Shown here piece by piece: positions 1 through 64,000 of a DNA stretch of 64,000 nucleotides (within the stretch, counting starts at the first letter, position 1; each line of letters begins with the position of its first letter). The DNA is from Pleurotus djamor (lineage: Eukaryota > Basidiomycota > Agaricomycetes > Agaricales > Pleurotaceae). Location of the stretch: assembly GCA_029747585.1 (NCBI GenBank), contig JAPEVF010000081.1, forward strand, positions 1 to 64,000. Direction: 5' to 3'. The position numbers and the translations under genes are program-made. The notes beneath the pieces are model-generated. The model saw only the letters and a program-made list of their open reading frames with translations, was not told the DNA's origin and did no database searches.

Positions 1-1336
1 TGAGCATCTCGTTGTAGTCGAGGCGAGATGAACAATCACTCACGCGACGCCATTATGAAGTCGGATCCAGTCCCGTCACCATTTGAAACGACATACACTA
101 GCGTCAAACTGGAGGGGGTAATGTTCACTAGTTTGAGCATGCAAATTCCTGAGGATCGAGCGTACCTCAAGACTCCGAAGCCTGCGGCGCCGAAGATCAT
201 CACTCGGATAACTAGAGAACGAGGAACGCCATTTTTGCATAGCAAAGTCCAGTTTTTCACTAGCAACCGCCCCAATATCACTATATGACACCATTAGGAA
301 TGCTTCGTGCGGCACAAGTCCGAAACGTTACCTTCGAGGACAAGTGAGGCCAACATCAGGACTGCAGCGACACCGGCAGTAATCTTGGAAGGAATCCCGT
401 TGAAGACAATTTTACAATACACGCCGTTGTTGTCGCGAAGGATAGTCGATGGGTTTTGAACAGCAAACTGCGCCGGCCTTTAAAAGTGCTTGGAGAGATA
501 GATCCAACTGAACTCACCATCAAAAACCCAAGGAACAAAGAAGTAAATAGAACATAAGGAAACATAATAAACTGTACAGGGTCTGTGAGTCAGCAATCGT
601 TAATGAACATTGTCTGAGACGCACTAAAATCAATGAGATGGGTCGTGAAAGTATGCGCGTCTGGTAGACGGCAAATCGGATAGCTGTCCAAGTCTGTTTG
701 GAAGAGGGTTGAATAATCGTAGTGATTTATGGCTGGGAGAATCCTTACTTGAAGAATAAGGGCGAAGTTGGTGGCAGCCTGTCTACAAGTTACATACTCA
801 GCGATTGACTACATCTAACTCTTGGGAAACACTCACAATGCAGGAGTCGCGTGGATGAGTGCAGCCTGAGCAACGCACAGACCGTGATCGGGGGCAGGTC
901 CCGTTTGCTGCCCGGCAAAAAATAGTAACAGATAACAAATACAGCAGAGCATGCCGGCGCTGAGGAAACTGATCCAAGTAAAGCTGCGCTTGATGTCTTT
1001 CGTAAGCGAAGCAGTTGCTAATACTATGGCTATGAGTAGAAAGCCAGTAAGCTGCATGGCAGCAAATCCGGTCGAAACGATAGGATCCCCGGGGGTGATA
1101 ACAGAAGCTGATCATGAAGAACGCCGACATCAGTAAAAAGTGAGTATTCTGATAACATAGCAACGCACCATTCTGAGGCGCCATATGGAATTTAGATGGG
1201 AATACAACAGCTGAGCACACTCAAGTCTCAGATTATCATAAAGCGGCCCAACGTGCGCGGGCGACACGATAAATAACGAAAGGGCGGCTGCCGGCAGCAG
1301 GGGGAAGGGGATGGAAGAGAGAATCGTTTGTATCAT
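1..1336 (-). CDS. Seven-transmembrane receptor-like protein, partial at left edge
   Basis: This looks like a multi-exon integral membrane protein. Joined exons give a run of hydrophobic segments. The N-terminus begins MIQTILSSIPFPLLPAAAL at 1336, followed by ECAQLLYSHLNSIWRL. After an intron of about 61 bp come SVITPGDPIVSTGFAAMQL, GFLLIAIVLATASL and FLSAGMLCCICYLLLFFAG, and then AGVAAVLMLASLVLE and IFGAAGFGVL. Later exons (roughly 540, 350 and 280 down to 40) keep good splice sites. At about 30 a donor (GTGAGT) follows ...DFIMAS, so I infer that the 3' end lies left of position 1. It resembles an agaricomycete family of uncharacterised 7-TM, GPCR-like proteins that I recall, but no ligand or G-protein motif can be read here. 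Exon borders are my inference. Confidence 0.65.
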
Positions 1337-1715
1337 GGGAGAATCTCCTTAAGTCTTTCCTTGATTCGTCGAAGGCGCTGGACCCTCTCGACATGTCTCG
1401 GGCGATTTGGGACTGATTGGTTGCGGCCGGGTTACACGGTGGGTTTAAACTAAGAAAGTCAACCTGAAAGAGTGAAACTTCAATGACGACAAGCTCGATA
1501 GAGATTTTCATGGCCATCAGAGCTTTTGTGCATCAGATTGCGGGGTGTCCCCTGCGCGAAACACGAACCAGGAAGCGAAGCACCGCCATCAAATTGCGAA
1601 TCCCTCCCTGCTGGCCACGAGCGTTCAGCGAGGAGATTCGGTGCCGTTAAATCCGGTGCTAAGCGCTAAGCGCCCATTTCGAAAAGTTTTGACTTCAATT
1701 CAGGAGCTCTTTCCA

Positions 1716-4700
1716 ATGGGCCATACTCGTCCCAGATTCAATGCCAAGGCTCGCCAAAGCACTGCAGGGAAGACACGCAAACATAAGAGACAGGAAATCG
1801 ACACCCAAGACTCTAATGCGGAAATCATAGCATTGAAGTCACAAGAAGACAAGGAACGCGATAGGAAAGAAAGGTTGAAGCTTCAGGTGTGTCTGTCCCT
1901 ACCCGTCCGCGATCAAGTAGGTTTACTCGTTTTAGATCATTGTTGAGTCAGAATCCAAATGGAACACAAAGAAGAAGCGAAGATTAGAAAAGTATATTGT
2001 AAGACCGTCCCTAGCCTCGGTAGAGTCCATCTTCTGACTGGTATTATAGGATAAGAAATTGAAGAAGGAGGAGCGGACCCATATCTTTGAGAAACTATCG
2101 TGCGTTGGTGACTTTATCCAAGCAAGGAGAAGCTGAACAGTTATAGGAAGAGCCAGGCAGAACTCCCGTCAACCCTTGATTTACATACATCATCGACTTT
2201 GGGCACAGGAAAGCCTACCACACATCAAGATCATTTGGACCAAACTGAGGATCGGGATATAAGGCGTGTCTTGGATGGTGTCTCCGGCTCAAGAAAGCGA
2301 CAAGTTGAACACGACGTTGACTCTTCTTCGGATGACTTTGACGACGCAGATGACGCGGAACCTCAACTCCCCATACGACCCGCCTCTCCACCCTCGCATA
2401 CCCCGACTGTAGGCGCTGCACTACAGCAAGGATCGAAGAAAACTCACATGAAGGTACTTGTTATCTTCTACATGCTTCCAGTTGTGCTGAGCATCGTCGT
2501 AAGAAATGGGCTGCGGTCAAGAGCAAAGCTACAACCCCATCTGACTCGGATACCTCGTTTGACAGCTCAGATTCTGAAAACGACTCTGACGGCGAAAATT
2601 TCAATACACCCCCAGACGAAGCAGACTCTAGCGACGCCTCTACGCCACCGCCAACGAAAAAGCGTTCACTCGGATTCAAACAGTGGGCAACGAAGCAACT
2701 CAATACTGCTAAAGGCTACGATATTCCTCCTCCAGAGCCTTCGGAACTGCCTCAAGAACCCACCACTGCCGAACCACCCCCAAAGAAGCGCAAAGTTGAT
2801 TCAACGCGTAGTATACCACTAGAAAAGCATGGCCCCTTGGGAGAAAAGTACCACTTGCCTGAGACTTCTTTCACTGACCAGCTCTCCAAGTCCAAATCGC
2901 GCGTCAAAACTGTCTCGGTTGGACGACCACCTGATGTTCAAGAATCTCGTCTTCTGTTGCCCATCGTCGCTGAGGAACAGCCTATTATGGAGGCGATTCT
3001 TCTTAATCCCGTCGTAATCATATGCGGAGAAACTGGCAGTGGAAAGACCACACAGGTGCCCCAGTTCCTATACGAAGCTGGGTTTGGAACTCCTGGAAGC
3101 GGTGCGTCTTTCCATCCTTGTTTAGAATGCATACTGAACCAACGTAATTAGAAAACCCAGGTATGATTGGAGTCACCCAGCCTCGTCGAGTCGCCGCCGT
3201 GTCCATGGCGAATCGGGTGGCACACGAGTTATCGCTGACAAAGTCCAAGGTTTCATATCAGATACGATATGATGCCACCGTCTCGCCGGACACTTCAATC
3301 AAGTTTATGACAGACGGTGTCTTGCTTCGTGAGCTCGCTAGCGACTTTCTCTTGACCAAATACTCGGTCATTATCATCGACGAAGCCCACGAACGAAGTA
3401 TGAACACTGATATCCTTATCGGCGTTCTTAGTCGTGTCATGAAATTACGAGAAAACATGTGGAAGGAGGGTAAAGGAGATACGAAGGTTGGTCTGCAAAC
3501 CGTAGAGGCTCTAGGCAGCTACTCAAACGTTCACAGCCTCTCCGATTGATTATCATGTCAGCCACCCTCCGCGTCAGCGATTTTGCTGAAAACCGGACTC
3601 TATTCCCAACACCGCCGCCCATAATCAACGTCGCAGCGCGACAGCACCCTGTTACCGTACACTTCAGTAAACGCACATCTTCTGATTACGTCAATGAAGC
3701 CGTTCGAAAAGCAGGCAAAATACATACTCGTCTCCCGCCAGGCGGTATCCTCATCTTCCTCACGGGGCAAAATGAAATTACTGGAGTATGTCGGCGGTTA
3801 GAAGGGACATATGGTCAAAAGGCACTTCGACGCGCCCAGGTACAAAGCTCGACCGATGCCGCTGGTCTCACCCCAGCTCACGTCTTCTTCGCGACAGGTG
3901 AGTTACCAGCTGGAAAATATTAGGATCTGCGTATTAATACGTCGCAGCCGATGTTGAGGCGGAAGACATCGATCTTGGTGTTGATGAAGCTGATGATCCA
4001 GAGGAGGACGTCGATGATGAAGGGTTAGACAGTGACGAAGACATGGAATACGATGACTTGGAGGGTCACCCTGACCTGAATTGTGCGTCCATATAAGCGC
4101 ACAAATCACTCCTCCATACTAACGCCAATCACAGCATATATGCACATTGTTCCTTTATATTCGCTTCTGCCCAGCGAGAAGCAAATGAAAGTATTCGAGC
4201 CCCCTCCGCCGAATTCGCGATTAGTCGTAGTCTCAACCAATGTTGCCGAAACCTCCCTCACCATACCTGGGATACGGTACGTCATCGACTGCGGAAGGGC
4301 GAAGGAGGTGCGTGCGGGTTCTTCTGTTAGATTTATTCTGCTCAATCAACTCTCAAAGCGGCACCATGATGTTTCCAGCGGAATCCAGTCGTTTCAAGTT
4401 CGTTGGGTTTCCAAAGCTTCTGCCTCTCAACGGGCTGGTCGAGCTGGCCGCACAGGACCTGGTCATTGTTATCGGTTATATTCTTCCGCCTTGTTTGAGC
4501 ATCATTTCAGCCAATTCTCTGAACCTGAAATTCTCCGCACCCCGATCGAGGGTATTGTGCTCCAGATGAAGAGTATGAACATTGACGTCGTCGCCAACTT
4601 CCCATTCCCTGCGCCTCCTGATCGTCAAATGCTGCGCGCCGCTGAGAAAACGTTGGTACACCTTGGGGCTCTTCGTGATTCAGCCGTGGGCGCTTCCCTA

Positions 4701-5812
4701 TCGCACGATCCCCTAACGACCAATGGCAACATAACCGCACTTGGTAAAAGTATGGCGCTGTTCCCATTGTCTCCTCGATTCTCTCGCATGATCGTCAGTG
4801 GGCAACAACATGGGTGCCTACCGTATGTGATTGCCATTGTCGCTGGTCTCGCCGTTGGTGACCCCTTCCTTCATGAGGAAGGTTTATCCCATCAAGAAGA
4901 TGACGATCAGACATCGTCAGAAGCTGTGCGAAGTCGTCGCAAAGCCTACTTCCAGATACACAATGTAAGATACCGCATCTTCTTCATCTGCACTTTATTT
5001 ACACATCAGCGCTCCTCCAAATTTAGACCCATGCTTCGCTTGGTAACTTTACGAGCGACATATTCAAACTTTTATCCGTAATCGGGGCCTACGAATACGG
5101 TGGAGGCAGCCAATCGTTCTGTGTTGACCATTTCGTTCGCCCGAAGGTAAGCCACTTCCATGTTCGCTAGCTCACTTGATGAACTTGAGTTAGATGATGG
5201 AAGAAATACACAAGCTCAGGGCACAAATCAGCCACATCGTTGCGACCCACTTCCCCGGAACGGATAGTCAATTTTCTCCAAAACTTTCTCCTCCCAGTGA
5301 CCTTCAGGTCAGATCTGACTTCACTTCTGTTGGGATACTTGGACTAACATGCAGATCAGCTAAAAAGTCTACGCCAGCTTATCGTCGCTGCTTTCATCGA
5401 CTCGATCGCTGTTAGAAAGGACCTGGTAGAACTGACCTCCTCATCAGGAATTCAGTATTCTACCACCAGGGGAGTTCCTTATCGCGCTCTGAACATCGAC
5501 GAAGATGTTTTCATTCACCCTTCCTCTGTTACCTCCTCAACGTCGCCGCCTAATTATATCGTCTACACGAACGTGGTTCGAACTTCCTCAGTTTGGCTCA
5601 AGGGTATGTTGATTCAAAGATGAGGGGTATGTCCGTCCTAACCTCGCCCAGGTGTCACAGTTATCAATCCCGCTTGGTTGGCTGTGCTGGGTAAATCTTG
5701 GTGTTCGTTTTCCAAGCCTGCTGCTAACAGTAAGGGCCAATTGATGACAATTCCACTTTTTGGGCCCCAACGTTGGGAATTACCCCCGATAAAATATACA
5801 GGAGAACAATAG
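1716..5812 (+). CDS. ECM16: DEAH-box ATP-dependent RNA helicase, DHR1/ECM16 (DHX37) type
   Basis: This is a nucleolar RNA helicase. The family releases U3 snoRNA from pre-18S rRNA during 40S assembly. The start at 1716 is chosen because the basic N-terminus ([19 protein letters not shown]) matches the family; an in-frame ATG at 1545 is less likely. An acidic low-complexity region follows. The helicase core shows motif [15 protein letters not shown] (about 3028), Ia [12 protein letters not shown] (about 3177), II DEAH (about 3380), III SATL (about 3560), [13 protein letters not shown] (about 4230) and [14 protein letters not shown] (about 4430). An acidic insert at about 3950-4080 separates the RecA lobes. 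The C-terminal OB-type region ends near [15 protein letters not shown], with stop TAG at 5810-5812. There are about ten short introns. The gene is convergent with SEN1. Confidence 0.93.
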
Positions 5813-5875
5813 GTAATAGGGTATTAGGTATAGGTATAGGTATTCATCTAGGTATTGCATGTAGGATATTATACA
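5813..5875. repeat. TAGGTAT-type short tandem repeat in convergent 3' space
   Basis: Imperfect AGGTAT(A/T) and TAGGTAT units follow the DHR1 stop codon, between two convergent genes. This is probably a simple AT-rich 3' UTR microsatellite, possibly covering both polyadenylation regions. Confidence 0.6.
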
Positions 5876-5943
5876 AAATGTTGAAGTGTTGGCGAGTAAT
5901 AGTCGGTCATCTCCTGGCAGCTTCGTTGACATTCTGTGGCGAA

Positions 5944-8900
5944 TCATGTTAATAACCATGGTGCAGGATGTTTTATCATATCACAGACCGTGTTAGTTTT
6001 GCGAAACGTGGGCGATATAAACATATTATTTTTCTTATTAGCAGGCTTCTGGCGCTTCACAGTGCCACCGGGCTTGGAGCTAGCGCCCCCTTCGACAGGG
6101 CGTTTCGGCACTCTCTGAGGAACTGGTACCACGGCCGGAGTGGCAGTGTGGGGTGAGGTAGACTCATTGGATGGTGGGTGGGCGACGAGGGACGGAGCGT
6201 CCTTAGACTGCGGGGCANGGGGGAGATGACATTGGAACGTCAAAATCAACTTGTGGGAGAGTGGGGCTAGGTATTGACGGTTGATCTACTGCAAGTTGTN
6301 GGGGGGGCTTGAGCGTGAGGAGATGCGGATGTAAAGTAAGAGGGGTCAACCTAAAACGGTCCATTGACATTGAGCATTGGCCCCACCCAAAGACGTGAGA
6401 TCCTCACCGTTGTCAACAGCGAACGGCTCCTGGCATTTTGAATAATCGCACGCCATTTGTCGTCGCTTCTTTCCAACGTAGGCGCATTTCCCAAGATGAA
6501 GACGGATGACTTGGCACGAGTGAGGGCGACGTTCATACGACGCTGATCTGAATCAAGAAAATTAGTCAAAGTGGCTAAGATGCTTCTATCAAGGACCTCA
6601 CCTGCAAGGAAACCAATGCTGTTGACCCCAGGTCCAGCCCTTACACAAGAGAGGATGATAACATCCTTTTCTTGACCTTGAAATCCATCAACCGTGTTGA
6701 AATCGACTTCTTCAGAGATGGACTGGCCGTAATGGTCCACAAACAGCCGTCGTATTTCGGTGACTTGCGCCTTGTACATTGATACCACCCCGACCGTAAA
6801 GTTCGTAGACACATATAAACGGCGAAGAGCTTGGAATAGTTTGAGGGCAACTAACGACTCCCTGGTATTTTTCTGAGACTGTCGGACTTGCTCTTCAACA
6901 CCTTTAACATCGAAGAATCGGTAAACTCCGAAGTTAGGATGAGAATGCCATGGTCTCTGCGTCTTTTGAGACATTGAAGGTCCATCTTGGAGACGACCGT
7001 TATAAAATAGTTCACTGGGGAGTCGACTAATCTCCGGATGCATACGGTACTGGATACTGGCAGCCCAAACCCCGGTTTAAGTAAGATTGTGTTGAAAGCA
7101 ACGAATGAGTATCACCTTAACAGATGAACGCGCTCAGGGTTCTTCTTTTGCAAGCGTACGAATAGGGATTGGTTATAATAGAGACTTGTCGCCTATGGAA
7201 AGGTCAGGTCAACTAAGCGATTGATGTGTGAGTCTGGATATGACAAACCTTTTGAGACATGACAGTGGGTGGCAATTGCTGTGAGTCTGTGAACGGTAAG
7301 GATCTGAAGAATGTGATCTAGGGCAAGCGTACCTCCTACTAAGATGCAATGGTTAAAACTAAATCTGAAAGGTATGAGGGAGGCGAGTTCGGTGGCTTGC
7401 GCTGCTTCATCGATGATGACCATGCCAAAATCGCAAGGACGTAGAAGTTCGTGTCCCGATCCAGAGAGGGTGGTGCAAATGACGTGGGCTTGAGCAAGAA
7501 TGTGAGCTCGCGTCTGGCGTCTGGCAGTCTCAGCATCTCGCTGTTTGGTCTGTCGTAACGTTTTCGCAGCATCAATCTCCTGAGCGAGGGCCTTGCGGCG
7601 AAGATGGAGTTTCTGTATCTCCTGCTCCAAGACTCTATTAGGGTCACCCTTGTGGGACATCTCATCTTGCTTTTCCAGGAGCTTTGCCCTGACGGAGTTC
7701 TGATCTTGGTACAAACTATCAATCTTCGCTCTGATCTTCTTGGTTTCGTCATCGCCAGATAGCAAGGCGTTGTCAACGAGTGAATCTAATGAGATGTCTT
7801 TGGTGGCAATGCCGATGGCTGCATCGGCGCCAGTCCGCACAACGCGATAGTTAGTGCCACGGAATAAATCCATGATACGTTTCGCGACTTCGTCGATGGC
7901 AGCGTTACTTGGTGCACAGAGAAGGACTTTCTGAGTGATGGGAGGCTGAGCGGCGCCAGTCTGGGTGATGGGAGCCTGAGGGTTTGTTGGCGTTGCGATC
8001 GGTTGCGGAAGGCGTGATAGATAAGATTTGACCAAGCCGCATATTGTAGCAGTTTTACCTGTACCAGGGGGACTGCACATTCTTGATGGTTAGTCACAGC
8101 AAGAAGGAATAGCTAAGATCTTTACCCTTGAATAAGGGTTATCCCCTGGGTAGCGATCGATGACAAGATAGCAGTGGCTTGAGGCTTGTTAACTCCAAGG
8201 TTAGCCATTGCGCGTTCAACCTCTTTGGTGCTTGGTGTCTTGAGCTCGGGTAGGTGTGGTCGAATGATTGTATCAGACAGATCGAAGAAAGGCACGGAAA
8301 CCAGAGCGCCATATTCACGAGTCATCGTACTCAAGCTGAACACGAATTAGTCATTGTTGAGCAAAATTGGAACTGATTGTACGTACGATGTCACTTTGGA
8401 AAGTTGCCAGGTGGAATTGATCGAGAGGGAATTTGCTGTGCCGGTTGGAGGACAGCATAGCATAGACACTACCATTCCAGCTTTGTCGTTGTATGTAACC
8501 TTGGATACCTTAGCTATCACAGACCTTTTGATGCGTGGATCTTGGAGAACGACAAGGTCAAGGTCCGTCAAGCGCCACGACGATGGGGGCGGCTCTGGAA
8601 ATCGTGCGTGGACTTCAACGGAGGTGTTGACGTATCCCTTCTCGAGGACTACACACATGTAAGAGTCCGAAGGTTCTTGCTTTGCTTTCGCGAGATTCGC
8701 CCAGCATTCCATGTAGAAAAGCGTTTCGAACACTCTGAGATAGTGTTGGTAATCGGAGAACTGATTAGGTACGGAGGCAGGCTTCTCGTTCTGAGCCAAG
8801 GGGAGTTCAGGTGACGTATCGTTATAATCCCATGAGAGGAGCTTCTCGTATAATTTAGAGACATTAGGCTCCAATCGTCGCCGTGAATCTGCCGCTGAGT

Positions 8901-11900
8901 TGCGAGGCTCAGGCAGACGGCGAGCAGTTTGATGGAAGTCCAGCCTTTGGACTTTAGTAGACCGCTGATATTTGGACTTTCGGGTCGGAAGGTTTCTGTC
9001 GAGGATGGAGGACCCATCGTCTTCGTCGTCTTCATCGTCGTCACCTGGTGAATCCGAATCGTGAGCACTGCTAGCAGAGGATTTCACAGATCCTTCAAAC
9101 TTCGGTTCAGATGGCTTCGTTCGAGGTCTATCATGAGTTAAGGACAAAGACGAAGAAGCTGCGCTTGAGCTAGATGCTTTGCGACTGGTTTGTCCATCTG
9201 AGCTGGGAATCGCGGAACTGGCAGAAAGCTTGGACGAGATATGCCCANGGGGGGATCGTCTGCTTCGGGGCTGGTGTAGCCTTGCTAGCGGCCTTAGTGT
9301 CGGTAGATTTGGAAGTAGCAGGGCGCTTCGGGGCAGGCTCGGGGACGGGTGCAGGTTCTTGTTTGGGTTTCACTGGCACAACTTCGTTGAACGCGGAGAG
9401 CCTGTTTTCCAGACGCAATCGCTGCTCAGGACTCAGTCGGGACGCGTCCAAGCCTTTCGTTTTGGCAGAGTCAAGGAGCTTCCAGAGGCCGGTGAGGTTG
9501 TCTTTAGAAGGCAGATAGGCATCGCGGAAGAGTTCCAGTACAGCCTCGAGCAAAGCATAGGCTTGATAAAGGAGCTCCTCTGCTGTGAGGCGCATCCATT
9601 TCGCCAATTCAGGGATAAATAATTGTAGCTCGTTGACAATCATCTTCTTTCGGAGGTCTGCACTTTGTCGACGATACACTGACTCGTCTACGATGCCTCT
9701 GAGATGAAGCGTAGTGTGCGCTATGAAGCCTCGATGATTCACAAGGTCCTCGCCAAAGAAGACAGCATCTCTCATCCATCTAATCATGATTCCGCTATCA
9801 TGAAGTGGAGCCCACTCTCGCGCTTTGTTGAAGATGGCACAGCTCGCAGAAACCATGGAAGACCAAAGGGTGTAGACGGCCGTTGCCCCTGCTTCCCCAC
9901 GAGTCTTGTTTAGAAAGGAAGCATCCCGAAGCATCCCATCCACTGGAGCGAAAAGCACTTCGGAGATATCCGTGAAGCAGCGAACCAGTGAGATAGCGGT
10001 GTCACAGGCGTCGCCAATAGTCCGCACATGTTTCCTGAACGTTTGGATGTACTTCGTGACGGCTCCGACAGTCGGCTGGAAGTACTCTGAGAGGAGGGCT
10101 CGGAAGCATGCTTGTTGACCGTCGGTGTTGAAAGCGGATGAGATGAGATACTGAGACGACTGAGCGATATCAGTTGACGGGGAGAATGCCATGACTAGCA
10201 GGGCAGTGAAAGCGCCGTCAGTCGTGTTGAAGAGACCGAAATCAAAGGAGGATGAGAGATAGCGACTAGTGTAGCTGTTAACCGTGGCGAGCATCCCGGC
10301 GTGAATAACAGACAAGTGCTGATTGAATGATTTTACCATACGTTGATCTTCGGACGTGATAGAAATTGGTCTTGCTCGATCAGGGCTCCGATACTTCCCA
10401 TATGCGCTTTCATCGACGAGAGATATGTGTGCTAATTGCGACACTAGTTCGACTAGAAGCGTGATCGCTGCGTGATCCTCCATGTGGAAGGAGGCGTAAC
10501 AGTGTTCCCAAAGCAATGTCCGAAGCGTTGGATGCGAGGCTTTCGAAGGGGGGCCGTACAGACTCCGTATCCATGTTTTGACTGTCACGATGTCCTCCGA
10601 GAGAAGCGAGCTGACCAACTTCCGTGCGCCAAGCCGTGGTTCCTTCCATTTCGATTGGGCGTAAGCGACATCGAATGCCACACTCATCAGAGATTTAGAA
10701 CGGGCTTCGAGGACATCCATAACAGGTTCAAAATATTCGGCGTCACGAGGGTTTGTCGCGAGCTTCGAAACACCGCCCACGGACAATGACGCTTGAAATG
10801 CTGAATCCAAGATCTAGATGCATTTAGATTAGGTGTGGTAACAGGATCATAAGTGAACTGATTGACCTTGACCATGCATGCGAGTATGGCTGGACGGGTA
10901 GAGATAAACCTCTCGTCCTGACGGTCGTCCCATAGAAAATCTGCAGTCATTCCGAGCAAGCGGCTGTACGATGGTAGGCCACGTGTGGTATGGAGGAATT
11001 CCGAGAAAATGCCCAGTACCCATGCAGGACGGTCGACGGAGGAGAGTAGTTCCAAGAAAGAGTCATTCTCCTTCAAAGCGTTGAGAACGATCTGGGGTTG
11101 ATCCTGGGGTTCATTCTGCCATATGTCGCGTCCAAGTCGCTTCATTAGCAACACAAATGTTTGCAGTATCGACGTGAATTCTATTCGGTGTCAATTGGTG
11201 CAGAGGAGTCCGCAGGGGAAACTGAGACTTACGCGGACCAGTATCATGGAGGTGCCCAAATATTAATCGCCGTATGTTTGAAGAGTGAGCAGTGGACAAA
11301 ATTTCGTTAGGAACCTGCTGAAGGAACAGTCGAAAGCCTTTCCAAAGCTTGTCACGATCAGCCGTAAGGATCGAGGTCGAAGTCGGGGACGTGGAATCAA
11401 TGGAAGAAAAGGCAAGATCCAATGCGTCTCTGTATTGCCCGCTAAATTGCTCAGGAGTCATTGGCGACCTGGCTCGAGACGTCATACACTGGGTTGCCCA
11501 ATCGCGTATCCCATCATCCGCGCACATGAGAAGAACCAGCAAGCCGACAGGAGGAGGGTCCATTGGCCACGAAGAGAATCTTTGCTTAGGTGGATGCGAA
11601 ACAAGAAAGCCATAGATGCGGTGGTCCTGGACATTCTTTAAATTTGACACCATGTGGTAAACGAGAGTTTCGGGTATGGTGGGTGGGGTGTTCGAAGTGG
11701 AAGACAAGTTATCGAGTTCCTGTACTACGACAGAAGCCTGCCATTTGTTCAATTCCGCAAAGAAATTATCCAAGATGCCGCTCGGGAAGGCGTTAAAGTA
11801 ACTGTCCCAAATGTTTCCATTCAATACGACGCGACGTAGGATAGCAAACCAGCTCACGTTAACCTAGCATCAGACTTGGCAAGCTCAAAGCCCTTTACAC

Positions 11901-12192
11901 ACGCAGAGCAACCCAGTATGCACGCTCGAAGCTTAGCCTTCCAAAGATCCACCGGGGGGCTATTGTACGCATGCAGCCTCAAAAGGAATGTCGCCGCCTC
12001 GACCGTCAATGAAGATGCCTGGTCACAGAGCCAATGTTCAGGAGATTGAGTATTCGACTCGGGCTTGACAAGATAGTCATAGATGAGGGCGAGAAGTTTG
12101 TCGTCAATGTCATTTCCAATGGGGTTCTCGCGAAGGTCGACGAGGGTCTTCCGAACCTTTTCTTCGCGCGTCCCAGTGAGTTGAGACGACAT
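5944..12192 (-). CDS. SEN1: Superfamily 1 RNA/DNA helicase Sen1 (senataxin)
   Basis: Sen1 resolves R-loops and ends non-coding RNA polymerase II transcription. The long N-terminal helical domain starts at 12192 (MSSQLTGTREEKVRK) and fills about 12.2-9.2 kb. A Pro/Lys/Ala-rich linker lies at about 9.2-9.4 kb. The helicase core shows motif I split by an intron, ITLIQG then PPGTGKTATICGLV (about 8060). Motif II is MVIIDEAAQATEL (about 7420). Later motifs are VDGFQGQEKDVIILSCVRAG (about 6680) and RRMNVALTRAKSSVFILGNA (about 6500). The tail is basic (GTVKRQKPANKK). Ns at 6219, 6300 and 9247 sit in G/C runs, and the frame shifts at 9247, which fits run-length error and not a real break. It shares a 187-bp divergent promoter region with translin. 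The exact C-terminus is uncertain. Confidence 0.93.
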
Positions 12193-12379
12193 ACCCGCAA
12201 TGGAGAAAAAGGGAAGAGGTTTGGTTTAGAACTGGTTTAGAAAGAAAGCATTATTCGCCAAGTCGCCAAACAGCTTTTTGAAGCGACGCGCGAATCGAGG
12301 ACCACCCCCTGAATTTGGCACGTGGCTCGCATGACCGCGCCTTTGTTCTCCTAAACCATAACATTCACCACAGAGGCCA
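12193..12379. promoter_or_regulatory. Bidirectional promoter region SEN1 / translin
   Basis: 187 bp separate the ATGs of two divergent genes, so both promoters must lie here or overlap the neighbouring 5' UTRs. I see no clear TATA box. Confidence 0.45.
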
Positions 12380-13363
12380 ATGGACCACAATGATCTTCAA
12401 GAAATCAATGCTCTCCTTGAACAAGACAGCGACCTTAGGGAGGTACTATGATTCANTCACTCCAATGAAGACTGGGATAAAAGATCGGTTCACCAGAAAA
12501 TACGAGACCAAGTAACCATCTTCGACAAAAAGACCCGTACCATTGCTGGCCTCCTCAACAAAATACACTCCACTCCATCAAGTGAAAGTGAGTAAAACGA
12601 ACTCACACAATCAGGAGCTACTTGACTGACTTCACCCCCTCTGTAACAGTTCCAGCTCTCCTTGAGTCTGTCAGCCCTGTTCTTCAATCTTGCCAGGAGA
12701 CCACCGCTGCGTTCGCGGCATTGGTTCCCCCAGATCAGTTTTGGAGATGGAAAGACATGTGGACCCATTCCCTTCGGACCGCAGTCTTCTCTACCACCCT
12801 CGTCCAGTATCTGTCCGACGGAACGCTCATGTCTCTACCATCTGTCGCGGCATCGCTAGGCAGTGGGTAACGCTTTGCTCTGAGTACATCCGCACTAAGA
12901 TAAAGTGTTTATCTCAGTTAAAGAAGAATGGGCTGGACGATTTATACTGCCTGCAGAAGATTATCTACATGGTCTCATCAGCCTCGTGAATGAACTTGTA
13001 CGTTGTCCTATAATTATCATCGCAGTGACTCACTCTTTCCCACAAGTCTCGCCTAGCCGTAAACGCTGTCACAATGGGACAATTTGACAAGCCCATCGCT
13101 ATATCCTTGTTCGTCAAGGAGATATTCTCGGGATTTACTCAGGTGGGCCGTTGATGAGACAAGCCCGATATACAGGCGTTCTAAGTTCCTTTTGATCCAG
13201 CTCAATCTGAAAAATGATACGCTCCGTAGAAGGTATGATAGCCTAAAGTATGACATCAAGAAAATTGAAGAAGGTTAGATTAGAGCCAACATACAAATTA
13301 GCTCGCTAATCTCACCCCCCAGTTGTCTATGACGTATCCCTGAGGAAACTCTCAAGCACCTAA
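12380..13363 (+). CDS. TSN: Translin, single-strand RNA/DNA-binding protein
   Basis: Translin is an all-helical octamer-forming nucleic-acid-binding protein. With TRAX it makes the C3PO nuclease. Joining short exons gives MDHNDLQEINALL and DSDLRE, then KIRDQVTIFDKKTRTIAGLL and NKIHSTPSS. The C-terminal signature follows: EEWADRFILPAEDYLHGLI, NELSRLAVNAVTMGQFD, KPIAISLFVKEIFSGFTQL and NDTLRRRYDSLKYDIKKIEE. The first intron (about 12430-12490, ending ACCAG) contains N12456. It is needed because direct reading hits a stop, and removing it restores the family LREKIRD motif. Length (about 235 aa) is normal. No TRAX gene is visible in the window. Confidence 0.92.
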
Positions 13364-13815
13364 ATTGCGCCGCTTCTTCTGATGATTTGGTGTGCCCTAG
13401 ACGGAAATCAATCATGATGATATACTCTCAATGTATCAAGGTGTTATGTATTTTCTGGTTTTCACGCTACGTCTTTGCTACTGCCGTGGCCCGTGTCTTA
13501 GATACTTTGCTTTGTTGGNATGATTCCTGAGGAGCGAATATTGTCCTTCTATCTTTTAAATTTTCTCTTTCGGTGAATGAGGATTCATTCAAGCTGCATC
13601 TTGCCTGGATTATCATTCTTCGAAGTCCTTTTACCTAGCGCCGGGCGCCAAGGGTGCGCTGGGTTTGAAATTGCTGTGGCTGTAGAACGTGTTCTTAGAA
13701 TCTTACAAGTTCTCACTTAGTTACTGACTTCCCGCGACGACCTCCATCCGGCGTCGAAACCACGTCTTTGACGAAGCGCATGTCAGGGTGATACGGGTAC
13801 CTACTCATTGACATC
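13364..13815. other. Intergenic, translin 3' UTR and SGF29 upstream region
   Basis: No gene seen. AT-rich 3' UTR-like sequence with an N at 13521 is followed by a GC-rich patch (about 13640-13670). Confidence 0.5.
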
Positions 13816-15136
13816 ATGGAACGGCGGCGTATGGGTTCGAATCGACCTGCCTCTTCTGAGGGTAGGTTCCCATGATTACCAATTGTGGTTCAAAGCTTTC
13901 CAATTGACGAAATCTCTATTCACAGAGGTGGCATGTTGGTCTCATGCAGCAGCAGGACTGTCTTCTCTTACCACGCTTTATGCTAATCCCACAACCGCCG
14001 AAACCATTGACCGCGTGAACCGACTGATAACCATTTGGCCCACCGATGATAACCTACCCGCCGAGGGATTGGATAGCGTTAAATCTAATTACAAAAAGCT
14101 ATCAACCGGACTCCATGATATCCAAGACTCAGCTACCCGCGAGGCGAAGTGAGTTGGTTCTGGGTGTTTCTTTTGCATCTAAGATAACGTCGTACTTTCT
14201 TTGACTCATAGGGCCATCGAGGACGCCATCGAACGCCTGAGTGTCCTGATAGCATTGCGTCAAGCACCGGAGACGCTTCCTCCAGGTAAATTATCTTGAA
14301 ACCCGCTGCACTTTGACGCCACTGACCTCAGACCAGAAAAGCGGAACAAGCGCCCTCGAGGCTCTTCTCCGACTGGGCCGGGGGCCCCCACAGGGAGCAA
14401 TGGAAGGGGCATGTCTATAACCTTACCCCCTCGGCACTCAGTCGGACCCATTCCATTTTCGAGAGATCCCAAGGCAAGGCGGGAGGCCCTAGCTGCCCAG
14501 TTGCCTCTCCTAGAAGGGAGAAAGGTCGCCTTCCATCCACCAAGCAAGTCTGGTGGAATTGCAGTCGACACCGATGAAAACACTTGGATTTTGGCTGTCG
14601 TTACTAAATGCATCAATGCCGACAAGAATCGGTTTGTCCTCCTCACTTTCTGTGCATAACCCGGCTCACAGTGTAACGGACAGTTATGAAGTTCAGGATG
14701 CTGAGCCACAGGAGGACGGCCAGCCCGGCATGTAAGTCCTTTCCGCTCCGTTGTTGTTCCCCTTCACTCAAGGGTCTTAGTCGCTATAATACAACGCTCC
14801 GTGCAATTATACCCCTTCCTGATCCAAATGTTCAACCTGGGAGCGCCTCACATATCAGCGCGTATCAGACGTTTCCAGCGGGGTCTACGGTGATGGCTTT
14901 ATACCCGGATACTAGTTGCTTTTACCGTGCAGAGGTTATTACACCACCCGCACAGCCCGGTCGGGTATGTCCTTCCCGCTCCCTCCCTTCTTTGTTACAC
15001 CTGTCGATGGGTTTTCTCTTACTAGGCGGGACAGTCCTTGAAATTTTCACCGACGTACAAGTTGAAGTTTGAGGACGACGACGGTCAAGAACACGCGGTT
15101 GCAGCGCATTTGGTAGTAGAATGGCCAGGAAACTAA
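13816..15136 (+). CDS. SGF29: SAGA-associated factor 29, tandem-Tudor H3K4me reader
   Basis: SGF29 is the SAGA subunit that binds methylated H3K4 and brings Gcn5 to promoters. The N-terminal helical part covers exons 1-3 (e.g. TIDRVNRLITIWP and AIEDAIERLSVLIALRQ). A basic, Gly/Pro-rich linker follows (about 14330-14410). The SGF29_C double-Tudor domain runs from VAFHPPSKSGGIAVDTDENT and WILAVVTKCI through YEVQDAEPQEDGQPG, AIIPLPDP, FPAGSTVMALYPDTSCFYRA and YKLKFEDDDGQEH to VAAHLVVEWPGN (TAA at 15134-15136). The acidic YEVQD(A/P)E segment and the ALYPDTxxFYxA aromatic cage region are family hallmarks. Six or seven short introns. Confidence 0.9.
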
Positions 15137-15263
15137 TCTGCTTATCTTTCACGCCGTCTTGTATTCGTATCTATGAGCCTATGGATCTACGTATGGACCT
15201 CAGCTGTAAATTTCAAGTTCGGAGGGAAGCTCTTGAGTTTGCTGTGGTATGTTGATTCTCAAA

Positions 15264-15385
15264 GGTTCTGGAAAGTCCGCGATGACGCAATGATTATTGA
15301 CTCCTGCTCGAACAGTCACTTGCGATCTTGTCGTTTCTAGAGTTTTCATCCGCGTTCTGGACATGTCATTTTTATTCTATAAAAG
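15264..15385 (+). promoter_or_regulatory. Hsp20 promoter: heat-shock-element-like repeats and TATA box
   Basis: The sequence shows TTCTGGAA at 15266-15273, an intact nTTCnnGAAn unit. A looser TTCTAGAG...TTTTC run lies at 15335-15347. A strong TATA box, TATAAAAG, is at 15378-15385, about 55 bp before the Hsp20 ATG. This fits control by heat-shock factor, as known for this gene class. Binding itself is inferred. Confidence 0.5.
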
Positions 15386-15438
15386 GGGGCAGCTTCCCCC
15401 AGCCCACCTTCCTCACTGAAATCTTCCACTCAAAAAGC

Positions 15439-16042
15439 ATGTCTCTTGCACGTCTCCTCTTTCGCGAATTCCAACCTGTCTTCCGCATGTTTGAAGAGCC
15501 TCTGTCGAGGTCACCTTCATTCATCGGTCGTCCTTCGCACCCTCTATTCGATGACCCCCTTTTCCGCTCAGGCTTCACCAAGCCCGCCGTTGACGTGTCG
15601 GAAGAGGGCAATACATATGTCATCGAAGCCGACCTTCCTGGAGTCAAGAAAGAAAACGTCGAAGTCCGAATTGGTGATGGAGGAAGGAGCTTAACCATAG
15701 AAGGGCATGCCCGTCGGGTAGTCGAAAAGCCTGCAAGCACACCTGATGTTGCTCCCTCTACGGAAACCACAGCCACGGACAATGGTAAGGAATATTCTTG
15801 ACTTCTACATGCTTGCGTGACTGACGCCAATCTCTCGAATAGTATCCGTTCCAACTGCAGACGCTAGCAAGCAGCTCACTACAGAGCGTGCATTCTCTAG
15901 CGAGTCATCATTCACTCGCACTGTCTGGCTACCTCGCCCTGTAGATACGGCTAACGTGGCCGCAAAGTTGAGTGATGGTATCCTTACCGTCAGGGTTCAG
16001 AAAGCAGAAGACAAGGCCAGCGTTAGCATCCCCATTGCTTGA
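15439..16042 (+). CDS. Small heat-shock protein, Hsp20/alpha-crystallin family
   Basis: An ATP-independent holdase chaperone of the cytosol. The N-terminal arm MSLARLLFREFQPVFRMF is followed by a Pro/Phe-rich stretch. The alpha-crystallin domain runs from PAVDVSEEGNTYVIEADLPG and VKKENVEVRI to AKLSDGILTVRVQK. A Thr/Pro-rich loop inside the domain (STPDVAPSTETTATDN) is interrupted by one intron of about 55 bp (donor at about 15786). The tail lacks a clear I-x-I motif but ends VSIPIA. About 180 aa, normal for fungal Hsp20. The start at 15439 follows a perfect TATA box, and an upstream in-frame ATG at 15328 lies 5' of that TATA box. Confidence 0.92.
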
Positions 16043-16246
16043 ACGATATATCCACCGTTGTAATATGTATTCGTGCCCATATCCACAACTCCTTCTATGT
16101 AGTAGATAATTTCTCAANTTTTTATCCATCTTGTGCCTCGAGATGATCAATAAATTCAGAATCAGAGTCAAGCGCTAGGATCAGCTTCAACGCGTCAACG
16201 CGTCTAGCACACCTTCATTTCCTCCTCCCACGCGCATTATTTTGTC

Positions 16247-17507
16247 ATGGCATCTCCAGAAGTCCTGCCCCCTTCTGATGCCTTCGAATACGAGGATTCC
16301 GATGGTGAAGAAGGCGTCGACCAGCTCTACTCTGAATCAGACAATGAAGCCGATGGAGCTGGAAAGAAGCCCACATCTAAAAGGTTGAGGCCTTTTGGTC
16401 AAGCACTTCTGCCTCAGCAAAAACTCGAAAATATCATTCAAAACGATGGTAATTACACAGCTCCGACCGTTACGTGGTATACTAATCCTTCTGGTAAGGC
16501 GTTACTGGTGGGCTGGCCTTGTCAAAGGAGGCGTTGTTCCTTGTGTCAGTTGCAACCGTGTGTCCTTGTTTTTTCTTCAAGTTTCTTCTCCGTTCATAGT
16601 CATATCTATTAGGAGGAATTTGTCAAAAAGTTGGCACAAGCTGGTTGTCGACAGGCCCACGCCGAACGACGAGTGCTCATCAACTATCGCGACATGTGTG
16701 AGCCCAACTTGTGTGGAGTTACATGCGCCAGCTTCTAACGCGAGACCTCTCTAGCTTTGGCTACGCAGCAGTATCAAGAGTTCATGTTTCTCCAAGGTAG
16801 GGTGGCTCTAGGTTCAAAAGCCAATTAGATTCCTGACCGCGCTTTCAGACACCATACCTACACCAATGACGCTTCGTGAAGCCCTAAAATTACGTGAAGC
16901 TCGAGAAGCCGACTTGCTAGAAGACGATCCTGCTATGCTCGGAGGGCCCTCGGTGGTTGCATCTGTTGCACCGTCAGAAACCGCTTCCGTAGCTGCTTCC
17001 GATGACAATGTTTCTGTTTCCTTCTCGAGACCCACGAGGCCCAAACCCGTGCATGCAAATGGACGATCAAATGGTTCAGGCTCGAGCTTGAGACCCGATA
17101 GGCCGGAACTGTACCCAAAACGTCCCACTCCGTTGCGCGAAAGCATCTCAGCAAGCGTCTCCCGGACTGGTAGTGTCGAAGTACAACGAGCAGCGGAGCC
17201 TACGTCCACGCCCGCTGGAGATGGACATGGAAATGGAAATGGGAGGTCCTCTTCAATATCTACAACCGTCGCCAATGGAGAAACTTCAACTCACGCCAGT
17301 CGTTCGCCAACCACAACCCCTGCTACCATGAGAGATGAAGCACAACCGTCGCCTCGAGGTTTTGGTCAACTCCTTGGCCCCGGTCAGCCTCCACCATTAG
17401 CTGGGCCCGCTAGTGGCTTCCTTGCAGAAGCAAATGGTCCGTTTGTCCACGCTGGTTCTACCATCCCTGGACGAACTATATACTCCCAGCAGCGCGCACC
17501 ACCATAG
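16247..17507 (+). CDS. CBF/NF-Y-type histone-fold protein, Dpb3/POLE4/CHRAC-like
   Basis: Proteins of this type pair with a partner histone fold in DNA polymerase epsilon or chromatin-remodelling complexes. An acidic N-terminus (YEDSDGEEGVDQLYSESDNE) is followed by the histone fold, split over small exons: GQALLPQQKLENIIQNDG, LALSKEALFLVSVAT, EEFVKKLAQAGCRQAHAERR and VLINYRDM. The family-typical extension (FLQDTIPTPMTLREALKLRE) comes next. After that is a long Ser/Thr/Pro-rich tail of about 190 aa (about 16920-17507) that yeast Dpb3 and human POLE4 lack. Exon joins at 16450-16500 and 16557-16612 are mine. Assignment to Dpb3 rather than another NF-YC-like subunit is uncertain. Confidence 0.7.
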
Positions 17508-17630
17508 CACTTTACTCCCGATCATCCGTTATCTTATCTTATCACTGTTGCCTTCCTGTAATACATCACTTCTTCTCGAAGTTCTGTTCAAGGTCTTCGC
17601 TGTACTTACTCGCATCCTTGCATCGTGACA

Positions 17631-19157
17631 ATGACCCCTACCACCACCGCCCAGATGCTGCCAGTCATTGACATTAACCCTTTTGTTTCGTCCTCTTCCC
17701 CAGAATCCCGCAATGCAGTAGCTGCGGCATTGCACAAGGCTTGTGTGGAATATGGCTTCTTCTACCTCGATATATCCTCCTATGTCGACCCATCTGAACC
17801 CGAAGAACTTACGACGTTGGCGAGACAGTTCTTTCATTCACCCCAAGAGGAGAAGGATAAGATTTCTCTGTCCAAGAATGATCATGCAAGAGGTTGGATA
17901 GACTATATGCGCGTCCTTGAGGTCATGATCCGTTGACTCTTGTCTGACAATGCTAGGGTACGCACGGCTCAAGGAGAATGTCACGAACGGCAAGGCAGAT
18001 AATCACGAAGGAATCGACTTGTATCGTCCCGTCGAGAACCCGGACAAGTCCAAACCTCTCTGGGGTGAGAACCTCTGGCCATCGATCCCTGGGTTCCGAG
18101 AGAAATACGAGAAATGGGTTGAGAAGATGAAGGTCTTGGGACTTATAGTCATGGAAGCGTGAGTGCCTCTCGCACTGACTTGGATAGTATTATACTCGAT
18201 GTTGGTTCTTAGAATGAGCATTGGACTCGGCGCAACGCCTGAGGAATGGAAACGACTACGGGCACAAGTCGATGACAGTTTCTGGGTTATGCGCATCATA
18301 GGTTGGCACAGAAGTCAATTTTAGCTTTTAACAGCTTTTAATTTTTGACTTTGTATAAGGTTATCCTCCACTGCCCAATGACCACGACGGATTCTCTTGC
18401 GGGGCTCACAGGCTCGTGGTTACATATCTTCGTTCTTCCATTCCCTGGCTAACGCCAACACCAACTCAGAGATTATGGCTGTCTAACGTAAATGTTCATT
18501 CTGTCATGATGAGTTCACCTTTGCTCAAAGTAACCACCCAAGGTTCCTCTACGCCGATCCCACTCCAAATGCTCTGCAAGTCTTCCTCCCTCAGATCGCG
18601 AAAGCCACCAGCGCAAGTTCGGTCACCGCAGGCCTGCCCTCCGAAGAGGGTGGGGTGAACGGCGTATGGATCACCGCCGATCCGCTCCCTGGATGCGTTG
18701 TTTGTAACATTGGAGAAAGTAGGTTCTTCATTTCGTCGAGGGTTTGGCTAGAAATTGATGCTTGATTGTCCAGTGTGGGAGATATGGACGAACGGTCTCT
18801 ATCGTTCAACGCTGCATCGTGTGATACACAGATCATCCAATTATAGGTGCGCACGTACTGTCTTGATTGATGTCATATTCAGACGTTCACCGTCCAAACC
18901 CTGCCCATTCACCCAGAGTTTCGTGAGTCTTATATTGCCCCAAGTGTTCTTGTGACTACTAAAGAGTGTCCAGCATACCTTTCTTCTTCGAACCGAACTT
19001 TGATGCCCACATCGAGCCGTTGCCCGCTGCAAAGCGTTTTCAAGAGAAGGAGCGCGCTTCGAATGGTTCCAGCAAGGAGTACGCTCCGATTGTTTATGGT
19101 AATTTCTTGATGGGAAAGGTCACGAATAATTTCGCTGGTGGTAGCAAGTACGATTAG
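17631..19157 (+). CDS. 2-oxoglutarate/Fe(II)-dependent dioxygenase, isopenicillin-N-synthase-like
   Basis: An oxidoreductase of the DIOX_N plus 2OG-FeII_Oxy architecture. Substrate unknown. The N-terminal domain has LPVIDINPFV, ALHKACVEYGFFYLD and RQFFHSPQEEKDKISLS. After introns come ARLKENVTNGKADNHEGIDL and MRIIGYPPLPN. The iron-binding facial triad can be read as H-x-D in GAHRDYGCLTFLYADP plus the distal His in STLHRVIHRSSNYR. The R-x-S 2-oxoglutarate motif spans the next join (YRVSSIPFFFEP). The H-R-D join needs an intron starting with GC (about 18412-18470), so either it is a GC-AG intron or the read is imperfect there. The C-terminus ends VTNNFAGGSKYD. About 370 aa, family-normal. Confidence 0.85.
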
Positions 19158-19319
19158 ATTCAGGCTCCTGTGAATTGATCATGATGCATGATGGTGTACT
19201 GATAAGATAAGGCCGGATTTTGTGCAGTCATGACTTGGTCACGGATTTTGGCCCCTCGGCTTCGTTATTCCTTCCATCGATCTCTGCTTGTCCCCGGATT
19301 CAGGACTTCGTATCGCCCC

Positions 19320-20914
19320 ATGTCGCTCAAGGTTTCCATCGAGACCGTCAGGTCACCCATAAAAGAGCTTCTCCTCAGTGTCTCCAAGGATGGCGCAGAG
19401 CTTGTTGGCACATCCAGTGAAGATCAAACTGAGGTCGCATCTTGGGTTGAGAAAGTCGGACGCGAGGAAGTAGGGACAGAGGCTTCGATTCCGGTACGCT
19501 TGCCACTATGTCTCGCGTCGATGCTATCATCCGAACGATCCCGAACTAGGAACTAGAGACCCAGTTGCTGCAGAAGACGTACCTCGTCTCTAACTATCTC
19601 ACTGCTGCAGATGTCGCCTTGTACGGTGCACTCCATCCCATAATAGTGAGTACCCTATACCTCCCAGTCGCTCACATATTTACGAAAAATCGACAGTCTA
19701 AACAACAACCAGCACAATACTTTTCAACCCCCTCCGTTACACGTTATTTCGGCCATCTACAGGCCCAGCCTGTCGTCAAAGAGGCTGCTAGTAGTCTCGC
19801 CCCCAACTTTTCTGAAGTACCATTCGATCTCGAAGCAGCACCGAAATTAGAACGCAAAGCTGAACCCTCGCAAAAGAAAAAGAAGGCCAATNCCCCCCGC
19901 CGCCCCCTCCGATGCTACGGCCCCCGTAGAAGCGGCCGTAGAAGCCTCAACATCAGCTCCTGCAAAAGAGAAACCTGCTAAAGAGAAACAGCCAAAGAAG
20001 GAGAAGAAAAAGGATAACTCTGCTGCCGACCAAAAGAAGGCAGCTGCCGCAGAAGCGGATGCTGGTGAACCTGCGCCTTCAATGATTGACTTGCGAATTG
20101 GCCGAATTGTAGATAGTGAGTTTTTTCTTTGAATTCTTGATGCGACTCTGACCCTCTGCAGTCAAAAAGCACCCGGACGCGGACAGTCTCTACGTTGAGG
20201 TACATTCGTTTCAATTGTCACTTAGACCTGCGAGTTAACTAACAAACTCGAACAGCAAATCGACATTGGAGAAGAGACCGGTCCACGAACCGTTGTTTCT
20301 GGTCTTGTGAACTACATACCCATAGAGCAGATGCGGGATAAGTACCTTGTCGCTGTTGTATGTCTCTCCATTTTCTCATCGTTCATCTCACCTCAAAAAA
20401 GTCTTCAGTGCAATCTCAAGCCTGCCAACATGCGTGGAGTCAAGAGTTTCGCCATGGTTCTTTGTGTAAGTCGAATGAAAGAAATACGGCCTAGCAGCTC
20501 ACAGTTTCTGTTAGGCTACCTCCCCAAATGGGAAAGAGGGCGGTATTGAACTTGTTCAACCCCCTGCAAACGCAAAGCCAGGAGATCGCGTGTACTTTGA
20601 AGGTGCTGACTACGAAAGTAAGTCTGTCGCGTTTGGGTTCCAGAGACAATGGCACTGAGCTTGGTTCTAGACGCTACACCACTTTCTCAGTTGAATCCTA
20701 AGAAGAAGATTTTCGAGACGATACAACCCGGTGAGCCGTTTGTCATTATAGTGCTTCTCAATTCCTGANTTTTTTGTTTCAATTTCAAGGTTTTACGACA
20801 TTGGATACGCGTGAGGCCGCCTGGATAAACCCAGCCACCAAGAGCGTCCATCGGATTCGTACCAAAGACGGGGTTTGTGTCGCACCTACGTTTGTCGGGG
20901 CTTCATTGTCGTAA
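19320..20914 (+). CDS. ARC1: tRNA-aminoacylation cofactor Arc1/G4p1 with EMAPII-like tRNA-binding domain
   Basis: Arc1 holds glutamyl- and methionyl-tRNA synthetases together and delivers tRNA. The N-terminal GST-C-like half shows MSLKVSIETVRSPIKELLL and YLVSNYLTAADVALYGALHP. A Lys/Ala/Pro-rich hinge (about 19850-20090, KKEKKKD, AAEADAGEPAPS) follows. The C-terminal OB-fold tRNA-binding domain has SMIDLRIGRIVD, KKHPDADSLYVE, ETGPRTVVSGLVNYIP, CNLKPANMRGVKSFAMVLC, GIELVQPPANAKPGDRV and FETIQPGF. Small introns interrupt it. N19892 in a C run marks a frame break in the hinge, probably a run-length error. Stop at 20912-20914. Confidence 0.9.
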
Positions 20915-21082
20915 AGTTAGGATACATATAATGCTCAATATAAATCTCATATCGTTGTAAACAAGTCGCCAANCCNTGCAGTTGCCGAACAGTGGCCCTG
21001 GAGGGATTTCGCTCAAACACCTGGGTAGCTTTATAGACGGGCGCCTCCGTTCTTCTTCCAGACGCCCAACACTTGTTTCCTG

Positions 21083-21788
21083 ATGCTACCTCGGTCACGA
21101 ATATTTGCTCAAGCCGTTCGAACGTTCTCCTCCTCCGCGAGGGCAAATGCTCATGTCTCCCACATAGGCAGAGAGCCCATCAAATTTCCCGAAACCGTAA
21201 CCCTTTCCCCGTCACCGACATCCATCTCCGTCACTGGACCACTAGGCACCACGTCCGTTCCCCTCCGGCCATACATGAAAATCGACTTTCCTCAAAATGA
21301 CACGATGACAATAGTCGTAGAAGACCCGGAGATCAAGGAACAACGGGCTATGTGGGGAACGACGCGTACCCTGATCTATAACGCCATTGTTGGTATGACG
21401 GAGGGCTTCACTGTCCCGTTGTACCTGGTTGGTGTGGGGTATCGAGTGATGCTGGAGGACGACCCACGAGGGAAGGTCGATGGATGTAATGGCCAGAGAC
21501 TCAATATGAAACTCGGGTACTCGCATTTTGTCTACGTGCCAATACCCGCGCATATCAAAGCCGAAGTCCCTTCACCGACGAAAATCGTGCTGTCGTGTAC
21601 GGACAAACATCAACTCGGTCTTTTTGCCGCAAAGGTCCGCAGTTATAGGAAACCTGAACCATATAAAGGAAAGGTATGAGACACCTTCCCTACGCCTTTT
21701 TCTTCACAGCCTGACCATTTGGTGTTAATGACAGGGTATCTTCGTTGGAACCGAGCAAATCCGCATCAAGACGGTGAAGAAGAAGTAG
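21083..21788 (+). CDS. MRPL6: Mitochondrial large-subunit ribosomal protein uL6m
   Basis: A protein of the mitochondrial 54S ribosomal subunit. It starts with a basic Ser-rich presequence (MLPRSRIFAQAVRTFSSSAR). Two uL6 repeats follow: SHIGREPIKFPETVTLSPSP, GPLGTTSVPLRPYMKIDF, MWGTTRTLIYNAIVGMTEGF and LYLVGVGYRVMLE. Next come LGYSHFVYVPIP, the HQLGLFAAKVRSYRKPEPYK signature, and GIFVGTEQIRIKTVKKK after a single intron (about 21675-21735). About 215 aa, normal. The 168-bp gap to ARC1 contains two Ns (20973, 20976). Confidence 0.94.
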
Positions 21789-22172
21789 ACTCTCTCAGTG
21801 TAGACGTCCCCTCTTCTTCAGTGTGCCCTCAGCACCACCCTTTCTATATCATCGTTCGGGGAGTCGCCAATAGTTCACTGTGCACGCCGTAGAAGTGTGC
21901 AGCACATCCCCCGAGACTACATCGTCGGCACTCGTGTAATCACACCTAGATTTAAATAATGCGATATTTGAGTAGCTCATGGACGTTCTGGCAAATTGAG
22001 GTCGCAGCCACCAAACACTTGAATTTTGGAATCGAAATCGGGCTCTCGCAGAATGAGTGTAAAAATAAGCGCGCAACCCCGAAACGCAGCTCGCCGTGTT
22101 CGCCTCCATCATCGACAGTCACATTCTTTTCCACTTATCACCAGCGTCCGGAGCTCCCAATCTCATCCAATA

Positions 22173-23020
22173 ATGTCCGTCTGCCCACCATTTGCCCCGT
22201 TCTTCGGGTTCGCTGGCGTCGCGTCCGCTGTAAGCTTCTCAACTAACGTCTCCTCCTTCCCGACTCAGTCTCAATGTTGGCGTTATTTAAGATGATTTTC
22301 AGCAGTACGTCGTCATTTCGCTGATATCTATCTCAATATCTCAGTAAAATTGAAATAGCCATGGGTGCTGCGTATGGAACGTCCAAGTCTGGCATCGGAA
22401 TCGCTGGTTTGGGCACATTCAAACCTGAGCTCATCATGAAGGTTCGACTTCATTCGTCTTCATCTTGCGGCGAGCAGGTAAACTGACATTGAGATTCAAT
22501 GCTAGGCTCTGATCCCTGTCGTCATGTCTGGTATCATCGCCGTGTACGGACTCGTAGTTTCAGTCCTCATTTCCGGAGCAAGTCAGTCCCGACTTCCACA
22601 GTGTTCTCCTTCTCTCCATGCTCGTGCTGATTCTGTGGTGAATTTGCAGTTAAACCTGGAAATTACTCCCTCTTTTCTGGATTCGTGCATTTAGCCGCGG
22701 GTCTCGCTTGTGGAATGACTGGACTGTCTGCTGGGTATGCTATTGGTTATGTTGGTGATTCTGTGCGTATTTATTCCCTTCCGGCTTGGTTTCAACCTTC
22801 GGTTCTGACAGCCTTCTAGTGCGTACGTGCGTATGTACAGGAAGCCAGAGTATACGTGTCCATGATCCTTATACTCATCTTCGCCGAAGTCCTTGGTCTC
22901 TACGGGTAAGGCCTACCATCCGTCTACACTTGACGGCGCATCTGACAGTATTTGCATGGAAACAGACTCATAGTCGGGCTGATCATGAACTCAAAAACTC
23001 TGTCCATCGAAGTGTGCTAG
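22173..23020 (+). CDS. VMA3: Vacuolar H+-ATPase proteolipid subunit c
   Basis: Forms the proton-carrying c-ring of the V-ATPase Vo sector. Six or seven very short exons join to give [19 protein letters not shown], then [44 protein letters not shown] and [13 protein letters not shown]. Then come [56 protein letters not shown] and [20 protein letters not shown]. The carboxylate that carries the proton is the Glu in FAEVLGLYG. Four transmembrane helices, about 160 aa, as expected. It ends LSIEVC (TAG 23018-23020). The intron density (exons of 13-150 bp) is high even for this window. Confidence 0.93.
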
Positions 23021-23175
23021 TTCATCGTCTTCGTATATCCCGTTGCATGTACTGCGATTCCACCACGCATCATATTTTGCAACATGGTCCGAGAAATTGA
23101 GAAAGGATTATCGTGAACGCGTGACAGGCAGTGTAACAACGAGAGAGAGAGAGGAGATCAGACTTCTCGCTAGCT

Positions 23176-23855
23176 CTAGCGAGAACCAGAAGATGAACGT
23201 GAGGTTGAACGGCCCCTGCGCCTGGAGGCATGACGCTTGCGCGCAGGAGACCGTGAACTACGCGAAGGACTTGATGAAGAATCTGAATCTGAGCCGCTTG
23301 AATCTGAACTAGAGTCTGAGTCGCTGTCGGAGCTTGAGGCACTTGAGCTGGAGGAATCAAGAACCCGAGATGTGAGGGCCTTGTAAACGGAAAAAGATCT
23401 GGAATGACGCACCTTCTCCCGCGTTTCTTTGAGGGTCCAGCATCATCTCGCTCTCTTTCTTTTTCCTTGGCCTCCAATATTTTGTTTGCAGTGCCCGCCC
23501 TGAGCAAAAGCGAATACCATGCGAGGTCAGAAGAGAACCGCGTGTCAGCATGCCCAACTTACTTGGTTTTGAACTCTTCGGGGACCTCAACAGAGGGCTT
23601 CCCAGCAGATTTGAGCTTGGCCAGTATATTCGGTTTCTCCAATTGCTGTGTGCGCGACGGCCTCGAGACGTATGGTCTGGTGGATTTACATTGATAAGTG
23701 TAATGACCTGGATGTTCAGTGGACCGAAGTTAGCCAGCTGACCTCTAGCAAAATGATAAATTGCACATGCCAGTATTCAAGCACTTTTGGCAGACAGTAG
23801 ACGATGTGGCCCGTGGGTTGTTGGCGGATTTGTGATGCGGTGCGTATTTCGACAT
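23176..23855 (-). CDS. Zinc-knuckle SR-like protein, ZCCHC10 type
   Basis: A likely nuclear, RNA-associated protein. Exon 1 (from 23855) reads MSKYAPHHKSANNPRATSST, then VCQKCLNTG. The next exon completes the CCHC knuckle: C-x2-C-x4-H-x4-C (CQKCLNTG|HYTYQC). Then come STRPYVSRPSRTQQL and LKSAGKPSVEVPEEFKTK, a lysine-rich helix (NKILEAKEKERERDDAG) and a C-terminal Ser/Asp then Ser/Arg tail (e.g. SSDSSGSDSDSSSSPSRSS, RRRGRSTSRSSSGSR). This is the domain order of ZCCHC10 homologues. Four exons. It is tail-to-tail with VMA3 at about 155 bp and divergent from the next gene. Confidence 0.8.
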
Positions 23856-24055
23856 GGAGGTTGTGGTTTGTTCTGATCGTTGCTTAGACGCCGGAGCGCC
23901 CATCAGCCACTTCCCACTTCACGCCCATCACCCCTTCCATGTAATTCCATACTCAAACTGAGCATGTATGACTCGACACGGGAAGCTTCTGACGCAGTAA
24001 ATTCCTTAAATCCCTCCGAAATGTCTGCGCTGCTCAGTCTACTCCCCAAGACGCG

Positions 24056-25850
24056 ATGGGGGGAAACGCATTCAAGAACCTCCCTGCCTCCGCATTTCCT
24101 CGAATCCCTCCTGTTGTGTACTTCGCGTTGAAGGAACGCCTGAACACGAAACTCTCACAGCTGTTCTCGCTGGTCACTGTACCAATTGAAGCTCCAGAGA
24201 AAGTTGATTTTGGTGATCTCGATTTTACCGTTGCCGTTCCTCTGAAGGACGCGGCGGTCTCCCCAAAAGACGTCCAGCATCTGCTGGGCGGGACGCATGC
24301 AATTCTTATGGAAGGAAATCGTACGTCCAATTATGCCGTGCCGATTCCGCATAGGGAGTGGGTCAGCTTTGGTCATGGTGTAGAGGCCGCCGTGCAACGT
24401 GCGCGTCTTCTACAAGACTTAAGCAACCATCCCGCCACCGTTGTTGTTGATGATGACAATGCCTCGGAGTGCCGCGGTCAACTCTTCTACCAAGTTGACG
24501 TGCATGTCTGTCATGACGAGGCTGAGTGGAAGAGGATTTCCTTCTTCAACTCTCATGGTGACATGGGCATGATTCTTGGCCTACTAGTACGCAATCGAGG
24601 ACTACACCTTGGTAGTAAAGGTCTCAGGGTACATAAATCATCTTTTGAGTCCTCCATAATTACTTACTGACTTACCTTCCATGCAGCTACCTGATCCTCC
24701 AAACCCTCCCTTGGAGTTGTCCGATAACTTCGACGAAATCCTGACTTTTATGGGTCTTTCTACCCATCCCCCTCGATCACCCTTTTCGACCAGACGCGAA
24801 CTATTCGAATGGCTTGCAAGCAGCCGTTTCTTCGATCCGAACAAGTTCCGCTCGTCTGGTTCCGGTATTTCCAAAGTGAAAATAGATCGCAAGTTGTATC
24901 ACAACTTTGTCTTATGGGCTGAGACCCAGCGCACAACTTTATCTGCGCAGGGCGACATTAAGCTGAAGTCAGGCGATGCTATCGATATTTGTCGACTGAA
25001 TCACGATGGTGGTATTCATGATGAAGCCCTTGACTTCTTCAAGAAGAGGGACGTCTTCGAAGCCGCAGCTAAAGCGACTCCTGGCATCTTCTTCAAGTTT
25101 GACCTTGACCCTCTCGCAATTACCATACACCAGAAAACAACTTCGTTCATTCAACTAGTCATCAGGTAAGACTGGCGTTCTTACCATGGAGAGCGTCCGT
25201 CTCATTAGTCCATTTTCAGATGTGTTGGTGTCATTGGCGGTGTCTTCGTGTGTATGGGTTACGCGATCCGTATCACTACGCGCGCAGTCGAGGTTGTATC
25301 AGGCGCAGATCAGTCACCCGGTCTCGTCGCTGCCGAAGCGTCCGGAGCGAGTGCTGGTCTACGCAGCAAGTGGGGTGGTGGGCAACTACGCGCTCGTAAC
25401 TCCGCCATGGGCAAGGTCGTCAGGCAAGGCAACGGCTGGACTGTAGAAGGATCGTCGCCGTATTCATCCTACGCTGGTACCCCAATGTCCGCTGCTTTCA
25501 GCCCAGCTGCTGGATCGCCGTTCATGAATGCGCAGATGTCCGCACCACCGATGTCCTCTGGCCCACATAGTAGCGTGGGGCTAGGATTCCCTTCCAGTTC
25601 CTTCGGGCCGCCTCCCGGTACGCCCATGCGACAGACCGTCTCTCAGCCACCTGCTTCGCCGTTTGGCCCTTCTCGCTCGCCGAGTGGGAATGGATCAGCC
25701 CATTTGACGCCTGGAACGCCTGTCAGCGCGTACGGTGTCTTCCCGCCCACTCCAAACCCAGTGAACGGGAATGGAAATGGTTTCCCTCATCACAACGGTG
25801 GTCCATCCCCACCTCCGCCACCCAAATCTACGCCGAAGAAGGATGATTGA
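24056..25850 (+). CDS. Chimeric gene: nucleotidyltransferase-like protein joined in frame to the C-terminal part of Erv41
   Basis: Part 1 (24056 to about 25070) resembles a fungal nucleotidyltransferase-like family: MGGNAFKNLPASAFPRIPPV, VDFGDLDFTVAVPL (a G-D-x-D-F strand), NRGLHLGSKGLRLPDPP, FSTRRELFEWLASSRFFDP and KVKIDRKLYHNFVLWAETQ. Part 2 begins without an intron at TPGIFFKFDLDPLAITIHQ. It is the C-terminal lumenal edge and last membrane helix of an ERGIC/Erv41 cargo receptor: KTTSFIQLVIRC, VGVIGGVFVCMGYAIRITTR, AVEVVSG. A Gly/Pro/Ser-rich cytosolic tail of about 170 aa follows. The Erv41 N-terminal helix and most of its lumenal domain are absent. The join lies in the exon 24687-25167 (DVFEAAAKA|TPGIFFKF). 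It could be a true fusion, a deletion that destroyed ERV41, or an assembly error. An upstream ATG at 23964 is out of frame with part 1. Confidence 0.75.
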
Positions 25851-26099
25851 ACTTGTAGCGTATAGGTGTTGGTAGGTGTGTGTCTACTAGTTGCAATAAC
25901 ATCAATTGGCCNCNCTGGTTTTTGTCTTCGCTGCTTTGCACATGCTCTTGGTCGATATTGTACAATGAATGTATTAACACCCATTTAGTTTCCTTGCTGT
26001 GCGATCGCAACAGGTTCGCCTCAACCGAACCAGGTCCTATATAATGGGTCCTACAACATGCTGATATTCTTTCCGCGGTCTGAATCGCGTCGTAAATAT

Positions 26100-26320
26100 C
26101 CACTCCACCTTCACCCAGCCGAAACGCCTGTCATTGCGCAACGGCATGATGTCTTCCCACCGACTACAAACTCACGCGGGTGAAAGTAACAGATGAACCA
26201 TCAACCTGGCTCAGAGCCGTAGTGCAAAGGTTGGTTTTGTCTCACCTCATATGCTCTTGGACGATATTGCACACAGTAGACCAAGACCGGTCCTCCTACG
26301 AATTTCCCTTCTACGTCCTT
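26100..26320 (+). repeat. Degraded duplicate of the Erv41 tail and its 3' UTR
   Basis: CGAAACGCCTGTCATTGCGC and the following TGTCTTCCCACCGACTACA resemble GGAACGCCTGTCAGCGCGTA / TGTCTTCCCGCCCACTCCA at 25718-25755. Further on, GGTTTTGTCTCACCTCATAT and GCTCTTGGACGATATTGCAC parallel GGTTTTTGTCTTCGCTGCTT and GCTCTTGGTCGATATTGTAC at 25917-25965. Order and rough spacing are kept and frames are lost, so this is a decayed tandem duplication of the 3' end of the neighbouring gene. Confidence 0.6.
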
Positions 26321-26474
26321 CGGGTTCATACGGAGGCTCGACGTCCCATGTCGGCCTCATTCTTGCCAATCTTTCGTGCATTCGGACTTGCTCGTCCCCG
26401 GATACATGTACTATGACCAACTTTAAATCGTGACAACGCTGCGACTGCTACTGAGCTCGTTCGTGAGATAGTAG

Positions 26475-26808
26475 CTAAGAGCACGATGCTCTCGCTCCCG
26501 AACCGTAGGCATCTCTACACCCCTTGATGAACACGCTATCTGGAGTGCTCTTGCCAATGTCACAATAGTCCTTCCTCATCCAATTCTTTGTCATGAACGC
26601 TCCTGGCATATATGGGCAAATGGATCTACATCNAAAAAATGTGAGGCTGGACTCAACGGGCTCGTGGCTAGGTTACTCACTGTGTATGATCCATATTTGT
26701 GAACGTATTTCCTTCAGTCCATTCGCAGACACACCACGAAGCGTAGACCCGCGCGAAAGGAGACACCGCAATGGCGACGAAGGCTGTATACGCAATGCTG
26801 AGCTTCAT
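26475..26808 (-). CDS. Small secreted six-cysteine protein, copy A
   Basis: Two exons, each too short to stand out alone. Exon 1 (26681-26808, 128 bp) encodes MKLSIAYTAFVAIAVSPF and ARVYASWCVCEWTEGN, ending DHTQ. A 55-bp intron (26626-26680, GTGAGT..TGTAG) follows. Exon 2 (26475-26625) encodes SICPYMPGAFMTKNW, RKDYCDIGKSTPDSVFIKGC and RDAYGSGARASCS. The product is 92 aa: a signal peptide of about 22 aa and a mature part with six cysteines spaced C-x1-C-x17-C-x17-C-x14-C-x11-C. A paralogue at 59038-59369 has the same intron position and phase. I do not recognise the family. Size, signal and cysteines suggest an apoplastic effector-like or defence protein, but no function can be assigned. N26633 is in the intron. 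Confidence 0.8.
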
Positions 26809-28372
26809 CTTGCTTGGACTTCGGAAGTGATTCAGTTGCGTTGCCGTTGGCGACTGCTGGGTAGCGGAATTTGAAGGACTTGCTCCCATCCCTTATACTC
26901 CCAAAGCATTCGATATATGAGTTGTTTCGATTCCATTCGCGTTGAGCTACATGGACAGTCTTGCAGTGCTGAGGACGTCGATCAACCATGCTCGGGCGGT
27001 GCAGCCAAAATTGAGCAGAATGTACGGTACACTATTGGACGGAGCATGGTAGCGATGAGGAAGTACGCTGTCCCAAGGCGTACTGGCCTAATTTACGGAG
27101 CCTAGAATGGTTCTTTAGTATGGGTAGATCCCCTTCAACGAACTTCGAAGGAGGCTGCCTGTTCTATAGTCTCATTTGTATGGGCTTTGTTGATGTCCAG
27201 TATGAAAAAGTTGCCCGATTCCGGCGGTCTATGGGCTTGTCAGCACCGAACGGTATTCATCCAACTGCTCCAAGCCTGCCAGAGGGAACCGTTTCCCTGA
27301 ACAGGACTCCCTGTATCGTAAGGGCACTGGGTAGAATGCAACCTGATCCTCTAGAAAACCACCAAGTCACACTTTGGGTAAAAATCACGATTTAGTACCC
27401 TGAACGGGCCCGTTTCGTACCCAAAGATGGACCAAAAATTGGTCACTTAAAACGTACCCAATTAAGGACCTATAGTTGACCCACTCGGAAAGCATGACAC
27501 GGTTGCGATTGTAGACCACACGAAAATAGATAAAAGCTCAATTTATTTAAATTCTACAAAACATCTACTCTATACAATGAGCGTACTAAGCAGCGAAGGA
27601 ATATGCAGCGGATAATCCAGGAAGGACGTCAAGGAGTGGCCGCGGGGGGACTCNGGGTGACTTGAGCGAATAGGTGAGGGGAGTAGATTGTATAGTATTG
27701 GGTTTGGATGTCTGAGGTGTACTAATGGAACACGGTGCCGTTGACGAGGAAATTGGTGTGAACGTTCGGGAGGGTAGGCAGGACAGGGAAGGAAGGAAAC
27801 ATGCGTTGACCCAACACGGAATTCGGATGGCACGAGCAACATTCTCAATCATGCGCGACGGCTTCGAAGGAGGACAGCACAGTAGCTATAGAGTGGGTGG
27901 TATCGTGTCGTGGACATTGTCGTAGTGGACGAACTGCACTAAGTCGGGGGGTTGTGGAAAATAGTGGATGGGTGGAAGACGTGAAAATTTCTTCCGAGTC
28001 CGAAGCGCTGGTCGGACCAGAACCGCGAAGTTACTAAGCGCCTGCTAATTTCGCCCAGAGAGTCTACCCAAAACGTAACCGAAAGATGCCCAAGTAAGCC
28101 AGCAAGGCGACAGGAATCGTTCACATTTTACTCCGGGATAGCCGAGACACGATTTCGTACCCAATGTATCCCCTCACAGACCCCAGACCCTAACCAGCCC
28201 TGGCACGGGCCTCACCCAAAAGCGGAAAAGCCAGTTTTCTAGAGCCTGATCGATCTGATCATTTTTGTCGAGATCGTGGGAATCGACTTTCTCACAGTAA
28301 GTAAACACGGTAACACTGAGCTTCGGTTTCTTATTCTGAACTGAACTCCGCTCATCCCTTGACAAGACCAGC
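26809..28372. other. Gene-poor stretch
   Basis: No gene I can support. A Pro/Ser/Thr-rich open frame on the minus strand (27586-27852) is interrupted by N27654 and shows no family features. An inverted repeat sits at 27372-27426. The last 200 bp should hold the F-box gene promoter. Confidence 0.5.
27372..27426. repeat. Short inverted repeat, 9-bp arms
   Basis: CTTTGGGTA at 27372-27380 is exactly reverse-complementary to TACCCAAAG at 27418-27426, with a 37-bp loop. More copies of CGTACCC occur nearby (27415, 27455, 28156). It may be a relic of a small non-autonomous element, or chance. Confidence 0.35.
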
Positions 28373-29490
28373 ATGTTTCCGCCGCTTCCCCCAGAAGTAT
28401 ACCTTCAAATAATCGATTCTCTTGACAAGGAAGCAATCTTGAACGCGCTGAGAGTGTCGCGCACATTCCACAGCATCGCAGAACCGCGCCTTTATGAAAA
28501 CGTTACGTTCTCAGCGAAGGAGCTCGAACGACAAGCAACTATTGAAAGCTTCTGCCAAAATATACCCAAGAATGATGGGAGACTCGGGCCTCTTGTTCGT
28601 ACACTGATACTACTGCCGTCATTCTTTCAATCCGTCTCCGAAAGCTTTGAGAAGATCGCCAAAATCCTCCCGCTCCTCACCCACTTGACTCATTTCGAAC
28701 TGGGTCGGGCTTATATCCATCATTCATTCGAAGGATTACCCTCCGCGATACGCTCGTCCCATTTATCTACATTCATCTGGCAATTCGACGGGGATGACCA
28801 CGATGAGCGCCACTTGCTTGCATTCCTGGAAGCTCATCCTTCGATCAAACGGCTAGAGCTAGCAACCTACGAGTTCAGTGCCGCCTTGCCACGTGCTATA
28901 CTACCTCATATTGAGAAGCTGGCTCTATTCGACTGCAATGTTCTATCTAGTAATCACCCCCTTCAAGAGACCCTCTCCCACTTGGCTCTTTCCTATGATG
29001 GGGAAATCGCAAATATTAGTGCGGTGGCGGAGGGACTTTCCGACGTTCACTATTTTGCTGGCGTCGGCGGCTTCGAACTTGGGCCCTTCATGGCTTTTAC
29101 CAGCAGCTTGCCCAATGTGCGATGCTTATATTTTGCTCCAGAGGCGGTAAGATCACTCTCCGTTGAGTACCACTCCATTCACATAGCCTGCCTTAGTTCG
29201 TTATACGCCCTAGGCACATCTGTCATGCAGCGCAACGCCAGAAATTTCAAAGCAAAGAACTGGTGTACCTGGTAATCATTTGCGAAGAAGGTGACGGAGA
29301 AGACTCCAGCCCCGTCATCCAAGGCATCTTCAAGGCCATCCCTACCCTTCGGGCCATTGATATCTTCCACGATATCACCCCCGACGCATTCATACGGTAT
29401 CGCGTCGATAAATCTCCCACTTCGCTCCCTTTCTCGCTGTTCCCGTCGAAATGGCCAACGGAGGAACAATTGAAGGAGGCGGTGTCGTAG
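28373..29490 (+). CDS. F-box protein
   Basis: A probable substrate-recognition subunit of an SCF ubiquitin ligase. The N-terminus carries a compact F-box-like motif: LPPEVYLQIIDSL, ILNALRVSRTFHSIAEP, RLYENV. The body (about 260 aa) has irregular leucine-rich segments (LGPLVRTLILLPSFF, LPLLTHLTHFELGRA, HIEKLALFDCNVL, LPNVRCLYFAPEA), as in agaricomycete F-box/LRR-like proteins. A probable intron (about 29149-29230) joins the main open frame to a second exon (YLVIICEEGDGEDSSPVIQG, IPTLRAIDIFHDITPDAF), ending with TAG at 29488-29490. Without splicing the frame stops at 29275. The substrate is unknown. This protein class is large and fast-evolving in agaricomycetes. Confidence 0.8.
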
Positions 29491-30158
29491 ACGATCATAT
29501 GGCACGAACCCTACTTCAAAAGCTCTAGTCAAACATTCCGATGTCGAACTGGAACCGATCGAGCACAATTTCTGGTTTCCCTCCTGCTTCAGAGCTCAAG
29601 CATTGGCCCACAGGCCCACAGTCACTGTAATGTCCACGCCACCAATGTCCCCTGGCCATGTAGATCAGCGTGGACTTGGGACAACCTGCCGGCTCCTTCT
29701 GACGGTTGGACCGCTTCGTCCCTTGAGTGGAAATGGTACTGAGTCACGCCGAAAACGCCTGTCAGTGCGTACGGTACCTTCCATTGACCGGGAACCCTTC
29801 GGAAGCGTGGCCCTTCTACGAGGCCGCATTTGGCGCAGTACCAAAGGAGCCGGGACTTGCCTAAGAGTTCAAACTAGGCTGAAGGTGATATGTCAGCTAA
29901 TTTAGATCGGAATTGCCTCATCTAACGTCGTTCATGCTTCTGAAGAACCGCACTCGGTGATGCGGAAACCCGCCCTTCACTGTGCCTCTCTCTCTATGAA
30001 TTGGATCGAAGATTGAAAGTTCTGAACGCCCAAACCCTGACTAGCGGCTAATGAATCGGGAAGTAAACTAAAAAGGGGCAGCTGACCCAATCTCTCTCTT
30101 TTTAACCTCTACCACCACATTCCTGTTAGCTAGAAATTACAATTATCTCGCTCTCACA
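29491..30158. other. Intergenic with Erv41-tail relic
   Basis: No gene seen. 29625-29790 holds a second degraded Erv41-tail copy. 30070-30150 has a pyrimidine-rich promoter-like run upstream of 30159. Confidence 0.5.
29625..29790 (+). repeat. Second degraded copy of the Erv41 tail
   Basis: ATGTCCACGCCACCAATGTC and the following CCCTGGCC...AGCGTGGACTTGGGA match ATGTCCGCACCACCGATGTC and CTCTGGCC...AGCGTGGGGCTAGGA at 25535-25585. AACGCCTGTCAGTGCGTACG matches AACGCCTGTCAGCGCGTACG at 25719. It lies about 4 kb from the source, same strand, with reading frames lost. Confidence 0.6.
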
Positions 30159-30483
30159 ATGCCGCAGGACGCCTCCATCAGTGCCAGATCACAGGCGCTT
30201 CAAGTTCAGACTCGGAACTCCAGGTGGTGGTTGGGTTTTCAAGATGAGGTCTCCCTGACCCATCCAGTTTGGACGATTTAGATATCGGATACGCTAATTC
30301 GTCTGGCCTTATTCCCGAAGGCGATTCACAGCACGCCACTCATCAATCCAACAAAGCCAGTTCTGATGAAGATGGGTATGTAAATGCAATCTATATCTGC
30401 CTTGGGATCGAACACTCATACTCAATCTTCTCTTTACACGTAGAATCATGGGGTACGCTACGCTGCGCGTTCGAAATAGGTAG
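30159..30483 (+). CDS. Hypothetical short protein, three exons
   Basis: Unrecognised. Joining exons at plausible GT..AG sites gives about 70 aa: MPQDASISARSQALQVQTRN, LDDLDIGYANSSGLIPEGD, HATHQSNKASSDEDG and IMGYATLRVRNR, with TAG at 30481-30483. Further splicing could extend it (RSHSERLGGEHRYRDQLAKR), but that would run antisense into the next gene. No domain or signal is seen. It may be a decayed gene. Confidence 0.3.
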
Positions 30484-30605
30484 CATATACTCACTTCCGG
30501 GATGCTAGGTCACATTCCGAACGACTAGGCGGTGAGCACAGGTAAGCTTTGATACGCTCCAGTCGATACCGCGACCAACTCGCAAAACGCGTTACAGCTA
30601 ATAAG

Positions 30606-31396
30606 TTACAATTGAAGATGACAGACGCAACATTGGTTTCCCGCCTTCATTTTCTTGGCTTGCTTGCGCACGGCCTTGAAAAGTCTCCTCCTCTTCATCG
30701 GCATATCATCCATTTCATGATCCCAAGCAATACCCCAGTTAAATAGGTAAGGGACGATCNAAAAAATCAGAGACCCTGTTGAGAACGCTTGAAGGATGCG
30801 CAAGCAGGTATGGGGGAAAGGGTTTTTGCTGCCGTGCTAGGTCTGCTGGGATGTACGTCGGAGAGTGGGGATCAAGCGGCGTGACATCAATCCGAACAGA
30901 GACTACAGGTTCCTTCTGAATGGTAGTTGCAGGTTGCTGGTTCTACGCACGACGGGTTAGAATTCATTGACAGTCAATCCCGAGAGCAGGACTCACGCTG
31001 CACTCCTTAATGTATTCTTGAATCCGTTTGTCCGCCAAATCCCGGTTACCTCTGAGTATTATCAGTTTTCTGGTCTGTTCCCGCTCGGTGTTATCCATCT
31101 CAGACCAATTTCGGGGGAACTTCGGGGAACCCGACTCGTCGACGTCCAAATCAACAAGTGTCTTGTTATCGATGCTATCAGCGTCGTCAACGGATGAGGC
31201 GCTTTCAATTGACTTGGCGATGTCCAGAGCCTTCTCCCGAGTTTCAACGCCACTCTCGGGCGTTGAACGCTTGAAGACAGCAAGGATTCGGGTAAATCCA
31301 CTCTTAACCTTTTTAGGGGGGAGGTAGGGTGGAGGATGGAGGTCGAGGTAAGTAACGCTAATGAGCAGATGATAATCCGAAGTAGGTGCTCACCAT
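30606..31396 (-). CDS. Hypothetical basic/acidic protein
   Basis: Unrecognised. A one-codon first exon (ATG at 31396, then donor GTGAGC) is followed by an 85-bp intron with a strong pyrimidine tract. The main exon reads VKSGFTRILAVFKRSTPE, LDIAKSIESASSVDDAD and DVDESGSPKFPRNWSEMDNT. It continues REQTRKLIILRGNRDLADKR and IQEYIKECS. After another intron come EPVVSVRIDVTPLDPHSPTY and IPADLARQQKPFPPYLLAHP. N30760 in a T run then breaks the frame. The other frame continues sensibly to WGIAWDHEMDDMPMKRRRLF and KAVRKQAKKMKAGNQCCVC, and ends at 30606. No domain is recognised. The basic tail could be a nuclear localisation signal. Confidence 0.5.
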
Positions 31397-31988
31397 TCTT
31401 GTGGAGATGTAAAATCGTCGGTCGATGTGGTAGTACGATGATAAGAGGACACCTCCTAAACTGGATTCGACGAAACCCTTTATTAACGAGCAAGAGGGGT
31501 CAGACGGGTGTAAAAGTGTGCACAGCCTGTGGGCCCCAAAGTTGCAATGAACTTGAAGTAATTCAGAGGTTATTGAGGGACGTCTATCTGGATCGCATCA
31601 TCCGAACTACTCAACGATATATTGGTCGATCGTGTTTACTTGGACACTTATGCGACTGGGCCCTTCCCCCGACTCGTCAACGTTGGTTTATTTCAACATT
31701 GTAGATGAGGTTCTACATACAGTGATTGAATATAATAAATACGGTTGCATATTCCGGATAGTCTATGGTAGCGGATGTAGATATGAGCAATAACACAGCA
31801 GGATACAAAGTACGGACGTATGAGATAACGGAGTTGAGGGATGGCGATGAGCACAGTGTGAGCAAACATACAGCAAAAGACGAGATTGTAAAACACAAAC
31901 GATCCAAGGGGCCCCAGAATGATGTATATATTAGTACCTATATCAACGAAACCACGGAGAAGATTTAAAAAAAATGTCCTTCTCGGTT
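31397..31988. other. Intergenic, AT-rich
   Basis: Nothing recognised. 31700-31980 is AT-rich and probably includes the 3' UTR of the gene that ends at 31989. Confidence 0.5.
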
Positions 31989-34900
31989 TCATCCCAGCGC
32001 GAAGCTAAGAGCACTACTTCCTGTGGACGTACTATCTGTGACGCCCACCTCAGGCGCGGCATCAGGACCCAGCGGTACTATTTCGCTTGAGCCTTCTTGC
32101 TTGACCTGTACTTGCTGCAGTATCGTGTGCACACCATGCTGCGTTCCTGACGGTGATTGCACAGACTGCATGAGATTTTGATTCGGAGATTGCAAAGATG
32201 AGGGTTTCATTTCCATGCCGTTCGGTTGGTTGGTTGGTGAGGAAGGGACAGCGATCTGGTTAACACCCATGGCGCCAGCGGCTGCCATACCCATCCCGAT
32301 ACCCATGCCCATGCCCAACCCGACACCGAACATTCCCATTCCCATACCGACTCCAACATTCATGGGAACGGGGAGATTGAAAGGGACAGGAAGACTACAA
32401 GGGACACCCACGGTGGGACTGATAGAATTCGACGGTGGAGAAGTAGTGAGAGATGAAGGCGACGGAGGCGAGCCGAACGAGTTGATGGTCCCTATGTTCC
32501 CAGCACTGATAGACCCAGAGGTGCTGAGACTCATTCCGCTGCCAAAGGGCACATGCATGTTCATCATCGTACCGTTGGAATCCATACCTCCACCTGTGTA
32601 TCCATTGTTCATCCCACTTAGGCCCCCTAGGTGCATGTTCATATTCACGTTCAGCGGCATGCCCATCATACTCATCCCATCACCACTCCCACCACCATTC
32701 CCGATCGAGAACCCATTATGGCCAAAGCTGTTTATCGAATACACCTGCTGATGCTGTTGATGCTGCAGATACTGCGTCTGCTGCATTTGCATCTGCTGCA
32801 ACTGCTGTTGCTGTTGCATGTCAAAGGGCATTGAAGAAGAGGATGATGGACCAGATATAAACAGGCCACTATTTCCGAGTGATCCTGTAGGCGGGGTAAA
32901 CGATGTGGGAGAGGGCGATGGTGACACGGGAGGACTCCCAACAGGTGCGAGCGAAAGATTTGGAAACGAAGTTGGCAATGGAGTTGATATTGACGTTGGA
33001 AACGTATCATTGACTGGTGATGGCGACGGCGAAGGATGAAGGGACGAATGGGGTGANGGGTGAATCGACCATCATAGACATGGACGAGGTTCCGTCCAAA
33101 CTTCGGAAGAAATCATTCCATCCACCTACTCCTCCCGCCATCCCTCCGCTCCCTAGGTTGGAATTGTTTCCGAACGTGGTCGTAGACGGCATTGCCATGG
33201 AGGTTGATGCCCCTCCCAACCCAATGCCTCCGCTGATTCCTATGCCCATGCCGTCCATTCGGTCCATTTCTTCACCAAGTCTCCTTCCTTTACCCAACCT
33301 CCCACTTCTGCCATCACTGGAGTTACCCAAGAAGGTGCTCTTCCCTTTCCATGGGCTTGATCCATTCCAATTCCACAGACTCCCCCACTCCGCCCGCCTC
33401 AACCTGTCAATGGGCGTCCCTTTGCCAATCCACCCATTCCCTGTCCGAGTACTCCGAGTAGGTGAGCGTTTCTTCTCCTTTGATGAAGGAGTTGGTGATT
33501 CGCCACGGGTGTCGCCATCTAACGTCGCATTGGGGGTGCTATCTCGGGATTGTTGATCTCCGCTCTTCTGTTCCTCTGCCTCAACATTAGCGCTCTCTTC
33601 TTCTTCTTCATCCTTTTCACAGCATCCCAACCGCCCATCGTCTTCGTACCCCCAGAAGCCGTCTATATCCATGCTCTTCAACAGATCGACCCGAATGGTG
33701 CTCAACCTTGGTGGTGGGAAAGGGAGATGGAGCGCAGTGGGTGAGGACGGAAAGGACTGGAAGGAAGATGAGAGAAGCGGTTCGGCCGGCGACGGGGATG
33801 TGGCATGGAAGGAAAGCTCGGACGATGTTGGAGAAGGAGGCGAGGTGGCGTTGGACGTCGATGCAGAAGCATTGTTGGAGGAAACCAAGGAGGAAGAGCT
33901 AGGCGCTGACGACGTGGCCATGTGCGGGACAATGTCCTTTGAAGAGCCAGCGTCACCGTCTGTTTCTTCTTCTTCATCTTCGTCGTCGTCGTCTTCATCA
34001 TCCTCATCATCATATCCCAACATGTAGGCCAAGCCATCGTCCCCATAAACGCCATTCCCTCCCCATTTACCTCCGCTAACCCTCTCGCCATCACCGATAG
34101 GTCTATCCTTCCTCGCGATAACCCCGCTCAACAAGAGACTCTCCCCTTCGGAGGTAGTGCCCTTGTCTTTCTGCTTTGCCCCCAAAGTAAGCTCGGCCGT
34201 GGAAGAGGTGGCTGGATTGGCTATAGGAGGGTTTGAAGAAACAGAGACGTCAGGATTGGACGTCAATGCAAATCCATTCGACTCCATACCATGCGTGGCA
34301 TAATAATCATTGGCCTGCTGCGCAACAACGGCTCGAATGGTGTCGGGAGTGTATCGCCTCAATCTACGGGAACTCAAGGTAAGTTATCATGAGAGTGCCG
34401 ACAGCCAGATGGACTTACATTTCCCAAACTCGCCATGAACAAGCCACCTTCCAAACGCCATCTCCTTTCTCGATCCTAGGTTGCTGAAGGTTATACAAAC
34501 CCCCTGCGGGACCTCTCATGTCCATATCACCCATCGACATATCAACGTTACCCATGTTCATCGCACCACCCATGTCGTTCACCCCACCCAATTCGGCTCC
34601 ATTGTTCATGGCCATATTCATGGTCATATCCAAGCCCATCTCGCTACTTCTCCCACCAACATCCATCTGATAACCTGCGCCGCCATCCTCATCACGACCA
34701 TCCCTGTTCTCAACGCCGACTTGAGGAAGCCCAGCGCCGGGTACGTACTCACCCGTAGTTTCATCATAATAGCCTCCATCATGACTAGGAGCCAACGATA
34801 GAGGGAGTGAATCAATCCTCTCCTCTAACACAATGACTGGATGTGGTACGTGTTGAGTTTCCTGATAACTAGTAGCGCCATTGGTATCATCGTCATCGAA

Positions 34901-36660
34901 CTTCAACTCCCGTAACCTGAGAGGCGGGGAGACTGATCGTGAGACATTTGGAGGAGCAGGCATCAAGGGAGCGGGACTGGAATTGCTCATGACACAGTCT
35001 CTCGAAGGTTCGGCCGTTACAACTGGCGCTAAGAGGATTGGAGCTGGTGTAGGCTCGGATGCAGATGGTCCCGAACCTTCACTAGCGAGCTCAGGACTGG
35101 GTGGAGAGGTGGAAGGAGGACCATGGATTAGGACGGGCTCCGAGGAAGGGACAACGACTGGAGTGGGACTTGAGGCGAGTGATGTGATGCTGCTGGCCGT
35201 GGACACCGCGGACACACTAGGTCCAACGATGCTGGAAGTAAGTGGTTCTGGATCTGCGATTGCTCTCTCACCCTGTATGTCATCAGCGACACTAGGGCGA
35301 TTCTCCTGTGTGCGTTCACGGTCAAGCCACAGGGGTGAGCTCGGAGGCGTGGACAGCGGAGACTCCATATCCAAATCCAGATGGATGGGACTGGGGGGCG
35401 TCAACATGGGTGCGATCGCGAGTTTGAGGGCGGGGCGAGCCACGGCAGATGGGACAGGTGATTCCTTCATCAGTTCGCTGCTCCGTGTCATCATCGACGA
35501 ACTCGACGTTGTATCAGCGGAGGTATTTCCAGTCGGCTCTGGCGTAGGCATGGAAGTCGTGGTACTCGTAGTGATGTTGATGTTTGCGGTAAGATTTACT
35601 GAAGGAAGTGTTGTAAGTGTGCGTAGTCGAGTTGGAGTGTTTGGTACGGAGGATGACTTGGTCCCACTGGGATGACCACTGACATCAATTGGATCATGTA
35701 CGCCCTTGCCTCGACCCATCAGATTGGCAAGAGGTGACGCTAAAAAGTGGTAAATGGGAGATATGTTACGAAGCCATCATAAGTCTCACCGATGCCGTCG
35801 CCGACGTCGAGCATCCTCATCATGAGTTCCTTCCTCTTCTTGGAGGCGCTTCGTGTAGACCGAGCCATTCCGGAAGCGTCTTCCGCGGCGAGTGTCATTT
35901 CAAGAGCTTGAAGTATTCCATTTCGGGATGATGATGGTGTAGGTGGAGGTGTCGAAGGCGCGGCGGATGTCGAGCTCGATGCGGTTGTCACGATGTTAAT
36001 TGGCCGCGACGATATGGAAGGTAGGGGCGAAGGAGATAATGATTTTGTGCAAGCCGGAGCTACGTCCTCGTCATGGTCGGGAGCACCTTCGACTTTGCCA
36101 ACAGCCTTGGCCTTTCCTTTCCACTTTCCCCTCGACCCACTTGATACATCAACAACATCTACCTTCCGCCTCTTCCCCTCATTTGATTTCTCCAAAGTTG
36201 AGCCGTGTCGTTTGACTACTAGAGACTTCTTGCTACCTTTTCGACCACTGTTTCCAACAGCTGAAGGGGGGCTCAAACTTGTTTTGGACGGAGTGGTCAA
36301 CTTCGGTGAATGGCATACGCCCAATCTGACACTCCTTCTGAGTGGTGAAGGGGTAGCAGGGGTAGTCGAAGATGAAGGGGGCGGTCTGAAGGGCGTCACG
36401 GGAACCTTCTGCTTGGTCGTTGCAGTCGGCGACGGCGACAATGCAGCAATCGAGGTCGAAGCCGCAGGTGACGTCGACGCTCGCGGTCTTTCCGTGGAAG
36501 GAAACGAAGATCTCCTCCTCAGTCTCTGACTTGACCTTTGCGGCGTCAACGCTGGGGGGGCGAGAAAATCGAGAGCTACGGGGGTAGCAGTGCGCTGCCT
36601 CTTGGATGGTGATGAAGACTTGGCATTTGAGTGAGATTGGGACGAGGATCGTTTGACCAT
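31989..36660 (-). CDS. Large low-complexity nuclear-type protein, function unknown
   Basis: One gene of about 1,500 codons. Exon 1 (36660 to about 35790) is Ser/Pro/Lys/Arg-rich: MVKRSSSQSHSNAKSSSPSK, RSARKG-like basic patches and MARSTRSASKKRKELMMRML. A 51-bp intron leads to exon 2 (to about 34425; GGYYDETTGEYVPGAGLPQV, then a Met/Gly/Asn-rich run). A second intron leads to exon 3: RRLRRYTPDTIRAVVAQQAN, an acidic run at about 33960-34010, and MGIGISGGIGLGGAS. At N33057 (in 'gtganggg') the frame breaks. The neighbouring frame continues as Ser/Pro-rich, then a Gln-rich run (about 32755-32820), then Gly/Met-rich sequence ending SALSFALG. So I treat 31989-36660 as one gene with a sequencing error. 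The composition suggests a transcriptional or chromatin scaffold. No catalytic domain is seen. Confidence 0.6.
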
Positions 36661-37245
36661 TTTGCCAAAACGAGTACCTCGGCGTAATTATAAGTTGCGA
36701 GGAGGAGGAANGGGGGGGGAATTGTTTATTCCCACGCCTGAGTCACCTCAAGCCCTATGGTGCACATCACGTGTGTAAATACGCGTACATATTGCACAGC
36801 AGGCATTTGGCCGACATCCTTCCCCATTCTCAAGTGAGAGATACTGAAACATAACCTTGAGATAACTGCCCAACTCAACTCAGTTAAAGGTCGGGAGTTC
36901 TGCTCAAAGGATTGTATTTGCATACCTCCTAAGTGGTCAGGGCGTCCTATCCCACGGTTTGCCCACGGTTCTTTCAAATACATTGACTGTGGGAATTGTA
37001 GTTTCCACGGTCAGTTCGATATCTAAGCGTATCGTCACTAAGGTCATCCCAGGCACAGTAAGAGTCGCATTCACAGTAGGAATGCCAGCAAATAGCATGG
37101 TCCGAGATTTTGTAGTGCCTGCCTAACTGGAAGCTCTGGAATTTCATAGATGAAGACTTCTTCGTGCCGCCCTGTCCAAGTCTCGAATCGCCACAGGGAA
37201 GTTTTATAACCTTCAGTCGCGTACTTGACCTTCTAGTGATTCCCA
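36661..37245. other. Divergent promoter region between two hypothetical genes
   Basis: 585 bp separate the start codons of divergent genes, with N36711 in a G run. I see no further genes. Confidence 0.45.
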
Positions 37246-38116
37246 ATGATTCTTCCACCTCAACGGACAGTTGATGAAGAAACCGCACGTAGCCATTATC
37301 GAGGGTATCCCGACCTCGAACCTTCAGACTTCGCGCAAGATATACAGAAGTATATTGATGAGACGACGAGGATAGCTGGATGGGTTGAGAGCGTCAGCCA
37401 GCACCCACTCACAAATCCTTTCGAGCCGTTACCACCTCCAAGAGATAAGCCGTCGCATCCCGCCGATATTGTAATCAAGAGACCAAAGCAGCAGCGTAGC
37501 AGATATGTCCCTGAAAGCACGGTGAATAATCTGTTGTAAGGGTCACGTCGCTCGTCATCACTGACACTTACCTTCACAGAGGGTTCATAAAGAGTACGAG
37601 GGGTACCCAAGTCCTCCAACAACCGTGTTTTCTTCATCATCAACATACATACCCATGACACTTCCCCCTCCTAATGGCGGACCTTCATCCTCATCGCCTT
37701 TCGACCCCAGGGCGTATGCACCCTCCCCACGGGCAAGAACCTCGATGGCCAGCCGCAGAAGAGGTATTCCGCGCCAGGCTCCATCATGGAGCTCGCCGAC
37801 CAGTTTGATGCCGCAGGCACCGAGGCATCTAGGCGCGGAGTCCAGTCCATCTAGAGTACATAATGAACATGAGCATGCGTCCAGGCGAGACCACAAACGA
37901 GAGCCCCGCTTACCACCAAGAACGGAACACCCGCAAGCGGGCTTACAGGTTCCACCAGGGACTTTAATTCTACCAAATTATCCCTCGTCGCACAGGTCAT
38001 CGTCGCGTCAGTCGTCGAAAGAGACGTTGATCATCGCATTAACTCCAGATTCCCAAGGTCAAAAGCATGCCAGCAACTGGTTGGGGAGATTCTTCAAGGG
38101 ATTTTCAAAGCACTAA
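37246..38116 (+). CDS. Hypothetical proline/serine-rich protein
   Basis: Unrecognised. Exon 1 (37246-37536) encodes MILPPQRTVDEETARSHYRG, DFAQDIQKYIDETTRIAGWV and ADIVIKRPKQQRSRYVPEST. A short intron (donor GTAAGG, acceptor CACAGAG at about 37583) keeps the frame into VHKEYEGYPSPPTTVFSSST. A long Pro/Ser/Arg-rich region follows, then a conserved-looking amphipathic end, NWLGRFFKGFSKH. About 275 aa. The short C-terminal basic/aromatic helix could be a membrane-binding or targeting motif (inference only). Confidence 0.65.
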
Positions 38117-38416
38117 GAAGGGATGCACATCATGCACCTCCAGAACGTGTTGGACTCGAGGCGTGAGGGCGGTTGGAGCTCGCGAGGCAAGCTTCGAGTT
38201 CGAGGGCTCGAGGTATAGGAGGTGCAGATAGGAGTGCTCCTAGACTTGATCTTGGAAGCGGACAGCTGTTCTTTTAGTTCAAAATGAAAGGATGCTCATC
38301 TCATATGTTTTCCCTCATTTACATAGAATGTCACAAGCCCTTGACATGGTCATACTGGGATGAAGACAAGGCTACTACGGTACGAGGCTGACGGGACTGG
38401 AAATCCACTCGCACTC
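38117..38416. other. Intergenic, downstream of peptide gene 1
   Basis: A purine-rich patch with CTCGAG/GAGCTC-like words (38155-38225) is followed by sequence that weakly matches the downstream flanks of the other two peptide genes (e.g. AATGTCACAAGC near 38329). Confidence 0.4.
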
Positions 38417-38608
38417 CTAACAGCCACCGAGCAAGCTGCAGATCACTTTGGGGTCGATGTCTTTGAAACGTTGTCAGAAATCTGGGTGGCGATTATAAAC
38501 GTGGCACTCGTCACCTTTATTGTCTTCCTTGGGTTCCGGGACAGGATTGGCAACAACACCTGCAATCACGAAGACGGCGACGAGGAAGGCGGCAATGCGA
38601 GACATCAT
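38417..38608 (-). CDS. Tiny secreted peptide precursor, tandem copy 1
   Basis: Two exons: 38515-38608 and 38417-38460, joined across a 54-bp intron (GTGACG..AAAG, branch CTGAC). The 45-aa product has a signal peptide MMSRIAAFLVAVFVIAGVVA, an X-Pro ladder NPVPEPKEDNK and the C-terminus DIDPKVICSLLGGC followed by TAG. Unspliced reading gives a different end (GDECHVYN...) that the other two copies do not share, which supports splicing. A second intron (38620-38685) lies in the 5' UTR, and TTAAATAC at 38743-38750 is a likely TATA box. There is no CaaX box, so it is not a classical mating pheromone. The two cysteines (C-x5-C) could form one small disulfide ring. I do not know the family. Confidence 0.75.
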
Positions 38609-39938
38609 GATGTTGATAGCTAGAGTATGATGCAGAGGGACCATGGGTGAGTGGAGGTTGCTATTCAAGTAGTCTCAACACTTACAGATGCTGAGCTTGA
38701 AGAAGGTACTTCTCTGTGGAGAAGAGGCAAATTTGGTGCTCCTTAAATACTCAGGAAATCCTGAGATATATCTGCGTAGAATGCTTGTATCAATTCGCCA
38801 CAGATTGAAAGCCAAGGTCTGGTTCTCGGTGATGCAACAGAATGAATAGAATTACGCACTTACTCTCCTCCGAGTATTCAAGGTCAACTAATTCATAGAC
38901 CTATAGCCATTTTACACGGTAGCGAGTGGAAATAAAGCGAAGGACTAGAGTCGATGCGTCTTCATTCCAGGTACATGCGTCATGCGGGCTTAGTATATGG
39001 TCTCGGCGCGAGCCCTCCAAACCGAGGGGCTTCTATTCGTATGGGATGCGAGATAATATGCTGCTAAGTTCCCTTGAATCTGGGAAAGTACCAAATGATG
39101 CACTACCCTTTCAGAAACAACAGGGGAATGGACATCAGTGCGTCATGAAGCCCATACCATATCTGGTGAATTTACGTCTATGGCTGCCTATGAAACACAG
39201 ACTTGAGTCCAAAAAGCCAAGTTGACGGTTTAAAACTCTCGAAATCGGGTGTATGTCCCCGAGAGTCGAACTGAGGTCGAGGTCGAGCCAGTGCCATACT
39301 TGATACATGAGAGCCATCATCCAAGCATTGACAACGGTCGAGTCGTCGATGCCCCCAAAAGATACCCTAGCCTAAGGTAAAACACAGTGATCGTATTCCA
39401 AGGTGACTCAACGCGCCGTGGAACAAACGTTCTCGTGAGGGTGTGAGGGTGAGGGCATAGTCTGCCGTTTCCCTGCACAATATGGTGAGGGAAGAACTTG
39501 ACAGGTGGCTCCTGTAGGCTTCAGAGGTGATGCAAAGCCCTAGAGCGAGATGCTGAGAGTACACCAAATTCAATACAACTCCAAGTGCACGTAGTAGAGA
39601 TGGTGTTGCTCGTAGGAACCGCTGGAATTTGAAACTTTGGGGAAATTTGGCACGCTCAGCCTCGGACATAACGGAGCCTAAGAGCCGTCGACAGGGGTGT
39701 CCTGATTCTCCGACTGCTCGCAGCCGACACTGGAGGATACACGCTGTTCTTCGATACGTCCAAGCCCTTTTGAGATGGTATTACTCTTATACTTCTCCCA
39801 GTTATATGATAAGATGTCACAAACTCTCGCTGGAATTGACGTGAAAACAGGGATACTACATGACAGGGGGTACGAACTACGCCCTTTGACACCCTAATCC
39901 GTATTCAAGCCTCGACGTAGTCAACCGTCTGTTCACTC
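38609..39938. other. Spacer between peptide copies 1 and 2
   Basis: Contains the upstream region of copy 1 (5' UTR intron 38620-38685, TATA-like 38743) and the downstream flank of copy 2. Short open frames in 38926-39669 look like chance. No other gene seen. Confidence 0.45.
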
Positions 39939-40262
39939 CTAACAGCCGCCGAGTAAGCTACAGATTACTTTTGGGTCGATGTCTGTGAAAGGTTGTCAGA
40001 GATTGGGGACGGCGATGTCCTGATCATATCACTCGTCACCTTTGTTGTCCTCCTTGGGTTCCGGGACAGGATTGGCAACGACACAGACAATTGCAACGAC
40101 AACGACGAGCAAGGTGGCGATGCGGGACATGCTGATAGATAGCTGTGATGGGCGAGTCAGAGCTGCTCTACAAGGGTATCTCACTAGGACTTACAGAGGT
40201 TGAACGTGAAGAAGGTACTTCTCTGTAGATTGAAGAGGTGAAGTGAGTGGTCGTTAAATACT
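39788..40262 (-). repeat. Tandem duplication unit 2 (peptide gene plus flanks)
   Basis: The flank 39797-39941 matches 41105-41230. Shared words include AAGATGTCACAA/AAGATGTCACGA, GATACTACATGACAGGGGGT / GATACTACACGACAGGAGGT and GTTCACTCCTAACAGCCGCC. Upstream, AGAAGTACCTTCTTCA and GAGTATTTAA are shared by all three units. The duplicated block therefore covers promoter, 5' UTR intron, coding region and about 130 bp of 3' flank. Confidence 0.7.
39939..40130 (-). CDS. Tiny secreted peptide precursor, tandem copy 2
   Basis: Exons 40040-40130 and 39939-39982 flank a 57-bp intron (GTGACG..TTTCACAG, branch CTGAC). The 44-aa product has signal MSRIATLLVVVVAIVCVVA, then NPVPEPKEDNK and DIDPKVICSLLGGC. 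From the X-Pro ladder to the end it is identical to copy 1, although the last exon differs at five bases, all synonymous third positions. Unspliced, the frame stops after GDE. A 5' UTR intron (40143-40194) and TTAAATAC (40254-40261) sit where they do in copy 1. Confidence 0.75.
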
Positions 40263-41227
40263 CGGGATGCCTGGGGTATATCAACATCATATACTACTGT
40301 CTGGTTGCGCTGTCGATGGAAAAATATGGAATCTTAGTAGCAAGAAGGAGGAAATAGAACCGCTTTCTTACTCTCTTCCGAGTATTCGGGCTTGTAAGAT
40401 GAAACACGGCGAGCAGCGGTGAAGTGATGGACTGCATCGTGAGGCGATAATATGCCGTACCGACTCCCAAGTTGTACACTAAAGCTGCTGACTTCACACA
40501 AATAGAAATGACAGGCAGGATGCGAGTCTGGGTGCTGAGGCCCCCCATTAGCCTTGTCAACTAGGCCCAAGGAATTTCTTTGGGGTGTAACAAAGCGAAA
40601 AGGCGAGAATTCGCGAAGGGGGGGGAGGCTGAGGTAGTGTCTGCATACGTAAATGTCGGCTGCCAAAAGACTTTGGTCATACAATGTCACCACTTCTTGA
40701 ACGGAAGGGCTTATGTGTAGTGCGGGTCAATATGCTGCTGCTACTCGCCCTCGACAAGACCTAGGCAGCGAATTTAGACCATCAAAAATTCCAAAAAACC
40801 CCACGGACCTTTTTGGAGTCGAGTCGAGTCGAGGACGACGACGACGACGAAGGCGTAGATTCTCATGCTTGATACGTACGATTCGAGTCTCTAACCTGAC
40901 CTGAAACACGATGACCGTCTCACGACGCACAAGGCTCGTCACACTGGAGAATAACCGTGTTCTTTGGTGTCATGGCCTCCTCTTTGGTGGGCTAGGGGTG
41001 ATACGCATTGAAGGATAATCGAAGTTGCGAGGAGTATCCGTGGGTTGGTTTGGGAAGCCACCCTTCGTTGCTCACAAGGCAGTATTCAAGGTGTATCCCC
41101 TTCATATCCCCTCCAAATATGTGAGAAGATGTCACGATTTCTTGGCAGCATCGAGATGACATGAGGATACTACACGACAGGAGGTAAGAATGGCACCCTA
41201 TCTACACACGCGACGGCATGTTCACTC
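40131..41227. other. Spacer between peptide copies 2 and 3
   Basis: Holds the copy 2 promoter, a GTCGAGTCGA / GACGACGAC microsatellite (about 40817-40852) and the copy 3 downstream flank. No other gene seen. Confidence 0.45.
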
Positions 41228-41553
41228 CTAACAGCCGCCGATCAAGCTACAGAGTACCGTGGGGTCGATATCTTCCCGGGTTTCATGTTAGAAACTGGGA
41301 TGGGGAAACCGTAAGACCATTCATTACCTTTGTTCTCTTCCTTGGGATCCGGCACGGGATTGGCGAAGCCGTTGACAATGGCAAAGGCAACGACAAGTAA
41401 GGCGGCAATGCGAGACATGCTGATAGCTATCTGTGATGCAGAATGAGCAAGTCTGATATACTCTACCAGGACACTTCGACACTTACAGAGGTGGAACTTG
41501 AGGAAAGTACTTCTCTGTGGAAATGAGGTGAGTTGAGTGCTCCTTAAATACTC
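41105..41553 (-). repeat. Tandem duplication unit 3 (peptide gene plus flanks)
   Basis: Same layout as unit 2: conserved 3' flank, two exons, CDS intron, 5' UTR intron, AGAAGTACTTTCCTCA leader and CCGAGTATTTAAGGAGCAC promoter core. Confidence 0.7.
41228..41418 (-). CDS. Tiny secreted peptide precursor, tandem copy 3
   Basis: Exons 41328-41418 and 41228-41271 flank a 56-bp intron (GTAATG..GGGAAG, branch CTAAC). The 44-aa product has signal MSRIAALLVVAFAIVNGFA, then NPVPDPKEENK and DIDPTVLCSLIGGC. It differs from copies 1 and 2 mainly by conservative exchanges (E/D, D/E, I/L, L/I, K/T), and both cysteines and the GGC end are kept. Unspliced reading would give a 58-aa protein whose tail the other copies lack. 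A 5' UTR intron is at 41431-41486 and a TATA-like TTAAATAC at 41544-41551. Confidence 0.75.
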
Positions 41554-43020
41554 GGCGACGTCTGAATTTATCAACAAAGGCCACTTGCTTACCTGGGTCG
41601 CCATTAGAAAGAAAAGGATAAGTTCTTGACGGAACGAAAGAATAAATAGAATGATCGATGAATATGAATTTCCACTCCACAGCAGCCTAGAATAGTATTG
41701 GCCGTTAGAAGCGACGTTGCGAGACTTCCCGAAGCCGTCAAAGTGTTTTTGCACACCAGTTAGATGCTTGTGTAATCCATCAGCTTGATGGGTGCACGTT
41801 TGAACGTTGAAGACGATTTGAAGTCGAGCATCGGGAGACGACCTGAGAAGTAGGAGTAGCCGTGATTGGCACAGAAAGCGAAAGGCTCAAATTATCATTC
41901 ATTGATGACGAATTACAGTACTCTGTGAAGGGAGTTTGTCAGAATGAGGTAGCTCGCGAAGTCGCCAATTTCCGCGTACTATAGTTAAATGAAACATTCT
42001 GTGCAAGCGAACCGGATGAATCTCAAGGAAGGGATGATAGCCACTCCGAAGTAGTGTTTAGTATGGGTATTTCGCAGCGAAACCACGATAAATGTGATTC
42101 CCTTCGCTGTAGGACATCAAGCTAACGTTGCATGGCCTCTAGCCGGACACGAGGAGAAGACCTTGCCCGAGTCTTGAGAGAATGCCGCAAAAAGTGCTGT
42201 TTTAGGCGTCGAAAGGCCAGAGCGTCGTACTTGCTCCGTCGGGCGTAGGCTCGAATTCCGGCCTCTATGACGAGAGGATGACAGTCGATCCTGTTCGCAT
42301 AGAGTAGAACGCTTCTGCGCGGAATTGTTCAGCGCGAAAACGAGGCTAAGACAGGTAGATGGATGGAGCCAGTTGGAGTGAAACTACGCAGAAATTCGAC
42401 AAAGCCCATGAACCGATAGAACACCCAAGCCGAAAGCCAGCAACTAGAGACGGAGGAAAAGAGACACGTTTCTGTGCATTTCTGATTGGCTCTATTACAC
42501 GGGCGGATTACTGTCAAAGGTCAGTTGGATGAGGGGAAGTCCCGAGGTGTTGTCATGTACAGTTCCTGTTCCAGGATAAAACAATGAAGGTCGCACTGTG
42601 AGTGTTGCGAGTGTTGTGCGAGTGTTGAAGTTGGTTTGTGTGGTACTTACCAAAGGCTATCGAGAGGACTTACTGACGGTGGAAGAGAGAAACTTACTGT
42701 GAGAATATTCTGATCTCGGCCTCTCGGCAGAGCTTCCCTCGACCATCGAGATCAACATCAGGATCTCATGGGATTGGGGGCTCCGGTGCGCCCTCTCCTC
42801 CACTACACACGCCATATTAGAAGCCAATTGCCGATAGTGCGCTTGATTACACATGGATTGCGAGCTTGAACCCATGACCAAGCGCATTACTCAGCTACAA
42901 TGGCGTAGCTAGGCACAAAGGTTTGTATATAGATGAACTATAAGCTTCCCCAACATCGATTCACCGTTCTCCCATCCAGCCGCATCAGATAACTCGTTTC
43001 TTTTTCATATAATTTTCGCC
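41419..43020. other. Gene-poor stretch
   Basis: Apart from the copy 3 promoter (to about 41560) and the GST promoter (about 42900-43020), I see no gene, tRNA or element. Short open frames here have no support. Confidence 0.5.
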
Positions 43021-43981
43021 ATGCCAGAGGTATTGACCCTATACACCGCCAAGGTACGTATTTATCGCATCAAGAGGCTAGGTTGGCTCTAACAGTGCCT
43101 TTCTGTCATGTTTAGATCTGCCCATATGCTCATCGAGTAGGTCTACGATTTCACGGGTAGATACGCGTTTTATGTGCGAATTTAGGTCGAATTGGCGCTA
43201 GCCGAGGCTAATGCTGAGTTCACTCGGTACGAGATCGACCTGCAGAACAAGCCCGAGTGGTACGCGCCAAAAGTCAACCCAGCAAGCAAGGTACATCGTA
43301 TCTTGCTTCTCAAGATGTTGGAAAACTCACAGAAATTCTCTTGTCCTACTTCTTCCATAGGTTCCCGCTGTTGCGTACGGCGGTACTCCAGCCCCAGCCG
43401 ACCAGCCATCTCCAGACTCGGAGAAGATAGCCGAGTCGTTGGTGCTCCTCGAATTCGTCGCAGACCTCTACCCAAACTCTGGTTTACTTCCTAAAGACCC
43501 TGTCATCCGGGCCAAAGCCCGCTTCTTCATCGATGCCATCTCTACCAAATTTTCTCCAGGATACTTCGCTTCCGTTCTCAAGGGAGAGTCCTTTGATAAG
43601 CTTTTTGAAGGCATCGAAGCTATCCAAAGCTTACTTCCATCGGAGGACAAGGCAACATACGCCGTATCCAACGATTTCACCATCGCAGATGCTGCCTTCC
43701 TACCGTTCGTTGCTAGGTTGTATGTTTCGTTGAAGAACGATATCGGCGCGTTCGCTGCTGGGACCGGTCCCGGAGCCTTGAAGACCATTCAAACAGATCC
43801 CAAGTTTGCGCGGTTTAATAAGTATGTCGACGCGTTGTTCGCTAGGGAAAGCTACAAGAAAACATTTGATGAGGTACGTATTGCAATCCCTCGGTTAACG
43901 CACTGTCCTAACACCAGATACCAGGCTCTTATAGCGCAGCGTTATGCAGAGCGCTTCGCATCTCTTCGCTCTAAGGCTTAA
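43021..43981 (+). CDS. Glutathione S-transferase, omega-like
   Basis: A cytosolic thiol transferase or dehydroascorbate-reductase-like GST. Four or five exons join as MPEVLTLYTAK, ICPYAHR, VELALAEANAEFTRYEIDLQ, NKPEWYAPKVNPASK and VPAVAYGG, the N-terminal thioredoxin fold. The Cys in ICPYAHR is at the active site expected for omega class. Then come SEKIAESLVLLEFVADLYP (the E-S glutathione-binding pair) and the helical C-domain with NDFTIADAAFLPFVARLYV. The end is ERFASLRSKA (TAA 43979-43981). About 260 aa. Omega-type GSTs are expanded in wood-decay basidiomycetes, so detoxification of plant phenolics is possible but not shown. Confidence 0.9.
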
Positions 43982-45485
43982 GTCGGACAATCATCTCGTT
44001 TATTTGGAAATTGTACTACCTAGCTTGGTGACTGAAGCGTTTTCTGTCTTCTTCCCTATCACATCACCTCATGCTGAGCATGATTACTGTGACATTGAGT
44101 CAGTGACTAGTTATAATAACTCGAGTACCCCTGCACCAATCTAACCGCTCCGTTCGCCCAATGGCTCCCACCATCACATAGACGAAAAGGACGCCCCAGT
44201 TTCTCTATAGACTATGGTATAAAATGGAGTGACCTGTAGAGTCTACTCCAACCCAACATCTTCACCCTTCGATCCTCAGACACCTATCATCATTGCTACC
44301 AGGGTAGCAAAGCGTCGGCTGGGTCTGACCTGAGCGAGCCCCACGGTATGACATCATATTAGGGTAGGTGGCACCGTAACAAACTGTCCTTAACACCCAC
44401 GGTTTTGGAGAGGAGCCACTGCGGCAACCAGCGTTACCATGCGTTACCATCGCAGCGATTGCGAGGCTGGTGAGCTTGGATATATACATCTTCCAGAAAT
44501 TAGTGCTTGCTGGCAGCTGCGTGAGACGCAGCCGAGCCGGGGTATCCAGCAAGGAGGGGCTGCCTCATCCAGGTTTCATTCACCGTAATTTATACAAAAA
44601 GGCCCGAGGACGTTTGTAATGGAATTTCAGACCGCATTCCAGAAGTACAACAAGCGTTGGCTACAGAGGCGTCTTGGAGGTGGCGGTCGGTGGTAGCGAC
44701 GCTGATTCGGAGCTGTGTAAAGAAACTGGAACCGCTTTTTGGGGAGATGCAGAGGACACCACGCCAGTTATGTGACAGGATCCAAGGGCCTGGCAACAAA
44801 TCCAGCGTCAAAGCAGCCCAAGAGGCAAAGAGTGAGGGAAGTCAATCAAGAGAGAAGCTAGAGAGGTCACAGCTCGGTAGCGATTTAGCAAAATGGTGCG
44901 TTCCTTTGGCACGACAGTTTACGATGGATGGGAGCCGCTGACAGATTGTGTAAGCAATGGAGGCTAGAAGGTTACGATCAGCGCATTCGATTTTGTTGAA
45001 TGGCTTGGGAAACGGACCTCCCAGTTCAACGTTCAACACTAGTGCAGAGTGGGGTTGTGAGACGAGACGTGAACGTGGAGAAAGGGAGCGGAGAGTCGCG
45101 AGCCATGTTCCCTCGACCATCCATCCACTGCACCCTCAGTGATCACCTTGGTGACAACATTGGGTTGACAACCTCGGGAAAGACGTTTAGAAACGAGTGA
45201 GAAATCTTGGCGGCAGTTTTGAGGAAATACTGCGAAAGGCGTCGTGGAGTTGTTGTGAGGTTACGTGGGGGAGGGAACTTCGGATGCGGAATAATATCGA
45301 AATGTGCTTGTGGGTGGCTTGGGGAAGGAGAAGCCTTATAAAGAGCATCGATAGCCAACATTTTTTGGACAGCCATCCCAGCTGCTGTCGTTGAACGACA
45401 GAAGTCTTCACCTTCGCCAGCTCATCGTTTCTTTTCCCGAAGTGTATTTGGTCAATCGATTTTTCGGGTTTTACTTCCATTCGAC
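43982..45485. other. Intergenic with one small candidate gene
   Basis: Holds only the candidate at 44262-44489. A GCGTTACCAT direct repeat (44432-44451) lies inside that candidate's signal-peptide region. 44600-45400 has open frames without family features. Confidence 0.45.
44262..44489 (-). CDS. Candidate small secreted four-cysteine protein
   Basis: A single-exon 75-aa frame starting at 44489: MYISKLTSLAIAAMVTHGNA is a good signal peptide. A mature part with four cysteines follows (GCRSGSSPKPWVLRTVCYG, QPTLCYPGSNDDRCLRIEG). A TATA-like TATAAATT lies upstream (about 44587-44594). The family is unknown and there is no second copy in the window. An in-frame intron is possible but unneeded. 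The frame could be chance, since it is short. Confidence 0.45.
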   Translation of the reverse strand: MYISKLTSLAIAAMVTHGNAGCRSGSSPKPWVLRTVCYGATYPNMMSYRGARSGQTQPTLCYPGSNDDRCLRIEG

Positions 45486-46212
45486 ATGGTCTATTTCCCC
45501 AAATCCATCGTGTCATGCATGGTCGTGGTGCTTTCTTTGCTCAGCTTTGCTCAAAGTCGCGAAGTTATTCTTGAACGCGATGATAAAGCCGTCTTCTTAT
45601 ATCCTCGACGATTCGGTTAGTAGGCTGCCGCCTCTCATTACCCTTACAGTCCTCACTCACTATAACTCTGCCAATTAGGTCAGGAAAAACCCCCCAGTCT
45701 TGGACCTCCTTCGCAACGCTTGCCCAGGCGAGGTTTGCGGTGCACTAGCAGGTGCAGCTATTACTCCTCTGCTGGCTGCTCAGCCCGAATGCTCGCAGCA
45801 AGATTTAGCGGACGATATTATCGGTGGGTCGTTTGCAAGACCACAGGTACATATCGAGCTGACTGGATTCATAAGATGCCAGTGCTCAATTTGACGCAGC
45901 GACGCAAGCTAATATGATTGCCATCGCGATAGAGTATCGTCAGGCTGAAAAGAACACGCCACCGGTAAGCACAATTTCGTATATATTCATACCAAAACCG
46001 ACCTTTGAGCCACACAATGATAGGATTTCTCTACGAATCCACCAACCCTTCGTAATTCTGTCTTTTGCCAGAAGGCTCCAAGGAATCCTCAGTTGAATGG
46101 GTTAGTCCAAGCACAAGACCCCGCAAATGACCCAGAGGCTTTCTTCGATCCCGCCGTAGGAGGCACAGTGTTGAGAGGATCGCAAGAAAATACTGCTCCA
46201 TTCTCCGGGTAG
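45486..46212 (+). CDS. Secreted protein, unknown function, apparent frameshift
   Basis: The signal peptide is MVYFPKSIVSCMVVVLSLL followed by SFAQSREVILERDD. After a 63-bp intron, one frame reads LDLLRNACPGEVCGALAGAA, ITPLLAAQPECSQQDLADD. Later exons read QANMIAIAIEYRQAEKNTPP and NGLVQAQDPANDPEAFFDPA, ending GSQENTAPFSG (TAG 46210-46212). The splice join puts the first two exons one base out of frame. One fewer C in the run at 45690-45695 would restore a smooth join, so I suspect a homopolymer error. About 150 aa, with few cysteines (CPGEVC plus one). No enzyme motif. Confidence 0.65.
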
Positions 46213-46390
46213 GGGGAAACCTGATGGTCTAGTATGTAGTAGCAGCTAGGATTCGAGTAGTGTTTGTCACTGTTTCCCCTAGCCACTACGATCTTTCAAT
46301 CCCCGGCCTCAAAACCACAATTTTACCGCCAGCTTCGTCGCCATACTTACCACAGTAACAAGACCACCTACCTACCACCACAGTATCATT

Positions 46391-47188
46391 ATGGCAGAGC
46401 AGACACCGCCAAAAATCAAAATCGTTCGTACACTGACAATACCGTCGACGATGCGAACGACAGGCTGACTTCCCTTCGCGTCGTTCCCTAGATGAAAGGT
46501 GCTGAGCCTGATTTATCCGCTGCAACGTACCAGATCTATGATGAATCGCATACCATTGGCAATGCCTTGCGCTGGATGCTCATGAAAAAGTGAGCAAAAA
46601 ATTTACTTGGGCGAACTCTGCAGTTTTTCTCATGGTGACCTTTTGTTACAGTCCGAAAGTCGAATTTTGTGGGTATAGGTAAGTCATGTCGGGTCATTTT
46701 TTTGAATTGAAATGGTCCCATGGAAGTGCTACGCCCGCGAGGGCACGCCGCGTGTTAGTGACAACCAATCAAGCGGTATTGCTATCGATCTTGCGATGCT
46801 GTACGAGGATGGTTAATTCCTTACGAATCCCAACCTCCCCTTCAATCCTTTTGAGTGACACGCAACTGTCAAGCTACTTGTTCCTCCGATTCTTTGTTCT
46901 TTCTTTATCATCTGATCCCTGATTCCTAACTCTTCCCCCTCTAGTGTCCCACATCCCTCAGAGAATACTATCCAAGTGAGAATTCAGATGTACGGTGAGT
47001 GTTGTCCATTTTCTTTGTCCCAAGGAAGTCCTCCTCACTCATCCGACGCGTCTCAAGATCGCCTTTCGTCCCTCGAAGCGCTCATAGAGGCACTGAACAA
47101 TCTTGACGACCTGTGTGTTACTATCGACAATAAATATGACCAGAGCTTGAAGAACGATTCATACGTTCGATGGGAAGAACAAAGTTGA
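46391..47188 (+). CDS. RPC19: RNA polymerases I and III subunit AC19
   Basis: AC19 pairs with AC40 as the alpha-like assembly heterodimer of Pol I and Pol III. Exons join as MAEQTPPKIKI, then MKGAEPDLSAATYQIYDES, HTIGNALRWMLMK, NPKVEFCGY, SVPHPSENTIQVRIQMYG, DRLSSLEALIEALNNLDDLC and VTIDNKYDQSL. DESHTIGNALRWM and VEFCGYSVPHPSE are the diagnostic alpha-like motifs. Five introns. The one at about 46680-46943 (about 264 bp) is far longer than others in the window. About 125 aa, normal. Confidence 0.93.
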
Positions 47189-47495
47189 TCTGGGCCTTGG
47201 GCATCAGTTATTTTCTTTTCGTATGTTTTTCGCTGTAAGAGATCTCGATCCCATACATCTCTCTCTCCGTTCTCTTTGCCGTCGTGAAAATGGAGTCGGC
47301 CCCACCGCCTGAACATACTTATCGCATGAACGGCTGACGGCCCTAGGATCGGAGGAAGAATTTCCTGGGTTCTCGTAGATCTCGCGTAGCTTCCCGCAAC
47401 GAAGTGCCGATGAGCAAAAGGGACGGCCGGTGGCGCCCATGCACTATCGAAAAGTATGAACTCGTGTAACATATGCTATTGTCTGCAATGGTGAT

Positions 47496-49463
47496 CTACG
47501 TCCGCTTGACTTCATAGTTTTCCCAGCCAACTTCCTTCAATTTTTCGACTTTACCAAGAACCTCGCTCTCCATGCTCGACATGTATTCCTCCATTGCGGA
47601 GAGTAGCGCAGGTAAGCCAGTGGACAGCATTCGGACTGCAAGCAACCCTGCGTTCATACCGTTATTGATCGCGACAGTGGCAACAGGTATACCGCGCTGT
47701 AGGGAACAGAACCATTTAGCATGAAAGGCTGACAATAAAAACAGGGAAAGGACGAACGGGCATCTGAACGATACTATGAAGTGAATCCACGCCATCTAAG
47801 GAGCTCCCTTTTACAGGTACACCGACAACGGGCAACGGAGTCATGGCCGCCACCATACCAGGTAGATGTGCAGCACCACCTGCACCAGCGATAATAACAC
47901 GAAGTCCCCTTGATGCGGCTGAGCGGGAATACTCAACAAGGCGATCGGGCGTCCGATGAGCAGACACGATAGTCAACTCATACGGTATTCCGAACCGATC
48001 GAGTATTCTTGCAGCAGGTAGCATGACTGGGAGGTCAGAGTCAGATCCCATAATCACCCCGACGAGAGGTTGCTGGTGGGCGAATCCCGAGCCTGGGGTT
48101 GGAGGTTTCNGGGCTGTACAACTCCGTTTCGGAGACGGAACCCGTTGGAAGGGCTTCAAGCAACGGTCTGAGCCGCGACCGAACTTCAGCATCGGATTTG
48201 CCCACGATGGTTATATGTCCCATCNTTTCGCCCCTTGCGACATTCAGCTTTTCCGTATAGATGGACGCTACTGCCTGGAACGGCAAGGGCTACTTGAGTT
48301 AATGCCGTGATCTCAGCCATCGCGGACGACGCCCCGATGATATTGAGCATCGCAGAAGCGGGAACTTTGAGATCTGTAGAACCAAGAGGGAGACCTAGGA
48401 TAGCACGTAGATGATTCTCATATTGGGACGTCTGGCAAGCCTCAATTGTGTAATGCCCTGAGTTATGTGGACGAGGGGCAATTTCGTTGATTATTATCTC
48501 GCCTGGTTATGATGGTGTTATTCATTCGCCTGGTGTCTTTATATTGAGAAGGGCTTACCATCAGGCATTAGAAACATCTCGACGCCAAACACACCAGCAC
48601 CACTGAGGCAACGTACCGCTGCTTCAGCAACACTTCGTGCCTTCAAACTGACCTTGCTATCCGGACCTCGAAAAGGTGCGAAGACAAGGTGGCAGATGCT
48701 TTCTTTGTGAACAGTTTCAACGACGGGATAAGATTTGATTTCTCCTTGGGGTGTTCGGATAACCATGACGGCGATCTCCTTGGTAAACGGCATCCATTTC
48801 TCCACATAAAGTGGACGCAACCCCAAGGCAGAGATGGCTTCAGGTATCTGATCAAGACTGCGGATGACATAGTTTCCTCGACCGTCGTAAGCTAGCGTCT
48901 TGCTTTTAACCATCAGGGGAAGGCCCAGCTCATCAATAGCCGCTCGAATCGATGGTTCGTTGGATTCGACCTCTCTCGACGGAGCAATCGGTAAACTGTT
49001 GGATCGCAGCATTTCTTTCTGACGAAATTTATCTTGGATGGTCTTAATCGTGGTAGGATGTGGATGAATCTCCAGCTTCGGATAAGCATTCTGGATTTCC
49101 TCCAGAGCATCGGCATCGACATGTTCGATCTCGACTGTCAAAACATCAACCTTGGAGGCTAGTTCGCGTATTTTGACTGGATCGGAAAAGGAGCCATCGA
49201 TGTGAGAATGCTCTGGGGATCTCGGCTTGACAATTTGCTTTGCCGGTCCATGATCGCCTACGTCCAGGATAACCACTTTAACGTTGAGAAGCGACGCTGC
49301 TACAGCCAGCATCCGCCCGAGTTGTCCACCACCTGCAAAGCCACATCAGATAATGCGACGGAAAAAATACATTGTACTACAAGGCTCACATTAGAGTATA
49401 CATTCTAACAAGTCTGGATCCGGACTCACTCCTACCGAGGATACCGACAGCTTTGTCCGACAT
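47496..49463 (-). CDS. ADE2: Phosphoribosylaminoimidazole carboxylase (purine biosynthesis)
   Basis: Converts AIR to CAIR, the sixth step of de novo purine synthesis. Two fused domains. The N-terminal PurK-like ATP-grasp part: [10 protein letters not shown] (from 49463), then [59 protein letters not shown] and [16 protein letters not shown], then [20 protein letters not shown]. The C-terminal PurE part: [68 protein letters not shown] and [20 protein letters not shown]. Ns at 48110 and 48226 fall in the linker. About 590 aa, as expected. It is immediately downstream (head to tail) of the Ppo gene but unrelated in function. Loss of this gene gives red pigment in yeasts. Confidence 0.95.
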
Positions 49464-49730
49464 GGTTGGTTGGAAGGAAAGTTGAAGAGGCCAAGATCTA
49501 TTGACAGCCAAAAATTGATGCAAGATAGGGGCAATGTTAGGAACATCCGAACACTTCGGTTTCGGACTTCCACCTTGCAAGTGGTTTTTTGTTCAGCTCA
49601 TGGTATTGTTAAGGAGGTCTTTAAGATAGAATACGATACAAGGATGTCAGAGAGTAACAAATAAAAGTGTGATGAAGTCCGTGAGCATTACTCATCATAC
49701 TACACCAAAGTCAATGATAAGACACCGTCA

Positions 49731-52700
49731 TCACTCAAAAGCAGAAGCAACACATACCTGAGCATGAAGGAAGGCTACCCACGGGCCGGTTGTACCATCT
49801 CGATTGACGTACACATCCATCTCAGTTTCGCGAACCATTTCTTGGTACCCCGGAATCCTGCCGACACTACCAGGGGCGCGACGAATGTTCTTCAGGCCGA
49901 AGATGACCTTGAGAATTTCGGCGATGGCGACTTGAGAGTATGTGGTGCCGATGCAGTTATGGTAACCAGAGCCATTTAAATTGTAGCTTGCTTTGGGCCG
50001 GCGTGGGTCAACGACATACGGATCCGGGAAGTCCACAGGCTGCGAAGGTAGTTAGAACGTTGTGACCTCCGGGGAAGAGAATCTGACTTACGTTTACGTG
50101 GGCTGTGCGGAAGCTGGCCCAGATTCGATCACCAGCTTTTACTATTAGTGGAGGCAGGGAGCCAGCCTGTGGAATTGTGGCATCAACAGCAACATCACGC
50201 CATAAACCCGGAGTTTGAGGATGCAATCCTAGGAGAGAAACAGTCAGCTTCAACCGAAAGACACTGAAAACAAAGTAACTCACTCATAGCCTCCCTAACG
50301 TAGCCTTGAAGAAGCTCCGAGCTCTGAGCGTCGTTCTTCTTAATCAGTGCGATGATCTCATTTCGTTCCTTGGCCCGCGTGTCATCAAGATAGAAGTCAA
50401 CGACATTCACAGCACCTATGTGACATGTTCAGGGCAGGAAGGAAAGGGACAGGAGCACAGTTATCCGCACCTTGGGCGAAATTGACAGATGAGCCAACAG
50501 CAAGGCCGATGATGTTCCCCACAAGTGCGTCTAAAGGGCGTCCAGTGGAAGTCAGAGCAGACAAGAAGGGGTATGAAGGCTTGGTATTTGCGGGCCAAAT
50601 GTACGATGAGGCCTTTGCAATCAAGCTACCGACAGTACTCTGGGGAAATATCGGTTGACGTGGATCAGATTTTGATGGTCGTGGATCGGACGTCAACGAC
50701 TCACCGGGACAACAGAAGGCGAGACGTGAACAAGAGATTTCGCCGCCATGAGGCCAATCAGAGCGCCCGCAGTCGATGCAGCATCATTGAGAGCAAACTT
50801 GGTCTCGGGTTCATCGAAGGCCAGGAAGGTCACCCTACATAAAATGTGAACTTCCAAAAGTTCCTCCAGATCAAAGCACGTACTGGAACTAGTCAATAGG
50901 TGTCAGGATGGGGTTCAAGCCATGCGAATAGAAGACGCTTACAAGCATGGCAAACATAGCGTAGAGCTCTTGTTCGGTATACACTCCGCGGGGGTTATCC
51001 TTTGTCTTCAGCTCAACGCCCAACTGCTCTCGCCAAGGTCAAGAACACTTCAGGGTAGGGACGAAAGCTTGACTAACCAGTTTCTCAGCCACGAAGTGAA
51101 TGGCAACCATGTTGATGACATCGTTGACGATATCCACAAATTTTCCAGGTACGCCATCGTACCTATGAATGGAAGTTAACCTCTGACAGCGATGATCCTG
51201 AAGCAACGGAACTTACTTCCAAGATCGATCTTTAACCATCTTAGCGGTTTCAGCTTTGTACCATGCAGCGTATTGATCCAGGGAGTCCTTTGAAGGGAAG
51301 AGCGCATGCATGACCTGGAGTGATCGTTAATCAACATGAAAGAGGCACGCGGAGGTCAAACACACCAAAGCACGATCACTGTCATGTTGCTTGTCGTCGA
51401 AGAACAGCATTGCTACAAAGAAGTCATGCATCAGCTGATTATAGCTCTGACAGTGTGAGCACTTACATCCGTAACCTTTCTTTTCGTATATCACCTTGAA
51501 GCGACTAGGATCATTGAATACTGCCTTGATGGCGGTGAAGTCCTTGAGTACGAGCGGGATCGGTTGAGCGATAGGGCGATCAAAGGTATACTTTTTCGCA
51601 ATTCCCTGTCTAGTCAATGTCTGCTTCATGTAATCTGGGGTGAAAAATGGCCAGAGTGACAGAGAGGAATTCTTGGTCAAGGGGTTCAGGGATACAGCAC
51701 ATGGAGCATGACAAATGGAGAGTAGTACATACCCAAGGGTAGTGCCTGGGTAGGTTACGCATGAGAAGTTTTGGCACTGCAAGGGAGGTGAGAATAGATA
51801 GATAGGGATGAGGTAGAACATGCGTACTCTGTCCACCTCCACCTCCATTGTCAAGATGGCGTTGACAGTCATGGAATCCCCAAGTCGTCAGATTGAAAGC
51901 TTGGAAAGAATTAATGGAAGGGACCACGCAAAAACGAGAGACCGTGTCACTCACGAGTGAAATCCGTAGTGTAAAAGCGATCGCCGCGAACAAGGGCAAT
52001 CGCATCGCCAAGGACGGCCTTCGTGGTCTAAAACGAGTCCCAGTGAATCAAGTGAACATTCCTCTTGTGACGTCGACCATACCGTGTAACCACAAGCCTA
52101 GATAAAGGCCAATCGTCAATAAAACGATTGGGATAAGTTGTGAACAGAACGTACAAATCTCATCCCATCAACAACAGGCATAGTTGGCTCAGCTTGGAGA
52201 CCAGGCTGGATGCGACTGAGGTGCTGCATTCTCCAGAGTAAAGGAACAACTAACGTAAAGTTCGAGATTATCGACATGACCGTAAAGGCGTCGAGCAGCG
52301 GCCTAACGGAAGGAATTAGCTGAGGGGACCGTCTCCAGGATGAATGGGGTCTCACAGCGATCTCTGGATCGGGATTCCATTCCTCGAAGGTCTCGAACTC
52401 TGGAAAGAGTGGAGGTGTCAGATGGACACTCACAATACTCATGGGGTAGGGTACGGACGCTTTAAACCGAGGAACTTCCTAAACTCGTTCATGGTGCAAA
52501 CACCCCATAAACGAGCCTGCTCCATGCCCATGATTTCCACCAACCTCAAAACAGGAGGAGTGCCACGCCCTCTGAACGTTCCAGCAGGGTTAATGGTAGC
52601 TTCATGCAAAATTCTCGCAAGATCATCATCGGAGAACTTGCCATCAGGCCCACGCTTCAACCTAGGGGGTGACAATTATATCAACATGTGTGTACAGGCG

Positions 52701-54541
52701 AATAGCCCAAGGTCGGTATTTACCCGGCAAATGTACGCTTGGCTGGGTCAGAGGGAACATCGGCGAACAATTTGCCGATGGTGGCAAGGTCTCGGAGGGA
52801 CAACTATGCATGCAAAGAACCAATCAATCGATCAACTGAGGTTTGAGGACCATGGAAGGATCGTACCTGATCGAAAGGTTTGCCTCCGAACGCGTGGTTG
52901 AACACGTCCTCCGTCCATTTTTCGTCAACTGCGGAGGTTGTGGCATGCCACTGTGGAAATGACCGTGAGTTAGAAGGTGAGTTATCAATATATCGATGTC
53001 AATGGACACACTCTATAAAGAACATTGAACTCGACACTGCAGTGGTTCCCACGTCCTCGGTCGACGACCAAGTCGTCCCTCTTAATCAGCTACATAGGAT
53101 CAGGATCATCAGCGAATGGGGATGCGGGTATTGGGAGGAAATCGCACGTCGAAAGGGTTCATGTTCCAGTTGCAGTTCTCCGACGAACCGAGGAAGCTCG
53201 CTGCGTAGTCGCCCGTAATCATGGTCATGAAGTGACCACCGTTGATCAAGCGAGCAGTCTGGAAAATCTCCTCGTCCTGCTGGGCAAGGGCTACAGGGTC
53301 AGTAGGTGGAGGGTTGGTCCATCGTTTTCTTTCATTAATCTTCAAAATTTTGTCCGCAATATACTAACGGGAGTGTAAGGAGAAACATCAAATGAGGAGT
53401 AAATGGTGCTCACGTTGTGGTTCCTACTGAAGAGGACAAGAAGCGCGCTGGTAGCGGGGGGCAGGAACAAGAGGCGTTCTTCGTGGAAAGTGTCCGGGTA
53501 CAATAACCCACGGCCAGATGCACGATCTCGAACCTTGTCTTGATCAGCTTGGTCTGGCAAACACGACGTAAGCGTAAGGGTTCTAACAGATGCTATGATC
53601 ACTTACTATCGCCATAGAGGGGGCTTAAATCCAAATATGAACTAGCCTTGTTGATCGTCCAGTCCTTGAGGTCGGTCCGGAACAGAGAATGTGTGACGAT
53701 AGACGCGAATGCAAAGATCAAGCTCGACATCCCACCGGGGTGGGTTTTGTGCTATTACAGATGTTTAGATTCGAGAAGACTGGGTAAGGACGACGTGTTA
53801 CCCACATCACGCTTTTTCAGCAATGTATCGAAGACGAGGCCAGGATCAGGGAGAGAGGTCCTTGGAAGGTTATTCTTTGCTTGAACACTGCGTGCGTAGG
53901 GTCTTCCTGCTTGACCGCATGAAGGGTCTTGAAGGCTGTTGTTCGATCCATCAGCTTGTCTCCACGCGTACTGTGGCCCAAGATAAGCAGCCGGCGGGTG
54001 TGGAATAGTGTCGTAGAGACCTCCGATGATGGTGTCGTTAAGTTTCATCGAAAGGGAGCTAGAAGGGTCAAGGCGAGCCATGATACCCAGTCCTGCTTCG
54101 AACTGGAAAATACGTCAACCAACGGCTAACAAAGTTGAAGTCAGACTATGGAGTAACTTACAACCCCATTCCTGTCGTCGGCCGCGTCCGGGTGAAGCAG
54201 TGTGTCGGTGAATCCAGCCTGTAAAGTGCTTCTCAAGTTCTCGTCGCCAACAATAGAGTACGTGTACCCACGATGACCTTGGGGTCAGGTTTAAACGGGC
54301 CCTTGGCCTTGAAATTGTCAATCTATGGATTGGAGTCAGTATAGGGAACGACGAGAGGTAAACTCAGAGGACATACGTGGTTGATGAAATTCGTTACGGT
54401 CGAGTGGCCTTCTTTCTTATCGTCGGGGTTCGACGATATTTGCCAGTCGTAGAGGCCTGTTGGCGCGTCAGGTGGTCGCCTGGCCGAGAGATGGACAGTG
54501 TCTGCGGCGAGGGTGATGAATTGTGAAGCAGAAAGGCTCAT
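49731..54541 (-). CDS. Psi-factor-type fatty-acid dioxygenase fused to cytochrome P450 (linoleate diol synthase family)
   Basis: Oxygenates linoleic/oleic acid to hydroperoxides (haem dioxygenase domain), which the P450 domain isomerises or cleaves. About twenty exons. The N-terminus MSLSASQFITLAADTVHLSA is short. The animal-peroxidase-like domain shows GLYDTIPHPPAAYLGPQYAW, SSYLDLSPLYGDNQADQDKV, ARLINGGHFMTMITGDY and the catalytic VEFNVLY-R-W-H region (Tyr and proximal His, split by an intron at about 52960-53020), then KFLGLKRP. The P450 half ends in RPKASYNLNGSGYHNCIGT (about 49960), with the haem-ligand Cys present, though the usual leading Phe is not. The C-terminal exon reads GRIPGYQEMVRETEMDVYVN. 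Fungal Ppo oxylipins control sporulation and in mushrooms feed 1-octen-3-ol formation. Exact product specificity cannot be read. Confidence 0.87.
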
Positions 54542-55211
54542 GGTGGTTTCTGTTAATCTAAGGAATGAAGAACCGATTTGCTTTATATACAGTAGCAAGT
54601 GTTGAACGCGGCGATTTGTTGTTCGCGCCTAGTTCGCGTCATAATGCACGAATTCGCATAAACTGACAGCAGCCGATGTCTTGGTTTCTGAAATAGTGCT
54701 TCCGAGGTCATAAATGATCGTGCTTAGCTTCACGAGGCGAAAACACACGATTTCAGGCCTCAAAGCCATCGAGAATATACGGGAGGCGAATAGGAAACGC
54801 CAGGGATGTGTTCCAGAGGGNNAAAAAAGAAAAAGTAAGAACACAGTCCTTACATGACTGCGTTTGAATATACCGCCGTCTCGGTATTACAGCGAGAGCA
54901 CAAGAGAGAGATCGCATCCCACCATGTCATCGTCCGGGTCGGTTGTCGGCGGTTGGGGTTTTTCAACTCAGAAAGGGGCATTTTGATGGGGCCAGGAGGC
55001 ACCGTGACCTCGTTCGTTAGTATGTAGCGAGGCTACCTTCTTTGCCTTCTCTTTGTTCTATCAGAAAGGAGGGCCGTCGTGAAGCAGGCATGAAATGAAG
55101 TACAACGATCTTTAGCAGGTAAGCAATGGCTAGTGACTAGTGATGTCCGTACTAGCATTGGCTTTCAGCAAAAGAAGATTCAAATGAGCAACTAAAAACG
55201 TGGGCACTACA
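54542..55211. other. Intergenic, Ppo promoter side
   Basis: Two Ns at 54831-54832 precede an A run. No gene seen. Confidence 0.5.
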
Positions 55212-55520
55212 TCAATCCAAGCTAAAGAAGGAGTCTTTGACTTCGACTTGCTGCACATAATCAGGCCTGCAGCAGTGATATCCGCAGTCTCCTCCAACAT
55301 ACTTGTAGTACCAGCCAGGGGAAGCGGGTCCTCCACAGTTAGACCTCCTGCCTGGGTCACAGTACTTGCTGCAATGTTCGTACGCCTCGATAGGATTATC
55401 GTCACCTTTGATCTTGATCGTGAACTCGAGTAGGGAACGAGTTTCATGGGACGGCTCAGATATCGGAGTGGCAGCTACGAAGCTGCATGCGGCTAGCAGC
55501 AGACTCAGGTTGTATTTCAT
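55212..55520 (-). CDS. Small secreted six-cysteine protein (single copy)
   Basis: A single exon of 102 aa. The signal peptide MKYNLSLLLAACSFVAATP (start 55520) is followed by a propeptide-like stretch ISEPSHETRSLLEFTIKIKG. A compact cysteine domain follows, with spacing C-x3-C-x7-C-x16-C-x3-C-C (CSKYCDPGRRSNCGGPASPG, YYKYVGGDCGYHCCRPDY), then an acidic tail. Three disulfides are possible. The CC doublet and Gly/Tyr-rich centre resemble small fungal secreted proteins in general, but I recognise no named family. It does not align with the 26-kb/59-kb family. Function unknown. Confidence 0.75.
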   Translation of the reverse strand: MKYNLSLLLAACSFVAATPISEPSHETRSLLEFTIKIKGDDNPIEAYEHCSKYCDPGRRSNCGGPASPGWYYKYVGGDCGYHCCRPDYVQQVEVKDSFFSLD

Positions 55521-56728
55521 TGCGATGAATGCGAGTTCTATGAAGCGAATTCGTCGTCAGCATGGAGTAGTCTTTGAAAGCAGTAACTTCAACGCACTTC
55601 GATCAAGAGGTTGGTTCGTTGGGAACGAGGCAATTCCAAAGAAAACGACAAGAGAAGCTGTGGATGCGATGAGATGTAGGTGTGCATACGAGCTGCTGCT
55701 TGCGTACCTGAAAGATTGTGTTCCTAGCTGGATGATATCCAGTATTCTACATCGCCATTTTATAGGCCAACACGAGTGTTCTAATCGGATGCAAGACACG
55801 CACGAATGGGTTCGAAACGCCGATAAGCTGGTCTGAATGAAAGGAACCACATGAAGCGTGCCCCAGTTTATTGGGAGATGCAGTGTGCCTAGGGAAAGTT
55901 CTACGAACAATTTCGCGTTTCTTCTCAAAAGGTTAGCGGCGCGAATTGAATGGACGTCTTATCTGTAGCTTACCGCTCCAGCGTGTTATGAAGTGATGGC
56001 GCAACAAGGGTAAGCTTCACGAAGATTGGAGAAGTACTAGTAGGAGCCTAGGAGCGAGCTGAAAGCTCCGATCGTCTTCATTGCGCGAGGATCCCTTTCC
56101 CCTAACACTGACGACACGTAGAGAAACATCACTGGTGTGACTTGTTGTTGAACGTCGGCGTATGAGCAGTCTGTGTGAGCTGCCAGCTTGATCGCGACGT
56201 GCAGAAGCTAACTGAGTAAAAGTTGCGTATCCACATTACCTCACTCCAAAGAGGATATGGCGTTAGGTGAGCTCAACATACAACGTCAATTCTTTCATCT
56301 ATAATACCGCATAAGCGTTCTATTCGTACGCCAATCGAGTCATTGTCCCGATAGACTGACCTGGCAGAAGACAGGGAGCAACGTATAATACGAGGCCTCC
56401 CGCGCTCGAAGCTCCTGCACGAGGGGCTCTAGATGTCACTTTGGGATCCCTTCTTGATGGAATTCTCAGAAGTGCGTGATACGTATTGAGGTTCCTGGAA
56501 GTGGTGAGAAGAGTGTTTTAATGGCGAAGCAAAGGTAAGCTGCAGCTAGGAAGGAGAGACCAGCCATGCAAGCGAAGATATGCCGCACCGTGTGCTACGG
56601 CGGTGTGCGCGTTTCCTTCAAATCCCACGGCACAGAAAATAGAGCAAGGACTCCTAAAGCCCCTGTGCCACGTGGAGTAGAATGGATTCTGTTTGAAAAA
56701 GTTTTGGCCTTGGTCATCGCCAGCAACG
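55521..56728. other. Gene-poor stretch upstream of NLE1
   Basis: Open frames here (e.g. + strand to 55836) lack family features. Nothing else recognised. Confidence 0.5.
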
Positions 56729-58681
56729 ATGGCGACGCTTCTTCCTCCTCCCAAACGACAAAAGGTATACCATGGTGTACCAGAACCTCCGAAGGAGGAG
56801 CCGAAACCTACATCCAACATCGTCGTTCAATTTGTCTCGGAGGAGAGCGATGGCAAGAGCCTTGCGCCTCCAGTCAATTTACCAGCAAATTTAACGCGAG
56901 AAGCCCTCGAGCATCTTGTAAACCAACTAAACAAGTCTAAGGTGCGATTCCGCTTTGAATTGCATGTTGCGGACTAATGTAAACCGTGCAGGACGATGAC
57001 CCAGTCCCTTATGCATTTCACATTGCATTAAAACCAGACGAAACGAGACCAGGAGGCCCGACACGAATAGTTATCGGGAAATCGATTGAAGAGGATGTAT
57101 TGAACAACTCAGCGTATTCTTTTACCGAGGAAGACGTATTTGTGGTCCACTGTTCGCCCCAGGCGGTCTTCAAGGTCAGACCTGCGACACGATGTTCCTC
57201 AACTCTTTCAGGTAAGTCTTGATCTTGTTATGGCCTGGATTTAAGCTCAATTTTACTCAGGACATACATCTCCAATACTTTGCGCGTCCTTTTCACCGAC
57301 GGGAAACCTGCTCGCCACTGGTTCGGGGGACACAAATGCGCGTTTGTGGGATCTTTTGACAGAAACACCTTCGCACACGCTTTCTGGCCACAAAGGCTGG
57401 GTTCTCTGCGTCGAATGGGAGGCTATGGAGCGTAAGCTGGCTACCGGCGGTCATGATGGTCATGTAAAACCCTCCATGTCGTCTGGAAGGCTTTTCCTGA
57501 TTGTTTCTTCCAGGTTCGTTTGTGGGATCCAAAAACTGGCAAGGCGATCGGCGATGCTCTTAGAGGACACACAAAATGGGTGACTTCCCTCTCCTGGGAG
57601 CCAATTCATATCAATGCATCATCGCCCCGTCTTGCTTCCTCTTCAAAAGATGCTACCGTTCGTGTTTGGAATGCATCAACCCGACGAGTCGAATATACCC
57701 TTGGTGGCCACACAGCTAGTGTAAATGTTGTAAGATGGGGTGGAGGTGGGTTGGGTGGTAGAGGAGTCCTGTATACAGCGTCCAGTGATCGAACTGTTCG
57801 GGTATGGGACGCTCATCAGGTGCATCTCGAGCTTTACGAATATTATCCTCCAGCTAACTTCTCGCCAGGGGAAAATACTACACATTCTCAAAGATCATGC
57901 ACATTGGGTCACAACACTCACGCTCAATACCGACTTTGTGTTGCGAACAGGCCCCTTTGACCATCGGGGTAAGAAACCCGTTGACGAAGCGGAAGGTAGG
58001 CTTCAAGCTTCTTGAAGCTACCCTTGTGCCTTGGCTCACTACGCTATCAAGCTCAATCTCTGGCTAAGGCCCGATATGACGCGCTTCTCAATACAACGCC
58101 TGAGCTCCTCATCTCAGGTTCCGACGACCATACCCTCTTCCTCTGGTCTCTTTTCCCATCGCGGACGTCAACGCCCGCTCCCGCCACTGAAGGCAAACTA
58201 AAGCCTTTGACCAGGCTAACAGGCCATCAACGGCAAATCGCTCATGTTGCGTTCAGCCCTGATGGTCGTTGGGCTGCCAGCGCGTCTTGGGATAACAGTG
58301 TTCGGATATGGGATGGCAAGACGGGCAAGTATGTTGCTACGTTGAGGGGACACGTCGCTGCAGTCTATCGCGTGGCGTGGAGTGCGGATTCAAGAATGGT
58401 TATCAGTGCTAGCAAAGATAGCACCCTGAAGGTAATCCTTCTTCGCTACAGCCCTTGCTTCTCGTCTGTTGATACGCTCGATGAATAGATATGGGACCTC
58501 AAGACGTATAAGATCAAAACTGATTTACCAGGTCACACGGACGAGGTCTATTGTGTTGACTTCGTGGCGGATAAGGTGGTCAGTGGCGGCCGTGATAGAA
58601 CTGTAAAAATGTGGGTTATCCTTCTGTTCGGTGAAGCTCGCAAGCGTTGACTGACCGCACTGACATAGATGGAAAAATTGA
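56729..58681 (+). CDS. RSA4: Notchless/Rsa4 WD40 protein, 60S ribosome assembly
   Basis: The Rsa4/NLE protein couples the AAA ATPase Rea1 to pre-60S particles. The N-terminal NLE (MIDO-binding) domain: MATLLPPPKRQKVYHGVPEP, NIVVQFVSEESDGKSLAPPV, NLTREALEHLVNQL, DPVPYAFHI and NNSAYSFTEEDVFVVHCSP, then QAVFKVRPATRCSSTLSGHT. Eight WD repeats follow, e.g. HTLSGHKGWVLCVEWE, ATGGHDGHVRLWDPKTGKA, SKDATVRVWNASTRR, LLISGSDDHTLFLWSLFP, WAASASWDNSVRIWDGKTGK and KDSTLKIWDLKTYKIKTDLP. The Glu that binds Rea1 is expected in the NLE domain. The last exon restores ...VKIWKN and TGA at 58679-58681. About 510 aa, normal. Confidence 0.94.
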
Positions 58682-59037
58682 TATCGCATCTTGGTTGTAT
58701 CTTACATATCTATACCTTTGCTTTCCATAATGGATCAAGGTAGTCCCACCGAAGTTCAACTGTTCGGCTGAACCTTTCCAGGCCTGCTCATAGCATGAAG
58801 TCTCCTTCTTATGCTTTGAGTTTCTGGTTTCTGAACGAGATGTGCCAACCTGGATGAAACGTTGTCCCAACATCGGATCACGCGCCTCTCCTCGTGCGGT
58901 TGGTCACGGTGGCAGGGCAGTCATCGACAATACTAATAGCAGCCATGAGTATAAAGACGCCTACTTCGCCAACTATTAGGTCCCTCAACCTCAAAACCCT
59001 CGAGGTCCCAAGCACAAGCACAATCACTTGATACACG
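58682..59037. other. Intergenic
   Basis: NLE1 3' UTR and promoter region of the next small gene. Nothing else seen. Confidence 0.45.
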
Positions 59038-59369
59038 ATGAAGTTCCCCATCGCGTACACTACATTCATCGTCCTCTGCATCTGCCCACTTATCCAAGTC
59101 AGCGCCCTTTGGTGCCAATGCCTTTGGACTGAAGGAAATTCTCGCACAGACCAGGATCATACCCAGTTCGTTCCCGAGCTCTCCTTTTGGAGCCTGTCGA
59201 ATTCCCATTAACTTCCCCCTTTAGGTCTGTTTGCCCGTATATTCGGGGCGCATATATGCTCAAGGACTGGCGCGGGTTTTGGTACTGCGATGTTGGGGGG
59301 TCGTCTAGTTCGTTCATCAAGTACTGCAAGGACCATTATGGGAGGGGGGCAAGACCCCATTGCTCTTGA
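59038..59369 (+). CDS. Small secreted six-cysteine protein, copy B
   Basis: Two exons: 59038-59165 (128 bp) and 59225-59369, joined across a 59-bp intron (GTTCGT..TTTAG). The 90-aa product has signal MKFPIAYTTFIVLCICPLIQ, then VSALWCQCLWTEGN, DHTQSVCPYIRGAYMLKDW, WYCDVGGSSSSFIKYC and KDHYGRGARPHCS. Cysteine spacing is C-x1-C-x17-C-x17-C-x12-C-x11-C. Exon 1 length, intron phase and the motifs WTEGN, DHTQS, CPY, YCD-x-G, FIK and GAR-x2-CS all match the copy at 26475-26808 on the other strand. Both copies are intact. Function unknown. Confidence 0.8.
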
Positions 59370-60021
59370 TCTCTACCGTAGAGCGCCCACCTCTAGGTCA
59401 TAGAGACCACGCACTTGTACCCTACGTCCGGCTTTCACAGCGGCCAAGAGAAACTGCATCATCCGAGTCTCTCTCTATTCCTAGAACAAAGTCCCCTGAG
59501 AACACTTCCTTGATAAAGGTAATATCGGAAGGATTTTTGTAGTGATTTCGCAACACAAGTCCAACTCTGCGCTTTGGTCCAGTCGGGGCTCACAGAGATT
59601 TACCTACCAGAGTGCTGCTCCTACTTCAAGCGCGCTCATATCTCTGAGATCAAGGTATCGACGCCGACTGTGTGATGTCATAAGTAATAAGTACTCGATT
59701 CCGCGCAGGCGATGGCCCAGGTTACTTACCATTGTAAGATTTTCGTTGCTAGCTCTTTAAGGCCTACAGGGATTGCTCTCTTAGACATTTCCTGAGCAGC
59801 TCTTTTTCACTTTGGGATTCTTCCTCAACGCGGTCGCTGTTTGGGACGTTGTTTCGGTGGGACTCCTGACAGTGAGAAAGTCACGGAGAGCAATCACGTG
59901 GGGGCGTGGGACCGGAACGGAGCGGGTGCAACCAATCCCGGCTCGCGTATTTCTGCTCTCGACCTCATCGTTCCCCTCGACCCACTCAATACAAATTCTG
60001 TTCGAATCGCCGTTCGCAACG
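59370..60021. other. Intergenic, SDH3 promoter side
   Basis: No gene seen. 59530-59790 has only short chance frames. Confidence 0.5.
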
Positions 60022-60788
60022 ATGATGTCGACTCGTGCCCTCGGTTTGGGACCATCTTTCAGAAGACTTGCGTTGGCGCCGTCGCCTGGTATGTCGTCGG
60101 ATCTGCAAGCCTGAATTTCCCTAATCATCCTTTCAGCCAAGAATCGTTTACTGCTCAGGAATACTGTTGCGAAGCGGTGAGCCCACCTGTTTGCTTTGAA
60201 CTTTGAGTTCCTTAAGGCGGATATATTGATATTTTGATTTACAGGTCGATTCAGACCGAATCTTTGCCACCGTCTGCGGCGACAGATATCCTGAACAAGC
60301 AACGTTTATTGCGGCCCTCTAGCCCCCACTTCACCATCTACCAACCTCAGCTTACTTGGTTAGGATCGATTGCGAACCGTATCACTGGGGCTGGTCTGAG
60401 CACCCGTATGTTTCGATTCAGGCCCTGGCTGGGATTATGCTCACTCGGAACGACATCTTAGTCCTCTATGGATTCTCTCTTGCATATCTTGTGGCGCCGG
60501 GAACCTTTGACAGTGTTCACGTCGTTGAGTTCGTCGCTGGGCTACCGGATGCTGTCAAATACGCCGGTAAAGCAATCCTGGCTGCTCCATTCGCTTTCCA
60601 TTCCTTGAACGGGTTGAGACATCTTGCCTGGGATATGACCAAGTGTATGTGTATTCTGGAGTTTGACCGCGTGTACTCGAGCTGATCCCAACTTTAAACC
60701 AGTTATCACTGTTAAGGGTGCATACTCCTCAGGTTACGCAGTCCTCGCCGGCACTGCGGTGTCTACCGTAGCTTTGATGTTGATGTAG
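60022..60788 (+). CDS. SDH3: Succinate dehydrogenase cytochrome b subunit (complex II)
   Basis: A membrane anchor of complex II that binds haem b and ubiquinone in the inner mitochondrial membrane. Exons join as MMSTRALGLGPSFRRLALAP, then AKNRLLLRNTVAKR (presequence), SIQTESLPPSAATDILNKQR, LLRPSSPHFTIYQPQLTWLG, SIANRITGAGLST and LYGFSLAYLVAPGTFDSVHV. Then come KAILAAPFAFHSLNGLRHLA, WDMTK, GAYSSGYAVLAGTAVSTVAL and MLM. RPSSPHFTIYQPQ and the H-x3-G-x-R-H-L-x-W-D motif (haem-ligand His) are the family signatures. Five exons, about 185 aa, TAG at 60786-60788. Confidence 0.94.
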
Positions 60789-62276
60789 AATTTGGACCGT
60801 TTCTATGTGTATCATATATCAACCCATTCAACGGTGAAAACTGTCAGAGTACTTATTTCCCAATGGTACTTGGCACTCTCGATAGGCAGATCCCTTGAAG
60901 GCCGCTCTCCACATCCCCGCGCGTAGCCTCCGTCTCAATGGCGCCTCGACGGTCCCATACGCAGTCTAGATTGCTAGCGTGAGCCGCATGCTCTCCTTTG
61001 TCAAAACTCTGCTATGTGCATCCTAGGATGTGAATTGTAATCCTGCTAATGAGTGACTCTTGATGACCACTGACAGTACGATACAAATGTGCTCTACACA
61101 TCCTTCAATAAAATATGATGACTGAATGAACAGACCCTCCAAATTCCACATCCTGGAACAAAAGAAAATCGTCAACGAACGGGACTTGCGACCGAGGGGA
61201 GTATTACCAACCTCAAATTTAACCTTGCTTGGTATCCTGGTCGCATGAGGTATTTTCCTGGCCTTCGTTTCCCTCGCAGAATTGTATTTGGACTATCACG
61301 CTAATCTCGATCTCGATCTCAATCCGGGGAACCACCGTTGGTTGTGATGTTGGTGTTGGAGTAGTTTCTTCGTTTGCAATCAATCTTGGCCTCGGAGGTC
61401 CTTCAATCATGTTATGGTGCTGCACGAGAATAGGAGTCAATCGTCATATTAGACAGAAATCAAGACGTCCTGACCAACAACTCCATATAGGCGTAACAAC
61501 GAAGAAAACGGCGCAAAAATCTTTCCAAATGACAGACGTTGATGTTGGGTATGATGGACATCGTGCTTGTTGTCAATATGGGGGATAGCTCGAGTTCGTA
61601 CCCGACATCCAGGACATCCGGAGAGCATTATGTACTGACACGATCCATATATTCACGACGCGAACAGTTCTGTGCATTGGGAGTAAGTCACGGAATCGCA
61701 ACGGAAAAAACTGGACTTTGTTCCATAACCGACGTTAATTTAGCCTCTTAGAGATGAAAGCGATGGTGTTCACAGCGGAAACAGCGAGGTGTGAGCGGTA
61801 AGCTCGAGCATATATGATATGCTGTTTATTGTAGATAGCCGAGGTCCACGGGAAAGTTGGTCAAACTGCGTGGTTCGAGGAATCCCAGAGGGTGTGAACT
61901 TTTGGACAATGAAGTCGTACCTGCGGTCCATGAATCACAACTTGATAGGAGCACCGTCAATCAATATGAGTGGGTAGCCGTGCAACGTTCAGGAATGAAG
62001 TGCCTACTGAATTGTCAGAGGAAACTGTGTTGACCATGGTGAGAACATCCTGTCTAACGGACATAAAGATCGAAGCAGGCGGTCAGCAAGCGGTCAACGG
62101 TCGAACTTGGAATGGACAATGTTTGCGGGGAGAACCAGACGCAGGAACGCACACCTGCGACAAAATGGAGAGGGCACCGCCATAGTGTAACCTTGTGGAC
62201 CCATGGACCTAAGACCACAGTATATAAGGCGCTGGGGTATAAAATACGGTTTCCTGGGTATCGTGTTACAGTTGAG
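60789..62276. other. Gene-poor stretch
   Basis: About 1.5 kb without a supported gene. A GATCTC repeat occurs at 61302-61322. A minus-strand frame (61219-61440, Thr/Pro then Ile/Glu-rich) shows no family feature. HUS1 3' UTR is at the right end. Confidence 0.5.
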
Positions 62277-63450
62277 TCATTCATCGCCATCAATGATTGC
62301 AGGTATGTAGAAGGTCAAGACGCCTCCAGCATCCGCGTAATCTCCCACATACACGTACAGGATCAAACAGTGGTGTTGGCAGATACCTAATACGCGGATT
62401 GTCGGAATATTGAAAAGTGAAAGCGGATAAAACATTGGAAGCTTACATGCTATTGTGGTGGTAGACACAACATGGCTATTAAGGAACTTCAAAAAACTTT
62501 TCGTCGAGACTAAGACAGGGAACATGATATCTGGGTCGGGTTTGACGGCTTCGACGTCTTGACTGCCCGCAGCATCCTGCGCTAGAATAACCATTGACAT
62601 CATTGTCTAAACAGCATTTTTAAGGCAAATCCACTTACCCATCTCGGGAATTGTACAATGGGTCCATTCTGTGTCCAATTTTACCGACTCCGTCGTGATA
62701 GATAGTTTAAACCCCCCACCATTACTGGCGCACACAGCCAGAACGTCCGACATGGGCTTCAGTCGCTCAACTATGGTTCGTAGCTTTTGTAGAGGGGGTA
62801 GCAGGATGTGGACCTATATTGCCAATGATGAGTTTTCGAACCCGACAAAAGCAAGGCGACGAGACTGACATCGGGTTCAGGACATAACGGTTCCTTGAGC
62901 AAGGCAACATCAACAGGCTTCATCACCTCAATCTTCACGTCATGAGAGACTCGCATCTGCTTCCCAAACCGACTAGTACCATTGATTTCGAAGCAAAGCA
63001 CAGCTTGGTCATTCTTCTTCGCTAACTTTAGAACAACCTCGCCTTCTTCCAAGGATACTGCGGATTCGGAGGTAGCAGCAGATTTGAGCGCAGCCATGAG
63101 AGCTTCGACAGATAAAAGCATGGTTATTTCATTGTCTGCATTCGACTGGATGCGATAGTCGGTGAACACTGAATCAACCTTTATCACCCTCGTCTGCGAC
63201 GTCAGCTTCGCGAAGCATCAACCGATGAAGCCAGACTTACGACCAGACTTGTATTCCCCCTTCATTCGCATCATGGTTGCAGATGATGCGCATCTCTGTG
63301 GGCGCAAATTTGACGATACATTTCTTCTGCAGTTTCTCGACAGATTGGACGACTCCTTCGTGGTGGAATAAGCATGGAGAAGTAATATAGAAGCAGCGTC
63401 CACATACGATAGAAGGTCTGAGAGTTACTGATCAAAGTTTTGAACCGCAT
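62277..63450 (-). CDS. HUS1: 9-1-1 checkpoint clamp subunit Hus1
   Basis: Hus1 with Rad9 and Rad1 forms the PCNA-like clamp loaded at damaged DNA to activate Mec1/ATR. Exons from 63450: MRFKTLISNSQTFYR, then IVQSVEKLQKKCIVKFAPTE, MRIICNHDANEGGIQVWS, VDSVFTDYRIQSNADNEITM, LLSVEALMAALKSA and EVVLKLAKKNDQAVLCFEI. Then come SHDVKIEVMKPVDVALLKEP, VHILLPPLQKLRTIVERLKP, MSDVLAVCASNGGGFKLSIT, KSFLKFLNSHVVSTTTIAC and the typical C-terminus LTFYIPAIIDGDE (end 62277). Six exons, about 310 aa, normal. It is divergent from the partial gene at the right edge (143 bp between ATGs). Confidence 0.93.
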
Positions 63451-63592
63451 AATCGCGTCCGCGTCGGTGGTGGTGGTTAGAAAGATCCCACAGAAATGAT
63501 TGAGGGCACGCGCTCACGTGCAGGCCCCTAACCTTCCATCTTTTCCTCATCTCGTGGTTTCTTGGTGGTTTCTTCGTCGTGACCCCCTTCTT

Positions 63593-64000
63593 ATGCCCCC
63601 CAACTTCACGAGGAAATTCTATCCTCGCTTTCGCTCTGAAAAACACACAAATTCTGAATATCTGCTGAGCAAATTTCTATTTGTGGTAGCCAAACTCCAT
63701 GAAAAGACTACGAAGTTGATCAGGGCTGAGGATATCTACGCACATGTAAGTTGCTGCGGACAAGACAGAAGAACTCTTGCTCTTCAGGATCGAAAAGGAC
63801 TCACCATGAAAATGTCTAGTTGTTCTACCCGAGATGCCCTCGCGTAGCCTTGAAGAGACAATCAGGGTACTCGGACGAGTTCGCCACTCACAATTCGAGA
63901 TGCATCCTCGCCCTTGCCCAACGGAGGAAGGTTTGCCCCTCTAGACTCTAAAGCCCAGGTACTCGTGCGTCATGGCGGAACAAATCGCTCGACCCAAGTA
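63593..64000 (+). CDS. Hypothetical protein, partial at right edge
   Basis: Unrecognised. Exon 1: MPPNFTRKFYPRFRSEKHTN, SEYLLSKFLFVVAKLHEKTT and KLIRAEDIYAH, then a donor GTAAGT at 63747. Later sequence in one frame reads PSRSLEETIRVLGRVRHSQF and EMHPRPCPTEEGLPL, but exon joins are not clear before the window ends. Start chosen at 63593, as the first ATG of the conserved-looking basic segment; a longer frame opens at 63500. Confidence 0.4.

Follow-up and report, generated by a model that had tools for sequence, protein, structure and literature searches.

A small family of spliced genes in Pleurotus djamor appears to encode secreted peptides with a probable ring at the C-terminus; the favoured explanation, in which they act on the fungus itself as a signal, is held tentatively (probability roughly 0.45 for the explanation as a whole). 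Three of the genes lie in the window, i.e., the whole 64,000-nucleotide stretch of DNA analysed here. As far as we are aware, only a handful of secreted signal peptides have been described from mushroom-forming fungi. The family is a testable candidate, since it offers precise gene models, a mature peptide that can be synthesised and a predictable mass.

Gene models and copies in the genome

Each of the three window copies (Table 1) encodes a precursor of 44 aa after removal of a coding intron of 54–57 bp. Copy 1 yields 45 aa if the first ATG of its 'ATGATG' is used; its other allele does not have the second ATG. The spliced products are MSRIAAFLVAVFVIAGVVANPVPEPKEDNKDIDPKVICSLLGGC (copy 1), MSRIATLLVVVVAIVCVVANPVPEPKEDNKDIDPKVICSLLGGC (copy 2) and MSRIAALLVVAFAIVNGFANPVPDPKEENKDIDPTVLCSLIGGC (copy 3). 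A sequence-only reading had proposed these introns and precursors of 44–45 aa; the exon and intron positions were reproduced to the base, and translation of the joined exons returned the same products. Inspection by eye reveals a CTGAC/CTAAC branch-like motif and an AG end in all three coding introns, as well as donors (GTGACG, GTGACG and GTAATG in copies 1, 2 and 3, respectively) that differ from the textbook GTRNGT.

Table 1. Features of the three window copies and of the alignment to the other haplotype (positions in the window)
Feature	Position	Strand	Remarks
Copy 1	38417-38605	-	
Copy 1 last exon	38417..38460	-	reads (K)DIDPKVICSLLGGC*, C-x5-C end; coordinates and translation
Copy 1 coding intron	38461..38514	-	54 bp, GTGACG...CAAAG; in-frame stop if retained
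Copy 1 first coding exon	38515..38605	-	signal peptide (predicted) and NPVPEPKEDNK
Copy 1 extra in-frame ATG	38606-38608	-	immediately upstream of first coding exon
Copy 1 5'-UTR intron donor GTAAGT	starts 38685	-	by script
Copy 1 TATA box TATTTAA	38743..38749	-	by script
Copy 2	39939-40130	-	
Copy 2 last exon	39939..39982	-	coordinates and translation
Copy 2 coding intron	39983..40039	-	57 bp
Copy 2 first coding exon	40040..40130	-	coordinates and translation
Copy 2 5'-UTR intron donor	starts 40194	-	by script
Copy 2 TATA box	40254..40260	-	by script
Haplotype alignment switch, C773 (side of copies 1-2) to C532 (side of copy 3)	41000..41001	.	alignment to other haplotype
Copy 3	41228-41418	-	
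Copy 3 last exon	41228..41271	-	coordinates and translation
Copy 3 coding intron	41272..41327	-	56 bp, GTAATG...GGAAG
Copy 3 first coding exon	41328..41418	-	coordinates and translation
Copy 3 5'-UTR intron donor	starts 41486	-	by script
Copy 3 TATA box	41544..41550	-	by script

The P. djamor assembly holds eight copies of the family, four genes with two alleles each, the fourth paralogue being located elsewhere than the three in the window. The coding reading is open in all eight, and the position and phase of the intron, the 5'-UTR intron donor and the TATA box are common to the family (the TATA box and the GTAAGT donor were found by script in the window's three copies and by eye in the remaining ones). 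Judged by their sequences, the copies in the assembly are not a chance pattern. The earlier description of the genes as tandem holds for the window's contig, which carries all three, but not for the other haplotype, where copies 1 and 2 are on contig C773 and copy 3 is on a separate contig, C532; the array is visible only in the window's contig because the haplotype alignment switches between copies 2 and 3. When the 5'-UTR motif was used as a guide to distant members, the eight known copies and four other matches with 2 mismatches were obtained, and the reversed control also gave 4.

Selection and the choice of intron

Among four paralogues (1A, 2A, 3B and 4a), mean pairwise identity is 0.84 in the last exon and 0.79 in the first coding exon, vs. 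0.72 in the 150 bp upstream, 0.66 in the coding intron and 0.52 in downstream DNA. In these counts, and in those of codon positions and of the alternative intron, copy 3 is represented by its other-haplotype allele (c3B). Over codons 20–44, position 1 of the codon is variable in 4/25 columns, position 2 in 2/25 and position 3 in 14/25, which is a third-position bias of 14/25 vs. 6/50 (Fisher p = 1.6e-4). Pooled dN/dS of the four paralogues is 0.14 for the predicted mature part, 0.12 for the last 14 codons and 0.35 for the signal peptide. Copies 1 and 2 differ in the predicted mature part by 7 synonymous and 0 replacement changes (p = 3e-6); the last exon alone shows 5 synonymous and 0 replacement differences between them and 3 replacements in copy 3 relative to copy 1, both as counted earlier. 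The predicted mature 25-mer is identical in 4/4 allele pairs, and the sole replacement between alleles falls in the copy 4 signal peptide. The pooled dN/dS, the third-position bias and the 7:0 ratio bear out the proposal of selection on the peptide: they show that the part after the signal peptide is under purifying selection, and that selection has let the peptide change far less than the flanking DNA. The constraint is uneven, since between copies 3 and 4 the mature part differs by 7 replacement changes and only 1 synonymous change. That the conservation is that of a non-coding element, whether RNA or DNA, is hardly credible: the upstream 150 bp are indeed conserved as well, but such an element is at odds with the third-position bias, with the 7:0 ratio and with an intron that is less alike than the exons.

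Intron retention was rejected, since the unspliced reading of the eight copies leads to six different C-termini. Another candidate intron is 71–75 bp long. Its donor lies 7 or 10 bases later and its acceptor, TG[CT]AG, is inside the last exon; if the main transcript used it, the product would end in NKG, then a short variable stretch, then L[L/V/I]GGC, the first ring cysteine would be removed, and copies 1, 2 and 4 would have a single cysteine and no ring. This intron keeps the frame in 8/8 copies, its acceptor (TGCAG or TGTAG) is good, and the proposed coding introns have atypical donors themselves. However, its own donors (GTGCCA, GTGATA, GTCTTA, GTGGCA and GTAACA) are poor, codons 31–39, which it would delete, vary in a coding-like manner (first, second and third positions variable in 2, 1 and 6 of the 9 codons, respectively), and it would discard the stretch DIDPKVICS, which is the same in copies 1 and 2 despite three silent changes. 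We consider its use in the main transcript highly improbable and the C-x5-C splice form very probably the main product. The frame that the eight copies share at the alternative intron is for the most part common inheritance and does not amount to eight separate observations. A third splice choice, with the acceptor 15 bases downstream, was rejected; of the five loci modelled, copies 1 and 2 alone remain in frame with it.

The predicted peptide and its possible role

The precursor N-terminus has a hydrophobic core and Ala at the likely -1 position, which supports the claim of secretion, the signal peptide being judged from hydropathy only. Signal peptidase would cut after Ala19, leaving the 25-mer NP[V/T]P[E/D]PKE[D/E]NKDIDP[K/T][V/L][I/L]CSL[L/I/V]GGC; the predicted forms besides the copy 3 and copy 4 versions are NPVPEPKEDNKDIDPKVICSLLGGC and KEDNKDIDPKVICSLLGGC. 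Both cysteines are invariant in 8/8 copies and would bond to form a C-terminal ring of seven residues, C-S-L-x-G-G-C, preceded by an acidic tail with spaced prolines; the disulfide, assumed from the two cysteines, is probable. That these genes form a real secreted peptide family is, on the sequence evidence, highly probable. Mimicry of an arthropod CCAP-like ring was dropped, as there is no amidation glycine and no support for it.

The N-P-[V/T]-P-[E/D]-P run is present in 8/8 copies, with no Kex2 site before it. A Ste13/DPP-IV enzyme may remove NP, xP and xP, giving a 19-mer that starts with KE; such trimming is plausible, yet we hold it only tentatively. The genome has a candidate DPP-IV/Ste13-type locus on contig C480 (DPPIV_N at 31595-33107, then Peptidase_S9 pieces at 33812-34790, in order), and one P_proprotein piece on C222 represents a candidate Kex2-type enzyme. 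The excerpted text of PMC9769878 describes Pleurotus peptides detected from precursors with XP/XA motifs. The dipeptide ladder suggested earlier is compatible with this locus and with these peptides, but it consists of three X-Pro steps only. It is not conspicuous as a ladder either, because 8/9 of the residues that follow are as invariant as its three prolines. A secreted-looking ORF in the window, 55215-55556, also begins with spaced prolines (TPISEP), so an X-Pro start may not be specific.

No dibasic site (KR, RR, KK or RK) occurs in the 5/5 distinct precursors scanned, K+R minus D+E is -2 in copies 1, 2 and 4 and -3 in copy 3, and the C-terminus is LGGC, IGGC or VGGC, with no CaaX end. 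The negative charge and the missing dibasic site and CaaX end speak against a cationic antimicrobial, a precursor of the Kex2 repeat kind and a mating pheromone. The charge, not being positive, also weakens the antimicrobial suggestion of the sequence-only reading. More broadly, a secreted peptide for defence or antagonism, directed at bacteria, fungi or animals and active through its C-terminal ring, would fit the duplicated genes, the small size and the C-x5-C ring; the ORF with spaced prolines has six cysteines, and the replacement changes between copies 3 and 4 point the same way. This role seems unlikely in view of the negative charge, the pooled dN/dS of the mature part and the identity of the alleles. 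We also regard as improbable a structural or surface-active micro-peptide of the cell wall, spore or hyphal surface that acts by abundance and needs no receptor. The TATA box and the 5'-UTR intron would be in keeping with strong, regulated expression, the molecule is amphipathic, with a hydrophobic C-terminus and an acidic tail, and several gene copies give dose; however, it is only 25 residues long, with just two cysteines and without repeats, and its conserved stretch covers the hydrophilic NKDIDP too.

A RiPP, in which CSLxGGC would be a C-terminal core excised and tailored by enzymes, is quite unlikely. The conserved C-terminus does look like a core behind a leader, a GST-like ORF (below Pfam's cut-off) lies ~2 kb away, and oxygenase-like pieces lie ~8–12 kb away, with one weak haem-peroxidase match only (E 0.003, below the cut-off). 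The dibasic sites are missing, though, nothing unusual stands among the remaining neighbours with a name (ATP-grasp/ADE2-type, SDH subunit and Hus1), and copy 4 adjoins siroheme-synthase and F-box ORFs instead.

Our preferred reading is that the mature peptide may act as a diffusible or surface-bound signal on the fungus itself, because the mature part is shared by the two haplotypes and has changed little from paralogue to paralogue; mating-type determinants and arms-race toxins behave otherwise. This self-directed role is the weakest step, and is proposed with reserve. It is doubtful whether the family founds a new class among the peptide hormones of mushrooms, one whose precursor has a single core and needs no Kex2, and in which Ste13/DPP-IV trims the X-Pro start and so frees a signal, with a disulfide ring at its C-terminus, that works inside the mycelium. 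If true, a peptide hormone would have been overlooked since predictors miss or mis-splice two-intron genes of 44 residues.

Relatives and comparable systems

The sole relative found is the deposited model of copy 3, ONZ45_g4455, which reads through the coding intron and does not have the conserved C-terminus; it shows how such genes get lost. A single-peptide homology search gave no candidate. A five-sequence profile gave 1 match of 9 candidates, namely this mis-spliced model, and a wider profile, to which two unspliced forms were added, recovered this 1 match again and no other among 1729 candidates at E<=10. These searches depend on shared 5-residue words and on predicted proteins, so the lack of an orthologue outside this genome proves little. 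Pfam-A, searched with copies 2 and 3 out of the four paralogues, returned 0 families at E<=1, one 25-mer had no match among solved structures at E<=10, and an exact-peptide text search of open-access PMC with six strings was empty, in agreement with the earlier view that no named family is like this one. The literature search yielded no paper recognised as describing this peptide family.

In melittin-type precursors the secreted peptide adjoins an X-Pro/X-Ala ladder. The djamor precursors are likened to them and to ascomycete alpha-factor precursors (the latter as excerpted in PMC9769878) by the ladder only, not by sequence, and those have no ring. According to the same excerpt, Kex2-processed repeat proteins (KEPs) with STE13 motifs occur in Agaricomycetes, and Pleurotus ostreatus KEP 1091723 gives MSGVAADW (PMC9769878). 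With KEPs as presented there, the djamor family shares the signal peptide, XP/XA dipeptides, a short secreted product and the genus; in KEPs the core is repeated, with Kex2 sites on either side, whereas the djamor peptide has one core, no dibasic site, two cysteines and an XP run that begins where the predicted signal peptide ends. A Kex2 repeat precursor was thus rejected on the missing dibasic sites and the single core.

Basidiomycete a-type mating pheromones end in CaaX. The djamor genes resemble theirs in having tiny precursors and several gene copies, but their products end in GGC, have a predicted signal peptide and are identical across haplotypes in the mature part; a-type pheromones are cytoplasmic and prenylated, as the excerpt of PMC9769878 has it. 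Among 30 candidates scored, STE3 gave 41 pieces on 8 contigs, none of which is C1207, C773, C532, C676 or C408, the contigs being short. A mating pheromone was rejected on the missing CaaX and the identical alleles, together with the lack, among the candidates scored, of an STE3 match on these short contigs.

Ssp1-6 of P. ostreatus are small secreted proteins of about 18 kDa (PMC5674062), and Ssp1 was proposed to take part in cell-to-cell communication, as far as the excerpts of PMC5674062, PMC7105643 and PMC10705924 go. In these excerpts they resemble the djamor family as an oyster-mushroom multigene family whose secreted products have no known domain (PMC5674062, PMC7105643, PMC10705924). 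The djamor precursors have 44–45 residues vs. about 18 kDa for Ssp (PMC5674062), a comparison by size and not by sequence. Identity with Ssp1-6 was rejected on size.

Frog Rana-box peptides such as brevinins have a C-terminal seven-residue disulfide ring and a helical N-terminus, and they are cationic. The predicted djamor ring has the same size and place, whereas the djamor peptide is anionic.

Gene structure and the coding intron

The sequence-only reading had described three same-strand genes for a tiny secreted peptide ending in C-x5-C, and its exon and intron coordinates, peptide sequences and base counts all match our re-derived models. Copies 1, 2 and 3 each have a first coding exon of 91 bases, an intron of 54–57 bases and a last exon of 44 bases, encoding a spliced precursor of 44 aa (45 in copy 1 with the first of two adjacent ATGs); each also carries a TATTTAA box and a 5'-UTR intron donor, GTAAGT. 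The single database protein found, "hypothetical protein ONZ45_g4455 [Pleurotus djamor]", starts with MATQ upstream of the TATA box, so that upstream sequence is taken as coding. By eye, the model apparently joins sequence over two introns, of which the 5'-UTR intron is the second; the copy 3 coding intron is not spliced out, and the model finishes in ...STPRYSVA, without the conserved C-terminus. The searches made found neither a correct deposited gene model nor any relative.

The coding-intron donors are atypical (GTGACG, GTGACC and GTAATG across the window copies and the others). An alternative intron, whose donor lies 7 or 10 bases farther on and whose acceptor, TG[CT]AG, falls within the last exon, is in frame in all eight copies and would remove DIDPKVICS from the product. 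The intron of the sequence-only reading appears preferable because codons 31–39 vary in a coding manner (of nine columns each, 2, 1 and 6 are variable at codon positions 1, 2 and 3), and because the donors of the alternative are of lower quality and vary in position between copies. A 5'-UTR motif, CCACAGAGAAGTACCTTC, is common to the eight copies with at most two mismatches. The atypical donors, the second in-frame intron and this motif could be relevant to regulated splicing or to expression.

Coordinates of the peptide genes and other features (window positions unless stated; L025, L028 and L030 are stretches fetched from contigs C676, C773 and C532)
Feature	Position	Strand	Remark
Copy 1	38417-38605	minus	coding exons and intron
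Copy 2	39939-40130	minus	coding exons and intron
Copy 3	41228-41418	minus	coding exons and intron
ONZ45_g4455	~41242-41605	minus	mis-spliced model of copy 3; by-eye comparison with the ORF
Clean haplotype breakpoint	41000/41001		C773 alignment ends at 41000 (L028:7657, C773:24656); C532 alignment starts at 41001 (L030:9550, C532:18549)
Exon-like pieces	~49734-53363	minus	by eye, haem peroxidase/P450 fatty-acid oxygenase
Small cysteine-rich ORF piece	55215-55556	minus	signal-peptide-like start MKYNLSLLLAACSFVAATPISEPSHE..., then six closely spaced cysteines
Siroheme-synthase/tetrapyrrole-methylase ORF	L025:7586-9462 (C676)		adjoins copy 4; Pfam matches over cut-off

Copy number and arrangement

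Whole-assembly DNA searches with copies 1, 3 and 4 returned the same eight loci each time, and the 16 pieces found with the copy 2 protein all lie within them. Contigs C773 and C532 are syntenic with the window, with ~97% identity over 28.9–38.4 kb and ~91–96% from 38.4 kb to 48.8 kb; since this synteny makes them its other haplotype, copies 1–3 are present twice. Copy 4, a paralogue with the product MSRIAILFVAAIAIVNV[I/M]ANPTPEPKEDNKDIDPKLLCSLVGGC, is on C676 and C408, two contigs that share 94% identity over 10 kb. In the 20 kb and 10 kb retrieved from these contigs, nothing but the peptide genes and their immediate flanks matches the 64-kb window. There are therefore four genes with two alleles each, and we infer that the assembly source is a dikaryon.

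The claim of three tandem genes stands with one qualification: copies 1 and 2 are adjacent on both haplotypes, whereas copy 3 lies beside them on the window's contig alone. The other-haplotype alignment passes from C773 to C532 between copies 2 and 3. Past this break, 1,457 bases of the C773 flank have no other match in the assembly; for the C532 flank, 2,500 bases from ~450 bases past the break gave two short, weak matches on C904 and no others. The break reflects either a haplotype rearrangement or insertion, or a wrong contig join.

Selection, predicted product and neighbourhood

Selection on the peptide, as previously proposed, was borne out. Nei-Gojobori counts for the four paralogues, pooled over six non-independent pairs and hence descriptive, put dN/dS at 0.14 across the predicted mature part as a whole (signal peptide 0.35, residues 20–30 0.17, residues 31–44 0.12). 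In the mature part, copies 1 and 2 differ by 7 synonymous and 0 replacement changes (Fisher p = 3e-6, rounded site numbers), whereas copies 3 and 4 show the opposite trend (1 and 7). With one allele per paralogue (1A, 2A, 3B, 4a; 3B from the other haplotype), mean identity is 0.84 in the last exon, 0.66 in the intron, 0.52 in downstream DNA and 0.72 over the 150 bases preceding the start codon. The mature 25-mer is the same in both alleles of all four pairs; whole coding sequences differ by 0, 0, 2 and 3 synonymous changes, and the sole replacement falls in the copy 4 signal peptide. We conclude that the peptide family is real and under selection.

The N-terminus is signal-peptide-like by hydropathy only (best 8-residue value 3.2–3.9, Ala at the likely -1). 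Its removal would leave an acidic 25-mer of charge -2 or -3, not a cationic peptide. The two invariant cysteines could form a C-terminal seven-residue ring, and the new N-terminal N-P-x-P-x-P could be trimmed by a Ste13/DPP-IV enzyme; the genome has one locus of this type, found via DPPIV_N, with Peptidase_S9 pieces after it. PMC9769878 reports that Pleurotus precursors with XP/XA motifs yield peptides such as MSGVAADW, to its authors' knowledge the first sign of STE13 activity in a basidiomycete. Such trimming is accordingly possible within the genus; those peptides are no evidence that it happens to the present precursor, in which Kex2 and dibasic sites are both absent. Nor does the precursor qualify as a Kex2 repeat protein; it lacks the CaaX feature of a mating pheromone and is unlike Ssp1-6 of P. 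ostreatus in size. A self-directed, putatively secreted peptide is the favoured reading.

No biosynthetic cluster was seen around the window copies, whose neighbours include an ATP-grasp ORF resembling ADE2, a succinate dehydrogenase subunit, Hus1 and a GST-like ORF under the Pfam cut-off. The oxygenase-like pieces gave one weak Pfam match below cut-off (An_peroxidase, E 0.003). The cysteine-rich ORF, with no Pfam match at E<=1, may encode a second, unrelated small secreted protein. Copy 4 is also adjoined by an F-box-like ORF.
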